Source: Desulfomicrobium escambiense DSM 10707 (GTDB lineage Bacteria; Desulfobacterota; Desulfovibrionia; Desulfovibrionales; Desulfomicrobiaceae). Taken from it: a stretch of 64,000 nucleotides of DNA. Shown here one piece after another: positions 1 to 64,000 of the stretch. The notes under the pieces are model-generated. The model was not told where the DNA came from. It was given only the letters and a program-made list of their open reading frames with translations, and made no database searches. The DNA is taken from positions 124,001 to 188,000 of the forward strand of contig NZ_AUAR01000006.1 of assembly GCF_000428825.1 (NCBI RefSeq). Direction: 5' to 3'. Made by a program: the position numbers and the translations under genes. Each line of letters opens with the position of its first letter. The first letter of the stretch is position 1.

Positions 1-195
1 GCCGACGATGGCCGGCACGAAGGCCGTGTAGAGCCCGAAGTAGAGAGGCAGACCCGAGAGCTGGGCATAGGCCATGGCCTTGGGCACCAGGATCAGGGCC
101 CCGGTGATGCCGGCCATGAGGTCGGCCCGCACCGTCAGCATGGACAGGGGAAACCACGCCAGAAAGGGAAAGAAGCGCAAAAGCCTGATCGACAT
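1..195 (-). CDS. SulP family inorganic anion permease, N-terminus (partial)
   Basis: Only the first 65 codons lie in the window; the gene continues beyond base 1. The translated start reads MSIRLLRFFPFLAWF and then a segment with MAGITGALILVPKAMAYAQL, followed by GLPLYFGLYTAFVPAIVG, which is the hallmark first transmembrane region of SulP/SLC26 sulfate and anion transporters. The ATG is the complement of bases 193-195, with an AAGGA-like ribosome site just upstream. The product should sit in the inner membrane and move sulfate, bicarbonate or a related anion. It lies 73 bases downstream of a universal stress protein on the same strand, so the two may be co-transcribed. The substrate cannot be judged from this fragment. 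Confidence 0.85.
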   Translation of the reverse strand, partial: MSIRLLRFFPFLAWFPLSMLTVRADLMAGITGALILVPKAMAYAQLSGLPLYFGLYTAFVPAIVG

Positions 196-268
196 GAGAC
201 CGTTCCTTGCCCGAAAATTCATGAAAGAAGGATACCGCAGACTGTTCCCGGCACCGCCGCAAACGCCC

Positions 269-1120
269 TCAAGCAGTGACCACCAGCACGGCGCAGTGCG
301 CCCAGCCGCAGACCTCCTTGGTCACGCGGCCCGTGAACATCCTCGGCAGCCGACTGCCGTTGACCCCGCCGATCATGATCATGTCCACCCCGCGCTCCTC
401 GGCGGCCCGGACGATGACGTTCGAGGGGTGCCCGACGTCGGCCACGGCTTCGAACTGCAGGTGCGGCCACTTCTCCCGGCCCCGCGCGCAGACGTCCTCG
501 ACCATCTTGCGGGCCGCGCCGAGGCCGCTCTCGCGTCTGGCCACGGCCACGAAGGTCAGACGCTGCAGGGTCACGCAGCACATCCCCAGGCTCAGGGCCT
601 CCTCCACGGCCAGCCGGCTGCTCGGCGAATCCTCCACGGCCACGAGGACATGCGTCCCGGTCAGCAGGGAATCCTTGGGCAACACGAGGACCATGGGGAA
701 ACCCAGGCCGATGACCTTGGAGGTCATGCTACCGACCATGAGGTACAGCCGGCCGGCGCGGCCGTGGCGGCCCATAAGGATGACGTCCACCCCGCGCATG
801 CGCGCCTGTTCGACGATGGCGTGCTCCGGAACCGACGACCCGACGACCACGGTCTCGCACTCCACCCCGCTGTCCCTGGCCATTCTGCGGACTCCCTCCA
901 TGTAGGGCGCGATCTCCTGCTGCCTGCGCGTAACCTTGGAATTGGCGGACTTCAGGGACTCCGTATCGATCCTGACGACATGCAGCACGACGACCCTGGC
1001 CTGGCAGGCCTGCCCGAAAAAGACGGCCTCCTGGACGGCGCCGTCGCTGTAGTTCGAGCCGTCCGTGGCCAGCAGCAGGGTTTTGGCCTCGCCAAGGAGA
1101 CTGGTGGAGAAGCGGTTCAT
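269..1120 (-). CDS. Tandem universal stress protein (two Usp domains)
   Basis: 283 residues made of two UspA folds, roughly residues 10-145 and 150-283. The first domain opens with TLLLATDGSNYSDGAVQEA and carries an intact ATP-binding signature, G-x2-G-x9-GS (GRHGRAGRLYLMVGS). The second domain has a degenerate version, G-x2-G-x8-GR (GGVNGSRLPRMFTGR), so perhaps only the first half binds nucleotide. Usp proteins are cytoplasmic stress or signalling proteins. The gene precedes a SulP permease on the same strand, and Usp genes are often found beside anion transporters, which suggests a role tied to transport or energy status. The specific function is unknown. Confidence 0.9.
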   Translation of the reverse strand: MNRFSTSLLGEAKTLLLATDGSNYSDGAVQEAVFFGQACQARVVVLHVVRIDTESLKSANSKVTRRQQEIAPYMEGVRRMARDSGVECETVVVGSSVPEHAIVEQARMRGVDVILMGRHGRAGRLYLMVGSMTSKVIGLGFPMVLVLPKDSLLTGTHVLVAVEDSPSSRLAVEEALSLGMCCVTLQRLTFVAVARRESGLGAARKMVEDVCARGREKWPHLQFEAVADVGHPSNVIVRAAEERGVDMIMIGGVNGSRLPRMFTGRVTKEVCGWAHCAVLVVTA

Positions 1121-1240
1121 GCGCGCTCCGGGTTGCGGTTAGGTCTTGTCAAGACGCTACCACCCGCGATGCCCCAATACAAGCGTCGTTCGGAAATGCA
1201 CGACGCCCTGCGCCGGCCCATCCGGAAATAAGCCAGGTGT

Positions 1241-1269
1241 TTGACTGGCCGTTACACGGACGGTAGGTT
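1241..1269 (+). promoter_or_regulatory. Probable sigma70-type promoter for the TrmO-aldolase gene
   Basis: TTGACT at 1241-1246 and TAGGTT at 1264-1269, 17 bases apart, would start RNA near 1276, about 30 bases before the ATG at 1307. The -35 matches the consensus at five of six positions and the -10 at three. Assigned by eye. Confidence 0.5.
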
Positions 1270-1306
1270 CAGACTGACCAGCGAAAACATCCACCAAGGA
1301 CCGTAC

Positions 1307-2281
1307 ATGAACCCCAGCATCGTCGGCATCGTCCACTCCCACCTGCGCACCCGCGAGGAATGTCCCAAACACGGGGACACGGCCCTGCTCCCGGTCTGGA
1401 TCGAGATCATGCCCGAATTCGAACCGGCGGCCACGGACCTCCAGATCGGCGACGCCGTCGTCGTGCTGACCTGGATGCACCAGGGCGACCGCTCCGTGCT
1501 GCGCTGCCACCCCCGGGGCAACCGCGACCTGCCCATGCGCGGCATCTTCTCCACCCGCTCCCCGGACCGGCCCACGCCCATCGGCCTGCACAACGTGCGC
1601 ATCACCGGGCGCGAAGGTCTGCGCATGCAGGTCCATCCCCTGGAAGTCATCGACGGCACGCCCGTCATCGACATCAAGCCGGACAATTCCGCGGCCCCCG
1701 GCCGGGAGGAATTTCCGTCCCTGGTCAACCCGGACACCGGACGGGCCATCATCGAGGCGGGCCGCGACGGCTGGCTGCGCGGGCTCTTCGCCGGGTTCAA
1801 CGGCAACATCAGCGTGCGTCAGGGTTCCCGGGTGGTCATCACCGCCACGGGCAGCGCCAAGGGCCACCTTTCGCCCCGGGACTTGGCCGTGGTCGATCTT
1901 GAGAGCGGCGACGCCCTGTCGTCGGCGCAGGCCTCTTCGGAGCTGTCCGTGCACCTGGAAATCTACCGCAACCAGCCGGCGGCCCAGGCCATCGTGCATA
2001 CCCACCCCCCGAAGCTCATCGCCCTGTCCCTGCGCGGCAAGGGGTCCCTGCTGCAGTTGCCCCTCTACGAAGGGCAGGTCTTCGCCACCAAGCTGACCCG
2101 CATCCCATCCGAAATACCCGGCACGCCGGAACTCGGGGAATCCGCGGGACAGGCCGCCCGCTATTTCCAGGCCGTGTTCATGGACGACCACGGACTGGTC
2201 TGCTGGGGCGGAAGCATGACCCAGGCCCTGGGCCTGTCCGAAGAACTGGAGAGCCTGGCCGCCATCGCCCTGGCCCGCTGA
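1307..2281 (+). CDS. TrmO-like tRNA methyltransferase domain fused to class II aldolase/adducin domain
   Basis: 324 residues. Residues 1-130 match the TrmO/TsaA (UPF0066) beta-barrel, with the SAM-binding signature at about 79-97 (GIFSTRSPDRPTPIGL) and LEVIDGTPVIDIKP near 112-125. TrmO N6-methylates t6A37 of tRNA-Thr. Residues 140-324 are a class II aldolase/adducin domain: FNGNIS at 164-169, the catalytic-acid motif SSELSVH with Glu212, and the metal ligands His231 and His233 (HTHP) and His295 (DDHG). All expected ligands are present, so both halves look active. The ATG at 1307 was chosen because AAGGA sits at 1296-1300; a longer frame opens at TTG 1241, which is better read as the -35 box. 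The aldolase substrate is unknown. Confidence 0.85.
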   Translation: MNPSIVGIVHSHLRTREECPKHGDTALLPVWIEIMPEFEPAATDLQIGDAVVVLTWMHQGDRSVLRCHPRGNRDLPMRGIFSTRSPDRPTPIGLHNVRITGREGLRMQVHPLEVIDGTPVIDIKPDNSAAPGREEFPSLVNPDTGRAIIEAGRDGWLRGLFAGFNGNISVRQGSRVVITATGSAKGHLSPRDLAVVDLESGDALSSAQASSELSVHLEIYRNQPAAQAIVHTHPPKLIALSLRGKGSLLQLPLYEGQVFATKLTRIPSEIPGTPELGESAGQAARYFQAVFMDDHGLVCWGGSMTQALGLSEELESLAAIALAR

Positions 2282-2324
2282 GGGCGGAGCCGGGGCGATG
2301 GCCCCGGAAAGGACGCTTTTTTGC

Positions 2325-2353
2325 TTGCCAACGGAGCGCACGTCGTCTATTAA
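2325..2353 (+). promoter_or_regulatory. Probable promoter of the DEAD-box helicase gene
   Basis: TTGCCA at 2325-2330 and TATTAA at 2348-2353 are 17 bases apart. RNA would begin near 2360, giving a leader of about 180 bases before the helicase ATG at 2543. Confidence 0.5.
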
Positions 2354-2371
2354 CCCCGAGCATTTCCTCGC

Positions 2372-2503
2372 GGGGGAGCGTTCCCCCTATCCGCACGACC
2401 TTCTTGAGCTTCAGCCTCATCCGGTTCCACACGTTTCTGAAATGCGTTTTCTCCCGTCTTGGACAGTCGGTCTCATGGTGCAGGCCCGGTTCCAGAGCCG
2501 GGC
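2372..2503 (+). promoter_or_regulatory. Structured leader of the DEAD-box helicase mRNA
   Basis: Two perfect hairpins are visible. One is GGGGGA (2372-2377) with TCCCCC (2382-2387) around a GCGT loop. The other is GCCCGG (2484-2489) with CCGGGC (2498-2503) around an 8-base loop. No open frame with a convincing ribosome site occupies the stretch. Long structured leaders are known for cold-shock RNA helicase genes such as csdA/deaD; a regulatory role here is inference. Confidence 0.35.
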
Positions 2504-2542
2504 ACTTTTGACCGCGTGGCCTCGGGCCCGCAAGGTATCATC

Positions 2543-4138
2543 ATGACGACTTTTTCCGAATTGGGTCTGTCCGACCTGACCATCCAGGCTCTGTCCCGCA
2601 AGGGCTTCGAGGAGCCCACCCCCATCCAGATCAAGACCATCCCGGCCGTGCTGGCCGGCGAAAGCGACATCGTGGCCCAGGCCCAGACGGGCACGGGCAA
2701 GACCGCGGCCTTCGGCCTGCCGCTGCTGGAACTCTTGGAGCAGGACGCCCGCAAGGTGCAGGCCCTGGTCCTGGCCCCGACCCGCGAACTGGCCATTCAG
2801 GTGGCAGAGGAGATCAATTCCCTGCGCGGCGGCCGGACCGTCAGCGTGACCCCCATCTACGGCGGGCAGTCCATGGAGATCCAGCTGCGCAACCTCAGGC
2901 GCGGCGTGTCCGTGGTCGTCGGCACCCCGGGCCGTGTCCTCGACCACCTGCGCCGCGGCACCCTCGACCTCTCAAGCATCCGCTTCCTCATCCTCGACGA
3001 GGCCGACGAGATGCTGAACATGGGCTTTCTGGAAGACGTGACGGAGATCATGGAGCAGACGGCGGCCGACAAGCGGACCATGCTCTTCTCCGCCACCATG
3101 CCCCCGGAAATCCTGCGCGTGGCCAAGAAATACATGGGCGACTACCAGGTCATCCGCGCCGCGTCCGAACAGCTGACCGCCACCCAGACCGACCAGATCT
3201 ACTTCGAGGTGTCGGCGGCCGACAAGTTCGAGGCCCTGTGCCGCATCATCGACATGGAGGAGGACTTCTACGGGCTGGTCTTCACCCGCACCAAGGTCGA
3301 CGCCGACGCCGTGTCCCAGCGCCTCATGGAGCGCGGCTACGACGCCGACACCCTGCACGGCGACATGTCCCAGAGCCTGCGCGAGAAGATCCTGGCCAAG
3401 TTCAAGAAGCGCCTGGCGCGCATCCTCGTGGCCACGGACGTGGCCGCGCGCGGCATCGACGTGCACGACCTGACCCACGTCATCAATTTCGACCTGCCCC
3501 ACGACCCCGAGGCCTACGTGCACCGCGTCGGCCGCACGGGCCGCGCCGGCAAGGAAGGCATCGCCATCACCTTCATCACGCCGTCCGAATACCGCCGCCT
3601 GCAGTTCATCAGCAAGCAGGCCAAGACGGACATCCGCAAGGCGCGCCTGCCCAAGGTCAGCGACGTCATCCAGATGAAGAAGGAGCGTATCCGGGCGGAA
3701 CTGGCGGCCATCGTGGCCACGGAGCCGGAACTGGAATTTCTGGGCATGGCCCAGGAACTGCTCGAACAGAGCAAGCCGCGCGAAACCCTGGCCGCCCTGC
3801 TGCAGCACATGTTCCAGGAGGAACTCGACGCCTCCAACTACCGCGAGATCGAGGACGCCTTCGTGGTCGACAAGAAAGGCAAGACCCGCCTCTTCGTCAC
3901 CCAGGGCCGCAAGGACGGTCTGACCCCCAAGCGCCTGCTGACCTTCCTGGACGAGAACTGCCGCATCCCGTCGCGCAAGGTCTGGGACATCCAGATCATG
4001 GAGACCTTCGCCTTCGTGTCCCTGCCCTTCCAGGAAGCCGAGAAGGTGCTGTCCATGTTCAACCGCAAGGGCAAGGACGGCGGCTTCGTCTTCACCAAGG
4101 CCAAGGGGCGCCCGACCCCGCCGCCCGTCAGGAAATAG
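2543..4138 (+). CDS. DEAD-box ATP-dependent RNA helicase (DeaD/CsdA type)
   Basis: 531 residues. The full helicase motif set is visible: Q motif (EEPTPIQ), motif I AQTGTGKT near residues 48-55, Ia PTRELAIQ, Ib TPGR, II DEAD, III SAT, V ARGID and VI HRVGRTGR. The C-terminal third (about 440-520) resembles the DbpA-type RNA-binding domain found in DeaD/CsdA and DbpA. It would unwind RNA during ribosome assembly or decay, in the cytoplasm. I chose the ATG at 2543 because MTTFSELGL matches family N-termini; the open frame runs 28 codons further upstream into a non-conserved segment. The gene ends just before a strong terminator. Confidence 0.95.
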   Translation: MTTFSELGLSDLTIQALSRKGFEEPTPIQIKTIPAVLAGESDIVAQAQTGTGKTAAFGLPLLELLEQDARKVQALVLAPTRELAIQVAEEINSLRGGRTVSVTPIYGGQSMEIQLRNLRRGVSVVVGTPGRVLDHLRRGTLDLSSIRFLILDEADEMLNMGFLEDVTEIMEQTAADKRTMLFSATMPPEILRVAKKYMGDYQVIRAASEQLTATQTDQIYFEVSAADKFEALCRIIDMEEDFYGLVFTRTKVDADAVSQRLMERGYDADTLHGDMSQSLREKILAKFKKRLARILVATDVAARGIDVHDLTHVINFDLPHDPEAYVHRVGRTGRAGKEGIAITFITPSEYRRLQFISKQAKTDIRKARLPKVSDVIQMKKERIRAELAAIVATEPELEFLGMAQELLEQSKPRETLAALLQHMFQEELDASNYREIEDAFVVDKKGKTRLFVTQGRKDGLTPKRLLTFLDENCRIPSRKVWDIQIMETFAFVSLPFQEAEKVLSMFNRKGKDGGFVFTKAKGRPTPPPVRK

Positions 4139-4143
4139 CCAGC

Positions 4144-4180
4144 AAGAAAGGCCGCGCTCCACAGCGCGGCCTTTCTTGTT
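4144..4180 (+). terminator. Rho-independent terminator after the DEAD-box gene (bidirectional)
   Basis: A perfect 15-bp stem, AAGAAAGGCCGCGCT (4144-4158) with its complement at 4163-4177, around a CCAC loop and followed by TTCTTGTTTT. On the minus strand it also ends in a T-rich run, so it can serve the converging gene at 4230-4424. Confidence 0.9.
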
Positions 4181-4229
4181 TTCAGCCCCCCGACCCACCG
4201 TCGCAAGGGCGCCCTTACGCCAACCCGCT

Positions 4230-4424
4230 TCACTGCTTCACGCCGTCCTCGAGATCGTACAGGATTCGCTCCTCGCTGCGGGAGTGTTCGTAGTCGACCC
4301 ACCGGAACTCGGTCTGGTTCATGAGCCAGCGAATGACCTCGGCCTGGGAATGCGGCGTGCCGGGGTAGTCGACCACCTCGGAAAAGCGGTGCCCGAAGAT
4401 CGTGATTTCCACGGCGATTTTCAT
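4230..4424 (-). CDS. Small hypothetical protein, 64 residues
   Basis: Starts MKIAVEITIFGHRFSEVVDY and ends with an acidic tail (YDLEDGVKQ). The protein is soluble, with no signal peptide, membrane segment or cysteine. The ATG (complement of 4422-4424) has a strong GGAGG ribosome site. A longer frame on this strand continues upstream to 4760 but runs through the rubrerythrin gene, so it is not the real start. I do not recognise a family. It lies downstream of rubrerythrin on the same strand but behind that gene's terminator; a candidate promoter of its own is at 4449-4476. Confidence 0.7.
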   Translation of the reverse strand: MKIAVEITIFGHRFSEVVDYPGTPHSQAEVIRWLMNQTEFRWVDYEHSRSEERILYDLEDGVKQ

Positions 4425-4448
4425 GGGGCGCCTCCTCGTATTTTCAGT

Positions 4449-4476
4449 CAGATATGACCGGCTGTGCCTTCGGCAA
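4449..4476 (-). promoter_or_regulatory. Candidate promoter for the 64-residue protein
   Basis: On the minus strand, TTGCCG (complement of 4471-4476) and TATCTG (complement of 4449-4454) are 16 bases apart, ending 25 bases before the ATG. The -10 match is weak. Confidence 0.3.
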
Positions 4477-4481
4477 GCATG

Positions 4482-4511
4482 AAAAAGCCGCACCCCCGAA
4501 AGGATGCGGCT
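4482..4511 (-). terminator. Rho-independent terminator after rubrerythrin
   Basis: Read on the minus strand, AGCCGCA pairs with TGCGGCT (4505-4511 with 4486-4492), with further pairs towards the loop, followed by TTTTTC. It lies 28 bases past the rubrerythrin stop codon. Confidence 0.8.
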
Positions 4512-4539
4512 CAAGCGGTCATGGGCAGGCGACAGAACA

Positions 4540-5034
4540 CTAGCCCACGACGTTGTAGGCCTTGGGGGCAGCGCCGCAGATGGGGCACTTGTCGGAGGGC
4601 TGGCCTTCATGGATGTGTCCGCAGACGCTGCAGACGTAGTAGTCCACGGCTTCAAGGGCGGCCATCTTCTCGGCGGCCTTGGCGTACAGGTTGGCGTGGC
4701 ACTCCTCGGCCTGGTTGGCGAAGCCGAAGTAGCGCTCGGCGGCTTTCTCGCCCTCGGCACTCGCGTCGGCGATCATGGCCGGGTACATGGACTTGAACTC
4801 GTGGGTCTCGCCGGCCACCGCCTCCTTCAGGTTGTCGGCCGTGGAGCCGATGCCCTTCAGCAGGCGCAGATGGGCGTGGGCGTGGATGGTCTCGGCCTCG
4901 GCGGCGGCGCGGAACAGCTTGGCAACCTGCGGCAGCCCCTCTTCGTCCGCCTTCTTGGCAAACGCCAGGTATTTGCGGTTGGCCTGGGATTCTCCGGCGA
5001 AAGCTTCCTTCAGGTTGTCGGTAGTCTTGCTCAT
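4540..5034 (-). CDS. rbr: Rubrerythrin
   Basis: 164 residues, the short end of the rubrerythrin range. The N-terminal ferritin-like four-helix domain shows the diiron ligand motifs: Glu15 (AGESQAN), Glu48 with His51 (EAETIHAH), Glu76/Glu79 (GETHE) and the Glu110/Glu111-His113 region (AEECHA). The C-terminus is a rubredoxin-like Fe(SCys)4 knuckle with Cys135, Cys138, Cys150 and Cys153. Rubrerythrins reduce hydrogen peroxide in the cytoplasm of anaerobes using rubredoxin or NADH-derived electrons. The ATG has AAGGAG just upstream. The AT-rich stretch between this gene and the divergent tetR (5040-5115) probably holds its promoter. A PerR-type operator would be expected from the family, but I do not see a convincing one. 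Confidence 0.96.
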   Translation of the reverse strand: MSKTTDNLKEAFAGESQANRKYLAFAKKADEEGLPQVAKLFRAAAEAETIHAHAHLRLLKGIGSTADNLKEAVAGETHEFKSMYPAMIADASAEGEKAAERYFGFANQAEECHANLYAKAAEKMAALEAVDYYVCSVCGHIHEGQPSDKCPICGAAPKAYNVVG

Positions 5035-5245
5035 CGGGTGTTACTCCTTATGGTTGCGTTGTTTATTATTAGGAAAAATTATCAAGAAGACTTCTAAAGA
5101 AATCATTCTGCGCTGGCAAGCAAAAATTTCAGCCCGTTGCCCTTTTCGCAAGCCAGGCGCGCTGGCCATGTCCTGCCACATCCCGTACAGAACGTCCTCC
5201 CTTTTCCGGGCTCGGACCCATTTTGTGAAGTTTGAAATTTCCTTC

Positions 5246-5274
5246 TTGACGCCGAAGTGAACGATCGTTAACTA
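5246..5274 (+). promoter_or_regulatory. tetR promoter and palindromic operator
   Basis: TTGACG (5246-5251) and TAACTA (5269-5274) are 17 bases apart. The spacer holds the perfect 10-bp palindrome AACGATCGTT (5260-5269), extending to the near-perfect 16-mer GTGAACGATCGTTAAC (5257-5272) with one mismatched pair. A dimeric TetR bound there would block polymerase. The predicted RNA start falls at 5281-5282, on the tetR start codon. Confidence 0.65.
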
Positions 5275-5281
5275 GCCGCCC

Positions 5282-5878
5282 ATGGCAAAACGACTGACCA
5301 CCACCATCCGCCGCGAACAGATCGCCGAAGCCGCCCTGGCCCTCGTGGCCGATCAGGGCGTCGGCGCCCTGACAGCGCGCAACGTGGCCCGGGCCGTGGG
5401 CGTGACCGCTCCGGCCCTGTACAGGCATTTCCCGGGGGGCAAGGCGGACATTCTGTCGAGCGTCCTCGACCTTCTCGACTCCGTGAAAAGCGAAGGCATA
5501 CGGATGGCCTTCGAGGAACCGGGCCCGCCCCTGGCCAAACTCCGCCGCTGCTTCGACCTGCATGTCAGCGTCATCGAGCGCTACCGCGCCCTGCCCATCC
5601 TCGTCCTTTCGGATTCCATCTGGATCGACGAACCGGACCTGAAGGCCCGCCTGGTGGAGAGCCACCGGCAGCAGCAGGCGCAGATCTCGGACATCGTCCG
5701 CGAAGGTCAGGCCGCCGGGGAGATCCGCCGGGACATCGACGCCGACCGCATTTTCGTCCAGTTCCTGGGGCAGTTCCTGACCATCGCCATCCTCTACAGC
5801 CGCCGGGGCGACATGATCGACCCCAAGGCCCAGGCCGAGGCCAACTGGCAGATGTTCCTGCAGGCCGTGGCCCCCTGA
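5282..5878 (+). CDS. TetR/AcrR family repressor of the RND efflux operon
   Basis: 198 residues. The N-terminal helix-turn-helix spans about residues 10-56 (REQIAEAALALVADQG, then TARNVARAVGVTAPALYRHF), followed by a variable ligand-binding domain. The only plausible start is the ATG at 5282, which has no Shine-Dalgarno sequence; the likely promoter places the transcript start almost on the ATG, so the message may be leaderless. The gene lies 65 bases upstream of, and in line with, a membrane-fusion/RND/outer-membrane efflux set. No second copy of its palindrome is seen before the pump genes, so it probably represses the whole run from its own promoter. The inducer is unknown. Confidence 0.92.
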   Translation: MAKRLTTTIRREQIAEAALALVADQGVGALTARNVARAVGVTAPALYRHFPGGKADILSSVLDLLDSVKSEGIRMAFEEPGPPLAKLRRCFDLHVSVIERYRALPILVLSDSIWIDEPDLKARLVESHRQQQAQISDIVREGQAAGEIRRDIDADRIFVQFLGQFLTIAILYSRRGDMIDPKAQAEANWQMFLQAVAP

Positions 5879-5943
5879 TTGTATTACCGCATCATCACCT
5901 GTCACTCATAAATTTCATGCACCAGAACTTCAGGAAGGTACTC

Positions 5944-7092
5944 ATGAAGAAGACACTCATCGTCATCGCCGTCATGGCCGCAGTCGGCCTCGGATATCTC
6001 GCCTGGCACAAGCCATCCCAGGCCAACCAGCCGGCCGCGGCCCAGGCCAAGCCCGCCCCCGAGGTGGCCGTGGTCACCATGCAGGAGACGGACGTGACCC
6101 TGACCTCGGAACTGCCGGGACGGACCGCCGTCTACCAGGTGGCCGAAATACGGCCCCAGGTCGGGGGCATCATCAAGCAGCGCGCCTTCACCGAAGGCAC
6201 GGAAGTCAAGGCCGGCGACCTCCTCTACCAGATCGACCCGTCCACCTACGAGGTGGCCGTGGCCCAGGCCAAGGCCGCCGTGGCCAAGTCCAAGGCCGAG
6301 CTCGAACCGGCCAGACTCAAGGCCGCGCGCTACCGCGACCTGATCCGCACCAAGGCAGTGAGCCAGCAGGACCATGACGAGGTCATGGCCGCCCTGGCCC
6401 TGGCCGAGGCCAACGTGGCCGCATCCCAGGCCCAGCTCGACGCCGCGCGCATCGACCTGGAACGCACACGGGTCACGGCGCCCATCGGCGGACGCATCGG
6501 CCGATCCTCCGTCACCCCCGGCGCCCTGGTCACGGCCAACCAGGCCCAGGCCATGGCCGCCGTACAGCAGCTCGACCCCATCTACGTCGACCTGACCCAG
6601 TCCAACGTGGAACTGCTGCGCCTCAAGCGCGCCCTGGCCAGCGGCAGCATGCAGTCCGCCGGCGAGGCGGGCGCCAAGGTCCGCCTCATCCTGGAGGATG
6701 GATCGAGCTATCCCCTGCAGGGAACCCTGCAGCTGGCCGAGGCCAGCGTGGACCAGAGCACCGGCTCCGTGACCCTGCGCGCCGTCTTCCCCAACCCCGA
6801 CCGCGACCTGCTGCCCGGCATGTATGTCCGCGCGGTCATCGAGGAAGGCGTGCTGGCCAAGGCCATGCTCGTTCCGCAGCAGGCCGTGGTCCGCAACGCC
6901 CAGGGCCAGGCCATGGCCATGGTCGTGGACGCCGGCGAGACCATCGCCGCCCGCCCCCTGGAGCTGGACCGCGCCGTGGGCGGCGACTGGATCGTGCGCC
7001 AGGGCCTGGCCTCCGGCGACCGCGTTGTGATCGAAGGACTGCAGAAGGCGCGACCCGGCACGCAGGTCCGCGTCGCCCAGACCGCCAACTGA
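5944..7092 (+). CDS. RND efflux periplasmic adaptor (membrane fusion protein, AcrA/MexA type)
   Basis: 382 residues. An N-terminal hydrophobic segment (residues 3-20, KTLIVIAVMAAVGLGYL) exports or anchors it. No lipobox cysteine is present, unlike E. coli AcrA. The HlyD-like lipoyl and alpha-hairpin region follows (about 60-165), then the beta-barrel and membrane-proximal domains with LPGMYVRAVIEEG. The adaptor bridges the inner-membrane pump and the outer-membrane channel. The start at 5944 has AGGAAGG upstream. An in-frame ATG nine codons earlier (5917) lacks a good ribosome site. It is the first pump gene after tetR. Confidence 0.94.
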   Translation: MKKTLIVIAVMAAVGLGYLAWHKPSQANQPAAAQAKPAPEVAVVTMQETDVTLTSELPGRTAVYQVAEIRPQVGGIIKQRAFTEGTEVKAGDLLYQIDPSTYEVAVAQAKAAVAKSKAELEPARLKAARYRDLIRTKAVSQQDHDEVMAALALAEANVAASQAQLDAARIDLERTRVTAPIGGRIGRSSVTPGALVTANQAQAMAAVQQLDPIYVDLTQSNVELLRLKRALASGSMQSAGEAGAKVRLILEDGSSYPLQGTLQLAEASVDQSTGSVTLRAVFPNPDRDLLPGMYVRAVIEEGVLAKAMLVPQQAVVRNAQGQAMAMVVDAGETIAARPLELDRAVGGDWIVRQGLASGDRVVIEGLQKARPGTQVRVAQTAN

Positions 7093-7126
7093 TTCCGTCC
7101 CCCAATCAATAAACTCGCTCCCCGTT

Positions 7127-7145
7127 GCCCCGGCCCCGCCGGGGC
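7127..7145 (+). other. Intergenic RNA hairpin between adaptor and pump genes
   Basis: GCCCCGGC (7127-7134) and GCCGGGGC (7138-7145) form a perfect 8-bp stem with a CCC loop in the 98-base gap. No T-run follows, so it is more likely an mRNA-processing or stability element than a terminator. Confidence 0.5.
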
Positions 7146-7190
7146 GCGAACGGATTCCGCGCGCCCCAGCCGGAAAGAGAAGGAGATATC

Positions 7191-10100
7191 ATGGCTCATT
7201 TTTTCATCAACCGGCCGGTCTTCGCCTGGGTTCTGGCCATCGCCACCATGCTGGCCGGCGTCCTGTCCATCTTCGGGCTGCCCATCTCGCAGTACCCGCC
7301 CATCGCCCCGCCGTCCGTGTCCGTCAGCGCGACCTATCCCGGCGCGTCGGCCAAGACCCTTGAAGACTCGGTGACCCAGGTCATCGAGCAGAAGATGAAG
7401 GGCATCGACAACCTCGACTACATGTCCTCGACCAGCGAGTCCTCGGGCCAGGCCACCATCACCCTGACCTTCAAGGCCGGCACCAACCCCGACATCGCCC
7501 AGGTCCAGGTCCAGAACAAGCTGCAGCTGGCCATGGCCCTGCTGCCCCAGGAAGTGCAGGCCCAGGGCGTGCAGGTCACCAAGGCCGTCAAGAACTTCGT
7601 GCAGGTCCTGGGCTTCGTGTCCGAGGATGGCTCCATGAACAGGGCGCAGTTGGCCGACTACGTGGCCGCCAACATCCTTGACGGGCTGAGCCGCGTCGAG
7701 GGCGTGGGCGAGGTCACCCTGTTCGGATCCCAGCACGCCATGCGCATCTGGCTCAACCCCGACAGGCTGCACACCTACAGCCTGACCCCGGCCGACGTGG
7801 CCGCAGCCATCCGGGCCCAGAACGCCCAGATCTCTGCCGGCCAGCTGGGCGGCCTGCCCTCGGTGGAGGAGCAGCGCATCAACTTCACGGTCAGCGTCCA
7901 GGACCGCCTGCAGACCCCGGAGCAGTTCCGGGACATCCTGCTCAAGGTCAACACCGACGGATCCAGCGTGCGGCTTGGCGACGTGGCCAAGGTGGAGCTG
8001 GGGGCCGAAAACTCCCAGGTCGCCTCCCGCTTCAACGGCCAGCCCGCCGCAGCCTCGGCCATCAAGCTGGCCACCGGCGCCAACGCCCTGCAGACCGTCG
8101 ATGCCGTGGCCAAGTACATCAAGGACATAAGCCCCACCTTCCCGGCGGGCATGAAGGTCGTGGCCGCCTTCGACACCACGCCCTTCGTGCGCATCTCCAT
8201 CGAGGAGGTGGTCCGCACACTGCTTGAAGCCGTGGTCCTGGTCTTCCTGGTCATGTACCTCTTCCTGCAGAACTTCCGGGCCACCCTCATCCCGACCATC
8301 GCCGTGCCCGTCGTGCTCCTGGGCACCTTCGGGGTGCTGGCGGCCTTCGGCTACTCCATCAACACCCTGACCATGTTCGCCATGGTCCTGGCCATCGGCC
8401 TGCTGGTCGACGACGCCATCGTCGTGGTCGAGAACGTCGAGCGCATCATGCACGAGGACGGCCTCTCGGCCCGCGACGCGACCCACCTGTCCATGACCCA
8501 GATCTCGGGCGCCCTGGTCGGCATCGCCCTAGTCCTCTCCGCCGTTTTCGTACCCATGGCCTTCTTCGGCGGCTCCACGGGCGTCATCTACCGCCAGTTC
8601 TCCATCACCGTGGTCTCTGCCATGGTCCTCTCGGTCCTGGTGGCCCTCATCCTGACCCCGGCCCTATGCGCCACCCTGCTCAAGCCCGCCAAGGCCGGAC
8701 ACGGCAAGCGCGGCTTCTTCGGCTGGTTCAACCGCGGCTTCGACCGCACGGCCAGCGGGTACCGGAAGCTGGTCGGGGGCATGACCAGGCACTGGGGACG
8801 CTCCATGATCGTCTACGCCCTGGTCGTCGGCGGCATGATGCTCCTCTTCCAGCGACTGCCCACGGGCTTTCTGCCCGACGAGGACCAGGGTATCCTTTTC
8901 GTGCAGGCCCAGCTGCCCGTGGGCTCGACCCAGGACCGGGCCATCGAGGTGCTGGAACGCATCGAACACCATTTCCTGGTAAACGAGAAGCAGGCCGTTG
9001 AATCCATGATGGCCGTGGCGGGCTTCAGCTTCGCCGGCAACGGCCAGAACACGGCCATGTGCTTCGTGCGCCTCAAGGACTGGAGCCAGCGCAAAACCCC
9101 GGACCTCGGGGTCAAGGCCATCGCCGGGCGCGCCATGGCCGCCTTCTCGCAGTACCGCGACGCCATGGTCTTCGCCTTCGCCCCGCCGGCGGTGCTGGAA
9201 CTGGGCAACGCCGTGGGCTTCGACTTCGAGCTGCAGGACATGGCGGGGCTGGGCCACGAAAAGCTCACGGCCGCACGCAACCAGCTCCTTGGCATGGCCA
9301 GCCAGCACCCCGACCTGGCCATGGTCCGGCCCAACGGCCTGGACGACACGCCCCAGTACCGCATCGACATCGACTGGGACAAGGCCAGCGCCCTGGGCCT
9401 GGCCGTGTCCGACGTGACAAGCGTCATCGCCACGGCCTGGGGCAGTTCCTACGTCAACGACTTCCTGGACAAGGGGCGCGTGAAGAAGGTCATCATGCAG
9501 GGCGAGGCGCCCTACCGCATGATGCCCGAGGATCTCGGCCGCTGGCACGTGCGCGGCAAATCCGGCCAGATGGTGCCCATGTCGAGCTTCGCCACGGCCC
9601 ACTGGACGTCGGGCTCGCCGCGCCTGGAGCGCTACAACGGCGTCCCGGCCATGCAGATCCTGGGCGCCCCGGCCCCGGGCAAGAGCTCGGGCCAGGCCAT
9701 GGCGACCATGGAATCCCTGGCCAGGCAGCTGCCAGAGGGCATCGGCTTCTCATGGACCGGCCTGTCCTTCCAGGAACGCCAAGCCGGATCACAGACGACC
9801 CTGCTCTACAGCCTGTCCATCATCGTGGTCTTCCTCTGCCTGGCGGCCCTGTATGAGAGCTGGAGCCTGCCGGCCTCGGTCATCCTGGTCATCCCCATCG
9901 GCGTGCTCGGCGCCCTGGCGGCCGTCAGCCTGCGCGGCATGACCAACGACGTGTACTTCCAGGTCGGCCTGCTGACGACCATGGGCCTGGCGGCCAAGAA
10001 CGCCATCCTCATCGTCGAGTTCGCCAAGAGCCTGGCCGAGTCGGGCATGGACCTCGCCCAGGCCGTCATCGAGGCGGCCCGCCAGAGGCTTCGGCCCATC

Positions 10101-10349
10101 ATCATGACCTCCCTGGCCTTCGGCCTGGGCGTGCTGCCCCTGGCGCTGAACTCTGGCGCCGGCTCGGGCGGCCAGAACTCCATCGGCACGGGCGTCATCG
10201 GCGGCACCATCGCCTCCACCATCCTGGGCTCCCTGCTCGTCCCGGTCTTCTTCGTCATCATGGCGAAGCTGGGCATCTCCCGCAGGAACCCCAAGAACTC
10301 CACGTCGCGCGTCATCATCCCCAGCGGAGGCGAAGCATGCGAAGAATGA
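7191..10349 (+). CDS. RND multidrug efflux pump, HAE-1 family (AcrB/MexB type)
   Basis: 1052 residues, close to AcrB (1049). The start [17 protein letters not shown] is characteristic of the family, and the proton-relay aspartates are visible in TM4 ([16 protein letters not shown]). Twelve membrane segments and two large periplasmic loops fit the trimeric pump. The start at 7191 is certain: AAGGAG lies 7 bases before the ATG. The product exports hydrophobic drugs, bile-like compounds or solvents using the proton gradient. It sits between the adaptor gene and the outer-membrane factor and overlaps the latter by 13 bases, so translation is probably coupled. Confidence 0.97.
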
Positions 10350-11758
10350 TCCTGACCCTGGCCCTGCTCCTTGTGGGCGGGTGCGCCACCATGGCCCCGG
10401 ACCGCGAACGGCCCGAGGTGAATCTGCCCGCGACGTGGGCGGCCGCCAAGGCCGACGCAGGCGCGACGTCGCCCGACATCAACGCAACCGGCTGGCGGGA
10501 GGTCTTTGCGGACCCCGCCCTGCAGAAACTCATCGAAACGGCCCTGCTGGAGAACAGAGACCTGCGCCAGGCCGTGCTCGCCCTGGACAAAGCCCGCGCC
10601 CAGTACGGAGTTGTCCGGGCCGACAGCCTGCCCAACGTCGATGCCTCGGGACGGAACTCCAACACCCGCTCCCCGGGCGACCTGCGCGGCGGCATCGAGG
10701 GCATCGACCGGCAATGGGCGGCGGGACTCGGCGTCGCCTCCTTCGAACTGGACCTGTTCGGGCGGGTCCGAAGCCTGGAAGACAAGGCCCTGGAGGAATA
10801 CCTGGCCACGGAGGAGGCGCGGCGAGCCGTGCACATCACCCTGGTCTCCCAAGTGGCCCGGACCTACCTGACCCTGGCCGGCGACCGCGAGGCCCTGGAT
10901 CTGGCCCGTGAAACCCGACAGAGCCGCCAGGCCACCCTGGATCTGACCCTGGCCAGGATCGCAAACGGCATGGCCACGGACCTGGAACGCCACCAGGCCG
11001 AAGAGGCCGTGGCCGTGACCCAGTCCGAGGAAGCCCGTCTCACGGCCCAGGTGGCCATGGACGAGAACGCCCTGGCCGTGCTCACGGGCCGGCCCGTGGC
11101 CGAACTGGACCTGCCGGCCAGAGCCGTACGCGACGTGGCCATGGGCGCCGCCGTGGCCCCGGGCCTGCCGTCGGAACTGCTGGCCCGCAGGCCCGACATC
11201 CTGGAGGCCGAACACCGCCTGTGGGCCGCCGGCGCCCAGATCGGCGCGGCCCGGGCCGCCTTCTTCCCGCGCATCAGCCTGACGGGCAGCATGGGCTACG
11301 CGAGCCTCGAACTCCACGACCTCTTCGACGCCGCGGCCCGGACCTGGACCTTCATCCCGAGCATATCCCTGCCCATCTTCGACGCCGGCCGGAACAAGGC
11401 CAACCTGAAGGTGGCCGAGGCCGACCGGCAGATCAGGGTCGCAGCCTACGAACTGGCCGTGCAGAACGCCTTCCGCGAGGTCTCCGATGCCCTGGCCAAG
11501 AACGAAGGGTACGAAGGGCAGGCCCAGGCCCAGGCCCGGCGAGTCGCCAGCGCGGGGCAGAGCCGCATCCTCGTGGACAAGCGCTACGAAGCCGGCCTGG
11601 AGAGCGCCTTCGCCGTGCACGACGCCGAGCGCACCCTCTTCTCGGCCCGCCAGGACCTCCTGGCCGCGCGCCTGGCCAGGCAGCTGGCCGTGGTCGAACT
11701 CTACGCCGCCCTGGGCGGCGGCTGGGACGAAGGCGGGGCCGAGACGTCGATCCAGTAG
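10337..11758 (+). CDS. Outer-membrane efflux lipoprotein (NodT/OprM family)
   Basis: 473 residues. A lipoprotein signal with lipobox LVGGC (Cys16) is followed by two repeated outer-membrane efflux domains with long coiled-coil helices. Family motifs include [19 protein letters not shown] near residue 52 and [21 protein letters not shown] in the second half. It forms the TolC-like trimeric channel that completes the tripartite pump with the two preceding genes. The start overlaps the pump stop region, which argues for co-translation. A bidirectional terminator follows, closing the tetR-pump operon. Confidence 0.95.
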
Positions 11759-11776
11759 GGAAATCATCCACCAAAA

Positions 11777-11820
11777 ACGGAACAAAAAAGGCGGCCCGCA
11801 GGTCGCCTTTTTTGTTCCGT
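11777..11820 (+). terminator. Bidirectional terminator between the efflux operon and the GT9 gene
   Basis: A perfect 17-bp stem, ACGGAACAAAAAAGGCG (11777-11793) with its complement at 11804-11820. The A-run and T-run within the stem supply a U-tract for transcripts from either side. Confidence 0.9.
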
Positions 11821-11834
11821 GGAGCCGTGACGCG

Positions 11835-13226
11835 TCAGCGTTCCGTCAGAAATCCAACGTGCTCCTCGCTCAGGGCCAGAACCCGCCGCAGGCTCTCCTT
11901 CGATCCGTCGCGGTTGGAGACGTGCGCCGCGCAGTAGCCGCTCAATGGGCGCAGCGACGGCGAGGCGCACTGCCACTGAAGGGCCTGCCGCACGGGATCG
12001 GCACACGCGGCCAGACTGCGCAGGAAGCGCACGGCCTGGACAGCCATGACGCGGGCCAGGCCGCCGTGTTCCCGGCGCAGGGCATCCGCGGCCACGCGGC
12101 ACCCGGCCTCCGTGCCGATGCCGAATGCGTGCATCCAGAAGTTCCGCCAGTACTCGCCGAGGCGCTGACCCGCCTTGGGACGGATTGAGAGCGGAGCGAG
12201 GTGATACAGGCCGTCGCGGCGGCCCGAAGCAAGGATCTCCAGGCCAGGCAGGCGCATGGACGCCAGACGGTTCGCGGGGCCGCGCAGGGCCGCGTCCAGC
12301 AGGCGTGCCACCCGCGCCGGGTTGAATGGCCCGTGGCAGCGAGGACTGTCGAATCGGCAGCGCCAGCAGCCCACGCAGTCGCGGGAACTGCGCAGGACCA
12401 GATGCCCCGGCTGGTAGGGCCCCGTCTCCCAGGCGTGGACCGGCCCCATGGACAGATTCAGGACCCGCAGGCCCGACCAGGCCGCCAAGTGCATGGGCCC
12501 CGTATCGGGCGTGACCATGGCCGCCAGGCTCTGGCCGAACACGGCGAACTGATCGAGCCCCAGCGCCCCGCAGGCGCTGGCCACAGGGCGGCCGGCCAGG
12601 CGGCGCACCTCGCGGCCGAGCTCACCTTCGGCCGGCCCGCCGAGCAGGACGGGCACCAACCCGCGTTTCTCGACCTCCCCCACCAGCTCCGCCCAGAACT
12701 TCGCCGAAGGCCGTTTGTCCGGCTCGCTCGCGCCGAGAAAAAGCCCCACCTGACGCACAACCTCCGGCATGACGCGCGGCCCGGGCCAGCTCGTCGCGGC
12801 CATGACGTCCGGTGGGATCACGTCCAGGGCGTTCAGGTCTGCCCAGTGGAACCGGTTGTGGCGGTTGTTGTGCGTCAGGGAAAGGCGGTATTCCTGCCAT
12901 GCGCCGTTGACGCGGACGACGCCGTCCCGCGAATAGCCGCCGACAAGCATTTCGGACTGCAGGCGGCCCGCCAGCTCCATGCTCTCGGGCCTGTGGCTCA
13001 GGTTCAGGACCAGATGAAATTTCTCGCGCAGCACGGCGTCGGTCTGGCCGTATCCCAGATAGCGCACGTTGGGACTCAGGCGTCCCAGGGGGCCGGCGAA
13101 GGCGGGTTCGGCCATGACCCAGACCGGGTGGCCTGGGAACGCCCGGCCCAGCCACAAGAAGAGCGGGAAGGACAGAATCAGGTCCCCCATGCGCTGCATC
13201 TGGATGACGAGAATGGGCTTCTTCAC
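11835..13226 (-). CDS. Glycosyltransferase family 9 (heptosyltransferase-like)
   Basis: 463 residues. The start KKPILVIQMQRMGDLILSFP and the nucleotide-sugar site motif DTGPMHLAAW near residue 245 are typical of GT9 ADP-heptose transferases. A cysteine cluster follows (CVGCWRCRFDSPRC), as in several GT9 proteins. The last 120 or so residues extend beyond the usual length of about 350 and are unassigned. The start codon is GTG (complement of 13224-13226), 3 bases after the stop of the CgeB-like glycosyltransferase gene, so the two are co-transcribed. Likely substrates are lipopolysaccharide core or another surface glycan. The acceptor is unknown. Confidence 0.85.
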   Translation of the reverse strand: MKKPILVIQMQRMGDLILSFPLFLWLGRAFPGHPVWVMAEPAFAGPLGRLSPNVRYLGYGQTDAVLREKFHLVLNLSHRPESMELAGRLQSEMLVGGYSRDGVVRVNGAWQEYRLSLTHNNRHNRFHWADLNALDVIPPDVMAATSWPGPRVMPEVVRQVGLFLGASEPDKRPSAKFWAELVGEVEKRGLVPVLLGGPAEGELGREVRRLAGRPVASACGALGLDQFAVFGQSLAAMVTPDTGPMHLAAWSGLRVLNLSMGPVHAWETGPYQPGHLVLRSSRDCVGCWRCRFDSPRCHGPFNPARVARLLDAALRGPANRLASMRLPGLEILASGRRDGLYHLAPLSIRPKAGQRLGEYWRNFWMHAFGIGTEAGCRVAADALRREHGGLARVMAVQAVRFLRSLAACADPVRQALQWQCASPSLRPLSGYCAAHVSNRDGSKESLRRVLALSEEHVGFLTER

Positions 13227-13229
13227 GGC

Positions 13230-14903
13230 TTACCCGTAGATCCCGCGCATGGTCCGCGCCAGGGACGCCAGGCGCAGGTCGTAGGTATGCTCGGCCAGGA
13301 TGCGGCTGCGCGCCGCCTCCGTGACCTTCCGCCGCGCGCCGTCGCGGGCCAGGTAGTGGCGCACCAGGTCCGGAATTTCCCCGGGATCGCCGTAGCAGAC
13401 AATTTCGCGGCCGGGCTCGAAGAGATCCTCCATCTGGCGACGATGGTCCGTGAGCAGGAAGCCGCCGCACACGGGCACGTCGAAGACGCGCTGGTTGACG
13501 GCGCCCTTCATCTGCTGGCTCGTGCAGTTGAAGTTGACACGCGTGGCCGGGTAGAACCGGGGCAAATCGTCGTAATAGTTGAGTTCACGGTGATAGGTCC
13601 AGCCGCCCTTGGGCAGCAGTTCATGCCAGCCCGGGTCCCCGACCAGCATGGGCTTGAAGGGCAGCAGGCGCTCGACCCGCTGCAGGCGGTAGAGCAGGGT
13701 CGCCTGCCAGGTGATCAGGGTCTCGAAGGCCAGCCGCGTGTCCACGTCGGGAAGTGACCGGAACAGCGCGGCATGGCCAGGGCGTTCGTGGTCGAGAAAA
13801 TCCCCGACGGACAGGAGCCCGCTCTCCATGAAGGCTCGGCCGAGACCCTCGACGTCTCGCACAAGCGCGTCCGGGAATGCGTACCGTTCGAGCTTGGCCC
13901 GCACCTTGTGCACCATGGAGTTGCCGACGAAGGCCACGTCGCGCACGGGCCTGGTGTCCGGCGCGAATGCGAAGCGATGCGGGTCCGTGGCCAGGGGCAG
14001 GTAGTGCACGCGCCCGAAGCCCTGGGCCTTCAGGGACGCGATGTTGTCCGCGTCCCAAGTGAAGAGCGTGACCCAGTCCGAGGAGAGATTTTCGTAGATG
14101 TAGAGAATGAGATGGGGGTTGTCGACGAACCACGAGGCCAGGGGCAGCTCGAGCCGGGCCAGGAGGCCGGTAAGGATTCCCTCCTTGTCCACCCCGAGGT
14201 GGTTGATGGTCAGCACGAAGTCGGGGCGGAAGGCCAGGATTTCCGCCAGCATGCGCTCCACGAACTCCTGGCTGCCCACCTCCTGGCTGGGCAGCTGCAC
14301 GAAGCAGGTGGCGTAGCCGAGGCGCGTGCAGGCCGCCTGCAGTTCGCCCATCAGAAAATAGGAACTCGTCAGCAGGAGCACCCGCGGCTCGGGCGAACGA
14401 AACTTGGGGTAGCGCGCCCGGCCCCAAAAATCGACCTTGCGGGACAATTCGAGCCGTTCGGCCAGGACGCGGTAAAAATCCGGGCGCAACCGGGCGTAGA
14501 AGGGGTCGAGGACCGGGGCGAAGGGCAGGCCGCCGTGGCCGAGCTGCCAGCGGGTCAGAGCGGTCAGGACGGTCTCGGGGTCTGACTCGTCCAGCCACAG
14601 CACCCTGGGATCATCGCGCCATTTTTTCCGCACGCCCGTCAGACCGTAGACCTTTCCCTCGGCGTCGACCACGGCCACGGGGCCAGCGGTCCGCGCCAGG
14701 ACATCGCCCAGACCCGCGCCCAGGCCCGCGCCGAGCAGCACGGGCAGCGCGCCCTCGTCCGGCACGTCGGCCACGCGACGCAGCTCGTTCTCGGTCCCCC
14801 GACGCCCTCCCAGATGGCGGGCGCGGCCGTCACTGACGATGCGCACGTCCAGGGAGCCGTCCTCGCCGCACAGGGCTTCGGCGGTATAGTCGGCGGCGGT
14901 CAA
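13230..14903 (-). CDS. CgeB/DUF3880-like glycosyltransferase
   Basis: 557 residues. After a non-conserved N-terminal 150 residues, the middle and C-terminal parts match the DUF3880 plus glycosyltransferase group 1 arrangement seen in CgeB-like proteins. Visible landmarks are PRVLLLTSSYFLMGELQAA, PLASWFVDNPHLILY, DVAFVGNSM and VFDVPVCGGFLLTDHR. The start is TTG (complement of 14901-14903), chosen because a strong GGAGGGGG ribosome site lies 7 bases upstream. The gene is followed 3 bases later by a GT9 gene. Together they probably decorate a surface polysaccharide or protein; the acceptor cannot be read from the sequence. Confidence 0.8.
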   Translation of the reverse strand: MTAADYTAEALCGEDGSLDVRIVSDGRARHLGGRRGTENELRRVADVPDEGALPVLLGAGLGAGLGDVLARTAGPVAVVDAEGKVYGLTGVRKKWRDDPRVLWLDESDPETVLTALTRWQLGHGGLPFAPVLDPFYARLRPDFYRVLAERLELSRKVDFWGRARYPKFRSPEPRVLLLTSSYFLMGELQAACTRLGYATCFVQLPSQEVGSQEFVERMLAEILAFRPDFVLTINHLGVDKEGILTGLLARLELPLASWFVDNPHLILYIYENLSSDWVTLFTWDADNIASLKAQGFGRVHYLPLATDPHRFAFAPDTRPVRDVAFVGNSMVHKVRAKLERYAFPDALVRDVEGLGRAFMESGLLSVGDFLDHERPGHAALFRSLPDVDTRLAFETLITWQATLLYRLQRVERLLPFKPMLVGDPGWHELLPKGGWTYHRELNYYDDLPRFYPATRVNFNCTSQQMKGAVNQRVFDVPVCGGFLLTDHRRQMEDLFEPGREIVCYGDPGEIPDLVRHYLARDGARRKVTEAARSRILAEHTYDLRLASLARTMRGIYG

Positions 14904-14960
14904 GGTTTGACCCCCTCCTCGGGGCGATGGCCAGGAATACGGAAGGATCCGAATGAGTGC

Positions 14961-15015
14961 GGCATGTTGCGTCCTGTCAAAAAATGAACGTTCAGCTCTG
15001 CGCTAGCAACATGCC
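14961..15015. repeat. Inverted repeat with an inner palindrome, dtd/glycosyltransferase gap
   Basis: GGCATGTTGC (14961-14970) and GCAACATGCC (15006-15015) are perfect 10-bp arms 35 bases apart. The loop contains the perfect palindrome TGAACGTTCA (14985-14994), which on the minus strand is followed by TTTTTTG. TTGACA on the minus strand (14975-14980) could be a -35 for the glycosyltransferase genes. The unit may be an operator, a weak terminator for dtd, or both. Confidence 0.4.
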
Positions 15016-15028
15016 TGCCAAGAGAAGG

Positions 15029-15490
15029 CTACAGTTCGGCGCTGTCCAGCCAGATGGTCACCGGCCCCCAGTTGACCAGGGACACGTCCATGTCCGCGCC
15101 GAACTCGCCCTCGGCCACGTCGGGCCAGCGGCGGCGCAGGTCGGCGGTGAAGGCGTCGTACAGGGACCGGGCGGCTTCGGGCGGGGCCGCCGTGGAAAAG
15201 GACGGCCGGCGCCCCTTGCGCACGTCGGCGTAGAGGGTGAACTGGGAGACGACAAGGATCCCCCCGCCGTGATCGGCCAGGCTCGCGTTGATGGGCCCGC
15301 CGGCGTCGGGGAAGAGCCGCAGGCCCAGGAGCTTGTCCACGAACCTGTTCCAGACCGGCCCGCCGGCCATGCCGGGCTCGTCGCCCCTGCCGAAGCCGAC
15401 GAAAATCAGCACGCCCGGACCGATCTCGCCCGTCACGCGCCCATCCACAGTGACCCTGGCGCTGCGCACCCGCTGCAGGACCGCGCGCAT
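15029..15490 (-). CDS. dtd: D-aminoacyl-tRNA deacylase
   Basis: 153 residues, the usual Dtd length of about 145-150. It opens MRAVLQRVRSARVTVDG. The conserved SQFTLY motif is followed by ADVRKGRRPSF, and the C-terminal GPV motif appears as NWGPVTIWLD, the proofreading site that strips D-amino acids and glycine from tRNA. Its start ATG overlaps the queD stop codon by one base (TGATG), so it is translated as the third gene of dnaE-queD-dtd. Confidence 0.95.
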   Translation of the reverse strand: MRAVLQRVRSARVTVDGRVTGEIGPGVLIFVGFGRGDEPGMAGGPVWNRFVDKLLGLRLFPDAGGPINASLADHGGGILVVSQFTLYADVRKGRRPSFSTAAPPEAARSLYDAFTADLRRRWPDVAEGEFGADMDVSLVNWGPVTIWLDSAEL

Positions 15491-15882
15491 CAGTCCGCCC
15501 CTTCGGAATAGTAGGCGCGTGAACTGGCCTTTTCAGAAACCATGACCTGCTCCAGGCGCACGGGATGCGCGGCAAGCATCTCCTTCATGCGGCGGTAGAC
15601 GTACTGCGCCAGCAGCTCCGAGGACGGGTTGTGGTCCGCGAAGGCGGGCAGTTCGTTCAGGTGGCGGTGGTCCAACTCGTCGGTCACGGCCTTGAGAAGG
15701 CGTTTCAAGACCTTGAAATCCATGAGGATGCCGAGTTTCGGGTCGAGCCGGTCTCCGACCACGTCCACCTCGACCTCGAAATTGTGGCCGTGCATGTTCT
15801 CGCACTTGCCCTCGTAATGCCGCAGCTGGTGCGACGAACTGAAGTCGCCGCTGACCCGCAGCCGCCATTGTCCCTTGCCCAT
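15490..15882 (-). CDS. queD: 6-carboxytetrahydropterin synthase (QueD/PTPS family)
   Basis: 130 residues. Zinc ligands His18, His31 and His33 (MHGHNF) and the catalytic Cys27 (GKCENMHGH) are all present, along with DHRHLNEL and the late SEKASS segment with the active-site Glu. The Cys-x3-HGH pattern fits the QueD branch, which makes 6-carboxytetrahydropterin for queuosine, rather than mammalian-type PTPS. Two ATGs lie six bases apart; I take the second (15882) because AAGGAG is 6 bases before it and would abut the first. The gene lies 11 bases after dnaE. Confidence 0.9.
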   Translation of the reverse strand: MGKGQWRLRVSGDFSSSHQLRHYEGKCENMHGHNFEVEVDVVGDRLDPKLGILMDFKVLKRLLKAVTDELDHRHLNELPAFADHNPSSELLAQYVYRRMKEMLAAHPVRLEQVMVSEKASSRAYYSEGAD

Positions 15883-15893
15883 GTTCATCTCCT

Positions 15894-18800
15894 TCAGGCC
15901 TGACGCCACAGTTCGAATTCCCGCCAGAAGTCCGGACACGGCGCGACCATGAAATCGGGCCCGAACTGCAGACGGCACACGTAGTCCTCGCGCACCAGAT
16001 CGACCTGCACCGGGGCCTGGCCGGGGTAGCGCAACACGATGTCGCCGAGCCCAGCCCAGTCCGGTTCGCGGCCGTTGGCCCGCACCAGGAGCACCACGGG
16101 TTCGGAGCCCGAACCCACCACGTCCGCCAGGAGCTTGAAGGATTCGGCCAGAACCTTGGCCTTCTTGGGTCCCTCCTCGCCCTCCTCGCCGACCGCGGCC
16201 TCCCGCTTGGCCACGGTGCCGGTCATGAGCAGGGGCTCTTCCGAGGCCAGGAGGTCGCGGCTGGCCGCGTACGGTTCGGCGAAGACGATGGCCTCTCCCG
16301 AGCCGCCCAGATCCTCGATGCCGCAGAAGGCCATGCGGTCGCCCTTCTTGGTGAAGATGGTCTTGACCGAAGTGACCAGCACCGGCACCTGCACCGGCGT
16401 CTTCTCGGGCAGGTCCACGCACTGCGCCAGCGACGTGTACCCGAGCCTGCGGATCTCCTGCCGGAAAGGCTGCAGGGGGTGACCGATGAGAAAGAACCCG
16501 AAGGCCTCCTTCTCCATGCGGCACTTCTCGTCGTCCCCGTATTCGGGCAGATCCGCCTCCTCGCCCTCGACGCCGAGCCCCGTCAGGTTGCAGGTATTCT
16601 CCTCCACCAGGCTCATGAAGGACAGTTGCCCCGAGGTTTTCCGCTTGGCCCGCTTCTGGGCCATGGCCTGGACCTTGTCGAGTCCTTCCAGCAAGGCGCG
16701 GCGCGAGCAGCCGAAGGCGTCCATGGCGCCGGACTTGATCAGCGATTCCAGGACCTTCTTATTGACCTTGCGCAGATTCACGCGCTGACAGAAATCGAGC
16801 AGGCTGGTAAAATTCCCGCCATTCTCCCGTTCCTCGACAATGGACTCCACGGCCCCCTCGCCCACGCCCTTGATGCCCGACAGGCCGTAGCGGATGGACT
16901 CGCCCTCGACGGTGAACTCGTTGAAGCTCCTGTTCACGTCGGGCGGCAGGACCTCGATGTTCATGTCCCGACAGGCGCTGACGTGGGCCAGGATCTTGTC
17001 GGAGTTGGAGACTTCCGAGGTGATGATGGCAGCCATGAATTCGGCCGGGTAGTGGGCCTTCACGTAGGCCGTCTGGTAGGAGATGACGGCGTAGGCCGCG
17101 CTGTGGGACTTGTTGAAGCCGTAGCCCGCGAACTTCTCCATCAGGTCAAAGATGTACTCGGCCGCCTCCTGGGAAATGTTGTTCTCGCGCGCGCCGTCCA
17201 GGAAACGCACCCGCTGCTTGGCCATCTCGGCCGGGTCCTTCTTGCCCATGGCGCGGCGCAGGTTGTCGCCCTCGCCGAGGGAGTACTTGGCCAGGTCCGA
17301 GGCGATCTTCATGACCTGTTCCTGGTAGAGGATGACGCCGTAGGTGTCCTCCAGGATGGGGTGCACCACGGGCGCGAGCTCCGGGTATTCGTACTCGACC
17401 TTGCGCAGGCCGTGCTTGCGGCCGATGAAGTCGTCGACCATGCCGGATTCGAGCGGCCCCGGGCGGTACAGGGCCAGGAGCGCGATGATGTCCTCGAAAC
17501 AGGAAGGCTTGAGCCCGCGCAGGACGCGCCGCATGCCGTCGGATTCCAGCTGGAACACGCCGTCGGTCTCGCCTCGGCACAGGAGCTCGTAGGTCTGGGG
17601 GTCGTCCAGGGGCAGCTTCTCCAGGATCGGCACGGGCTTGTTGTTCTTGCGGATGAGCTTCAGGGCGTCGTCGATGACCGTCAGGGTCTTGAGGCCCAGG
17701 AAGTCGAACTTGATGAGGCCGATGAGCTCGACCTTCTTCATGTCCAGCTGGGTCACGACCTCGCCGTTCTTGCCCTTGTGCAGCGGCAGGTACTCGACCA
17801 TGGGCTTCTGGGAGATGACGATGCCGGCGGCGTGGATGGACGAGTGGCGGGCCAGCCCCTCCAGGCGGCGGGCCACGTCGTAGAGCTTGCGGTACTGCGG
17901 GTCGCTGTCGATGAGGGTTCTGAGCTCCGGCTCCTCGTCCAGTGCCTTGGTCAGGGTCATCTTCAGATCGTCGGGGATGAGCTTGGCGATGCGGTCGGCG
18001 TCCTTGAGGCTCACGTCCAGGGCCCGGGCCACGTCGCGGATGGCGCCCTTGGCCTTCATGGTCCCGAAGGCCACGATCTGGGCCACGTGGTCCGCCCCGT
18101 ACTTGCGGGTCACGTACTTGATGACCTCGTCGCGCCGGTTGTAGCAGAAGTCCACGTCGATATCGGGCAGGGACGAGCGTTCGACGTTCAGGAAGCGCTC
18201 GAAGAAAAGCTTGTAGCGGATGGGGTCCAGGTCCGTGATCTTCAGGGCGTAGGAGACCAGGGACCCGGCGGCCGAGCCGCGCCCAGGCCCCACGGGGATG
18301 CCCTGTGACTTGGCCCAGTTGATGAAGTCCTGGACGATGAGGAAGTAGGCCGGAAAGCCCTTCCCGATGATGACCTCCAGCTCGAATTCCAGGCGCTCGC
18401 GGTAGAACTCCTCATCCACCTCGTAGGGTAGCGCCGCGATGCGCTCCTTCAGACCCTCCACCGCCAGGCGGCGGAACTCCTCGTCCAGGCTCGACCCTTC
18501 GGGCACGTCGTAGACCGGGAAGAAATGCTGCTTGAGCTTGAGCTCCACCTCGCACATGTCGGCGATGCGGCCGGCGTTCTCGATGGCCTCGGGGCAATGG
18601 GCGAAGGCCGCCTCCATCTCCTCGGGGGCCTTGTAGTAGAACTCGTTGGTGTCGAACCTGAGGCGCTGCTTCTCCGAGGCGATCTTGCCCGTGCCCACGC
18701 ACAGCAGGATGTCGTGGGCCTCGTAGTCGTCCTTGCCCAAGTAGTGGCAGTCGTTGGTGGCCACCAGGGGCAGTCCCGTCTCCCTGGCCAGTTCCATGAG

Positions 18801-19352
18801 CCGGTCGTTGACGACCTCCTGCTCTTTGAGGCCGTTGGACTGCAACTCCAGGTAGAAGCGGTCCGGGAAAATGTCCATGTACTCCTGGGCCACCATGAGC
18901 GCCTTGTCGAAGGTGCTGTGGCGCAGGGCGTAGGGTACTTCGCCCTGCAGGCATGCCGAAAGGCAGACGATCCCCTCGCTGTGGGCTCGCAGGAGCTTCT
19001 TGTCCACGCGGGGCTTGTAGTAGAAGCCCTCGAGAAATCCGGCGGACACGATCTTGACCAGGTTGTGAAAGCCCGTGAGGTTCTGGGCCAGCAGGACCAG
19101 GTGGAAGCGCTTCTTGTTCTCCCGGTCGGTCATGTCCTCGGCGATGTAGACTTCGCTGCCGATGATGGGCTTTATGCCGTGCTTCTTGGCTTCGAGGTAG
19201 AACGGCAGGGAGCCGTAGAGGTTGCCATGGTCGGTGATGGCGGCCGAGGAGAAGCCGAAATCCACGGCCCGAGCGCACAGGTCCTTCAGGCGGATGGCGC
19301 CGTCCAGGAGGCTGTATTCGGAATGGCAATGCAGGTGGGTGAAACCGCTCAT
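15894..19352 (-). CDS. dnaE: DNA polymerase III subunit alpha
   Basis: 1152 residues, like E. coli DnaE (1160). The N-terminal PHP domain begins FTHLHCHSEYSLLDGAI and includes AAITDHGNLYG. The polymerase core has GPGRGSAAGSLVSYAL and the catalytic aspartates in PDIDVDFCYNRR. Later come helix-hairpin-helix, beta-clamp-binding and OB-fold regions (VLVTSVKTIFTKKGDRMAF). It is the replicative catalytic subunit. The gene heads dnaE-queD-dtd on the minus strand, with a likely promoter at 19395-19423. No proofreading DnaQ is fused. Confidence 0.97.
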   Translation of the reverse strand: MSGFTHLHCHSEYSLLDGAIRLKDLCARAVDFGFSSAAITDHGNLYGSLPFYLEAKKHGIKPIIGSEVYIAEDMTDRENKKRFHLVLLAQNLTGFHNLVKIVSAGFLEGFYYKPRVDKKLLRAHSEGIVCLSACLQGEVPYALRHSTFDKALMVAQEYMDIFPDRFYLELQSNGLKEQEVVNDRLMELARETGLPLVATNDCHYLGKDDYEAHDILLCVGTGKIASEKQRLRFDTNEFYYKAPEEMEAAFAHCPEAIENAGRIADMCEVELKLKQHFFPVYDVPEGSSLDEEFRRLAVEGLKERIAALPYEVDEEFYRERLEFELEVIIGKGFPAYFLIVQDFINWAKSQGIPVGPGRGSAAGSLVSYALKITDLDPIRYKLFFERFLNVERSSLPDIDVDFCYNRRDEVIKYVTRKYGADHVAQIVAFGTMKAKGAIRDVARALDVSLKDADRIAKLIPDDLKMTLTKALDEEPELRTLIDSDPQYRKLYDVARRLEGLARHSSIHAAGIVISQKPMVEYLPLHKGKNGEVVTQLDMKKVELIGLIKFDFLGLKTLTVIDDALKLIRKNNKPVPILEKLPLDDPQTYELLCRGETDGVFQLESDGMRRVLRGLKPSCFEDIIALLALYRPGPLESGMVDDFIGRKHGLRKVEYEYPELAPVVHPILEDTYGVILYQEQVMKIASDLAKYSLGEGDNLRRAMGKKDPAEMAKQRVRFLDGARENNISQEAAEYIFDLMEKFAGYGFNKSHSAAYAVISYQTAYVKAHYPAEFMAAIITSEVSNSDKILAHVSACRDMNIEVLPPDVNRSFNEFTVEGESIRYGLSGIKGVGEGAVESIVEERENGGNFTSLLDFCQRVNLRKVNKKVLESLIKSGAMDAFGCSRRALLEGLDKVQAMAQKRAKRKTSGQLSFMSLVEENTCNLTGLGVEGEEADLPEYGDDEKCRMEKEAFGFFLIGHPLQPFRQEIRRLGYTSLAQCVDLPEKTPVQVPVLVTSVKTIFTKKGDRMAFCGIEDLGGSGEAIVFAEPYAASRDLLASEEPLLMTGTVAKREAAVGEEGEEGPKKAKVLAESFKLLADVVGSGSEPVVLLVRANGREPDWAGLGDIVLRYPGQAPVQVDLVREDYVCRLQFGPDFMVAPCPDFWREFELWRQA

Positions 19353-19394
19353 GGTGCTCTCGGGGAAAAACGGGATTTCTGGGCCGGAACGGGG

Positions 19395-19423
19395 AGACTA
19401 GAAAAGGCGGGGCCGAATTGCAA
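19395..19423 (-). promoter_or_regulatory. Probable dnaE promoter
   Basis: On the minus strand, TTGCAA (19418-19423) and TAGTCT (complement of 19395-19400) are 17 bases apart. The transcript would start about 36 bases before the dnaE ATG. The site lies just past the gap terminator. Confidence 0.45.
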
Positions 19424-19437
19424 GCCGCCCAAAAATG

Positions 19438-19463
19438 GAAACGCCCGGCGGGCCGGGCGTTTC
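19438..19463 (-). terminator. Terminator after gap
   Basis: GAAACGCCCGGC and GCCGGGCGTTTC form a 12-bp perfect stem (19438-19449 with 19452-19463), followed on the minus strand by CATTTTTGG. It is 22 bases past the gap stop codon. Confidence 0.8.
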
Positions 19464-19485
19464 TGTGCGGAATGTGCAGAAATCC

Positions 19486-20481
19486 CTAGAGCTTGGCCCC
19501 GACCATGGCAACCAGGCGCTTCAACTGATGTGTGAAGCCTGCCTCGTTGTCGTACCAGACGATGATCTTGACCATGGAACCGTTCATGACCGAGGTGCAC
19601 AGGCCGTCGACCACGCCGCCGTAATGGCTGCCAACGTAGTCCATGGAGACGAGCGGCACTTCGGTGTAGCCCATGGCGCCGCCCTCGGGACCGCTGGCCG
19701 CGGCCTTCAGGGCCGCATTGACTTCGGCCGCCGTGGTCGGTTTCTCGACCTCGACCACCAGGTCCACCAAGGACACGTTGGGCGTGGGCACGCGCACGGC
19801 CATGCCGTCGAGCTTGCCAGCCAGGGCCGGGATGACCAGGCTCACGGCCTTGGCCGCGCCCGTAGTCGTGGGCAGGATGTTCATGGCGCCGGCCCGGCCG
19901 CGGCGGATGTCCTTGTGGGTGCCGTCGAGCATGCGCTGGCTCATGGTGTAGGAGTGGATGGTCGTCATCAGGCCGTGCTTGATGCCGAAGGCGTCGTTCA
20001 GGGCCTTGGCCGCCGGGGCCAGGCAGTTGGTCGTACAGGACGCGTTGGAGACGATGTTGTGCGCGGCCGGGTCGTAGAGGGCGTCGTTGACGCCCATGAC
20101 CACGGTCAGGTCGGCGTTCTTGCCCGGGGCGGAGATGAGGACCTTCTTCGCGCCGGCGGCCAAGTGCTTCTCGCAGCTCTCGCGGTCCGTGAACTTGCCC
20201 GTGGACTCGACCAGGATGTCGATGCCCTTCCAGTCCCAGGCGTCGGGGGCGTTGCGGGTGACCTCGACCTGCTGGCCGTTCAGCAGGAAGCCCTGCTCGT
20301 TGGGCGTGACGTCCCCGGCGAAGGTGCCGTGGACCGAGTCGTACTTGAGCAGGTACGCCAGCTGCGCGTTGTCTCCGCGAGCGTTGACGCGGACCAGCTG
20401 AAGGTCCTTGTTGCCGGCCATGATGCGGGCCAGGTAGCGGCCGATGCGGCCGAATCCGTTCAGTGCGATTTTGACAGCCAT
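19486..20481 (-). CDS. gap: Glyceraldehyde-3-phosphate dehydrogenase, possibly NADP-using
   Basis: 331 residues. The Rossmann start is NGFGRIGR and the catalytic motif SNASCTTNC places Cys149, with His176 in TIHSYT. Two cofactor-pocket sites differ from NAD enzymes. At the end of beta-strand 2, the usual N-D-L is N33-A34-R35, losing the aspartate that holds the NAD ribose and adding an arginine. The usual L-P at 187-188 is G-T. Both changes are in the direction known from NADP-using GAPDHs, so NADP or dual use is inferred. The gene is last in the korDABC-surE-fba-gap run, 18 bases after fba, which fits a gluconeogenic role. Confidence 0.95.
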   Translation of the reverse strand: MAVKIALNGFGRIGRYLARIMAGNKDLQLVRVNARGDNAQLAYLLKYDSVHGTFAGDVTPNEQGFLLNGQQVEVTRNAPDAWDWKGIDILVESTGKFTDRESCEKHLAAGAKKVLISAPGKNADLTVVMGVNDALYDPAAHNIVSNASCTTNCLAPAAKALNDAFGIKHGLMTTIHSYTMSQRMLDGTHKDIRRGRAGAMNILPTTTGAAKAVSLVIPALAGKLDGMAVRVPTPNVSLVDLVVEVEKPTTAAEVNAALKAAASGPEGGAMGYTEVPLVSMDYVGSHYGGVVDGLCTSVMNGSMVKIIVWYDNEAGFTHQLKRLVAMVGAKL

Positions 20482-20499
20482 GTTCTGTTCCTCGTGGGC

Positions 20500-21423
20500 T
20501 TAAATCTTGTTGGATGAACCAAGGACGTTGCGGATCTTGTGGGCCACCATGTCGCGCACGGCGTTACGGGCGACCTGCAGATACTGACGCGGGTCGAAGT
20601 GCGACGGGTTCTCGACCAAATACTTGCGGATAGTGGCGGTCATGGCCAGACGGATGTCCGTGTCGATGTTGATCTTGCACACGGCCGAAGCGGCCGCCTT
20701 GCGCAGCAGGTCCTCTGGCACGCCCTTGGCACCGGCGATCTCGGCGCCGTAGGCGTTGGCCATCTCGACGAACTCCTGGGGCACGGACGACGCGCCGTGC
20801 AGGACGATGGGATAGCCGGGCAGCAGGGCCTTGATCTTCTCCAGGCGGTCGAAGTCGAGCTTGGCCTCGCCGGCGAACTTGTAGGCGCCGTGGCTGGTGC
20901 CGATGGCGATGGCCAGAGAGTCGCAGCCCGTGCGGCCGACGAATTCGGCGGCCTGGTCCGGGTCGGTGTAGACGCTGTGCTCGACGTCCACGTCGTCCTC
21001 CACGCCGGAGAGCTGCCCCAGTTCGGCCTCGACCCACACGCCGCGGTCATGGGCGTAGGCCGCGACCTTCTTGGTCAGGGCGATGTTCTCCTCGTAGGGA
21101 AGATGCGAACCGTCGATCATGACCGAGGTGAAGCCGCCGTCGATGACTTCCTTGCAGATCTCGAAATTCTGTCCGTGGTCCAGGTGCAGGCAGACGGGCA
21201 GGTCGTTCTCGGCCAGGGCGGCCTCCATGAGCTTGATGATGTAGACCTGTCCGGCGTAGCGGCGCGCGCCGGCCGAGACCTGCAGGATGAGCGGGGATTT
21301 CTCGAGATTGCCCGCCTCCATGATCCCCTGGATGATCTCCATGTTGTTCACGTTGAAACCGCCGACGGCGAACCCTTCGACGTAACCTCGGGCAAACATT
21401 TCCTTGGGGGTGGTCAGGGGCAT
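20500..21423 (-). CDS. fba: Class II fructose-bisphosphate aldolase
   Basis: 307 residues. It has the class II zinc-enzyme motifs: GGFNVNNMEIIQG, the HLDHGQNFE metal and substrate site, MIDGSHLPYEENI, EAELGQLSGVEDD, AIAIGTSHGAYK, VLHGASSVP and NIDTD. It interconverts fructose-1,6-bisphosphate with the triose phosphates. It sits 21 bases after surE and 18 bases before gap, so it belongs to the same minus-strand transcript as the kor genes. The start ATG is the complement of 21421-21423. Confidence 0.97.
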   Translation of the reverse strand: MPLTTPKEMFARGYVEGFAVGGFNVNNMEIIQGIMEAGNLEKSPLILQVSAGARRYAGQVYIIKLMEAALAENDLPVCLHLDHGQNFEICKEVIDGGFTSVMIDGSHLPYEENIALTKKVAAYAHDRGVWVEAELGQLSGVEDDVDVEHSVYTDPDQAAEFVGRTGCDSLAIAIGTSHGAYKFAGEAKLDFDRLEKIKALLPGYPIVLHGASSVPQEFVEMANAYGAEIAGAKGVPEDLLRKAAASAVCKINIDTDIRLAMTATIRKYLVENPSHFDPRQYLQVARNAVRDMVAHKIRNVLGSSNKI

Positions 21424-21444
21424 GATGTTCTCCTTGAAATCCGG

Positions 21445-22206
21445 TTATTCGTTCTTTGCCAGCTGCCGGGCCAGGGTCTCCATGTACGCGGCATGGGTCA
21501 GGTCGAAGGTCAGGGGCGTGACGGTGATGTACCCGCGCGACAGATATCCCCGGTCCGTGTCGGGCTCAACATTTTCCGGGGGGATGACGCCGCACAGCCA
21601 GTAGTAGGGGTTGCCGCGGGGGTCGTTCCTCTCGTCGTACCAGTCCCGGTAGGTGCACGAGGTCTGGCGGCAGACCTTGAGGCCCTTGGACCGGTCCAGG
21701 GGGCCGGCCGGGAAGTTGACGTTCAGGACGCACTGGCTGGGGAAACCCGACCAGATGTCCTCCCCGAGCATGCGCACTGCGTACCCGGCCTGGGCCGAGA
21801 GCTCTTCCGGGTGGTAGTCGTCCACGGACACGGCCATGGCCGGGATGCCGGCCAGGGCGCCCTCGGTGGCCGCCGACACGGTGCCCGAATAAAGGACATC
21901 AACGCCGACGTTGGCGCCGGCGTTGATGCCCGACACGATCATGTCCGGACGCTTCGGGAGCAGGTGGCTCAGGGCCAGTTTGACGCAGTCCGCCGGCGTG
22001 CCCGAGATGCCCAGACCCGAGAAGCCCGACTCCTCCACTTCCCTGACCCGCAGGGGCGAAAAGAGCGTGACCGAGTGCCCCACGGCGCTCTGCTCGGTCA
22101 TGGGCGCGGCCACATGCACGCGGTGACCGGCCTTGACCAGCGCCGCGTACAGGGCTCGCAGACCTACTGCTCGGATTCCATCGTCATTGGTGAGGAGAAT
22201 GTCCAT
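21445..22206 (-). CDS. surE: 5'/3'-nucleotidase SurE
   Basis: 253 residues. The metal site begins MDILLTNDDG (Asp8, Asp9), with SAVGHS near residue 40 and SGINAGANVG near 92, the three signatures of SurE. The enzyme removes phosphate from nucleoside monophosphates in stationary-phase or stress physiology. Its start lies inside the end of korC (43-base overlap in another frame), which suggests coupled translation. No terminator separates it from fba downstream. Confidence 0.96.
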   Translation of the reverse strand: MDILLTNDDGIRAVGLRALYAALVKAGHRVHVAAPMTEQSAVGHSVTLFSPLRVREVEESGFSGLGISGTPADCVKLALSHLLPKRPDMIVSGINAGANVGVDVLYSGTVSAATEGALAGIPAMAVSVDDYHPEELSAQAGYAVRMLGEDIWSGFPSQCVLNVNFPAGPLDRSKGLKVCRQTSCTYRDWYDERNDPRGNPYYWLCGVIPPENVEPDTDRGYLSRGYITVTPLTFDLTHAAYMETLARQLAKNE

Positions 22207-22775
22207 TTGTCGGAAGCGTCCGGATAGAGTTTCCTGGCCTGGTTGTATCCCAGGGTCAGGGCCTTGACGTTGACGTCCAGTATCTTGGCCGGGAGCACCC
22301 CGGCCAGGGCCTTTTTCACGTTGTTGAAGTTCATGAAAGGCAGAAAGTGACTCAAGGCCCCGAGACAGACGATGTTGGTGGCCTGGGCCACGCCGACCTT
22401 GTCCCGGGCCATGCTCGTGAAGGGCAGGCCCCAGAAGATGTTCGAGGGCGTCTGCGTCACCAGGGAGGTGTCCACGAGCAGGAAGCCCGAAGGCTTCAGG
22501 TTCCGAAAATACAGGTTGCAGGCCTCCTGACTGAGAGCCACGAGCATGTCAAGGTTTACGGGCTTGGGATAGCTGATGCGGTGCGAGCTGATGACCAGGT
22601 CGGCCCGGCTGGCGCCGCCGCGGGCCTCGGGGCCATAGCTCTGGGTCTGGGTGACGTGGAAGCCGTGGTCGATGGCCAGGACCTGGCCCATGATCTTGCC
22701 CAGGGTCAGGATACCCTGCCCGCCCGTGCCGGAGAGACGGATCTCGAATCGATTCAGTTCGTGCTGCTTAGGCAT
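22164..22775 (-). CDS. korC: 2-oxoacid:ferredoxin oxidoreductase, gamma subunit
   Basis: 203 residues. The gamma-family start EIRLSGTGGQGILTLGKIMG and the SYGPEARGGASRADLV segment are diagnostic of POR/KOR gamma chains. Together with the alpha, beta and ferredoxin subunits upstream it makes a four-subunit enzyme that oxidatively decarboxylates a 2-oxoacid, or carboxylates an acyl-CoA with reduced ferredoxin. Substrate choice (2-oxoglutarate or another 2-oxoacid) cannot be settled from sequence. The gene overlaps korB by 8 bases and surE by 43 bases. Confidence 0.92.
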   Translation of the reverse strand: MPKQHELNRFEIRLSGTGGQGILTLGKIMGQVLAIDHGFHVTQTQSYGPEARGGASRADLVISSHRISYPKPVNLDMLVALSQEACNLYFRNLKPSGFLLVDTSLVTQTPSNIFWGLPFTSMARDKVGVAQATNIVCLGALSHFLPFMNFNNVKKALAGVLPAKILDVNVKALTLGYNQARKLYPDASDKWTFSSPMTMESEQ

Positions 22776-23604
22776 GACGCTGCTCCTGAAGCTTGTTGCG
22801 CAGTTCGGCGTACCGCGTTTCCAGACCTGGCCTCATCTCGTCGCGGAACACGCCGATGGGCGTGAACTTGCCCTGCTCCTCGGGCGTGAGCTGGCGGTAG
22901 CGGTCGAGCTTCACGGTGTTCTTCTTGTACCACTGGTACATGTCGACCACGGTCTTGAACTTGTTCTTGCGGCCGTACTGGGTGTGGCAGGGGGTCAGGA
23001 TCTCCACCAGGTTGAAGCCGGGCTTCTCCAGGGCGTCGGAAATGAGCCCGTCGAGCATGGTCGCGTGCAGGACCGTACCGCGCGCCACATAGCTCGCGCC
23101 GCTGGCCATGGCCATGTCCACGATGTCGAAGCTGCGCTCCAGCTGCCCGAAGGGCGAGGTGGCCGAGACCGTGCCCACGGGGCTGGTCGGCGAGTACTGG
23201 CCGCCGGTCATGCCGTAGATGTTGTTGTTCAGGACCAGCGTGGTCAGACCGATGTTGCGCCGCGCCGCGTGGATGAGGTGGTTGCCGCCGATGGACATGG
23301 CGTCGCCGTCGCCCATGACCACGATGACCTTCAAGTTCGGGTTGGCCATCTTGATGCCCGTGGCGAAGGTCAGGGCCCGGCCGTGGGTGGTGTGCACGGT
23401 GTTGAAGTCCACATAGACGGCCATGCGGCCGGAGCAGCCGATGCCGGCCACGAGCACGATGTCGTCCTTGGCGTAGCCCAGGCCGTGCACGCTGCGGATG
23501 AGCGACCCGAGCACGATGCCGTGACCGCAGCCCGCGCAGTACACGTGGGGGAACTTCTTGTTGTGCCGGAGGTAGTCGTGGATGAGTTGTGTTACCTGTG
23601 CCAT
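22768..23604 (-). CDS. korB: 2-oxoacid:ferredoxin oxidoreductase, beta (TPP-binding) subunit
   Basis: 278 residues. The thiamine-diphosphate site is clear: CAGCGHG near residue 19, GIGCSGRM, THGRALTFATG, and the Mg-TPP motif GDGDAMSIGGNHLIHAARRN followed by NNNIYGMTGGQ. The ATG at 23604 is chosen because MAQVTQLIHDYLR fits family starts; the open frame runs upstream through the end of korA. The gap from korA is 2 bases. Confidence 0.93.
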   Translation of the reverse strand: MAQVTQLIHDYLRHNKKFPHVYCAGCGHGIVLGSLIRSVHGLGYAKDDIVLVAGIGCSGRMAVYVDFNTVHTTHGRALTFATGIKMANPNLKVIVVMGDGDAMSIGGNHLIHAARRNIGLTTLVLNNNIYGMTGGQYSPTSPVGTVSATSPFGQLERSFDIVDMAMASGASYVARGTVLHATMLDGLISDALEKPGFNLVEILTPCHTQYGRKNKFKTVVDMYQWYKKNTVKLDRYRQLTPEEQGKFTPIGVFRDEMRPGLETRYAELRNKLQEQRHA

Positions 23605-23606
23605 GG

Positions 23607-24755
23607 TCACGCCTGCATGATGTTTTTGAAGATTTCCGAGGGGGTGATGATCTGCCCGTCGACGCGGTTGTTGGTGATGACGTGGGTCAAGCCGTTGTTG
23701 ACGCGCTTCACCTCGCGCGAAATCTGACCCATGTTCATCTCCGGCACGACGAGGGCCTTGCACTGGCGCGCCAGGGTCTGCACCGCGGTCTTGGGGAAGG
23801 GGAAGAGGGTCTTGAGCTTCAGGAGCCCCGCCTTCACCCCGCGCTCGCGGGCCATGTGCACGGCCAGTTCGGCCGAACGGGCCACGCAGCCGTAGGCCAC
23901 GACGACAACCTCTGCATCGTCGCAGTTCACCTCGTCCACCAGCTGGATGTCGTAGAAGAACTGGTCGATCTTGCGGAACTGCCGGTGCATGAGGGCCTTG
24001 ACCTCGTCAGGCTTGGAGGTCGGGAAGCCGTTCTGGTCGTGGGTCAGGCCCGTGACGTGGAAGCGGTAGCCCGAACCGAGCGGTGGCAAGGCCGGCACGC
24101 CGCGCATGGTCTCCTCGTAGGAGACGTACCACTCGGGCGGCATGGCGGGCGTGACGCGGGAGATGATCTCGAAATCCTCCGGGTCGGGGATGACGATCTT
24201 CTCGCGGGTGTGGGCCGTGATCTCATCCAGGAGCAGGATGACGGGCGTGCGGTACTTTTCGGCGAAATTGAAGGCCACAACGGTCATTTCCAGGCATTCC
24301 TGCACGTCGCTGGCCGAAAGCACGATGATGGGATGATCGCCGTGGCAGCCCCAGCGCGCCTGCTGCACGTCGCCCTGGGCCGGGCTCGTCGGCAGTCCGG
24401 TGCTCGGCCCGCCGCGCATGACGTTGACCAGGACCAGGGGCACCTCGGTCATGCAGGCGTAGCCAAGGTTCTCCTGCATGAGGGAGAAGCCGGGGCCGGA
24501 GGTTGCGGTCATGGACTTGCGGCCGGCCAGGGACGAACCGATGATGGCGCCCATGCTGGCGATCTCGTCCTCCATCTGCAGGAAGACGCCGTCCTTGACC
24601 AGCGGGAGCCTGGCGGACATGACCTCGGCGATTTCCGTGGAGGGGGTGATGGGATAGCCCGCATAGAAGGTGCAACCGGCAAGCAGGGCGCCTTCGACCA
24701 CGGCCTCGTTGCCGAGGGCGAACATTTCCTTCTTCTTACGCTTTTTTGTGGCCAT
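23607..24755 (-). CDS. korA: 2-oxoacid:ferredoxin oxidoreductase, alpha subunit
   Basis: 382 residues. After a lysine-rich start it has GNEAVVEGALLAGCTFYAGY and PITPSTEIAE, then MEDEIASMGAIIGSSLAG and TATSGPGFSLMQE, as in KorA/VorB alpha chains that lack a fused gamma domain. It provides the pyrimidine-binding and CoA-side domains of the oxidoreductase. The start overlaps the end of the ferredoxin gene by 20 bases, and korB follows 2 bases later. Confidence 0.93.
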   Translation of the reverse strand: MATKKRKKKEMFALGNEAVVEGALLAGCTFYAGYPITPSTEIAEVMSARLPLVKDGVFLQMEDEIASMGAIIGSSLAGRKSMTATSGPGFSLMQENLGYACMTEVPLVLVNVMRGGPSTGLPTSPAQGDVQQARWGCHGDHPIIVLSASDVQECLEMTVVAFNFAEKYRTPVILLLDEITAHTREKIVIPDPEDFEIISRVTPAMPPEWYVSYEETMRGVPALPPLGSGYRFHVTGLTHDQNGFPTSKPDEVKALMHRQFRKIDQFFYDIQLVDEVNCDDAEVVVVAYGCVARSAELAVHMARERGVKAGLLKLKTLFPFPKTAVQTLARQCKALVVPEMNMGQISREVKRVNNGLTHVITNNRVDGQIITPSEIFKNIMQA

Positions 24756-25080
24756 GATCCTCTTCCCGGTTAGGTGTTCCAACATTCTCTTCCGGACCCG
24801 GATCCGTCCCGGCGGACGGATCCGCGGCCTCGACGCGCAGATCCACGCACGCATCGGTCTTTCTGCGGCTGATCTCCTTGGGCGTCACGGAAACCGCGAA
24901 ATCGGGACAATGCAGTTCGCAGAAGCCGCAGTTCACGCATTCTTCCTCGCGGACCACGTGAGACTTGCCGTCCGCACGAAGCTCGAACACCCCGGCCGGG
25001 CAGAAGGCGGCACAGATTCCGCAGCCTTTGCACCAGTCCGGGTAAATCGTCACTTTTGCCAGACCTTTCTTTTTGGACAT
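24736..25080 (-). CDS. korD: 2-oxoacid oxidoreductase ferredoxin-type subunit (2[4Fe-4S])
   Basis: 114 residues. Two [4Fe-4S] binding motifs are visible: CKGCGICAAFCP (Cys17, 20, 23, 27) and CVNCGFCELHCP (Cys48, 51, 54, 58). A charged tail of about 50 residues with no clear fold follows (VEAADPSAGTDPGPEENV), longer than in most KorD chains. It transfers electrons between the TPP site and free ferredoxin. It is the first gene of the korDABC-surE-fba-gap run. The ATG at 25080 (MSKKKGLAK) is preferred over frames further upstream that lie in the intergenic region. Confidence 0.9.
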   Translation of the reverse strand: MSKKKGLAKVTIYPDWCKGCGICAAFCPAGVFELRADGKSHVVREEECVNCGFCELHCPDFAVSVTPKEISRRKTDACVDLRVEAADPSAGTDPGPEENVGTPNREEDHGHKKA

Positions 25081-25228
25081 AACTTTCGCTTGTGTTTGGA
25101 TGTTCCGTTGCAGGTCACACGAACGACACGCCCCCGCCCCTGAAAAGCGTTCTGACCCGGCAGGCAGGGCCACACTCCTTGCCAAGGCCGAAAACTTACC
25201 TGTAAGGACGGAAAAGACGCCGCTTGAT

Positions 25229-25258
25229 ACCATAGCAGGCGAGGCTTCAACCGTCCAA
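25229..25258 (-). promoter_or_regulatory. Candidate promoter for the kor operon
   Basis: On the minus strand, TTGGAC (complement of 25253-25258) and TATGGT (complement of 25229-25234) are 18 bases apart, leaving a leader of about 140 bases before korD. A TATAAT on the plus strand at 25272-25277 may serve the divergent yhaM-like gene, but no -35 is well placed for it. Confidence 0.3.
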
Positions 25259-25326
25259 TCTTCTTGAAAATTATAATACTTCGACGTAACGGTATTTTCC
25301 CATATTCATACAGGAATTGCAACTCG

Positions 25327-26406
25327 ATGACGAATGAAAAAAAATCCGTAAGCGATTTTTCCGAAGATCAGACTGTTTCAGGCATTTTTGTCATTTCCCA
25401 GGCCCAGTCCAAAAAGGCCAAGAACGGACCATACTGGCACCTGACCCTGACGGGACGAACAGGCAGCATCGAGGCGCGCATCTGGTTCCCCCAGAGCCAG
25501 AACTACGAGTCCCTGCAGGTCGATCAGTTCGTCGAGGTCAACGGCCGGGAGGAGACGTACAACGGCGTCCGGCAGCTGCGGATCAACAGCATGGTCGTGA
25601 TCGACCCCGCGGAACGGGGCCTGGACATGGCCGATTTCGTGCCCACCTCCGCCGTCCCGCCGGCCCGGCTCCTGGAGGAGCTGGAGACCTTCCTGCACGC
25701 CGAACTGACATACAAGCCCTGGTCCGCCCTGTGCAAAAGCATCCTGCGCGACGAGACCATCCGCACAGCCCTGCTGAGCGCGCCCGGCGCCAAGACCATC
25801 CATCACGCCTACGCCGGCGGCCTGCTGGAGCACACCCTGTCCATCATGCGCATCTGCAGGGCCCTGTCGGAGCTGTACCCGCAGATCGACAAGGAGATCC
25901 TCTTCGTGGGCGCCCTGTGCCACGACCTGGGCAAGGCCTTCGAGCTGTCCCACGGCGTCAGCCGCGAGTACACCGACTCCGGGCGCCTGCTGGGGCACAT
26001 CCAGATCGGCCTGGAGCTGCTGGGGCCCTTCCTGCGCAAGGCCAAGGACCTGCCCGAGGGCCTGGCCATGCACCTCAAGCACATCATCGTCGCCCACCAC
26101 GGCGAACTGGCCTTCGGCTCACCCTGCGTGCCGCAGACCATGGAGGCCTTCGTCCTGCACTACGCCGACAACCTGGATTCCAAGATCAACACCGTGCAGG
26201 GCGCCCTGACCACCCCCGAAGGCGAGGAGGCGCAGGGCTGGAGCGAGTACCACCGCACCCTGGGCCGCTACCTCTTCCAGCCGGAGCGCACGCCGAAGCA
26301 GACTCCGGGGGCGGAGCCGAAACAGGCCAGGAAGGCCGTCCCGAAACCCGACGCCTCGCCCCTGCTGAAGGCCATGGGCTTCACCGCAACATCCAACCAC
26401 GAGTGA
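25327..26406 (+). CDS. OB-fold/HD-domain 3'-5' exoribonuclease, YhaM family
   Basis: 359 residues. The N-terminal OB-fold (about 15-105, with GPYWHLTLTGRTGSIEARIW) is followed by an HD phosphohydrolase domain with HAYAGGLLEHTLS, GALCHDLGKAFEL and VAHHGELAFGSP, the order seen in YhaM/CBF1 exonucleases. A low-complexity basic tail follows. It probably trims RNA or single-stranded DNA ends. The ATG at 25327 is favoured because homologs begin near the OB-fold; an in-frame ATG 21 codons earlier overlaps the promoter-like AT-rich region. It precedes tmk by 9 bases. Confidence 0.88.
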   Translation: MTNEKKSVSDFSEDQTVSGIFVISQAQSKKAKNGPYWHLTLTGRTGSIEARIWFPQSQNYESLQVDQFVEVNGREETYNGVRQLRINSMVVIDPAERGLDMADFVPTSAVPPARLLEELETFLHAELTYKPWSALCKSILRDETIRTALLSAPGAKTIHHAYAGGLLEHTLSIMRICRALSELYPQIDKEILFVGALCHDLGKAFELSHGVSREYTDSGRLLGHIQIGLELLGPFLRKAKDLPEGLAMHLKHIIVAHHGELAFGSPCVPQTMEAFVLHYADNLDSKINTVQGALTTPEGEEAQGWSEYHRTLGRYLFQPERTPKQTPGAEPKQARKAVPKPDASPLLKAMGFTATSNHE

Positions 26407-26415
26407 GGTGAATGC

Positions 26416-27051
26416 ATGTTTCTGACGTTCGAAGGCATGGAAGGCTGCGGCAAATCGACGCAGTGCAAAAAACTCATCGAGCATTTCGTGAGACAGGGCC
26501 ACGACGTCCTGCACTCCCTTGAACCCGGTGGGAGCCGCCTGGGCAAGGAACTGCGCCGGATTCTCCTCGACCCCAAAAACAGCGACCTCTGCCCCACCGG
26601 CGAGCTGTTCCTCTACCTGGCCGACCGCGCCCAGCACGTGGCCTCGATCATCCGGCCGGCCATGGAGGACGGGCGGACCGTCATCTGCGACCGCTTCGCC
26701 GACTCAACCGTGGTCTACCAAGGCTACGGCCGGGGGCTTGAACCGAGCCTGCTGCACCAATTGAACGACGTGGCCGTGCAGGGCCTGTGGCCCGACGTGA
26801 CCATCCTCCTGGACGTGGACCCGGAGATCGGCCTCAAACGCGCCCTGACCCGCAACATGCGCGACAACAAGGCCACCACCGAAGGCCGCTTCGAGGCCGA
26901 GAGCATGGCCTTCCACACCCGCATCCGCGAAGGCTACCTGACCTGGGCCGCCCTGCACCGCAGACGCTTCCTGGTGGTGGACGCCAACAGGGACGAGGAC
27001 GCAGTCTTCGCCGCCATCCTGCGCGGACTGGAGGAGAAGGGCCTTGGCTAG
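26416..27051 (+). CDS. tmk: Thymidylate kinase
   Basis: 211 residues, the usual length. The P-loop is [12 protein letters not shown] near residue 4, the DRF motif is in [17 protein letters not shown], and the lid region follows. It phosphorylates dTMP to dTDP. It lies 9 bases after the YhaM-like gene, and its last codons overlap the next glycosyltransferase start by 8 bases. Confidence 0.96.
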
Positions 27052-27811
27052 GCCCACCGTCACGGGGCTGGTCCTGACCCTGAACGGGGCCAAGTATCTG
27101 GATGAATGTCTGAAATCGCTGGACTTCTGCGACCGGCTGCTGGTCGTGGACTCGGGCAGCACCGACGCCACGCGCGACATCGCCGAACGCCACGGGGCCA
27201 CGGTGCTGGTCAACCCCTGGCCCGGCCCGAAGAAGCAGTTCGAGTTCGCCTTCGAGCACGTGAAGACGGAATGGGTGGTATCCCTGGACCAGGACGAGAT
27301 CCTGTCCGACGAACTGCGGGCCTCGGTCATGACGGCTCTGGGGGACACGCAGGGCATGAGCGCCTTCATCTGCCCGCGCACGTCGTTCTATTTCGACCGC
27401 TTCCTGCGCCACAGCGGCTGGTACCCCGACCTGCTGCCGCGCGTCTTCCGCCTGGCCGACACGGGCGTGCACGTCTCGGGCCCGCACTACGGCTTCGAGC
27501 CCAGGGGCAAGACGCGCCGCCTGTCGGGCGACATCATCCACTACCCCTACGAGAACCTGAAGCAGCACGTCGACAAGATCAACTACTACACCCAGATCGC
27601 CGCCGAGGAGATGCACGCCAAGGGCAAGCGCTCGGGCGTGGCCAAGGCCCTGGGCCACGGCCTGGCCAGGTTCCTGAAGATCTACGTCTTCCGCCGCGGC
27701 TTCCTCGACGGCAAGGCCGGCTTCGTGCTGGCGGTCAACTCCTTCTTCTACGCCTTCCAGAAGTACATCCGGCTGGCGGAACTCAATCAACGGGACAAAA
27801 AAGGCGCGTAG
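27044..27811 (+). CDS. Family 2 glycosyltransferase (WaaE/KdtX-like)
   Basis: 255 residues. The GT-A fold signatures are [33 protein letters not shown] and the DxD-type motif DQDEIL. The later part, with [20 protein letters not shown], matches the lipopolysaccharide-core WaaE/KdtX group. It probably adds a sugar (often glucose) to the inner core at the cytoplasmic face. The start is TTG at 27044, inside the tmk stop region, with GGAG about 9 bases upstream; the next in-frame ATG is well inside the conserved fold. Confidence 0.87.
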
Positions 27812-27815
27812 ACCT

Positions 27816-27844
27816 CCCGCCGCTCCGCTTCCCGGAGCGGCGGG
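27816..27844. terminator. Hairpin between converging GT2 and fumC genes
   Basis: CCCGCCGCTCCG (27816-27827) and CGGAGCGGCGGG (27833-27844) form a perfect 12-bp stem with loop CTTCC. There is no T-run on either side, so termination would need another factor. Confidence 0.55.
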
Positions 27845-27853
27845 AATGCATCA

Positions 27854-29254
27854 TCAGCCCGTCCCGTGCGGCCTGGCCATCCGCAGCGGCTGCACCAGCT
27901 CGTCGAACCTCTCCCCGTCCAGATACCCGAGTTCAAGGCAGGCCTGCCGCAGGCCCGTGCCTTCGGAGTGAGCCTTGTGGGCCACCTCGGCGGCCTTGTC
28001 ATAGCCGATGACGGGCGACAGGGCCGTGACCAGCATGAGCGAATTCCCCACATGCCGGGCGATGACCGCCTCGTCGGCCGCCAGGCCCTTGAGGGCGTGC
28101 TCCGAGAAGCTCCGGCAGGCGTCGGCCGCCAGGCGCATGCCGGTCAGCAGATTGAAGATCATGAGGGGCTTGAAGACGTTGAGCTCGAAGTTGCCCTGGG
28201 ACCCGGCGAACCCCACGGCAGCATCCAGGCCCATGATCTGCACCGCGACCATGGTCATGGCCTCGGACTGGGTCGGGTTGACCTTGCCGGGCATGATGGA
28301 CGAGCCGGGCTCGTTGGCTGGCAGGACCAGTTCCCCGATGCCGGCCCGGGGCCCCGAGGCCAGCCAGCGGATGTCGTTGGCGATCTTTATCAGGGACCCG
28401 GCCAGGGTGCGCACGGCGCCCGAGGTCGCGACCACGGCGTCATGGGCCGAAAGGGCGGCGAAGAAGTTTGGGGCGGGCTCGAAGGGCAGGCCCGTGATAT
28501 CCGCGATCTCCCGCGCCGCCGTGCGCGCGAAGTCGGGGTGCGTGCCCAGGCCCGTGCCCACGGCCGTACCGCCCAGGGCCAGCCGGTACAGATGCGGCAG
28601 GCAGCCGCGCAGGCGCTCCAGATTGTCGGCCAGCAGCGCCGCGTAGCCCGAGAACTCCTGTCCCAAGGTCATGGGCACGGCGTCCTGCAGGTGCGTGCGG
28701 CCGATCTTGACGATACGGTCCCAGGCCGCGGCCTTGTCCTCCAGCCCGGCCCGCATGGCCTCCACGGCCGGAAGGAACTCGCCCGTCAGCATGAGGGCCG
28801 CGGCGATGTGCATGGCCGCCGGAAAGGTGTCGTTGGAGGACTGGGACATGTTGACGTGGTCGTTGGGATGCACGGGTCGCTTGCTGCCCATGACCCCACC
28901 CAGCATCTCTATGGCCCGGTTGGCCACGACCTCGTTGACGTTCATGTTGGTTTGGGTGCCGCTGCCCGTCTGCCACACGTGCAGGGGGAAATGTCCGGCC
29001 AGGGACCCGTCCATGACCTCGCGGCAGGCGGCCATGATCGGCTCGGCCAATTCCCCCGGGAGCCTCCCGAGACCCAGGTTGGCCCGGGCCGCCGCGAGCT
29101 TGAGCACGCCGAAGGCGTGGATGACTTCACCCGGCATGAGGTCATGCCCGATGTGGAAGTATTTCAGAGAGCGCTGGGTCTGGGCTCCCCAGTAACGGTC
29201 GGCCGGGACCTCGACGGGCCCCATGCTGTCGGTCTCTATGCGCATTTCGGCCAT
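27854..29254 (-). CDS. fumC: Class II fumarate hydratase
   Basis: 466 residues, typical of FumC. The signature [11 protein letters not shown] is intact, with [15 protein letters not shown] and [14 protein letters not shown] supplying active-site residues and [16 protein letters not shown] upstream. It interconverts fumarate and malate. I place the start at ATG 29254 because GGAGGT lies 7 bases upstream; a GTG three codons earlier (29263) would abut that ribosome site. It follows a nitroreductase gene on the same strand by 19 bases. Confidence 0.96.
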
Positions 29255-29273
29255 GACGCCCACCTCCGGCTGA

Positions 29274-29879
29274 TCAGATTTTCTTGACGACGTTCTCCAA
29301 AGGCTTCTTGTTCGGACCCTGGGTGGGCCGAAGCGGCTTGCCCACGGGCACCACGGCCATGAACTCGCCCCCGGGCTCCTGCAGAAACTCCAGCACCCGG
29401 TCCTTGACCAGGTAGAGTATGCCCAGCCACACGGCGCCCAGGCCCAAGGACGTGGCGGCCAGGAGCAGATTCTCCACGGCCGCGGCCGAGCTCTGGATCT
29501 CCATGGTGCGGAAGAAGTCGAAGGCCTGGTCCCGGTCGACCTCGAACAGTTCCGTGCCGTGGCTGATGAGGTCGCCGGTGTTGACCACGGCGATTGTCGC
29601 CGGGGCCGAGGCTATGCTGCGGGCGGCCATGCGCAGGAGCGACGAGGCCGGCTTCTCGAAGGTCTTGGATATGGCTGAGACGCGTTCGGCCAGTTCCGTC
29701 CGGGCGTCGCCCTCCAGGACGACGAACTTCCAGGACTGGCGGTTGTGGGCCGAAGGGGCCTGGTTGGCCGCGTCCAGAATGGTCGTGAGCATGTCCTCGG
29801 GCAGGGGCTCGGGCGAGAACTGCCGTATGCTGTGACGGGCGTGGATGGTGTCCAGGGTTGCGTTGCGCAGAAGATTCAT
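29274..29879 (-). CDS. Nitroreductase-family flavoprotein
   Basis: 201 residues. FMN-binding family landmarks are [36 protein letters not shown] and the late [15 protein letters not shown] with PVGKP. These proteins are homodimeric NAD(P)H-dependent FMN oxidoreductases; the physiological substrate is unknown. It is upstream of fumC in the same direction with a 19-base gap, so they may share a transcript. Confidence 0.9.
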
Positions 29880-29976
29880 GTTCGTCCCCTCGTATGGTGC
29901 GGATTGACTTTGGCATGGCCCGAGCGCACAAGCGTTGGCCGGGCGTCCGCCCTGCAACCGAACCACTAGCCCCAAC

Positions 29977-30738
29977 ATGGCACGCAAGACAACCTCCGCC
30001 ACCACGCGCCGCACCCCGGCGCGCTCAACCAGCGGCAAGCCGGGCAGCGGCCCTTCAGGCCTGCTGCGCCGCGTGCTGCGCGGGGCCGGATGGCTCCTGC
30101 CGGGGATCGTGCTCCTCATCGCCGTCCTGCGTTTCGTGCCGCCGCCCACCAGCGCTTTCATGCTCGTACGGCACGCCGAGCGGCTTTTCGGTGACGGCGG
30201 CCCGGCCGTCATGTATGCGTGGACCCCGATAAAGGACATCTCGCGGCACATGGCCCTGGCCGTTGTCGCCGCCGAGGACCAGAACTTCCCCAGCCACTTC
30301 GGCTTCGACGTGGACGCCATCGCCCGCGCCATGGAGCACAACGAGAAAAGCGCGCGGGTCCGCGGGGCGAGCACCATCACCCAGCAGGTGGCCAAGAACC
30401 TCTTCCTCTGGTCCGGGCGCAGCTACGTGCGCAAGGCGCTGGAGGCGGGCCTGACCGTCCTGCTCGAAATCCTGTGGTCCAAGGAGAGGATTCTGGAGGT
30501 GTATCTGAACATCGCCGAATTCGGGGACGGGACGTACGGGGTCGAGGCGGCGGCGAAGCGATTTTTCGGCAAGACGCCCGACCGTCTCAGCCGCTACGAG
30601 GCCGCGATCCTGGCCTCGGTGCTGCCCAACCCGCGGCGGCTCCTGGCCCAGCGCCCATCTCCCTACGTCATGCAGCGGGCCAACTGGGTCCAGAACCAGA
30701 TGCGCCAACTCGGTCCGGAGTACCTGAACAGCCTCTAG
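29977..30738 (+). CDS. mtgA: Monofunctional peptidoglycan glycosyltransferase
   Basis: 253 residues. One membrane anchor lies at about residues 37-55 (LLPGIVLLIAVLRFVPP), followed by a GT51 domain with all motifs: VVAAEDQNFPSHFGFD (catalytic Glu), RGASTITQQVAKNLFLW, KERILEVYLNIAEFG and YGVEAAAKRFFG. It polymerises lipid II on the periplasmic side without a transpeptidase domain. The start is uncertain: ATG 29977 lacks a clear ribosome site and an in-frame TTG at 29935 is possible. The N-terminal 30 residues are basic and Thr/Ser-rich. Confidence 0.93.
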   Translation: MARKTTSATTRRTPARSTSGKPGSGPSGLLRRVLRGAGWLLPGIVLLIAVLRFVPPPTSAFMLVRHAERLFGDGGPAVMYAWTPIKDISRHMALAVVAAEDQNFPSHFGFDVDAIARAMEHNEKSARVRGASTITQQVAKNLFLWSGRSYVRKALEAGLTVLLEILWSKERILEVYLNIAEFGDGTYGVEAAAKRFFGKTPDRLSRYEAAILASVLPNPRRLLAQRPSPYVMQRANWVQNQMRQLGPEYLNSL

Positions 30739-30797
30739 CGGCGCCGCCCGCCCCGCGCCGCCACCGCAACCACACTCGAAAGGGAAGAAGACACGAC

Positions 30798-31676
30798 ATG
30801 CAACCGGGAATCATCATGGCCGCCGGGGCCTACATCAGCTGGGGCCTGCTGCCCGTCTACTGGAAGCTGCTGGGGCACGTGCCCACGGCCCAACTCCTGT
30901 CGCACCGCATCGCCTGGTCCTTCGTCACTCTGGCCGTGTTCCTGGGCCTGCTCGGGCGACTGCGTCCCCTGTGCGGCCGCCTGTCCCCCGAGGTCCGGCG
31001 CTGCTACGTCCTGGCAAGCCTTCTGATCGGCGTGAACTGGTTCATCTATGTCTGGAGCGTCAACGCGGGCTACATCGTTGAGGCGAGCCTGGGGTACTTC
31101 ATCACGCCCCTACTTTCGGTGCTGCTGGGCGTCTTCTTCCTGCGCGAACGCCTGCGGGGTCTGCAGTGGGCGCCCCTGGCCCTGGCCGCCGTCGGGGTCG
31201 TCTACCTCGCCTTCGACTACGGGCGCCTGCCCTGGGTCGCCCTGGTGCTGGCATCGACCTTCAGCCTCTACGGCCTGGTCAAGAAGCGCGCGCCCCTGCC
31301 CGCCTTCGAGGGCCTGACCCTGGAGACCGCCCTCCTGCTCCCCCCCGCCCTGGCCTGGCTCGCCTGGAGCGAATTCGACGGCAAGGGGGTCTTCCTCCAC
31401 GCCGGCACGCTCTCTGATCTGCTCCTGATCGGAGCAGGCGCGGTCACCACGGCCCCGCTGGCCCTGTTCGCCGCCGCAGCCCAGCGCATCCCCCTGTCCA
31501 TGATCGGCATCCTGCAGTACATCGCCCCCACCATCCAGTTCCTGCTGGGCGTCTTCATGTACCACGAACCCTTCACCCGCTCCCAGCTGGCGGGCTTCTC
31601 CATGGTCTGGGCGGCCCTGCTCCTTTTTCTGCTCGAACGCTGGCGATTCGGGCGCGCCTTGCGCCGTACGTCGTGA
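30798..31676 (+). CDS. rarD: RarD-type EamA permease
   Basis: 292 residues with about ten membrane helices. The sequence opens with GAYISWGLLPVYWKLLGHVP and has HRIAWS and NWFIYVWSVNAGYIVEASLGY, the conserved core of RarD-type chloramphenicol-sensitivity proteins in the drug/metabolite superfamily. A second repeat carries ILQYIAPTIQFLLGV. It is an inner-membrane exporter of unknown substrate. It follows mtgA by 59 bases on the same strand and has an AGGGAAG ribosome site. Confidence 0.92.
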   Translation: MQPGIIMAAGAYISWGLLPVYWKLLGHVPTAQLLSHRIAWSFVTLAVFLGLLGRLRPLCGRLSPEVRRCYVLASLLIGVNWFIYVWSVNAGYIVEASLGYFITPLLSVLLGVFFLRERLRGLQWAPLALAAVGVVYLAFDYGRLPWVALVLASTFSLYGLVKKRAPLPAFEGLTLETALLLPPALAWLAWSEFDGKGVFLHAGTLSDLLLIGAGAVTTAPLALFAAAAQRIPLSMIGILQYIAPTIQFLLGVFMYHEPFTRSQLAGFSMVWAALLLFLLERWRFGRALRRTS

Positions 31677-31682
31677 ACAGGG

Positions 31683-31710
31683 CGTAAAAAAAGCCGGACT
31701 GGCCGGCTTT
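31683..31710 (-). terminator. Terminator after the DegT aminotransferase gene
   Basis: AAAGCCGG (31690-31697) pairs with CCGGCTTT (31703-31710). Read on the minus strand the stem ends in a run of T (complement of the A-run at 31686-31692), so it serves the gene ending at 31793. Confidence 0.75.
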
Positions 31711-31720
31711 GGGGAAGAGG

Positions 31721-31757
31721 TTGCCTCCGGCGGGCAGGGGGTTCGCCCCCTGCACCC
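31721..31757. repeat. REP-like palindromic element
   Basis: GCAGGGGG (31734-31741), a TTCG tetraloop, and CCCCCTGC (31746-31753), preceded by TTGCCTCCGGCGG. Elements of this shape, a CCTCCGGCGG lead-in with a G-rich hairpin, recur between genes in many Desulfovibrionales genomes, as far as I recall. Only one copy is in this window. Confidence 0.5.
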
Positions 31758-31792
31758 CGTGCATGTCGGATCGCGGATGGGGCCGGCCGGGC

Positions 31793-32944
31793 CTATTTGC
31801 CCAGAATCTCCCGTACGGCCTGGATGACGTCGGTCACGTCGGCGTCCGTCAGTTTGGCCGAGATGGGCAGGCTGACCGTGCGGCGGCCGATGTCGCGGGC
31901 GTGCGGGTACTGGTCCGGAGACCAGCCGAAGCGGCCCTGATAGAACGGGTGTTCGGGGATGGACAGGTAATGCACGCCCACGCCGATCTTGTACTTCGTC
32001 ATTGCCGACAGGAAGGCGTCGCGACTGATGCCGGTCCGCGCCTCGTCCACCAGGATGGAGAAGAGGTGGAACGCGTGGCGGGTGTCCGGCTCCACGGGCG
32101 CGGGCAGGGTCAGGGGGAGGTCGGACAGTTCATCCATGTAGCGTGTCCAGATTTCCCGGCGCCGCTCCCAGAACGGTTCGACCTTCTCCATCTGCCGCAG
32201 GCCGATGGCCGCCTGCAGGTCCATCATGTTGTACTTGAACCCGGCCTCGGTCACGAGATAGTGCTTGTAGCCCTCGTCGCCGAAACGCTTCCAGGCGTCG
32301 GCGGACATGCCGTGCAGGGCCAGGACCTTGAGACGCGCCGCGTACTCGGGCTTGCGGGCGAGAATAAGGCCGCCCTCGCCGGTGATGACGTTCTTGGTCA
32401 CGTAGAAGCTGAAGCAGCCGAAATCGCCGAAGTTCCCGGCCTTGCGGCCGCGGTACTCCGTCTCGATGGCGTGGGCGCAGTCCTCGATGATGGTCAGGCC
32501 TTGCTCTTCGGCGATGGCGCAGAGCGGATCCATGTCGCAGGAACGGCCGGCGAAGTGCACGGGCAGGATGGCCTTGGTGCGCGACGTGATCTTCGCCCTG
32601 ACCCTTTCCGGGTCGATGTTCATGCTGCGCGGGTCGATGTCCGCCAGGACGGGGGTCGCCCCGGCGTGGATGATGGCGTTGACCGAAGCGCAGAAGGTCA
32701 TGGGCGTGGTGATGACCTCGTCGCCGGGCCCGATGCCGGCGGCCAAGATGCTCAGATGCAGGGCGGCAGTGCAGGAGTTGACGGCGATGGCGTGCGTGGC
32801 GCCCTTGTAGGCGGCGAAACGGCGCTCGAACTCCGCCACCCGCGGGCCGGTCCCGATCCAGCCGCTGCGCAGGCAGGAAACCACTTCCTCAATCTCGTCC
32901 TCTTCAATCCTGGGCGACCCGAAAACCAAAAAATTCTCGCGCAT
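31793..32944 (-). CDS. DegT/DnrJ/EryC1/StrS-family PLP aminotransferase
   Basis: 383 residues, usual for the family. The fold type I features include AVNSCTAALHLSILAAGIGPGDEVITTPMT (shown in part), IIEDCAHAIE with the PLP-ring aspartate, and the cofactor lysine in SFYVTKNVITGEGG. Such enzymes transaminate nucleotide-linked keto-sugars for surface glycans. I start at ATG 32944, six bases after GGAG; a TTG four codons upstream overlaps that ribosome site. No sugar-nucleotide genes flank it, so its pathway is unknown. Confidence 0.93.
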   Translation of the reverse strand: MRENFLVFGSPRIEEDEIEEVVSCLRSGWIGTGPRVAEFERRFAAYKGATHAIAVNSCTAALHLSILAAGIGPGDEVITTPMTFCASVNAIIHAGATPVLADIDPRSMNIDPERVRAKITSRTKAILPVHFAGRSCDMDPLCAIAEEQGLTIIEDCAHAIETEYRGRKAGNFGDFGCFSFYVTKNVITGEGGLILARKPEYAARLKVLALHGMSADAWKRFGDEGYKHYLVTEAGFKYNMMDLQAAIGLRQMEKVEPFWERRREIWTRYMDELSDLPLTLPAPVEPDTRHAFHLFSILVDEARTGISRDAFLSAMTKYKIGVGVHYLSIPEHPFYQGRFGWSPDQYPHARDIGRRTVSLPISAKLTDADVTDVIQAVREILGK

Positions 32945-32977
32945 TGTGCTCTCCAACAGGAAGGCCCCATCCCGTCA

Positions 32978-33006
32978 TGGACGGCGGGGCGATTAATCTT
33001 TATAGC
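32978..33006 (+). promoter_or_regulatory. Probable promoter of the glutaredoxin-FTR pair
   Basis: TGGACG (32978-32983) and TATAGC (33001-33006) are 17 bases apart, with four of six matches at each box. RNA would start about 55 bases before the ATG at 33068. Confidence 0.4.
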
Positions 33007-33067
33007 TTCCCAATCCATGAGACGGCCAAGGGCTATCCCAACGCCCTCTGCATAGCAAGGAGGATCT

Positions 33068-33322
33068 ATGAACAACAAATCCATCACGCTTTACGCCCTG
33101 AGCACCTGCATCCACTGCAAGAAGACCAAGGAATACCTCGACGACTGCGGCGCCAAGTACGACTGCATCTTCGTCGACAAGCTCGAAGGCGAGGAGCGCA
33201 AGCAGATCATCGAGGCCATCAAGAAGGTCAACCCCAAGCTCTCCTTCCCCACCCTGCTCGTGGACGAGGAAGCCATCGTCGGCTTCAAGCAGGACCAGAT
33301 CAAAGAGGCGCTTGAGAGATGA
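33068..33322 (+). CDS. Glutaredoxin-like protein
   Basis: 84 residues, a single thioredoxin fold. The active site is Cys14-Ile-His-Cys17 (STCIHCKKTKEYL), and the conserved cis-proline loop is SFPTLLVDEEAIVGF. CIHC is not the CPYC of classical glutaredoxins. A strong AAGGAGG ribosome site precedes the ATG. The stop overlaps the start of the ferredoxin-thioredoxin reductase chain (ATGA), so the two are made together. The likely role is as the disulfide partner that the reductase reduces. Confidence 0.9.
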   Translation: MNNKSITLYALSTCIHCKKTKEYLDDCGAKYDCIFVDKLEGEERKQIIEAIKKVNPKLSFPTLLVDEEAIVGFKQDQIKEALER

Positions 33323-33672
33323 TGACGCCCGATGAACTCCTCGACAAGTTGCGGCCTCTGCAGGAATCAAAGGGCTATTTTTTCAACAGGGACAGGGCCT
33401 TCGTCCTTGACCTCATGGAGAGCCTGCTGATCAACCGCGACCGTTACGGCTACATGGCCTGCCCCTGTCGCCTGGCCTCGGGCAACCGCGACCTGGACAA
33501 GGACATCTTCTGCCCCTGCGTCTACCGCGAGCCCGACGTGGCCGAGTTCGGCGCCTGCTACTGCGGCCTCTACGTCTCCAAGGACTGGAACGAGGACAGG
33601 ATCCCGCACGAGGTCGTGCCCGAGCGCCGCGACCCGGAAAAGCTCATGGCCGGGCTGCTCTTCGAGGAATGA
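33319..33672 (+). CDS. Ferredoxin-thioredoxin reductase catalytic chain (short anaerobe type)
   Basis: 117 residues. Six cysteines are in three C-x-C motifs: CPC (48/50), CPC (65/67) and CYC (80/82), spaced 14 and 12. In plant and cyanobacterial FTR the order is CPC-x16-CPC-x8-CHC, so here the third motif has Tyr in place of the active-site His and the spacing is shifted. These cysteines hold a [4Fe-4S] cluster and the redox disulfide. No variable-chain gene is seen. The gene is translationally coupled to the upstream glutaredoxin-like gene, which is probably its substrate. Confidence 0.9.
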   Translation: MMTPDELLDKLRPLQESKGYFFNRDRAFVLDLMESLLINRDRYGYMACPCRLASGNRDLDKDIFCPCVYREPDVAEFGACYCGLYVSKDWNEDRIPHEVVPERRDPEKLMAGLLFEE

Positions 33673-33710
33673 TTGACACGGGCCCGGCGCCGCGGATAGT
33701 GCCCGGGCCC
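33673..33710 (+). promoter_or_regulatory. Probable nfu promoter within a palindrome
   Basis: TTGACA (33673-33678) and GATAGT (33695-33700) are 16 bases apart. The -10 sits in the loop of GGGCCCGG (33680-33687) and CCGGGCCC (33703-33710). The palindrome may be an operator or a weak terminator of the preceding pair. Confidence 0.45.
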
Positions 33711-33721
33711 CGGAGAACGCC

Positions 33722-33943
33722 ATGCGAGAACAGGTCGAAAAAGCCCTCGACACCGTGCGGCCCATCCTGCAGGCCGACGGCGGCTATGTGGAACTGGTCG
33801 GTATCCTGCCCAGCGGCATCGTCCAGGTCCGCCTAACCGGGGCCTGCAAGGGCTGCCCCATGTCCCAGATGACGCTTCGAAACAGCATCGAGCGCGCCGT
33901 CAAGAAGATGGTGCCGGGCATAAAGGCCGTCGAGGCCGTCTAG
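33722..33943 (+). CDS. NifU C-terminal domain (Nfu) Fe-S scaffold protein
   Basis: 73 residues, the minimal Nfu domain. The Cys-x2-Cys motif is CKGCPMSQMTLRNSIE, with VRPILQADGGYVELV upstream. Nfu proteins carry and hand over [4Fe-4S] clusters. It lies 49 bases after the FTR gene and has its own likely promoter. gltX follows 108 bases later. Confidence 0.93.
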   Translation: MREQVEKALDTVRPILQADGGYVELVGILPSGIVQVRLTGACKGCPMSQMTLRNSIERAVKKMVPGIKAVEAV

Positions 33944-34051
33944 CCCGTCGCGCCATCGGCCCTCCCGACACAGCCAAAACCTTTTCCCGCACCCCGCCAT
34001 GCGCGGGGCGCGGCAGCAGCCGGCGTGAGCCGCCGGATAGTGGAAAACACC

Positions 34052-35446
34052 ATGACCCAGATCGTGACCCGCTTCCCCCCCAGCCCCACGGGCTACCTGC
34101 ATATCGGCGGCGCCCGCACGGCGCTCTTCAATTACCTGTACGCCCGCCAGAACGGCGGCAAGTTCATCCTGCGCATCGAGGACACGGACCAGGCCCGCTC
34201 CACGCAGGAGATGACCGACGCCATCATCGACGCCATGCACTGGCTGGGCCTGGACTTCGACGAGGGCCCCTTCTTCCAGAGCGAGCGCGGCGACATCTAC
34301 AACAGTTACGTGGACAAGCTGCTCGAGACCGGCGGGGCCTACTACTGCTCCTGCACGCCCGAAGAGGTCGAGGAGATGCGCGAGACTGCCCGCGCCAACG
34401 GGCTCAAGCCCAAGTACAACGGCAAGTGCCGCGAGATGGGCCTCGGGCCCGGACCGGGCCGGGTGGTGCGCTTCAAGACGCCGCTCACGGGCAAGGTCGT
34501 CTTCGACGACATCATCAAGGGACCCATCGCCTGGGACGTGCAGGAGATGGACGACTTCGTCATCCGCCGCGCCGACGGCTCGGCCATCTACCAGATGGCC
34601 GTGGTCGTGGACGACGCCGAGATGGGCGTGACCCACGTCATCCGCGGCGACGACCACCAGAACAACACGCCCAAGCAGATCCTCATCTACCAGGCCCTGG
34701 GCTTCCCCCTGCCCAAATTCGGCCACGTGCCCATGATCCTCGGGCCCGACAAGAAGAAGATGAGCAAGCGCCACGGGGCGACCTCGGTCATGATGTACAA
34801 GGACATGGGCTATCTGCCCGAAGCCATGCTCAGCTACCTCGTGCGCCTGGGCTGGTCCCACGGCGACGACGAACTCTTCACGCGCGACGAGCTGCTGGAG
34901 AAATTCTCCCTGGAGGGCCTCGGCAAATCGGCCTCGGTCTTCGACATGGACAAGCTCAACTGGACCAACAGCCACTTCATCAAGACCGGGGACGTGCCGC
35001 GGCTGGCTGGCCTGCTGGGCGAGATCGTCCGCCAGGCCACGCAGTTCGACCCCGCTCCCGAGTACCTGGAGGCCATCGTCCCCCTCTACCAGCCCCGCGC
35101 CAAGACCCTGAAGGAGATGGCCGAGCAGGCCGCCTTCTTCCTGCACGACGCCGAGACCCTGCCCTACGACGGAGCGGCCTTGGCCAAGTTCCTGACCCCG
35201 GAGATCCGCGAACACCTGGCCGTCATGGCCTCCCGCATGGAAGCCCTGCCCGCCTTCGACCACAAGAGCCTGGAGGACATGGCCGCAGCCTACCTGGAGG
35301 AGACCGGACTCAAGTTCAAGGCCCTGGCCCAGCCCATCCGCGTGGCCATCACCGGCACGACCATGAGCCCCGGCCTCTTCGAGACCATGGAGGTCCTCGG
35401 CCGCGAGCGCACATTGGCGCGCTTCCGCAAGGCCCTGACCCTGTAA
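34052..35446 (+). CDS. gltX: Glutamyl-tRNA synthetase
   Basis: 464 residues. The class I signatures are PPSPTGYLHIGGART (HIGH) and KKMSKRHG (KMSKS). A zinc-binding-like segment has CSC near residue 98 and KCREM later, with the fourth E. coli ligand (His) absent. It charges tRNA-Glu, and possibly tRNA-Gln if the organism uses transamidation. I use ATG 34052 (MTQIVTRFPPSPTG); an in-frame GTG nine codons upstream is less likely. A terminator follows. Confidence 0.96.
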   Translation: MTQIVTRFPPSPTGYLHIGGARTALFNYLYARQNGGKFILRIEDTDQARSTQEMTDAIIDAMHWLGLDFDEGPFFQSERGDIYNSYVDKLLETGGAYYCSCTPEEVEEMRETARANGLKPKYNGKCREMGLGPGPGRVVRFKTPLTGKVVFDDIIKGPIAWDVQEMDDFVIRRADGSAIYQMAVVVDDAEMGVTHVIRGDDHQNNTPKQILIYQALGFPLPKFGHVPMILGPDKKKMSKRHGATSVMMYKDMGYLPEAMLSYLVRLGWSHGDDELFTRDELLEKFSLEGLGKSASVFDMDKLNWTNSHFIKTGDVPRLAGLLGEIVRQATQFDPAPEYLEAIVPLYQPRAKTLKEMAEQAAFFLHDAETLPYDGAALAKFLTPEIREHLAVMASRMEALPAFDHKSLEDMAAAYLEETGLKFKALAQPIRVAITGTTMSPGLFETMEVLGRERTLARFRKALTL

Positions 35447-35449
35447 GCC

Positions 35450-35473
35450 AAGGCCCGGGGAACCGGGCCTTTT
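35450..35473 (+). terminator. Terminator after gltX
   Basis: AAGGCCCGG (35450-35458), a GGAA loop, and CCGGGCCTT (35463-35471) followed by TTCCTTCTC. Begins 4 bases after the stop codon. Confidence 0.8.
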
Positions 35474-35490
35474 CCTTCTCTTCCGGCCGT

Positions 35491-35535
35491 GTCCATCACG
35501 TCCATGCCGTCCATACCGTCCACAAGGTCCACCCC
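35491..35535 (+). repeat. Five tandem 9-bp repeats (GTCCAnnnn)
   Basis: GTCCATCAC, GTCCATGCC, GTCCATACC, GTCCACAAG and GTCCACCCC run without gaps directly up to the ATG of the THUMP methyltransferase, taking the place where a ribosome site would be. Confidence 0.8.
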
Positions 35536-36678
35536 ATGTACGACTACCAGAAATCCAACCTCTTCACCGCCCAGGTCGCCGACGGCATCGAAGACCTGGC
35601 GCTGACCGAACTGGCCGAATTGGGGGCCACGGACTGCACCCGCGGCTTCCGCTTCGTGCGTTTCCGCGCCGCCGACCAGGCCTTGTACCACATCGTCTAC
35701 CGTTCCCGGCTGGTTTCGCGCGTCCTTGCACCGCTGGTGCGCTTTCCCAGCCTCACGGACAAGGCCCTCTACGCCGGGGCCCGGGACGTCCGCTGGTCAG
35801 ACTTTCTGACCCCGGATCAGACTTTCGCCGTCTTCGCCAACGTTTCCAAGAGCGCCATCGGTCACTCCCAATACGCGGGCCTCAAACTCAAGGACGCCGT
35901 GGCCGACTGGTTCCGCGACCGCACGGGCCGCCGGCCGAGCGTGGACCCGCGCGAACCGGACCTGTGGCTGCACCTGCACATCCACGAGGACACGGCGACC
36001 ATCAGCCTGGATGTTTCCGGCGGCTCCATGCACCGCCGCGGCTACCGGGTGCAGAGTGTCGACGCGCCAATGGCCGAGACCGTGGCCGCGGCCATGCTGC
36101 GCATGACCGGCTGGGATGGCCGCTCCCCTCTGGTGGACCCCATGTGCGGCTCGGGAACCATCCTGTGCGAAGCCCTCATGCTTTCGGCCGACCTCCCCGC
36201 CGGACTGCTGCGCGGCAATTTCGGCTTCCAGCGTCTACCGGACTTCAAGCAGAACCTGTGGGAGCGAGAACGGCGCGACACGTCTTCCATCGACCCGGAA
36301 ACGGGGAACGAAGCGGACCTGCGCGGAAGCGACCTGGACCCCGCGGCCGTGGAAGCCACCCGCGTCAACCTCTCCCGTCTGCCCGGCGGCGAGGACGTCA
36401 TCGTGGGACGCAGGGATTTCTTCGAGCGCCTGGACCTCGCCGGCACGACCATCGTCTGCAACCCGCCCTACGGCATCCGCCTGGGCAAGGGCGACGACAT
36501 GGGCGCCTGGTTCAAGCATTTCGGCGACCATCTGAAGCGCCATTGCCAGGGCTCCACCGCCTTCGTCTATTTCGGCGACAGGACCCTGCTCAAGCACATC
36601 GGGCTCAAGCCCGAATGGAAAAAACCCCTCAAAAACGGCGGCCTGGACGGGCGTCTGGCCAAGTTCGCCCTGTATTGA
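35536..36678 (+). CDS. THUMP-domain class I SAM-dependent RNA methyltransferase
   Basis: 380 residues. The THUMP RNA-binding domain covers about residues 50-165 (with SKSAIGHSQYAGLKLKDAV), and the Rossmann methyltransferase follows with DPMCGSGTILCEA and the amino-methylating motif NPPYGIRLG. This is the RlmL-N/YpsC class that makes N2-methylguanosine in 23S rRNA. The start at 35536 was chosen because MYDYQKSNLFTAQVADGIED begins the conserved region; the frame upstream encodes only the 9-bp repeat. No ribosome site is visible, since the repeat occupies that position. Confidence 0.9.
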   Translation: MYDYQKSNLFTAQVADGIEDLALTELAELGATDCTRGFRFVRFRAADQALYHIVYRSRLVSRVLAPLVRFPSLTDKALYAGARDVRWSDFLTPDQTFAVFANVSKSAIGHSQYAGLKLKDAVADWFRDRTGRRPSVDPREPDLWLHLHIHEDTATISLDVSGGSMHRRGYRVQSVDAPMAETVAAAMLRMTGWDGRSPLVDPMCGSGTILCEALMLSADLPAGLLRGNFGFQRLPDFKQNLWERERRDTSSIDPETGNEADLRGSDLDPAAVEATRVNLSRLPGGEDVIVGRRDFFERLDLAGTTIVCNPPYGIRLGKGDDMGAWFKHFGDHLKRHCQGSTAFVYFGDRTLLKHIGLKPEWKKPLKNGGLDGRLAKFALY

Positions 36679-36714
36679 CGGGCCGTGAGAAGTCACCCTT
36701 TTCTTCGTCTCCTG

Positions 36715-36743
36715 TTGACAGAACCACCCCATTGATTCACTTT
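36715..36743 (+). promoter_or_regulatory. Candidate sod promoter
   Basis: A consensus -35 TTGACA at 36715-36720 with a poor -10 (CACTTT, 36738-36743) 17 bases on. Start would be about 90 bases before the sod ATG. Confidence 0.3.
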
Positions 36744-36839
36744 GGAGTCGACTTCCCCCGTGTGACTCCCCGTCCGCACGACGGACGGATTTTCACCGAA
36801 CAAGCGGCACAATGTTCCATTCATCAAAAGGAGGCTTGT

Positions 36840-37436
36840 ATGATCTTCGTGCTCCCGGATCTTCCCTACGCCAAGGACGCCTTAAGCCCGTACATCAGCG
36901 CCAAAACCTTCGACTTCCACCACGGCAAGCACCACCAGCTCTACATCGACAACACCAATAAGCTGATTGCGGGCACGGACCTCTACGGCAAGACCCTGCG
37001 TGAAATCGTCATGGCCACAGCCGGCGACCCCTCCAAGGTCGGCATTTTCAACAACGCCGCCCAGGTCTGGAACCACTCCTTCTACTGGCGCTGCATGAAG
37101 GCCGGCGGTGGCGGAGCACCTACCGGGGCCGTGGCCGAAGGCATCAACCAGGCCTTCGGCAGCTACGAAAATTTCGCCAAGGCCTTCAAGGAGGCCGGCA
37201 TGACGCAGTTCGGCAGCGGCTGGGCCTGGCTGGTGGAGAAAAACGGGAAGCTCGAGATCATGAAGACCCCCAACGCCGACACGCCCATGGCCCACGGCGC
37301 CAAGGCCCTGCTCACGGCCGACGTGTGGGAGCACGCCTATTACATTGATTACCAGAACCGGCGGGCGGACTATCTGCAGGACTTCCTCGACAAGCTCGTG
37401 AACTGGGACTTCGTGAACCACCAGCTCAAGAAGTGA
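36840..37436 (+). CDS. Iron/manganese superoxide dismutase
   Basis: 198 residues with no signal peptide, so cytoplasmic. The four metal ligands appear in order: FHHGKHHQLYI, VWNHSFYW, and DVWEHAYYIDY (Asp and His). The metal (Fe in most anaerobes) cannot be fixed from sequence. The ATG at 36840 has AAAAGGAGG upstream. A strong terminator follows and also serves rpmB from the other side. Confidence 0.95.
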   Translation: MIFVLPDLPYAKDALSPYISAKTFDFHHGKHHQLYIDNTNKLIAGTDLYGKTLREIVMATAGDPSKVGIFNNAAQVWNHSFYWRCMKAGGGGAPTGAVAEGINQAFGSYENFAKAFKEAGMTQFGSGWAWLVEKNGKLEIMKTPNADTPMAHGAKALLTADVWEHAYYIDYQNRRADYLQDFLDKLVNWDFVNHQLKK

Positions 37437-37459
37437 GAAGGCGCAAAGCGATCATCAAC

Positions 37460-37489
37460 AAAAAAGGCGACCCGAGGGTCGCCTTTTTT
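37460..37489. terminator. Bidirectional terminator between sod and rpmB
   Basis: AAAAAAGGCGACC (37460-37472), a CGAG loop, and GGTCGCCTTTTTT (37477-37489). A and T runs on both arms allow use from either side. Confidence 0.9.
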
Positions 37490-37509
37490 GCTGGAAAAGA
37501 CAGGACAGC

Positions 37510-37710
37510 CTAGTTGGCGACGGGCTTGGTCACGGCGCCGGAACGGATGCACTGGGTGCAGACACGCATCCGCTTCACTTCGCCGGACTGCAGCTGGGCG
37601 CGAACGGACTGGAGGTTGGGCATGAAGCGCCGCTTGGTCTTGTTGTTGGCGTGACTGACGTTGTTGCCGACCTGGGGCCTCTTCCCGCATACTTCGCATA
37701 CCTTTGACAT
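37510..37710 (-). CDS. rpmB: 50S ribosomal protein L28
   Basis: 66 residues. It has [20 protein letters not shown] and ends with [16 protein letters not shown]. The two Cys-x2-Cys pairs (Cys5/8 and Cys51/54) make it a zinc-binding L28. It assembles into the large subunit. The start ATG is the complement of 37708-37710 with an AGGAGG ribosome site. It is divergent from the DUF177-plsX run. Confidence 0.97.
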
Positions 37711-37852
37711 ATCGTCCTCCTGAGTAGTGAAAATATCTTAAGCTGTCATGGCCTGGCAGCTCCGAGACCTTCCGGCAGGCCATGAACATAATTTGCCGCC
37801 AGAGGAATTTGCACCCATATATCCGGCCGCCGGGAATGGCAAGTAAAAATCC

Positions 37853-37880
37853 TTGACAGGAAAAAGAAGACCCATATACA
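37853..37880 (+). promoter_or_regulatory. Promoter of the DUF177-rpmF-plsX-fab operon
   Basis: TTGACA (37853-37858) and TATACA (37875-37880) are 16 bases apart, the best sigma70-type match in the window. RNA would start about 17 bases before the ATG at 37903. Confidence 0.7.
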
Positions 37881-37902
37881 CGTTTCGATTCGAGGTACAC
37901 TC

Positions 37903-38433
37903 ATGGTCGAACATTGGATTGGGCTGACACATCTCCCGGCGACCGGTCGGGAATTTTCATTTGAGGATCAGGGCTTGTGGCGGGAACTCTGGAAGGAGTT
38001 CCAGTTCGACTTTGAAGCCATGACGCCCCTGTTGTCAACGCTCTTCATCGTCCCCCAGGCGGACGGATTCCTGATCCACGGCAGCATCAAGGGCGCAATC
38101 AAGGCTTCGTGCCACCGCTGCCTGGAGGATGCGACCGTCGAAGTGGACCACGCCTTCGACACCTTCGAAGCCCACGAGGATGTCGAGGCCCTCGAAGGCG
38201 AAGAGAGCCACCTCCGCGCCACGGACGCGGGCTGGGAACTCAACGTGGCCGGGCTTTTGTGGGAGGAATTCCAGCTGGCCCTGCCCGAAAAAATACTTTG
38301 CGCCGACACGTGTTTGGGTCTATGCCCGCACTGCGGCAAAAACAGGAACCTGGAGCCATGCGTCTGCAGCAACCTGGACAGCCAGTCCCCTCTGGCCCGG
38401 GCGCTGCAAGGCGTTAAAATCAAAACCAATTAG
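37903..38433 (+). CDS. DUF177 (YceD) family protein
   Basis: 176 residues. YceD/DUF177 proteins regularly precede rpmF and carry conserved cysteines, here CHRCLEDATVEV near residue 70 and CLGLCPHCGKNRNLEPC near 136. The family is linked to 23S rRNA accumulation, although its biochemical role is not settled. The start is ATG 37903 with a GAGGT ribosome site 8 bases away. It is the first gene of the long run to fabF. Confidence 0.9.
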   Translation: MVEHWIGLTHLPATGREFSFEDQGLWRELWKEFQFDFEAMTPLLSTLFIVPQADGFLIHGSIKGAIKASCHRCLEDATVEVDHAFDTFEAHEDVEALEGEESHLRATDAGWELNVAGLLWEEFQLALPEKILCADTCLGLCPHCGKNRNLEPCVCSNLDSQSPLARALQGVKIKTN

Positions 38434-38459
38434 ATCTCGTTCAGGATAGAGGTGCCATC

Positions 38460-38639
38460 ATGCCATTGCCTAAGAAGAAAACATCCAAGTCCAGAAGAAA
38501 CATGCGCCGTTCCCACGACCACGTGGCCATCCCCAACGTCGTGTACTGCGAGTGCGGCGAAGCCAGCCTGTCCCACTGCATCTGCCCCGGTTGCGGCAAA
38601 TACAAGGGACGCCAGTACACCAAGGCCGCAGATGCCTAA
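38460..38639 (+). CDS. rpmF: 50S ribosomal protein L32
   Basis: 59 residues. It begins MPLPKKKTSKSRRNMRRSHD and has a zinc ribbon with Cys30, Cys32, Cys40, Cys42 and Cys45 in the CECG and CICPGCGKYKGRQY segments, typical of L32. The gene lies between DUF177 and plsX, the usual place. The stop overlaps the plsX start by 8 bases. Confidence 0.97.
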   Translation: MPLPKKKTSKSRRNMRRSHDHVAIPNVVYCECGEASLSHCICPGCGKYKGRQYTKAADA

Positions 38640-39699
38640 AGACATCTGTCTCGCCGTGGACGCCATGGGGGGGGATTTCGGCCCGGAAGTGAATGTTCCG
38701 GGCTCCCTCGCCGCTGCCCGCGAGACCGGCGCCAGGATCATCCTGGTCGGTGACGAGACGTCCATCCGCAAGGAACTGGACAGACATCCGCACGCCGACG
38801 TGGAAATCGAGGTCGTGCACACCACCCAGGTGGCGGGCATGGCCGAGAAGCCCTCGGACATCCTGCGGCGCAAGAAGGACAGCTCCATGCAGGTGGCCTT
38901 CCGCCTGGTGCGCGAAGGCCGCGCCCACGGCTGCGTCACCGCCGGCAATTCAGGAGCCGCCCTGGCCTGCGGCATGTTCATCCTCGGCCGCATAAACGGG
39001 GTGGACAGGCCAGCCCTGGCCTCCATCATGCCAACGCTCAAGAAGCCCATCGTCCTCATCGACGTGGGCGCCAACGCGGACTGCAAGCCCTACAACCTGG
39101 TCCAGTTCGGCCTCATGGCCGAAGTGCTGGCCAGGCACGTGCTGGGCATCGCCAATCCCAAGGTCGGCATCCTGAGCATCGGCGAGGAGGAAGGCAAGGG
39201 CAACGCGCTGACCAAGGAAGCCTATGCCTTGCTGAAGAGTTCATCCCTGAATTTCGTCGGCAACGTGGAAGGCCGCGACGTCTTCACCGGCGAGACCGAC
39301 GTCATCGTCTGCGACGGATTCGTGGGCAACGTGGCCCTGAAGCTCAGCGAAGGGCTGGGCTCGGCCCTGGCCTCCATGCTCAAGACGGAACTCAAGAAAT
39401 CCATCTGGTCCCGGCTCGGGACGCTCATCGCCCTGCCCGCGTTCAAGCGCTTCGCCACGAAGATCGACTACGCCGAGTACGGCGGCGCCCCCATCCTGGG
39501 CCTCAACGGCATAGCCATGGTCTGCCACGGCAAGTCCAACGCCCGCGCCATCACAACCGCCCTGCAGCAGGCTGCGCTCTTCGTGCAGAAAAAAGCCAAC
39601 GACCAACTCGTGGCCGGCCTGCACGCCAACACGGAACTGAGCCTGTTCTCCAGAAGCGGCCAGGCTTCGGCCACGCGTCAGGAAGCCTCGGCGCTCTAG
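38632..39699 (+). CDS. plsX: Phosphate acyltransferase PlsX
   Basis: 355 residues. Family marks are ICLAVDAMGGDFGPEVNVPG, CVTAGNSGAALACGMF, LIDVGANADCKP, ILSIGEEEGKGN and VCDGFVGNVALK. It converts acyl-ACP to acyl phosphate at the membrane surface for phospholipid synthesis. The ATG at 38632 lies inside the rpmF end. The frame further upstream belongs to the rpmF region. fabH follows 43 bases later. Confidence 0.97.
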   Translation: MPKDICLAVDAMGGDFGPEVNVPGSLAAARETGARIILVGDETSIRKELDRHPHADVEIEVVHTTQVAGMAEKPSDILRRKKDSSMQVAFRLVREGRAHGCVTAGNSGAALACGMFILGRINGVDRPALASIMPTLKKPIVLIDVGANADCKPYNLVQFGLMAEVLARHVLGIANPKVGILSIGEEEGKGNALTKEAYALLKSSSLNFVGNVEGRDVFTGETDVIVCDGFVGNVALKLSEGLGSALASMLKTELKKSIWSRLGTLIALPAFKRFATKIDYAEYGGAPILGLNGIAMVCHGKSNARAITTALQQAALFVQKKANDQLVAGLHANTELSLFSRSGQASATRQEASAL

Positions 39700-39742
39700 C
39701 CCCGGACTCGGCCCGGCGATCCCAAGGGAACGTAGGAATCAC

Positions 39743-40732
39743 ATGTCTTCACCGTGCTACATCTCCGGCCTGGGGCTTCATCTGCCCCGGACCGCCATGA
39801 CCAATGCGGACCTCGAACGCATGGTCGACACATCCGACGAATGGATCGTGACCCGCACCGGCATCACGAATCGATACTTCGCCCAGGGCGACGAGCCCTG
39901 TTCGGTCCTGGCCTTCAACGCCGCCCGCAAGGCCCTGGACAACGCCGGCCTCGCGCCCCAGGACCTGACCCACATCTTCGTCGGCACCTTTTCCGGGGAC
40001 TACAACCTCCCGACCACGGCCTGCCTGCTGCAGGACATGCTGGGACTCAAGGGCCTGCCCGCCTTCGACTTGGCTGCGGCCTGCTCCGGCTTCCTCTATT
40101 GTCTGGAAACGGCCAGGGCTTTCACCTGCCTCCACCCGGAAGCCAGGATTCTTGTCGTCGGCAGCGAGGTCTGCACCTCGCGCGTCAACTTCGAAGACCG
40201 CACGACCTGCGTACTTTTCGGTGACGGAGCCGGGGCGGCGATCGTCACGGGCGCGGCCAATCCCGGTCCCGTCAAGGTCCTGGACGCGATGCTCAAGGCC
40301 GACGGATCGGTCGGCGGCCTCCTGACCATCCACGGCGGCGGCTCGGCCTGCAAGCCGGTTCTCGGCCAGCCAGTGGGTCCTGAATATTTCGTACAGATGA
40401 ACGGCCGCGACGTGTTCAAGTACGCGGTGCGCTGCATGGCCGAGGTCTCGGAGACGGTCCTGGAGCGCAACGGCCTGACGGCCGACGACGTCGACCTCAT
40501 CATCCCCCACCAGGCCAACATCCGCATCATCGAGGCCATCGCCAAGAAGCTCGATGTCGGAATGGACAAGGTCTATGTCAACGTCGACCGCATCGGAAAC
40601 ACCTCGGCCGCCTCCATCCCCATCGCCCTGACCGAGGCCGTGGCCACCGGCCGCATCCAGCCCGGCATGAAGGTCCTGCTGTCGTCGTTCGGCGGCGGAT
40701 TCACCTGGGCATCGGCCTTGTTGCAATTTTAG
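39743..40732 (+). CDS. fabH: 3-oxoacyl-ACP synthase III
   Basis: 329 residues. The Cys-His-Asn triad is visible: AACSGFLYC (Cys near 113), IIPHQANIRIIEAIA (His) and GNTSAASIPIAL (Asn). It condenses acetyl-CoA (or a branched primer) with malonyl-ACP to start fatty-acid synthesis. GDGAGAAIV and FGGGFTWAS complete the family pattern. It lies between plsX and fabG. Confidence 0.97.
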   Translation: MSSPCYISGLGLHLPRTAMTNADLERMVDTSDEWIVTRTGITNRYFAQGDEPCSVLAFNAARKALDNAGLAPQDLTHIFVGTFSGDYNLPTTACLLQDMLGLKGLPAFDLAAACSGFLYCLETARAFTCLHPEARILVVGSEVCTSRVNFEDRTTCVLFGDGAGAAIVTGAANPGPVKVLDAMLKADGSVGGLLTIHGGGSACKPVLGQPVGPEYFVQMNGRDVFKYAVRCMAEVSETVLERNGLTADDVDLIIPHQANIRIIEAIAKKLDVGMDKVYVNVDRIGNTSAASIPIALTEAVATGRIQPGMKVLLSSFGGGFTWASALLQF

Positions 40733-40738
40733 CGGTCA

Positions 40739-40754
40739 TTGAGTACGCACTCAA
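40739..40754. promoter_or_regulatory. Inverted repeat between fabH and fabG
   Basis: TTGAGT (40739-40744) and ACTCAA (40749-40754) are perfect 6-bp arms around ACGC, 7 bases after the fabH stop. It could be a repressor site for lipid genes or a small RNA hairpin; no known operator is matched. Confidence 0.4.
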
Positions 40755-40788
40755 CTCCTGCGTTTCCAGCAACCCCACGAGGTCAACC

Positions 40789-41532
40789 ATGAGCGAACCG
40801 ATCAAGACGGCACTGGTCACCGGCGGCACCCGCGGCATCGGCCGGGCCATCGTAAAAAAACTTGCAGGCTCGGGGTACCAGGTTTATTTCACCTACGTTA
40901 GCCGTCCGGAGCTTGCCGAGGCCGTGTGCGCCGAAGTCGCCGCCGCAGGCGGGACTGCCCGGGGCTTCCTGCTGGATGCCAGCGACTGGGACGCCGTGGA
41001 GGCCTTCTTCGCCGAGCACATCAAGGACAAGGTCAGCCTCGACGTGCTGGTCAACAACGCCGGCATCACCAAGGACGGGCTGATCATGCGCATGAAGCGC
41101 GAGCAGTGGGAGCAGGTGCTGAACATCAACCTCACCGGCGCCTTCGTCTGCCTGCAGCAGGCGGCCAAGATCATGCTCAAGCAGCGCCGCGGCCGCATCG
41201 TCAACATTTCTTCCGTCGTGGGTCAGATGGGCAACGCCGGACAGGCCAACTACTGCGCATCCAAGGCCGGCCTCATCGGGCTGACCAAGGCCGCGGCACT
41301 GGAACTGGGGTCGCGCGGCGTGACCGTCAACGCCATCGCGCCGGGGTTCATCGAGACCGACATGACTGAAACACTCCCCAAGGAAGTGCGGGACAAGTAC
41401 CTGGAACGCATTCCCCTGGGCTGCCTCGGGTCGGCGCAGGCAATCGCCGACGCCGTGGCCTATCTCGCATCCGACCAGGCGTCCTACATCACCGGTCAGG
41501 TGCTCGGAATCAACGGCGGCATGTACCTGTAG
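40789..41532 (+). CDS. fabG: 3-oxoacyl-ACP reductase
   Basis: 247 residues of the short-chain dehydrogenase family. The cofactor motif is [15 protein letters not shown] is present, and the catalytic Ser-Tyr-Lys lies in [23 protein letters not shown]. The C-terminus [12 protein letters not shown] is typical of FabG. It reduces 3-oxoacyl-ACP with NADPH. It is 56 bases after fabH and 44 bases before acpP. Confidence 0.97.
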
Positions 41533-41576
41533 CCTGGTTCCTCAATTCGTACGCATACACACTTTGGAGGAAAGCA

Positions 41577-41807
41577 ATGTCTATCGAAGAAAAAGTCAAA
41601 GAACTGGTGGTTGAGCAGCTGGGCGTTTCCGCGGATGAAGTGAAGCCCGAGTCCTCCTTCGTGGAGTCCCTGGGCGCCGATTCCCTCGACCTGACCGAAC
41701 TGATCATGGCCATGGAAGAGGAATTCGACATCGAGATCGATGACGAGGACGCTCAGAAGATCGCCACGGTCCAGGACGCCGTCAACTACATCAAGTCCAA
41801 GTCCTAA
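41577..41807 (+). CDS. acpP: Acyl carrier protein
   Basis: 76 residues, strongly acidic. The phosphopantetheine serine is in [18 protein letters not shown]. Strong GGAGG ribosome site. It is followed by a perfect terminator before fabF, so most transcripts probably stop after acpP, as expected for a very abundant protein. Confidence 0.98.
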
Positions 41808-41831
41808 GGACCCGCACCGTCGACATGACAC

Positions 41832-41864
41832 GGTACCCCGGTCCGTCTGGGGTACCTTTTTTTT
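41832..41864 (+). terminator. Rho-independent terminator between acpP and fabF
   Basis: GGTACCCC (41832-41839) and GGGGTACC (41849-41856) form an 8-bp stem followed by eight T residues. It lies 24 bases past the acpP stop and 55 bases before fabF. Confidence 0.9.
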
Positions 41865-41919
41865 CATGCACCGTCTTGCGGACCCGTCCGCAGGGCATGT
41901 CCCATTTTTCGAGAAGATC

Positions 41920-43161
41920 ATGATTGGTAAACGCGTTGTCGTAACCGGCCTGTCGGCCCTGACCCCCATCGGAAACACCCTGCAGGACAGCTGGGCCAAC
42001 CTTGTGGCCGGCGTGAGCGGCATCGGCCCCATCACCCTCTTCGACGCCTCGGAGTTCGACGCGAAGATCGCGGGCGAACTGAAGAATTTCGACCCCACGG
42101 ACTATGCCAGCGTCAAGGACGCCAAACGCATGGACCGCTTCGTCCAGATCGCCGTGGCCGCAGGCAAGCAGCTCATGGAAGACTGCGGCCTGGTCATGGA
42201 CGAGGAGACGGCCCCCGAGGTCGGCGTGCTGCTGGGCTGCGGCCTGGGCGGCCTGTCGACCATCGAGGACTTCCATTCCAAGCTCCTCAAGTCCGGGCCC
42301 GGACGCATCTCGCCCTTCTTCATCCCCATGCTGATCGCCAACATGGCCTCGGGGCAGATTTCCATCCAGACCGGCGCCAAAGGCCCCAACCTGGTGACCA
42401 CCTCGGCCTGCGCTTCGGCCACCCACGCCATCGGCTACGCCTTCTCCGACATCAAGCTCGGCCGGGTCAAGGCCTGTATCACCGGCGGCGTGGAGTCGAC
42501 CATCACGCCCATGGGCGTGTCGGGATTCACGGCCATGAAGGCCCTGTCCACGCGCAACGACGAGCCGACCAAGGCCAGCCGTCCCTTTGACGCCGACCGC
42601 ACGGGCTTCGTCATCGGCGAGGGCGCGGGCCTGCTCATGCTCGAAGAACTCGAGCACGCCAAGAAGCGCGGCGCCAAGATCTACGCCGAGGTCGTGGGCT
42701 ACGGCGCCTCGGGCGACGCCTACCACATCGCAGCCCCCGAGGAGTCCGGTACGGGCATGGCCCAGGCCATGAAATGCGCCCTGCGCGACGCCGAGCTGGC
42801 CCCGGAACTGGTATCCTTCGTCAATGCCCACGGCACATCGACCAAGCTCAACGACAAGACCGAGACCAAGGCCCTCAAGGCCGTGTTCGGCGACCACGCC
42901 TACAAGATGCCCATCACCGCCAACAAGAGCATGATCGGCCACCTTCTGGGCGCCGCCGGCGGAGCCGAGGCCGTGTTCACGGCCATGAGCCTCGTCACGG
43001 GCATCGTTCCTGGCACCATCAACCAGGACACCCCGGACCCGGACTGCGACCTCGACTACACGCCGAACGGCAGCCGGGAAATGGCGCTTGAATACGGAAT
43101 CAGCAACTCGTTCGGATTCGGCGGCACCAACGCCTCCATCATCCTGCGCAGTTTCAAATAA
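41920..43161 (+). CDS. fabF: 3-oxoacyl-ACP synthase II
   Basis: 413 residues. The Cys-His-His triad is present: [29 protein letters not shown] and [15 protein letters not shown]. It elongates acyl-ACP chains. I start at ATG 41920 ([16 protein letters not shown]), where homologs begin; the open frame continues upstream through the terminator. The ribosome site (GAGAAG) is weak. glyA follows 39 bases on. Confidence 0.96.
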
Positions 43162-43200
43162 CGATCCGCCGCACGCGCGGCCCAACAGAGTGGAGAAGCC

Positions 43201-44439
43201 ATGGACGAACTCACACGCCAGGATCCGCAGATAGCCAAAGCCATCCAGCTGGAAACCAACCGCCAGATCACCAAGCTCGAGCTCATCGCCTCCGAGAACT
43301 TCACCTCCCATGCGGTGCGCATCGCCATGGGCAGCGTCATGACCCACAAGTACGCCGAAGGCTACCCGGGCAAGCGCTACTACGGCGGCTGCGAATTCGT
43401 GGATATGGCCGAGAACCTGGCCATGGAGCGGGCCCGGCAGCTCTTCGGCGCCGAGTACGCCAACGTCCAGCCCCACTCCGGTTCCCAGGCCAACATGGGC
43501 GCCTATTTCGCGGCCATCCAGCCCGGCGACACGATCCTGGGCATGAACCTGTCCCACGGCGGGCACCTGACCCACGGCAGCCCCGTGAACTTCTCGGGCC
43601 GCCTCTTCAAGACCGTGTTCTACGGCGTGGAGAAGGAAACGGGCCAGATCAACTACGACGAGGTCGAGGCTCTGGCCAGGGAGCACAAGCCGCAGATGAT
43701 CATCGCCGGGGCCAGCGCCTACCCGCGCACCCTGGATTTCGAGCGTTTCCGCGCCATCGCCGACAGCGTCGGGGCCAAGCTCCTGGTGGACATGGCCCAC
43801 ATCGCCGGTTTGGTTGCCACGGGCCTGCACCCCTCGCCCATCAAGCACGCCCACTTCACCACCACGACCACGCACAAGACCCTGCGCGGCCCCCGCGGCG
43901 GCATGATCCTGAGCTCCGAGGAATTCGGCAAGACCCTCAACTCCCAGATCTTCCCCGGCATCCAGGGCGGACCGCTCATGCACGTCATCGCGGCCAAGGC
44001 CGTGGCCTTTGCCGAGGCCCTGCGCCCCGAGTTCAAGGACTACCAGCAGCAGGTCCTGGACAACGCCAAGACCCTGGCCAAGGAACTGACCGACGCGGGC
44101 TTCGACCTGGTCTCGGGCGGTACGGACAACCACCTCATGCTCCTGGACCTGACCAGCCACGACATCACGGGCAAGGACGCCGAGATCGGCCTGGACCACG
44201 CCGGCATGACCGTCAACAAGAACACCGTGCCCTTCGAGACGCGCTCCCCCTTCGTCACGTCCGGCATACGCCTGGGCACGCCGGCCCTGACCACCCGCGG
44301 CATGAAGACCGACGACATGCGCAAGGTGGCCAAGTGGATCGTCGCGACTCTGGGCAGTCTCGACAACGAGACGCGACTGCGCGAAATCAGCAGGGAAGTG
44401 GAAAAATTCGCGGGCCAGTTCCCGCTTTTCGCCTGGTAA
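43201..44439 (+). CDS. glyA: Serine hydroxymethyltransferase
   Basis: 412 residues. It has [27 protein letters not shown] (shown in part), [13 protein letters not shown] and the PLP lysine in [16 protein letters not shown]. It makes glycine and 5,10-methylene-tetrahydrofolate from serine. GGAG precedes the ATG. A hairpin lies in the following gap. Confidence 0.97.
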
Positions 44440-44467
44440 ACCGCGCCGTTTCCCGCCGGCTTTCCCC

Positions 44468-44499
44468 AACCACAGGGCCGCTTCCACGGCCCTGTGGTT
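44468..44499 (+). terminator. Hairpin after glyA
   Basis: AACCACAGGGCCG (44468-44480) and CGGCCCTGTGGTT (44487-44499) form a perfect 13-bp stem. Only GATTCGTTT follows, so it may act as a partial terminator or an mRNA stabiliser ahead of the next gene. Confidence 0.6.
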
Positions 44500-44522
44500 G
44501 ATTCGTTTCCAAAGAGGTGACC

Positions 44523-44987
44523 ATGGACAACCGCATCCCCTGGCCGCAATATTTCATGAACATCGCCTACCTCGTGGCCGAGCGCTCGACCTGCCTGCGC
44601 CGCAAGGTCGGGGCCCTGGCCGTCAAGGACAAGCGCATCCTGGCCACGGGCTACAACGGCGCACCGGCAGGTCTGACCCATTGCCTGGAGATCGGCTGCC
44701 TGCGCGAAAAGCTGGGCATCCCCTCGGGGCAGCGCCACGAACTGTGCCGGGCCCTGCACGCCGAGCAGAACGTCATCATACAGGCCGCCATCCACGGCGT
44801 GAGCATCGAGGGCGCGGACATCTTCTGCACCACCCAGCCGTGCATCCTGTGCGCCAAGATGCTCATCAACTGCCGGGTGCGGGCCATCCATTTCGCCGAA
44901 GGCTACCCCGACGACATGTCGCGCGAGATGCTCGACGAGGCCGGCATCCCCTACCATCGCATGGAGAGGGAGACCGATGGCAGATGA
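44523..44987 (+). CDS. dCMP deaminase-like cytidine deaminase
   Basis: 154 residues. The zinc site is HAEQNVI with PCILCAKM, and the dCMP-deaminase form is supported by [22 protein letters not shown]. It turns dCMP to dUMP for thymidylate synthesis. I start at ATG 44523, preceded by GAGGTG; a GTG two codons earlier is part of that ribosome site. It overlaps ribD by 11 bases. The usual neighbour in this lineage is ribD. Confidence 0.93.
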
Positions 44988-46104
44988 CGCGCGCTTCATG
45001 GGCCGGGCCATTGAGTTGGCCGAGCGCGGCCGCGGCCTGACCGCGCCCAACCCCTGCGTGGGTGCCGTGCTCGTACGCGACGGCGAGGTCGTGGCCCGGG
45101 GCTGGCACACGGCCTGGGGCAAGGCCCACGCCGAGGTCGAAGCCCTGCGCGACGCGGCGGCCAAGGGCGTGGACCCGCGCGCCTGCACCCTTTTCGTCAC
45201 CCTGGAGCCCTGCAACCACCAGGGCAAGACCCCGCCCTGCACCCGGGCCATCCTCGAAGCGGGTGTCCCGGAGGTTGTCGTGGGCTGCGCCGACCCCAAC
45301 GCCACCGTCGAAGGCGGCGGCGCCGGATTTCTGCGCAGCCGGGGAGTGACGGTGCGCATGGGCGTGCGCGAACGGGAGTGCCGGGATCTCATCGCCGATT
45401 TCCTGGTCTGGCAGACCACGGACCGCCCCTTCTCCATCCTCAAGCTGGCCACGACCCTGGACGGCAGGATCGCTTCCCGCGACGGCCGGGCCGCCTGGAT
45501 CACGGGTGAGGATTCGCGCCGGGAAGTGCACAAGCTGCGAGCCTGGTGTGGGGCCGTCATCGTCGGCGGCGGCACCTACCGCTCCGACGACCCGTCCCTG
45601 ACCTGCCGCCTGCCCGGCCACGAAGGCCCGCAGCCCCTGGCCGTGGTCGTGACCCGCACTCTGCCCGACCCGGCCGGGCCCTCGAACCTTCTTTCCTTCC
45701 GGCCGGGACAGACCGTCTTCTGGACCACCCGGGCCCAGAGCGAATCGGCCGGGGCAGCGCGCCTGGCCGACCTGGGCGTCAAGGTCCAGGGCCTGCCGGC
45801 CCTGGCCGGCGACCCGGACGGGAACCTGGACCTGGCCGAGGGCCTGCGCCTCCTGCGACGCGATCACGGCTGCCACTATACCCTGACCGAGGGCGGCGGC
45901 CGCCTGGCCGGAGCCATGCAACGGCAGGGCTTGGTGGACGAACTGCGCCTGTTCCAGGCCATGAAGGTTCTGGGCGACGAGTTGGCGCGGCCTGTCTTCG
46001 CCGGTCGCGGCTTTGCGGCCATGAGCGACTGCTGGGAATTCCGGCTCGCGGAGCAGGGCTTTTTCGGAACCGATCTGTACCTTCGACTGCGACCAAAGGA
46101 GTAG
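44977..46104 (+). CDS. ribD: Bifunctional diaminohydroxyphosphoribosylaminopyrimidine deaminase/reductase
   Basis: 375 residues. The N-terminal deaminase has HAEVEAL and [11 protein letters not shown] zinc ligands; the C-terminal reductase (about 150-375) contains [12 protein letters not shown] and [11 protein letters not shown]. It catalyses steps 2 and 3 of riboflavin synthesis. It begins inside the dCMP deaminase gene and is followed 2 bases later by ribE. Confidence 0.97.
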
Positions 46105-46106
46105 CC

Positions 46107-46763
46107 ATGTTCACAGGCATCATTCAAGGCCTGGGCCGGGTGGCGGCCGTGGACGGCGGCGGGAGCGAGACGCGCTTCACCCTGCGCCCCGACTTCGCCC
46201 TGACCGACTACGCCCTGGGCGAGTCCATCGCCGTGAACGGCGTCTGCCTGACGGTGGAAACCTTCGGTCAGGGCTGGTTCACGGCCTACGCCTCGGCCGA
46301 GACCCTGTCCGTGACCAACCTCGGGGCCCTGCGCGTGTCCGCTGCGGTCAACCTGGAGCGCGCCCTGGCCATGGGCGACCGTCTGGGCGGCCACATCGTC
46401 TCGGGGCACGTGGACTGCCTGGCCGAGGTCCTGTCCGTCCGCCAGGCCGGGCAGTCGCGCATCTACCGCCTGGGCTTCCCCGAAGCCTGCGCCTCCCAGG
46501 TCATCCCCAAGGGCTCCGTGGCCCTGGACGGGATCAGCCTGACAGTCAACGATTGCGGTCGGGATTATTTGGAAGTAAACATCATCCCGGCCACGCAGCG
46601 GGAGACGACCATCTCCGGTTGGGCTCCGGGACGGCGGGTCAACATGGAGACCGACGTCATCGGCAAGTATGTCCAGCGCATGCTCGCCCCCTGGAACGAG
46701 AGCCCGGCCCGGCCCCAACCTTCGAAAATCACCCCGGACTTCCTGAAAGAGCACGGATTCTGA
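46107..46763 (+). CDS. ribE: Riboflavin synthase alpha chain
   Basis: 218 residues in two similar lumazine-binding halves. It begins [12 protein letters not shown] and has [13 protein letters not shown] in the first repeat and [15 protein letters not shown] in the second. It dismutates two lumazine molecules to riboflavin. AAAGGAG precedes the ATG. The gene is in frame with a long shadow frame through ribD, so the start is set by the family and the ribosome site. Confidence 0.96.
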
Positions 46764-46797
46764 TCCGAGCCGTCCGGCGTCCAACCACGAGGATACC

Positions 46798-48012
46798 ATG
46801 CACAGATGCACGGCCGAAGAGGCCATCAATGAGATAAAGGCCGGGAAGATGATCATCCTGGTCGACGACGAGGACCGCGAAAACGAGGGCGACCTGACCA
46901 TCGCCGCCGAAAAGGTCACTCCCGAGGCCATCAACTTCATGGCCAAGTACGGCCGCGGCCTCATCTGCCTGGCCCTGGACCCGTCCCTGGTCGACAAGCT
47001 GCAGCTACCGCTCATGGCGCGCCGCAACACCTCCAAGTTCGGCACCAACTTCACCGTGTCCATCGAGGCCAAGCAGGGCGTGACCACGGGCATCTCGGCC
47101 CATGACCGGGCCCTGACCATCCAGACTGCCGTGGCCGACGAGACCACTCCCGACGACCTGGCCACCCCCGGCCACATCTTCCCCCTGCGCGCCAAGCCCG
47201 GCGGGGTCCTGGTGCGCGCCGGACAGACCGAGGGCTCCGTGGACCTGGCCCGCCTGGCCGGCCTCAAGGGCGCGGCCGTCATCTGCGAGATCATGAACGA
47301 CGACGGCACCATGTCGCGCATGCCCGACCTGAAGAAGTTCGCGGAAGAGCACGACATGAAGATCGCGACCATCGCCGACCTCATCGCCTACCGCTCCCGC
47401 AAGGACTCCCTGGTCCGCCGCGTGGCCGAGGCGCGCATGCCCACCTGCTACGGCGAGTTCACCATCGTGGCCTACGAGAACGACATCGACAGCCACACCC
47501 ACATCGCTCTCGTCAAGGGCGAGATCAACGAGGAGACCCCGGTGCTCGTGCGCGTGCACAGCGAATGCCTGACGGGCGACGTCTTCGGGTCCATGCGCTG
47601 CGACTGCGGCAGCCAGCTCCAGCGGGCCATGCAGATGGTCAACGACGAGGGCGCGGGCGTCATCCTGTACATGCGCCAGGAAGGCCGGGGCATCGGCCTG
47701 GGGAACAAGATCAAGGCCTACCACCTGCAGGACGAGGGCCGCGACACCGTCGAGGCCAACATCGAACTGGGCTTCGCCCCGGACCTGCGCGACTACGGCC
47801 TGGGCGCCCAGATCCTGGTGGACCTCGGCGTGAAGCGCATGCGCCTCATGACCAACAACCCCAAGAAGATCATCGGCCTCGAAGGCTACGGCCTGAAGGT
47901 CGAGGAACGGGTGCCCATCGAAATCCCGGCCTGCGACGACAACAAGTGTTACCTGCACACCAAGTACGCCAAGCTCGGCCACCTGCTGCACCTCGACGCC
48001 GAGAACAAATAA
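46798..48012 (+). CDS. ribBA: Bifunctional 3,4-dihydroxy-2-butanone-4-phosphate synthase / GTP cyclohydrolase II
   Basis: 404 residues. The DHBP synthase half (1-200) has [11 protein letters not shown] and the late HTIF-like region; the GTP cyclohydrolase II half has [21 protein letters not shown] (shown in part) with three zinc cysteines and [13 protein letters not shown]. It supplies both precursors of riboflavin. It is 34 bases after ribE and 19 bases before ribH. Confidence 0.97.
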
Positions 48013-48031
48013 TTTCCCACAAGGAGACGCC

Positions 48032-48502
48032 ATGCTGCACATCAAGACCATCGAGGGCCAGCTGCAGGCCCAGGACCTCAAGATCACGATCATCGCCAGC
48101 CGCTTCAACGACTTCATCGTGGACCGCCTCATCGGCGGCGCCGTCGACTACCTGGTCCGCCACGGCGCGGCCCGCGAAGACCTGACCATCATCCGCGTGC
48201 CTGGCGCCTTCGAGATGCCGCTGGTGGCCCAGAAGGTGGCCAGAAGCGGCAAGGCCGACGCCATCGTCTGCGTGGGCGCGGTCATCCGCGGCGCGACCCC
48301 GCACTTCGACTTCGTCTGCAACGAGGCCACCAAGGGCATCGCCCACGTGTCCATGGAGACGGGCGTGCCCATCGGCTTCGGCCTGCTGACCACGGACACC
48401 CTGGAGCAGTCCATCGAGCGCGCCGGCAGCAAGGGCGGCAACAAGGGCGTCGAGGCCGCGGCCGCGGCCCTGGAAACCCTGCGCGTGCTGCAGCAGCTCT
48501 AG
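48032..48502 (+). CDS. ribH: 6,7-dimethyl-8-ribityllumazine synthase
   Basis: 156 residues. The family start is [14 protein letters not shown], the substrate loop [15 protein letters not shown], and the [14 protein letters not shown] region holds the active-site His. It makes lumazine for RibE and usually forms a 60-subunit shell. AAGGAG precedes the ATG. nusB follows. Confidence 0.97.
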
Positions 48503-48519
48503 AGAGGCCGGGGATTCAC

Positions 48520-48954
48520 GTGACGCACAACAGACGGCATCAACGCCGCTTCGCCTTTCAGGTCATCTATTCGCTGAACTTCGCCACGGCCATGAGCAAG
48601 GAGCAGCTCGTCCGCTCCTTCGAGAACTTCTGGACCGAAGAGGAGTTCGACATCACCCGCGAGGACTCCTACGCCTGGACCCTGGTGCAGGGAGTCTTCG
48701 ACAACCGCGCGGCCATCGATGAGATCATCACCAGGCATTCCCAGCACTGGAAGCTGAACCGCATCGCCAAGGTCGAGCTGACCATCCTGCGGCTCTCGCT
48801 CTTCGAGATGCTTTTCTGCCCCGACATACCCTTCAAGGTGGCCATGAACGAGGCCATCGAGCTGGCCAAGGACTTCGGGGACGACAACTCCAAGACCTTC
48901 GTCAACGGCGTCCTGGACGCCGCGGCCAAGGACGCCGAGCGGGACAGCGAATAA
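48520..48954 (+). CDS. nusB: Transcription antitermination protein NusB
   Basis: 144 residues. The all-helical NusB fold is shown by RRHQRRFAFQVIYSL near the start and VAMNEAIELAKDFGDDNSKTFVNGVL near the end. It binds boxA RNA with S10 in rRNA antitermination. The start codon is GTG (48520). It sits 17 bases after ribH, a common arrangement, and 33 bases before leuS. Confidence 0.95.
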   Translation: MTHNRRHQRRFAFQVIYSLNFATAMSKEQLVRSFENFWTEEEFDITREDSYAWTLVQGVFDNRAAIDEIITRHSQHWKLNRIAKVELTILRLSLFEMLFCPDIPFKVAMNEAIELAKDFGDDNSKTFVNGVLDAAAKDAERDSE

Positions 48955-48987
48955 TACAGTCCGGACACACGACATCCTGAGGACAGC

Positions 48988-51477
48988 ATGAGGCACTACG
49001 ATTTCAAGGACATCGAGGAAAAATGGCAGAAGGCCTGGGAGGACCAGGCCTGTTTCCGGACCAGCGAGACCCACGACGGCAGGAAGTACTACGTCCTGGA
49101 GATGTTCCCCTACCCTTCGGGGCGCATCCACATGGGGCACGTGCGCAACTACTCCATCGGCGACGTGGTGGCCCGATACAAGCGCATGCAGGGCTTCGAC
49201 GTGTTCCACCCCATGGGCTGGGACGCCTTCGGCCTGCCAGCCGAGAACGCGGCCATCAAGAACAACACGCACCCGGCCAAGTGGACCTACGAGAACATCG
49301 CCTACATGCGCTCCCAGTTGAAGCGCCTGGGCTATTCGTACGACTGGGAACGTGAAATCGCCACCTGCCACCCGAAGTACTACCGCTTCGAGCAGGAGTT
49401 CTTCCTCAAGTTTCTGGAAAAGGGCCTGGCCTACCGCAAGAAGGCCCCGGTCAACTGGTGCCCGAGCTGCCACACGGTCCTGGCCAACGAGCAGGTCGAG
49501 GAAGGCCTGTGCTGGCGCTGCGACTCCGAGGTGCAGCAGAAGGAGCTGTCCCAGTGGTTCCTGCGCATCACCGACTACGCCGAAGAGCTCCTCCAGGCCC
49601 TGGACACCCTGACCGACGGCTGGCCCGAGCGCGTCCTTACCATGCAGCGCAACTGGATCGGCAAGAGCGTCGGCGCCGAGATTTCCTTCAAGGTCAAGGA
49701 TCTGGACGAAGACATCACCGTCTTCACCACCCGCCCCGACACCCTTTTCGGCGCGACCTTCATGAGCCTGGCCCCCGAGCATCCGCTGGTCGAGCGGCTC
49801 ATTCCCGGCACGGGGCAGGAGGCCGAGGTGCGCAGCTTCGTCGAGCGCATCTCCAAGATGGACCGAATCGTGCGCACGGCCGAAGACCTGGAAAAGGAAG
49901 GCGTGTTCACGGGCCGCTACTGCGTGAACCCCGTCACGGGCCGCGAGATGCCCGTCTACGTGGCCAACTTCGTGCTCATGGGCTACGGGACCGGCGCGGT
50001 CATGGCCGTCCCGGCCCACGACCAGCGCGATTTCGAATTCGCCACCAAGTACGACCTGCCCATGCAGATCGTCATCATGCCCCGCGAGGGGACCCTGGAG
50101 CTTTCGTCCATGACGGAGGCCTACACCGAGCCCGGCGTCATGGCCAACTCCGGAAAGTTCGACGGCATGGACAGCGAGGCCGCCAAGCAGGCCATCATCG
50201 ACCATCTGGCGGATGGCGGCCTGGGCAAGCCCACGGTCAACTACCGCTTGCGCGACTGGAACATCTCCCGTCAGCGCTACTGGGGAGCGCCCATCCCGGT
50301 CATCTACTGCGACGCCTGCGGCATCGTGCCCGTGCCCGTGCAGGATCTGCCCGTGGAACTGCCCCTGGACGTCAAGGTCAACCCGGACGGGCGCTCGCCG
50401 CTGCCCGGTTGCGAGAGCTTCGTCAACGTGACCTGCCCCAAGTGCGGACAGGCCGCGCGGCGCGAGACCGACACCATGGACACCTTCGTCGAGTCGTCGT
50501 GGTATTTCGCCCGCTACCTCTCGGCCCGCAACGAGGACGCGGCCTTCGACCCGCGCGACGTGGAATACTGGATGCCCGTGGACCAGTACATCGGCGGCAT
50601 CGAGCACGCCATCCTGCACCTTCTCTACTCACGCTTCTTCGTCAAGGCCCTGCGCGACGAGGGCTACCTGAACCACGACGAGCCCTTCAAGAACCTGCTG
50701 ACCCAGGGCATGGTGCTCCTGGGCGGCTCCAAGATGTCCAAGTCCAAGGGCAACGTGGTGGACCCCGACGAGATGATCGTCAAGTACGGCGCCGACACCG
50801 TGCGCCTGTTCTGCCTCTTCGCCGCGCCGCCCGAGAAGGACCTGGAGTGGAACGACAAGGGCATCGAGGGTTCGAGCCGCTTCCTGAGCCGCCTGTGGCG
50901 CCTGGTGGACGAACTCGAAGAAGTTCTCTCGCCCGTTGGCCCCTGCGCGGCAGCAAACGGCGCCCTGACCGAGGCCGAGGCCGAACTGCGCCGCAAGGAG
51001 CACGACACCGTGCGCCGCGTGGAGCGCGACATCGAGAACAAGTTCCAGTTCAACACGGCCATCGCGGCCATGATGGAACTGGTCAACACCCTGTACGCGA
51101 CCAAGGACGAGGTGAGGGGCAGCGCAAACGGCCCGAAACTTCTGTCCTCGGCCATCTCCTCCCTGCTGGTGGCCCTCTCGCCCATCGCCCCGCACATCTG
51201 CGAGGAACTGTGGGCGCGCCTGGGCTACACCCGGACCCTGGCCCTGGAGCCCTGGCCGGCCCACGACCCCGAGGCCTTGAAGACGAGCGAGGTGACCGTG
51301 GTCGTGCAGGTCAACGGCAAGCTGCGCGGGCAGATCAGCGTGGCCGCCGAAGCCTCCTCCGAGGACATCCAGGCCCAGGCCTTGAACGATCAAAACGTGG
51401 TTCGTCACATCGAGGGAAAGAACATTGTCAAAGTCATCGTCATCCCCGGAAAGCTGGTCAATGTCGTGGTCCGGTAG
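48988..51477 (+). CDS. leuS: Leucyl-tRNA synthetase
   Basis: 829 residues, bacterial type. HIGH motif in [20 protein letters not shown], editing domain with [13 protein letters not shown], zinc-type CPSCHTV, KMSKS motif in [15 protein letters not shown] and the C-terminal [11 protein letters not shown]. It charges tRNA-Leu and edits mischarged norvaline or isoleucine. The last 17 bases overlap lptE. Confidence 0.98.
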
Positions 51478-51964
51478 GGTCGTCCTGCTGCTTCTGGGCG
51501 TCGCCCTGCTGCTGCCCGCCTGCGGGTACCAGCTCACGGCCAACGCGCCCATCGACCTGCCCAAGGACAGCACGCGCCTCTTCCTGGCCAAGGTCACCAA
51601 CCCGACCACGGAAACCTGGCTCGAACCCATGCTTCGAAGCAGCCTGCGGGACGAGCTGACCAGCCGGGGCAACGTGACCTGGGTCGACCGGGACGAGGCC
51701 GAGGCCACGGTCAACGTCGACGTGCGCTCGTACAGCACCTCCGACGCGGTCAAAGGGCGCGACGACGTGACCTTCAAGTCCAGGGTCACCATCCAGATGG
51801 AGGTCAGCTTCTTCAGCACGAAGACCAGCGCCCTCATCTGGACGTCGGGCCCGGTGGTGGCCTCGGAATCCTATCGCGGCACAGGCGGCAAGAAGGACGC
51901 CACCCAGGGCGCCATCGACCTGGCCGTGCGCATGGTGGCCGACAGGCTGAGCCAGAAGTTCTGA
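51461..51964 (+). CDS. lptE: LPS-assembly lipoprotein LptE
   Basis: 167 residues. A lipoprotein signal peptide ends at LLLPAC with Cys21, followed by [10 protein letters not shown], the typical LptE start. It plugs the LptD barrel in the outer membrane. The ATG at 51461 (MSWSGRVV) is favoured because it gives a normal signal peptide and has GGAAAG upstream; a TTG twelve codons earlier is less likely. The leuS-lptE-holA order is classical. Confidence 0.88.
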
Positions 51965-51971
51965 ACGGGCC

Positions 51972-52925
51972 ATGGACAGACAAGGGTTCTCCTTCCTCGT
52001 CTGCGCGGACCCGGAACTGATCCGGGACCGGGTGGACGAGCTCCTCGAAGGCCGGGGCTTCGCCACCCGGGTCTTCTGGGGGGACGAGGACCTGACCGAC
52101 CGCTACTGGCAGACCCTGACGGTGCCCTCCATGATGGGGCCGCCCAACGCCGTGATCCTGCGCCGCGCCCAGGAGCAGCCCGACGAGTTCTGGGGCCGGA
52201 TCGAACCCCTGCTGGCCATGGCCAGGCCCTCGGTCTGGCCCATCTTCTGCCTCGAAGCCGAGTGGGACAAGGGCAAGCCCAAAACGGCCAAGGCCGTGAC
52301 CAAGGGCAAGTACTGGGCCGCGGCCCAGAAGCGCGGCTGGATCTGGGAGCACCCCGGCCTGAGCCGCTCGAACATCGGCCAGGAACTGGACCGCTTCGCG
52401 GCCCGGCACGGCCTGACTTTCGCGCCGGGCGTGAAAAAGACCCTGGCCGAGTCCCTGCCCCTGGCGACCATCGCCCTGCGCAACGAACTGGAGAAAATCC
52501 TTCTCCTGGCCGGCGGCGCAAAGACCATCCAGCCCGAACACCTGACGGTCCTCGGCTCCGAGGACCCATTCGACCTCTTCTCCTTCCTGCGCTCCCTGCA
52601 GAGCCCGCAGGGCCGGCGCCAGGCCTGGGACCGTCTCATGAACGACCCGGCCATGGCCAGCGGCGACATGGTCTTCCCCGTGTCCTCCCTCATGCTGCGC
52701 GAGGCGCGCATGCTCTGGCAGCTCCTGCACGGCGAGGAGGCCAAGGTCCAGCTCTACCCGAGCCTCAAGGCCGAAAAGGCGAACCTGGCCAAACGCCTCG
52801 GCCCCGTCCGCATCAGCCGTTTCTGGGACCTGGTCCTGAAAGCCGACACGGACATCAAGACCGGGCGGCTGAGGCCCGCCCAGGTCATGGAAAACCTCGT
52901 CAAGGACGCGGCCCGCCTGTGGTGA
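51972..52925 (+). CDS. holA: DNA polymerase III subunit delta (HolA-like)
   Basis: 317 residues. The clamp-loader delta N-terminal fold is indicated by FSFLVCADPELIRDRVDELL, and the middle domain by LATIALRNELEKILLLAGGAKTI with later SLQSPQGRRQAW. Sequence drift is normal for delta. The position after leuS-lptE strongly supports the call. Seven bases separate it from lptE. The stop overlaps the radC start (GTGA). Confidence 0.88.
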   Translation: MDRQGFSFLVCADPELIRDRVDELLEGRGFATRVFWGDEDLTDRYWQTLTVPSMMGPPNAVILRRAQEQPDEFWGRIEPLLAMARPSVWPIFCLEAEWDKGKPKTAKAVTKGKYWAAAQKRGWIWEHPGLSRSNIGQELDRFAARHGLTFAPGVKKTLAESLPLATIALRNELEKILLLAGGAKTIQPEHLTVLGSEDPFDLFSFLRSLQSPQGRRQAWDRLMNDPAMASGDMVFPVSSLMLREARMLWQLLHGEEAKVQLYPSLKAEKANLAKRLGPVRISRFWDLVLKADTDIKTGRLRPAQVMENLVKDAARLW

Positions 52926-53602
52926 GGGAAGCGCCGGCCCACTACCACGGCCACCGCCGGCGCCTGCGCGAACGCCTGGCCGCAGACCCGCGGGCCCTGT
53001 CCGACTACGAACTCCTCGAACTCCTCCTGACCCACGCCCTGCCCCGCAGGGACACAAAGCCCATCGCCAAGGACATGATCACGCGCTTCGGCTCCCTGGC
53101 CGGCGCCCTGCAGGCCGACCCGGACCGCCTGGCCGAGGTGCCCGGCCTGGGCGAGGCTGCGGCCTCCCTCTGGCGCACCCTGCGCGAATGCTCCGCCCGT
53201 GCGGCCTGCAGCCCTCTGGCCGCCAAGGAGAAGTTCTCCTCGCCCGACCAGGTCCGCGACATGGTCTGCTCGCGCCTGGGGCATCTGACCAAGGAGGAGT
53301 TCTGGGTCATCCTCGTGGACAACCAGAACCGCCTCATCCGCTTTGAACGCGTCTTCCGGGGCACGGTGGACCAGACCGCGGCCTACCCGCGCGAAATCCT
53401 CGAACTTGCCCTGCGCCACCATGCCAGCGGCCTCATTCTGGTCCACAACCACCCAGGCGGCGACCCGAACCCGTCCCGCCAGGACCGCACCCTGACCGAA
53501 ACCGTCGGCCGCCTGGCCGGGGACCTGGGCCTGCGCCTGCTGGACCACATCATCGTCACCGGCCGCAGCTGTTCCAGCTTCCGCGCCCTCGGCCTGATCT
53601 GA
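52922..53602 (+). CDS. radC: RadC-family JAMM-domain protein
   Basis: 226 residues. The N-terminal UPF0758 region has LSDYELLELLLTHALPRRDTK and a helix-hairpin-helix (EVPGLGEAAA); the C-terminal JAMM metal site is LVHNHPGGDPNPSRQD. Its role is uncertain; radC was first linked to repair, but a nuclease or peptidase function is not proved. The start is GTG at 52922, coupled to the holA stop. Confidence 0.92.
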   Translation: MREAPAHYHGHRRRLRERLAADPRALSDYELLELLLTHALPRRDTKPIAKDMITRFGSLAGALQADPDRLAEVPGLGEAAASLWRTLRECSARAACSPLAAKEKFSSPDQVRDMVCSRLGHLTKEEFWVILVDNQNRLIRFERVFRGTVDQTAAYPREILELALRHHASGLILVHNHPGGDPNPSRQDRTLTETVGRLAGDLGLRLLDHIIVTGRSCSSFRALGLI

Positions 53603-53641
53603 TTTTTTTGGCCTCAAGGGTCCAAAATCCCATTTTTCCGC

Positions 53642-53669
53642 TTGCCTGAGGATCGATTGGCCTTATAGT
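53642..53669 (+). promoter_or_regulatory. Probable lon promoter
   Basis: TTGCCT (53642-53647) and TATAGT (53664-53669) are 16 bases apart. The same stretch can be read as a poor heat-shock sigma32 site, CTTGCC (53641-53646) with CCTTATAG 14 bases on. Either would place the start about 55 bases before lon. Confidence 0.5.
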
Positions 53670-53729
53670 TGACTGAATTCGTTTTTCGCGGCCGAAATTT
53701 CGCGATTACAACCCCACGAGGAGACCACA

Positions 53730-56144
<2,415 letters not shown>

Positions 56145-56164
56145 GTTCTGGACAAACCAGACAG

Positions 56165-56200
56165 AAGCCCCCGCGACCGCGTGCCGGTCCGGGGGCTTTT
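56165..56200 (+). terminator. Terminator after lon
   Basis: AAGCCCCCG (56165-56173) pairs with CGGGGGCTT (56190-56198), with a 16-base loop and TTTTCTT following. Confidence 0.8.
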
Positions 56201-56231
56201 CTTGTGGCCGCGAAGGGATGCTTCACGGGGG

Positions 56232-58682
56232 TCAGGCCGCAGAGGTCTTGGCCTTTCCGGCGCCGGTAACCGGCAGCCCGATGCCGAAAACAGCACCGCG
56301 GCCGGGCTCGGAATCAAGCCACATCCTGCCGCCGTGCCCGCGCGTGACGATGAAGTAGGACACCGAAAGTCCGAGCCCCGTGCCGATGCCCGGCGGCTTG
56401 GTGGTGAAGAAGGGCTCGAAGACGCGGCGCTGCACCTCATAGGGCACCCCCGGGCCGTTGTCCTCGACCTCCACGCGGACATCCCCGTCGCCGCAGGCAA
56501 GGCGGATCTCGATGCAGGGGTCCTCTGCCGGCGGATCGGCCATGGCCTGGGCAGCGTTGCGCAGGAGGTTCAGCAGGACCTGTTCGATCTCGATCTCGGA
56601 GCACTCGACCTGGGGGAGATTTTCCGGGAAGCTCCTGATCACCCGGATTTTCCGGAAATCGAAGGTCTTCTTCAGATCGTAATCGTTTGCGGCCAGGTCC
56701 AGGGCCTTGTCCACGATGAGCGCCATGTCGCAGGGCTCCCGCCGGGACTCGCTCAGACGGCTGAAATCGAGCATGTGGCGGATGATGTTGGCCGCGCGCA
56801 TGGCTGCCGCCTGGATGTCCCGGACCATGTTCGGCAGGCCGCGGGCCTCCAGGTAGGCCCACACGGCCTGCATGTCGACGCCCAGCTCGCCCGCCTTCTC
56901 GATGTTCCTCGCGAAATCCGGCCTGACCCGCAGGGCCATGTTCTGAGCCGCCTGCACGATGATGGCCAGAGGGTTGTTGATCTCGTGGGCCACGCCGGCG
57001 GCGATGCCGCCCACGGAGACCATCTTCTCTGTCTGGATCATCATCTCCTGCATGCGGCTGAATTCGGTCATGTCTCGGACCACGGACAGCAGGAAGCGTT
57101 TGGGCCCGATGGGAATGAACTGGCAGGAGATGTTGCAGCGCAACAACGTGCCGTCCTTGCGGCGGCAACCCATCTCGACGTTGCTCGCGTGCCCGGTCCG
57201 CAGCAGCCGCTCGAGCATCGCCGACCGGCTTTCGGGGTCCGCGAACAGGCCGAGCTCCAGGGTCGTGCGGCCCAGAAGCTCCTCGCGGGAGTAGCCCGAG
57301 AGGGAGACGAAGGCCTCGTTGACATCCACGAGAGCCCCGCTTTCCGGCTCCGACAGGGATATGGCGTCGGGCGAGAGCTTGAACAGGCGGGAAAACTTCT
57401 CTTCGGACTGGCGGAGCATCTCCTCGGTGCGTTTGCGGTCGGTGATGTCGCGGAAGATGCCTTCGACCCCGAGCACGTTCCCGGCCTCGTCGTGGTAGAA
57501 ATTGCTTGAGGTGGCGACCAGCACGGGGGTGCCGTCCCCCCTCTTCAGGTGCACCTCGAAATCCGTCACCCGGCCGCGCGACCGCATCAGCTCCAGAAAC
57601 TGCTCGCGACGATGGGACTCGAACCAGAACTCCTCGTTGGGCCTGCCGAGCATATCTTCGACGCTGCCGTACCCCAGCAGACGCGCGCCCGAAGGGCTGA
57701 CCATGCACAGGCGCCCGGCCGCGTCGGTGCGGTAGAAAACGTCCTGGATGTTGTCGACGACCGAACGGTAGAGCTTCTCGCTGCGGCGGAGTGCCTCCTC
57801 GGTCTGCTTGCGTTCAGTGATGTCGACGATCAGCGAGAGCATGACGTCCCGGCCCTGCAGGCTGACGGTTTCGGCCGACCACAGCGCGAAGCGCGTCTCG
57901 CCCGAGCGGGTCAGAAATTCGATGGGGAAGTCCTTGAAAAACCCTTTTTCGCGCAGTACGGCTATGGCCCGGTCCCGCTCACCGGGGTCGGCCCAGATAC
58001 CGACCTCACGGGACGTGCGGCCGAGCTGCTCCTCGCGCGGGTAGCCGAGCATCTCCACCCAGCGTTCGTTGACGTCGAGAAACGTTCCGGTGGCGATGTC
58101 CGAGAGGATCAGAGGCGCGGGGTTGGCGTTGAAGGACTTGGCGAAGCGCTCCTCGCTCTGACGCAGCAGCTCTTCCGAAGCCTTGCGTTCCGTGATGTCC
58201 CGGCCCACGCCGATGATCTCGACGATGTTTCCGGCGGGGCCAAGGATCGCGGAATCGTTCCAGGCGAACCACCGCCAGCCTGCGGCGGTCATGGCCCGCT
58301 GCTCCATGTAGGCCAGGTGCGGAGGGATGAGGAGGTTTTTCATGGCTTCCCGGGTCGCGGGAAGGTCTTCCTCGTGGACCAGGGGCATGAAGGCCGTGCC
58401 GAGGAGTTCGGACTCGGCTTTGCCGAAGGTGCGGCAATAGGACGGACTCACGTACAGAAAGCGCCCCTGCGCATCGACCTTCACCACGAGATCGGTCTGA
58501 TGCTCCACGAGAACGCGGAATTTCTTCTCACGGTCCCGCGCGTCGCGCAGGGAGCTCCGCAGGGAAGCCGTCTCGGCGTCCAGGCGCCCACGCCGGGCCG
58601 CATTCGAGACTGCTGCGGCCGGGATCGACAACCGTCTTCCACGAAGTGATGCGCGTCCTGCGGTCGATCGTGCTGCGGACAT
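56232..58682 (-). CDS. Sensor histidine kinase with four PAS domains
   Basis: 816 residues, no clear membrane segment, so probably cytoplasmic. Four PAS/PAC units cover about residues 55-170, 180-295, 300-425 and 430-545. The H-box is GVAHEINNPL with His566, followed by a helical insert of about 35 residues before the second HisKA helix (HMLDFSRLSE). The ATPase has N-box LLRNAAQAM (Asn709), DNGPGVP, and GIGTGLGLSV. No response regulator is adjacent, so it is an orphan kinase. It follows a CBS-pair gene and an HD-domain gene on the same strand. Confidence 0.93.
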   Translation of the reverse strand: MSAARSTAGRASLRGRRLSIPAAAVSNAARRGRLDAETASLRSSLRDARDREKKFRVLVEHQTDLVVKVDAQGRFLYVSPSYCRTFGKAESELLGTAFMPLVHEEDLPATREAMKNLLIPPHLAYMEQRAMTAAGWRWFAWNDSAILGPAGNIVEIIGVGRDITERKASEELLRQSEERFAKSFNANPAPLILSDIATGTFLDVNERWVEMLGYPREEQLGRTSREVGIWADPGERDRAIAVLREKGFFKDFPIEFLTRSGETRFALWSAETVSLQGRDVMLSLIVDITERKQTEEALRRSEKLYRSVVDNIQDVFYRTDAAGRLCMVSPSGARLLGYGSVEDMLGRPNEEFWFESHRREQFLELMRSRGRVTDFEVHLKRGDGTPVLVATSSNFYHDEAGNVLGVEGIFRDITDRKRTEEMLRQSEEKFSRLFKLSPDAISLSEPESGALVDVNEAFVSLSGYSREELLGRTTLELGLFADPESRSAMLERLLRTGHASNVEMGCRRKDGTLLRCNISCQFIPIGPKRFLLSVVRDMTEFSRMQEMMIQTEKMVSVGGIAAGVAHEINNPLAIIVQAAQNMALRVRPDFARNIEKAGELGVDMQAVWAYLEARGLPNMVRDIQAAAMRAANIIRHMLDFSRLSESRREPCDMALIVDKALDLAANDYDLKKTFDFRKIRVIRSFPENLPQVECSEIEIEQVLLNLLRNAAQAMADPPAEDPCIEIRLACGDGDVRVEVEDNGPGVPYEVQRRVFEPFFTTKPPGIGTGLGLSVSYFIVTRGHGGRMWLDSEPGRGAVFGIGLPVTGAGKAKTSAA

Positions 58683-58762
58683 TTCGGAGAGGCCTCCCTT
58701 CCCGGTTGGATATGCGGACGGCGTTCAGGCACAGCGCCCGGCCTCATGACCAGCGCGCAGTG

Positions 58763-58791
58763 GCGCAGGCTCCGCGACACGAAGCCTGCGC
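58763..58791. other. Hairpin between the CBS gene and the histidine kinase gene
   Basis: GCGCAGGCT (58763-58771) and AGCCTGCGC (58783-58791) form a 9-bp perfect stem 12 bases past the CBS stop codon. There is no T-run. Confidence 0.5.
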
Positions 58792-58802
58792 ACCCGGACA
58801 CG

Positions 58803-59279
58803 CTAGGGTATCAGCGAATCGCTGATCTCCTTGAAGAGGTCGGCCAAACAGACCACGCCGATGATGCGCCCGCCCTCCTCCACCACGGCCCGGCCGCGGC
58901 GGTAGTCGAGGAAGACCTCGAGCACCCTGGCCAGGGGATCGTTGGGCTTGAGCATGGGGATATCGTGCTGCAGGCAGTCGGTGATGCGAACCTGGGCGCA
59001 GCTGCGGCAGGCGATGGAGAAGGCCCGGTCCCAGTCCACCTCGTTGCCGTCCAGGACCGAGCCCTTGAGCAGGCACGGCCCGATGCCCTGGATCAGATTC
59101 CACATGGACAGGATGCCCAGAAATTTCTCGCTCTTGGAAAAAACCAGCACGAAACTGCCGTCGGGCTGCCTGCCGCGGATGTCCCGCAAGGCGCCGATGG
59201 CTTCGGACAGACTCGCGTCCTCGCGCACGACGGCGAAATCCGACCGCATGATGTCCCAGACCCTTTTGCGAACCAGCAT
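58803..59279 (-). CDS. CBS-pair domain protein
   Basis: 158 residues made of two CBS motifs. The first is RKRVWDIMRSDFAVVREDAS with LGILSMWNLI; the second is HDIPMLKPNDPLARVLEVFL with IGVVCLADLFKEI. Between them is a Cys-x2-Cys (ACRSC) that is unusual for a bare CBS pair. Such proteins sense adenosine nucleotides. It lies 54 bases after an HD-domain gene, and the histidine kinase gene follows it, on the same strand. Confidence 0.88.
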   Translation of the reverse strand: MLVRKRVWDIMRSDFAVVREDASLSEAIGALRDIRGRQPDGSFVLVFSKSEKFLGILSMWNLIQGIGPCLLKGSVLDGNEVDWDRAFSIACRSCAQVRITDCLQHDIPMLKPNDPLARVLEVFLDYRRGRAVVEEGGRIIGVVCLADLFKEISDSLIP

Positions 59280-59333
59280 GATGAACTCCCGTGTTGAGTA
59301 TGTCGAAAAACAGGGTCCGCCCCTGTGGTGTCC

Positions 59334-60587
59334 TCAGTCGAAATCGGCCAGCAGCGCCCCGATGTGCAGCTCGTCGGTCAGGGACTGGTTCTGGTAGAGG
59401 TTCCTGATCCGCCATGAAGCCTGCTGCAGATGCGCGTTGGTTATGCCGTTGGACAGCGCGGTGTAGGCTTCGAGAAAAGCCGCGAGGTGGTCGCAGATCT
59501 TGAGCATGCGCCCGTCCTTGGGGCAGAAGCGGTCCTCGTTGTATTGTCCCTGGAGCTGCTCCCAGCCGACGACGCGCGCCGCGCCGTCCTGCAGGATGGT
59601 GGCCTCGAACTCGGAGCCTACCTCGATGCCCAGGAAATACGAGAGCCGCTCCACGAGGTCGGTATACACCGAGCGGTCCAGGATGGAAAAGAGGCGCTGC
59701 TCGATTTCCTTGCCTTCGTATTCGCGGATCAGGTCGCCGATGCCCTGCACGGAACTCTTGACCGGCGAGATGATGTCGCGGGTCAGGAGTTCGGGGATGT
59801 CGTGAAAAAGGCCAGCGAAGAAATTGTTGTGCCGCCGCACGGGACAGGCGCCCACGGCGATGCTGAAAAAATAGGCCAGGCAGGCCACGATGAACATGTG
59901 CCCCAGGACCGACGTCTCGGGGATGCGCGGCGTCTGGGACCAGCGCTTCTGGAAGCGCAGGCGGCCGCACATGAAGGCGAACTTGCCGAGCCTGGTCCCG
60001 GGGCCTTCCAGGAGCTGGCGCACACCGGCCAGATCGAGGTGGGCTTCAAGGCCCTGGCGGAAGTTCTCCTCGATCTCGTCCATCTCCTCGTCCCACTGGT
60101 TCAGGTCGCGGATGAGGTGGAACTCCCAGCGGCTGGCGAAGAGATGGGCCGCGTCGAGGATGCGCGAGGCCAGGCTCTCGTCGCGCCGCACCTGGCGCTC
60201 GAAATGAGTGCGCATGGCGTCCCAGAAATCCTTGCCCAGGGGCTGGACCCTGGGCTGGAGTTCGTTCAGGACCCAGGCCGTGAGCTTTTCGTAATGGGCG
60301 GGGTTGGCCTTGATCTGGTAGAAGATGGGCGGCTTGATGTCGGTGATGACCAGCCGGTAGAGGTAGTCGAAGATGCCGCCGCGGACGATGTCCTCGCCCA
60401 GGGCCGACTTCTCCTCGGGCGACATGCCCTGGGAGTTGAGCTCGAACAGGAGCCAGGCCGCGATCATCTTGTGGGCCTGCTTGTCCACCTCCACAAGCTC
60501 CATGGGACGCATCTTGTCGTTCCAGCGCTTCATGAAGCTTCCGGAAAAAACGAGCTGAAGCAGGCCCTTGCGTATGCTGGCCACCAT
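59334..60587 (-). CDS. HD-domain metal-dependent phosphohydrolase
   Basis: 417 residues. The HD signature is [20 protein letters not shown] about two-thirds along, with an upstream His in [19 protein letters not shown], the pattern of the YfbR/HDDC2-like group, but with a long N-terminal region (about 230 residues) of unknown fold. The substrate may be a nucleotide. It is the first gene of the minus-strand HD-CBS-kinase set. It faces away from rplM with 241 bases between. Confidence 0.8.
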
Positions 60588-60656
60588 CGACCTCCAGGTG
60601 TTGCCGGGACCGTCCCGGCGGGTGAAAAATTTTCTTCGAATTCCTGCGAAAAATGC

Positions 60657-60685
60657 TTTACAAGCGGGCCCAGGACAGATAGCTG
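60657..60685 (+). promoter_or_regulatory. Candidate rplM-rpsI promoter
   Basis: TTTACA (60657-60662) with TAGCTG (60680-60685) 17 bases on. The -10 is poor. A start near 60692 gives a leader of about 137 bases. Confidence 0.35.
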
Positions 60686-60737
60686 ATTCGTTCCTTATCC
60701 CACAAGCATTGTTTCGTTACGTTGTAGCGGTTAGAGG

Positions 60738-60767
60738 GGTAAAGCACAACCATTTGTGCACGTTACC
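60738..60767 (+). promoter_or_regulatory. Stem-loop in the rplM leader
   Basis: Inner stem GCACAA (60744-60749) with TTGTGC (60754-60759) around CCAT, and outer stem GGTAA (60738-60742) with TTACC (60763-60767), separated by a small internal loop. It ends 61 bases before the rplM ATG. Ribosomal protein leaders are often autoregulated; here it is a guess. Confidence 0.4.
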
Positions 60768-60828
60768 ACCGATTTCAAGGTTGAAAGCACCCGCAACGAC
60801 ACGGGTTTTACCGGCAGGAGCCACAGAA

Positions 60829-61257
60829 ATGAAGACCTACAGCCCCAAAGCAAGCGAACTGACCCACAAATGGTACCTTGTCGACGCCAAGGACAAGGTC
60901 CTGGGCCGTCTTGCGACGGAAATAGCCACCCGCCTCCGCGGAAAGCACAAGGCCGAGTTCGCCCCGCACATGGATAACGGCGATTTCATCATCGTCATCA
61001 ACGCGGACAAGATCAAAGTGACCGGGCAGAAGCCCACCCAGAAGGTGTACTACCGTCACACCGGCTACGTGGGCGGTCTCAAGGAGACCACCCTGGAAGA
61101 AATGATGGGCAAGAGCCCCGAAACGGTCATCCACAAGGCGGTCCGCGGCATGCTCCCCAAGAGCGCCCTGGGCTACCAGCTGATCAAGAAACTGAAAGTG
61201 TACTCCGGCACGGAACACCCCCACCAGGCCCAGCAGCCTGAAGTGCTGGACATCTAA
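60829..61257 (+). CDS. rplM: 50S ribosomal protein L13
   Basis: 142 residues, the same as E. coli. It has [38 protein letters not shown] and [12 protein letters not shown] with the late [15 protein letters not shown]. It assembles early into the 50S subunit. The ATG at 60829 has GGAG upstream; the open frame extends 87 codons further through non-coding leader. rpsI follows 18 bases later. Confidence 0.98.
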
Positions 61258-61275
61258 GCAGGGATGGAGAGGATT

Positions 61276-61668
61276 ATGAGCCAAGATTTCTTCTACGGTA
61301 CCGGCAAAAGAAAGACTTCCGTTTCCCGGACCAGATTGTACAAGGGCACCGGAACCATCACCGTCAACGGACGCGAGTTGGCCGACTACTTCCCCCGCGC
61401 CACGCTGCAGATGATCATCCGTCAGCCCCTCAAGCTGACCAAGACCATTGAAAAGTTCAACATCGCCTGCCGCGTCACCGGCGGCGGACTTTCCGGACAG
61501 GCCCAGGCCGTGCGCCATGGCATCAGCCGCGCCCTGCTGGAGTTCGATCCGGAAATGCGCGGCGTCCTGAAGCGCGCCGGCTTCCTGACCCGCGACTCCC
61601 GCGTCAAGGAAAGAAAGAAGTACGGTCAGCGCGCAGCCCGCGCCAGGTTCCAGTACTCCAAGCGTTAA
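61276..61668 (+). CDS. rpsI: 30S ribosomal protein S9
   Basis: 130 residues. It opens [18 protein letters not shown], contains [19 protein letters not shown] and ends in the conserved RARFQYSKR that reaches the P-site tRNA. The ATG is at 61276 with GGAGAGG upstream. A strong terminator follows. Confidence 0.98.
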
Positions 61669-61694
61669 TCGCCTCTTGTTTTCGAACATTCCGG

Positions 61695-61730
61695 GGCAGA
61701 GGTGCATACGCACCTCTGCCTTCTTTTTTT
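61695..61730 (+). terminator. Terminator after rpsI
   Basis: GGCAGAGGTGC (61695-61705), an ATAC loop and GCACCTCTGCC (61710-61720) followed by TTCTTTTTTT. Confidence 0.92.
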
Positions 61731-61743
61731 CAAGGAGCGCCGC

Positions 61744-63024
61744 ATGAGCAGCAAAAAGATACAACCCGTCCTGGTGTTTGCGGATGCGGACGGCAGCGTG
61801 TACGACCACCCGGAACTGCTCATGCTCGTGCGCAGGGGACGAGAGCTGGCCCTGCCGCGCCCGGACGAGCTCATCCCCCTGCCCGAGGGCAGCGACCTCT
61901 ACCTCCTCCCCGGGCGAAGCGCCCTGGGCCTGGACCCAGCCACGGGCAAAGCCGAAGCCCTGGAAGAACGGGCCGTGGCAGCCTTCGTCTGCCCGTCCTA
62001 CACCCTCTCGGCCACGGCCGCCTATCTCAAGTCCGAGGGCGCGCCGAACCTGCCCCTTTTCGCCTACGGCGCGGTGGGTTTTGCCCGCGACCGCTTCTGG
62101 GTCGCGGCCACCCAGGTCGACAAGGACCGGAGGCAGGTCTTCACGGGCGTGGCCCCCGAGAGAATTTCCAAGGGCGCCGAGGACCTGCTCCGGCGCTATC
62201 CGAAAAACCGCCTCATCCAGCACCTGGCCCGCTGCGCCCTGACCTTCTGCTGCCCTGCAGCCAAGAACCTGGCCCTGGGGCGCTACGAGGGGCCCCTGCC
62301 CACGGCCAGAGCCTGCAACGCGCGCTGTTACGGCTGCATCTCGCACCAGCCGGCGGGCTCCGATTTCCCCTCGCCCCAGAACCGCATCGACTTCACGCCC
62401 ACCCCCGAGGAGATCGCGGAAGTCATGCTCCTGCACGCACGGCGGGCCAAGAACCCGGTCCTGTCCTTCGGTCAGGGCTGCGAGGGCGAGCCCCTGACCG
62501 AGGCGGCCCTCATCGCCGAGGCCATCGGCCGCTTCCGCGCCCAGAACGGACAGGGCACGGTCAACGTGAACACCAACGCGAGCCTGCCCGAAGCCATCCC
62601 CGGTCTGGCCAAGGCCGGCCTCGACTCCATCCGCGTCAGCCTCAACAGCGCGCGGGAGGCTGTCTACAACAGCTACTACCGGCCCCACGGCTACGCCTTC
62701 GGCGACGTGAAGCGCACCATCACCACGGCTAAGGAGCACGGACTGTTCGTGTCCCTGAACTATCTGTTCTTCCCCGGCGTGAACGATACCGAGAGCGAAC
62801 TGGAGGCCCTGACCGGCCTCGTCTCGTCCACGAGACCGGACTATGTCCAGATGCGCAACCTGAGCCTCGACCCGGACCTCTACCTGGGCTGCGTGGGCGA
62901 CCCGACGGAACCGTGCATGGGCCTGGCCAATTTCATGAAGCGACTCAAGAAAGCCTGCCCCTGGATCAACTACGGGTACTTCAACCCCTTCCTGCGTGAC
63001 GGCGAACCCGTGCTCTGGACGTAA
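61744..63024 (+). CDS. Radical SAM protein of unknown function
   Basis: 426 residues. The [4Fe-4S] motif Cys191-x3-Cys195-x2-Cys198 (CNARCYGC) is late, preceded by about 190 residues that do not match a domain I know. That region includes a Cys cluster (Cys164, Cys169, Cys170). After the core come SFGQGCEGEPL (a GGEP-like SAM motif), NVNTNASLP and SIRVSLNS. No carrier protein or peptide substrate gene is adjacent. The ATG at 61744 has AAGGAG upstream. It follows rpsI behind a terminator and precedes the EamA gene by 3 bases. Confidence 0.85.
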   Translation: MSSKKIQPVLVFADADGSVYDHPELLMLVRRGRELALPRPDELIPLPEGSDLYLLPGRSALGLDPATGKAEALEERAVAAFVCPSYTLSATAAYLKSEGAPNLPLFAYGAVGFARDRFWVAATQVDKDRRQVFTGVAPERISKGAEDLLRRYPKNRLIQHLARCALTFCCPAAKNLALGRYEGPLPTARACNARCYGCISHQPAGSDFPSPQNRIDFTPTPEEIAEVMLLHARRAKNPVLSFGQGCEGEPLTEAALIAEAIGRFRAQNGQGTVNVNTNASLPEAIPGLAKAGLDSIRVSLNSAREAVYNSYYRPHGYAFGDVKRTITTAKEHGLFVSLNYLFFPGVNDTESELEALTGLVSSTRPDYVQMRNLSLDPDLYLGCVGDPTEPCMGLANFMKRLKKACPWINYGYFNPFLRDGEPVLWT

Positions 63025-63027
63025 GCC

Positions 63028-63918
63028 ATGAACGACCGGACCCTGGGCTTTCTCAGCATGCTGGCCTCGACCCTGTTCTTCTCGGCCACCTCGACGCTCA
63101 TCCGCCTGGCACCGGGCATCGACCCATTCAAGACGTCGCTCTTCCGCTTCGCCATCGGCCTGACACTGCTCGGCACGGCGGCCATGGGCCGGCGCATCCG
63201 CCTCGACTTCCACAACCCGGCCCTGCTTTTCGCCCGCGGTCTGACCGGCGGGGTCTCCGTGTTTCTCTTTTTCTGGTCCATCAACGCCATCGGCCTGGGC
63301 AAGGGAACGCTCCTGAGCTACACCTACCCGGTCTTCGCGGCCATCTGGGGCGTCCTGCTGCTCGGCGAGCGGGTTTCGCCGCGCACCTGGGGGCTGATCC
63401 TGCTGTCCTTTTTCGGCGTCGCGCTGACCTCCGCGGGTCGCGGGGAAGACCTGCTGACCGCCATCGGCCTGAACGAACTCCTGGCCCTGGCCGGAGGCAT
63501 GCTCTCGGGCCTGGCCATCGTCATCGTGCGCAAGCTGCGGGCCACGGAATCGTCCTACGCCATCTTCTTCTCACAGTGCGTGGTCGGTTTCTGGCTCATG
63601 CTCATCCCGGCCAATGTCCTCCCGTCGAAAATTGGCATCGGGGGCGGCTTCATCCTGCTGGGCATCGGCGTCACCGCGGCCATCGGGCAGCTGCTCATGA
63701 CCTATTCCTTCAAGGCCCTCTCGGCGTCCCAAGGATCCATCATCGCCCTGGTCACCCCGGTGGCGAACATCGCCATCGGCTTGGCCGTGTTCGGGGAGAC
63801 CGTCACGCCCGTCAGCGCCGCGGGCATGGCGCTCGTCCTGGTGGCCAGCCTGCTGATTGGCCTGGAAAAAGAGGAAAAAAAGAGGCCGCAGGGTTCTGCG
63901 GCCTTGGCAAGCGCTTGA
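63028..63918 (+). CDS. EamA-family drug/metabolite transporter
   Basis: 296 residues with ten membrane segments in two EamA repeats (first about 10-140, second about 152-283). Typical parts are FFSATSTLIRLAPG, SYTYPVFAAIWGVLLLGE and SIIALVTPVANIAIGLAVFGE. It is an inner-membrane exporter of unknown substrate. It starts 3 bases after the radical SAM gene. The last 13 residues (KKRPQGSAALASA) are encoded by a hairpin that also acts as terminator for the facing gene. Confidence 0.92.
   Translation: MNDRTLGFLSMLASTLFFSATSTLIRLAPGIDPFKTSLFRFAIGLTLLGTAAMGRRIRLDFHNPALLFARGLTGGVSVFLFFWSINAIGLGKGTLLSYTYPVFAAIWGVLLLGERVSPRTWGLILLSFFGVALTSAGRGEDLLTAIGLNELLALAGGMLSGLAIVIVRKLRATESSYAIFFSQCVVGFWLMLIPANVLPSKIGIGGGFILLGIGVTAAIGQLLMTYSFKALSASQGSIIALVTPVANIAIGLAVFGETVTPVSAAGMALVLVASLLIGLEKEEKKRPQGSAALASA
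63872..63904 (-). terminator. Minus-strand terminator inside the EamA coding end
   Basis: AGGCCGCAG (63883-63891), a GGTT loop and CTGCGGCCT (63896-63904) form a perfect 9-bp stem. On the minus strand it is followed by CTTTTTTTCC, making a strong terminator for the gene ending at 63940, 36 bases upstream. Confidence 0.75.
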
Positions 63919-63939
63919 AAGAGAGGCCGGAAAAGGCCT

Positions 63940-64000
63940 TTATTCGCAGTTGTCGGAGGCGGGAGACGGAAAGTCGATGCGGACCTGCTCCTCGCCCTCG
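63940..64000 (-). CDS. C-terminal end of an unknown minus-strand gene (partial)
   Basis: The last 19 codons and a TAA stop (complement of 63940-63942) are visible, encoding an acidic tail ending ASDNCE. The gene extends beyond the window. It converges on the EamA gene and is closed by the terminator at 63872-63904. The reading frame is supported mainly by that terminator, so the call is moderate. The protein is not identified. Confidence 0.5.
   Translation of the reverse strand, partial: EGEEQVRIDFPSPASDNCE

Follow-up and report, generated by a model that had tools for sequence, protein, structure and literature searches.

Introduction

TrmO (also YaeB or TsaA), the tRNA t6A37 N6-methyltransferase, is a class VIII SAM methyltransferase with a TrmO_N barrel, in which an arginine and a lysine bind the carboxylate of SAM. 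In the E. coli protein Arg92 and Lys136 are critical, the substitutions Q25A and D125A strongly lower the m6t6A level, and the C-terminal DPRxxY motif/domain is required (PMC4132733). Two homologs, AF0241 (2nv4) and RPA0152 (3okx), have been crystallized with SAM, and m6t6A was not detected in any archaeal tRNA analyzed, although YaeB homologs are common in archaea (PMC4132733).

Among the class II aldolases, the enzymes closest to the case described here are L-fuculose-1-phosphate aldolase (FucA) and DrdA/Ald2, the aldolase for 5-deoxyribulose-1-phosphate and 5-methylthioribulose-1-phosphate in the DHAP shunt. Arabidopsis DEP1, in which a class II aldolase-fold domain with 5-deoxyribulose-1-phosphate aldolase activity is fused to a phosphatase, is a precedent for a fused enzyme of this fold in the salvage of SAM by-products (PMC6079011). 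The partner domain of DEP1 is a HAD phosphatase of the same pathway, whereas the partner in the present protein is a SAM-binding barrel. No description of a TrmO-aldolase fusion was found in the literature. The fusion gene lies in a window of 64,000 nucleotides of Desulfomicrobium escambiense DSM 10707 (contig NZ_AUAR01000006.1, positions 124,001 to 188,000), to which all coordinates given without a locus name refer.

Results and Discussion

A Genuine Two-Domain Gene Found Within One Sampled Order

The open reading frame at 1307-2281 (plus strand) runs without interruption from ATG to TGA and encodes 324 amino acids, and Pfam recognizes only two domains in the protein. The TrmO_N domain (PF01980, E 4.9e-21, better than the gathering cutoff; residues 20-125, 1364-1681, plus strand) has RPA0152 (3okx, E 1.6e-20) and AF0241 (2nv4, E 3.3e-17) as nearest solved relatives, both of which differ from the fusion in being single-domain proteins that lack an aldolase. 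A linker (residues 126-146, 1682-1744, plus strand), delimited by the Pfam bounds and the GC3 scan, leads in the same frame directly into the class II aldolase domain (PF00596, E 3.6e-41, with a fold match; residues 147-322, 1745-2272, plus strand). The initial annotation had proposed exactly this combination, and had named a sequencing error joining two genes at about 1690-1730 as the event that would undo it. GC3 along the frame is 0.82-1.00 throughout, a break at 1690-1730 is absent, and no in-frame start codon is present between 1641 and 1800. In the compared pairs dN/dS is about 0.04-0.33 for the TrmO half and 0.06-0.23 for the aldolase half, and thus both halves are under purifying selection. 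A 394-amino-acid open frame on the opposite strand (1157-2341, minus strand) is most likely an artefact of the high GC content.

The joined frame is shared by each of the 16 Desulfomicrobium genomes listed, and across the order Desulfovibrionales it is present in about 84 genomes from 27 genera, with every one of the six sampled families represented. The class sample comprised 348 genomes, all of this one order, and 78 rows align over essentially the entire fusion; G204 and five genomes of the genus g26, in which the frames were found as two pieces or as fused by both Pfam searches, were added to the fused count. An error of sequencing or assembly is excluded by this recurrence. It would also have to account for the uniform GC3 and the selection on both halves, nothing in its favor was found, and we regard it as having a negligible probability. 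The Desulfomicrobium protein is therefore a true fusion with two intact domains in one frame. Beyond the order, no full-length fusion was found in a phylum sample of 395 genomes or among 72,556 plasmid records, so that the architecture is, as far as tested, confined to the order.

The C-Terminal Half Is a FucA-Type Class II Aldolase

The initial annotation had listed Glu212, His231, His233 and His295 as the aldolase residues, and all four are present exactly as named. Glu212 (1940-1942, plus strand), the catalytic acid/base, occurs in every row of the alignment except one unrelated paralog. The metal ligands His231 and His233 (VHTHPP, 1997-2005, plus strand) and the third ligand His295 (DHGL, 2189-2191, plus strand) are invariant, and so is Asn167 (1805-1807, plus strand), the equivalent of FucA Asn29, in all aldolase rows. 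Across the fusion family these residues, together with Ser210 and Ser211, vary little or not at all. The modeled aldolase part superimposes on fuculose-1-phosphate aldolases with Z 24-26 and an rmsd of 1.7-2.1 over about 182 residues. The C-terminal half is therefore a class II aldolase of the FucA type, with the Pfam family, the fold, the three metal histidines, the catalytic glutamate and the asparagine all in place.

The substrate is much less sharply defined. FucA (Z 25-26) and DrdA (6btd, Z 24.5) differ by only about one Z unit, which amounts to a tie, and at the sequence level FucA, YgbL, DrdA and others resemble the aldolase half to much the same degree, so that the subfamilies are unseparated. 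The fusion shares the fold, the metal ligands, the Glu and the Asn with FucA; unlike in the case of FucA, no fucose genes were seen at its locus, and its scores are below the FucA equivalog cutoffs. With DrdA/Ald2 it has in common the class II fold, the histidine triad, the catalytic Glu and the presence of MtnA, but it is not clustered with mtnK/mtnA, it is joined to a SAM barrel, the identity is about 29%, and its substrate is a predicted one.

A fuculose-type aldolase, a 3-oxo-tetronate-4-phosphate decarboxylase or a methylthioribulose-1-phosphate dehydratase (MtnB) might thus be considered instead, in view of the similar scores with several class II subfamilies and a best NCBIfam match, PRK08333 "aldolase", that is itself below its cutoff. 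However, all named class II equivalogs score far below cutoff, including MtnB (TIGR03328, 71.2 bits versus 137.05), and partner genes of those pathways are absent from the locus. The canonical pathway downstream of MtnB requires an oxygen-dependent step, which is unlikely in a sulfate reducer. We therefore regard these other substrates as rather improbable.

The TrmO-Like Half Belongs to a Clade Without Characterized tRNA Methyltransferases

The genome encodes two TrmO_N proteins, namely the fusion half and a separate TrmO of 164 amino acids without a DPRxxY domain (L001:1405-1899, minus strand, contig C11), the gene of which adjoins that of an aldehyde-oxidoreductase-type 2Fe-2S subunit. A maximum-likelihood tree divides the family into clades A and B with a support of 100/96. 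Clade A comprises the separate copy along with the proteins of P. aeruginosa and H. influenzae, while the fusion halves, the single TrmO proteins from the same locus, RPA0152 and the proteins of family f44, which lies outside the order, are found on the opposite side of the tree, where AF0241 is the sequence closest to clade A. The TrmO part of the fusion model has a low confidence (58-91), and the fold searches listed matches to the aldolase part only.

The initial annotation had taken this half for the tRNA m6t6A37 methyltransferase, and this assignment was not borne out. It retains some appeal, because the fusion just passes TIGR00104 (95.2 versus a cutoff of 93.25), because Arg84 and Lys124, which correspond to the pair of SAM residues that are most critical in the E. 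coli enzyme (PMC4132733), are retained, and because several members of the order without a clade-A TrmO keep clade B. However, apart from its position in clade B, the fusion lacks the DPRxxY domain, and only two of the four SAM residues are identical, as Gln25, Arg92, Asp125 and Lys136 of E. coli correspond to His22, Arg84, Glu113 and Lys124. The change from Asp to Glu extends across most of the order, and in every Desulfomicrobium sequence the Gln25 position is occupied by His, Tyr or Ser and the Asn of RPNP is replaced by Thr (Thr90, RPTP, in the window). Moreover, the clade-A copy resides in the same genome, and a further point against the assignment is that no m6t6A was detected in the archaeal tRNAs analyzed (PMC4132733). 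An ordinary t6A37 methyltransferase with the aldolase as an unrelated passenger is thus quite unlikely.

Decay of the Desulfomicrobium TrmO half was considered in view of these replacements and was rejected, as dN/dS stays low; a changed function is possible. In the genus g58 (L066, L067) His replaces the essential SAM-binding Arg of the TrmO half, and SAM binding may be lost. Outside the phylum, alphaproteobacterial plasmids (L193, L194, L197) carry clade-B-like TrmO genes within operons for ABC transporters of the iron/molybdate type, without an aldolase, and one of these operons also contains moeA and a DUF2478 gene. This setting suggests a role that is unrelated to tRNA, and therefore the role of the family is probably not uniform. 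From its phylogeny, its residues and the purifying selection we conclude that the N-terminal half is a maintained SAM-family barrel outside the clade of the characterized tRNA methyltransferases.

Fusion, Loss, and Probable Shuffling at the uvrD-thiL Locus

Most fusion genes lie after uvrD and thiL (ThiL equivalog 240 bits, cutoff 184). According to the UvrD, ThiL, TrmO and aldolase profiles, the gene that follows encodes in most genera the TrmO-aldolase fusion, in others the aldolase alone (G155, G099, G111, G230, G347) or TrmO alone (G269, G260, G276, G298, G284, G227, G234, G215 and others). Loss of activity of one domain in close relatives had been named initially as a finding against the fusion; loss of a domain was encountered at the same locus, but in other genera, and the Desulfomicrobium genomes listed all keep the joined frame. 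In Desulfomicrobium thiL is missing from the site; in G005, a member of this genus, the fusion follows directly after uvrD, and the two are separated in the window by genes for a SulP permease and a universal stress protein on the opposite strand.

ThiL itself is fused to either half in other genera. A single ThiL-TrmO frame is present in all three genomes of the genus g18 (the fusion loci are L078, L234, L237 and L236; G066 is interrupted by a contig end), and a single ThiL-aldolase frame in all six genomes of the genus g35 that were tested (L226, L233, L239-L242). No description of either fusion was found in the literature. UvrD and ThiL, though equally adjacent, are fused in none of the 27 loci at which both were seen.

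In the ThiL tree, the fused and TrmO-only states are interspersed; parsimony requires eight changes, at least two of which are forced by well-supported branches, while the ThiL-aldolase and ThiL-TrmO fusions each have a single origin. This pattern fits an old TrmO-aldolase fusion, followed by repeated loss of one half. All three pairwise combinations of the ThiL, TrmO-like and aldolase domains occur as fusions at one site, where the domains are also found alone, and this suggests an operon that undergoes shuffling.

Another class II aldolase is encoded in 15 of 15 genomes with TrmO alone at the locus, versus a second one in 8 of 45 genomes that contain an aldolase of the fusion family (p 9e-9; at the genus level 11 of 11 versus 8 of 33, p 1e-5; kinship among the genomes is ignored in both values). 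Therefore, these lineages seem to retain the aldolase function, and of the two halves TrmO is the easier to dispense with. The replacement enzymes of the 15 genomes are 13 long proteins with an HGHP motif and two FucA-like proteins. The long aldolases in the genomes that lost the aldolase half (L153-L165, L167) comprise about 300-400 amino acids and have a long N-terminal extension.

A Plausible Context in SAM By-Product Salvage

The initial annotation had guessed at a link between the fusion and the salvage of SAM by-products. For the aldolase half this link is plausible. MtnA is encoded in the genome (410 bits, cutoff 279), a class II aldolase other than the fusion is absent, and searches for MtnK and for a RuBisCO-like protein found neither. 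Among the enzymes found in the genome, the fusion alone is thus of a kind that is known to use the MtnA product, and from this gene content the aldolase half is probably the only consumer of that product, of the DHAP-shunt type. Several points call for caution, however. MtnA is present in 77 of the 80 phylum genomes, with or without a fusion-like aldolase, so that its co-occurrence is uninformative as support for a salvage role; the genome lacks a true MTA phosphorylase and contains only PNP I (78 bits for MTAP versus a cutoff of 275), and the sequence cannot fix the substrate. PNP I following a deaminase is a possible entry into the shunt.

The mtnA gene is located on a different contig from the fusion, beside der and genes for a 2-oxoacid:ferredoxin oxidoreductase (L152:5947-10160, minus strand). 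Genes for an oxidoreductase of this kind also lie directly beside the fusion-like aldolase of G715 (L201:5502-8579, plus strand). A proximity of TrmO and mtnA in genomes of the family f33 was dismissed as unconvincing, as the gene models are unclear.

Outside the order, three genomes of the family f44 contain overlapping genes in the reversed order, first the aldolase and then the clade-B TrmO, with a CDP-alcohol phosphatidyltransferase gene in front and without thiL at the site. The respective loci are L172-L175. The best solved relative of the f44 aldolase is the 5-deoxyribulose-1-phosphate aldolase DrdA (105 bits, 3e-29). The pair is only suggestive, as it represents one lineage and as chance adjacency somewhere in the sample has a roughly estimated probability of about 5-10%. 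A neighboring phosphorylase was not counted in favor of MTA salvage: its gene in L175 comes after UbiD-, UbiX- and UbiA-like genes, which makes an enzyme of the futalosine pathway to menaquinone more likely.

Adjacency or Functional Coupling

As a whole, we lean slightly towards a protein of two functional and separable domains, a shunt-type aldolase and a clade-B barrel with a SAM-dependent role of its own, which were merged by adjacency. The aldolase would be a metal-dependent enzyme of the FucA/DrdA type that splits the MtnA product (5-deoxyribulose-1-phosphate, 5-methylthioribulose-1-phosphate or both) into DHAP and an aldehyde and thereby disposes of radical-SAM and MTA by-products. The barrel would bind SAM and methylate a target that is, or at least may be, different from tRNA t6A37. 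The fusion would have arisen by the merging of neighboring genes that were tightly packed in an operon, and its benefit, if any, would probably be co-expression or co-localization, not substrate channeling. Several results weigh against this reading, namely the near-universal presence of MtnA, which says little, the absence of a true MTA phosphorylase and of MtnK, the undifferentiated similarity of the aldolase half to several subfamilies, the distance between mtnA and the fusion, and the disregard of phylogeny in the replacement statistic. In addition, the formation of all pairwise fusions without UvrD-ThiL could exceed what is expected from chance adjacency.

This pattern of fusions keeps the option of coupling alive. 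ThiL, clade-B TrmO and the aldolase might form a functional module acting on linked metabolites, e.g., in the disposal of 5'-deoxyadenosine from radical-SAM thiamine enzymes, with the fusions as physical or regulatory coupling, or a SAM-sensing barrel might control the aldolase. Each of the three pairwise fusions is consistent within its genus, the equally adjacent UvrD and ThiL stay separate, and the f44 genes overlap in the reversed order. However, each half persists without the other, TrmO alone stays after the loss of the aldolase, the alphaproteobacterial relatives occur in transporter operons without an aldolase, and f44 is a single lineage that lacks thiL at the site. To our knowledge, ThiL and UvrD have no chemistry in common, which also speaks against a module. 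Altogether we consider such coupling unlikely, and still more doubtful is the reading that the pairwise fusions reveal a working module, encoded by uvrD-thiL-trmO-B-aldolase, of ThiL, the clade-B barrel and the aldolase, for example in thiamine-linked 5'-deoxyadenosine disposal, in which the barrel would have a new non-tRNA SAM activity or would sense SAM.

With its three pairwise fusions and its reciprocal domain losses, the locus is a natural experiment that can show if fused genes are functionally coupled or were just neighbors in an operon. The annotation of the N-terminal half as "TrmO" is likely wrong, as it belongs to a clade without a proven function, relatives of which are carried by archaea with no known m6t6A. 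In many sulfate reducers the fusion contains the one class II aldolase that is visible, and thus it likely provides the last step in the salvage of SAM by-products.
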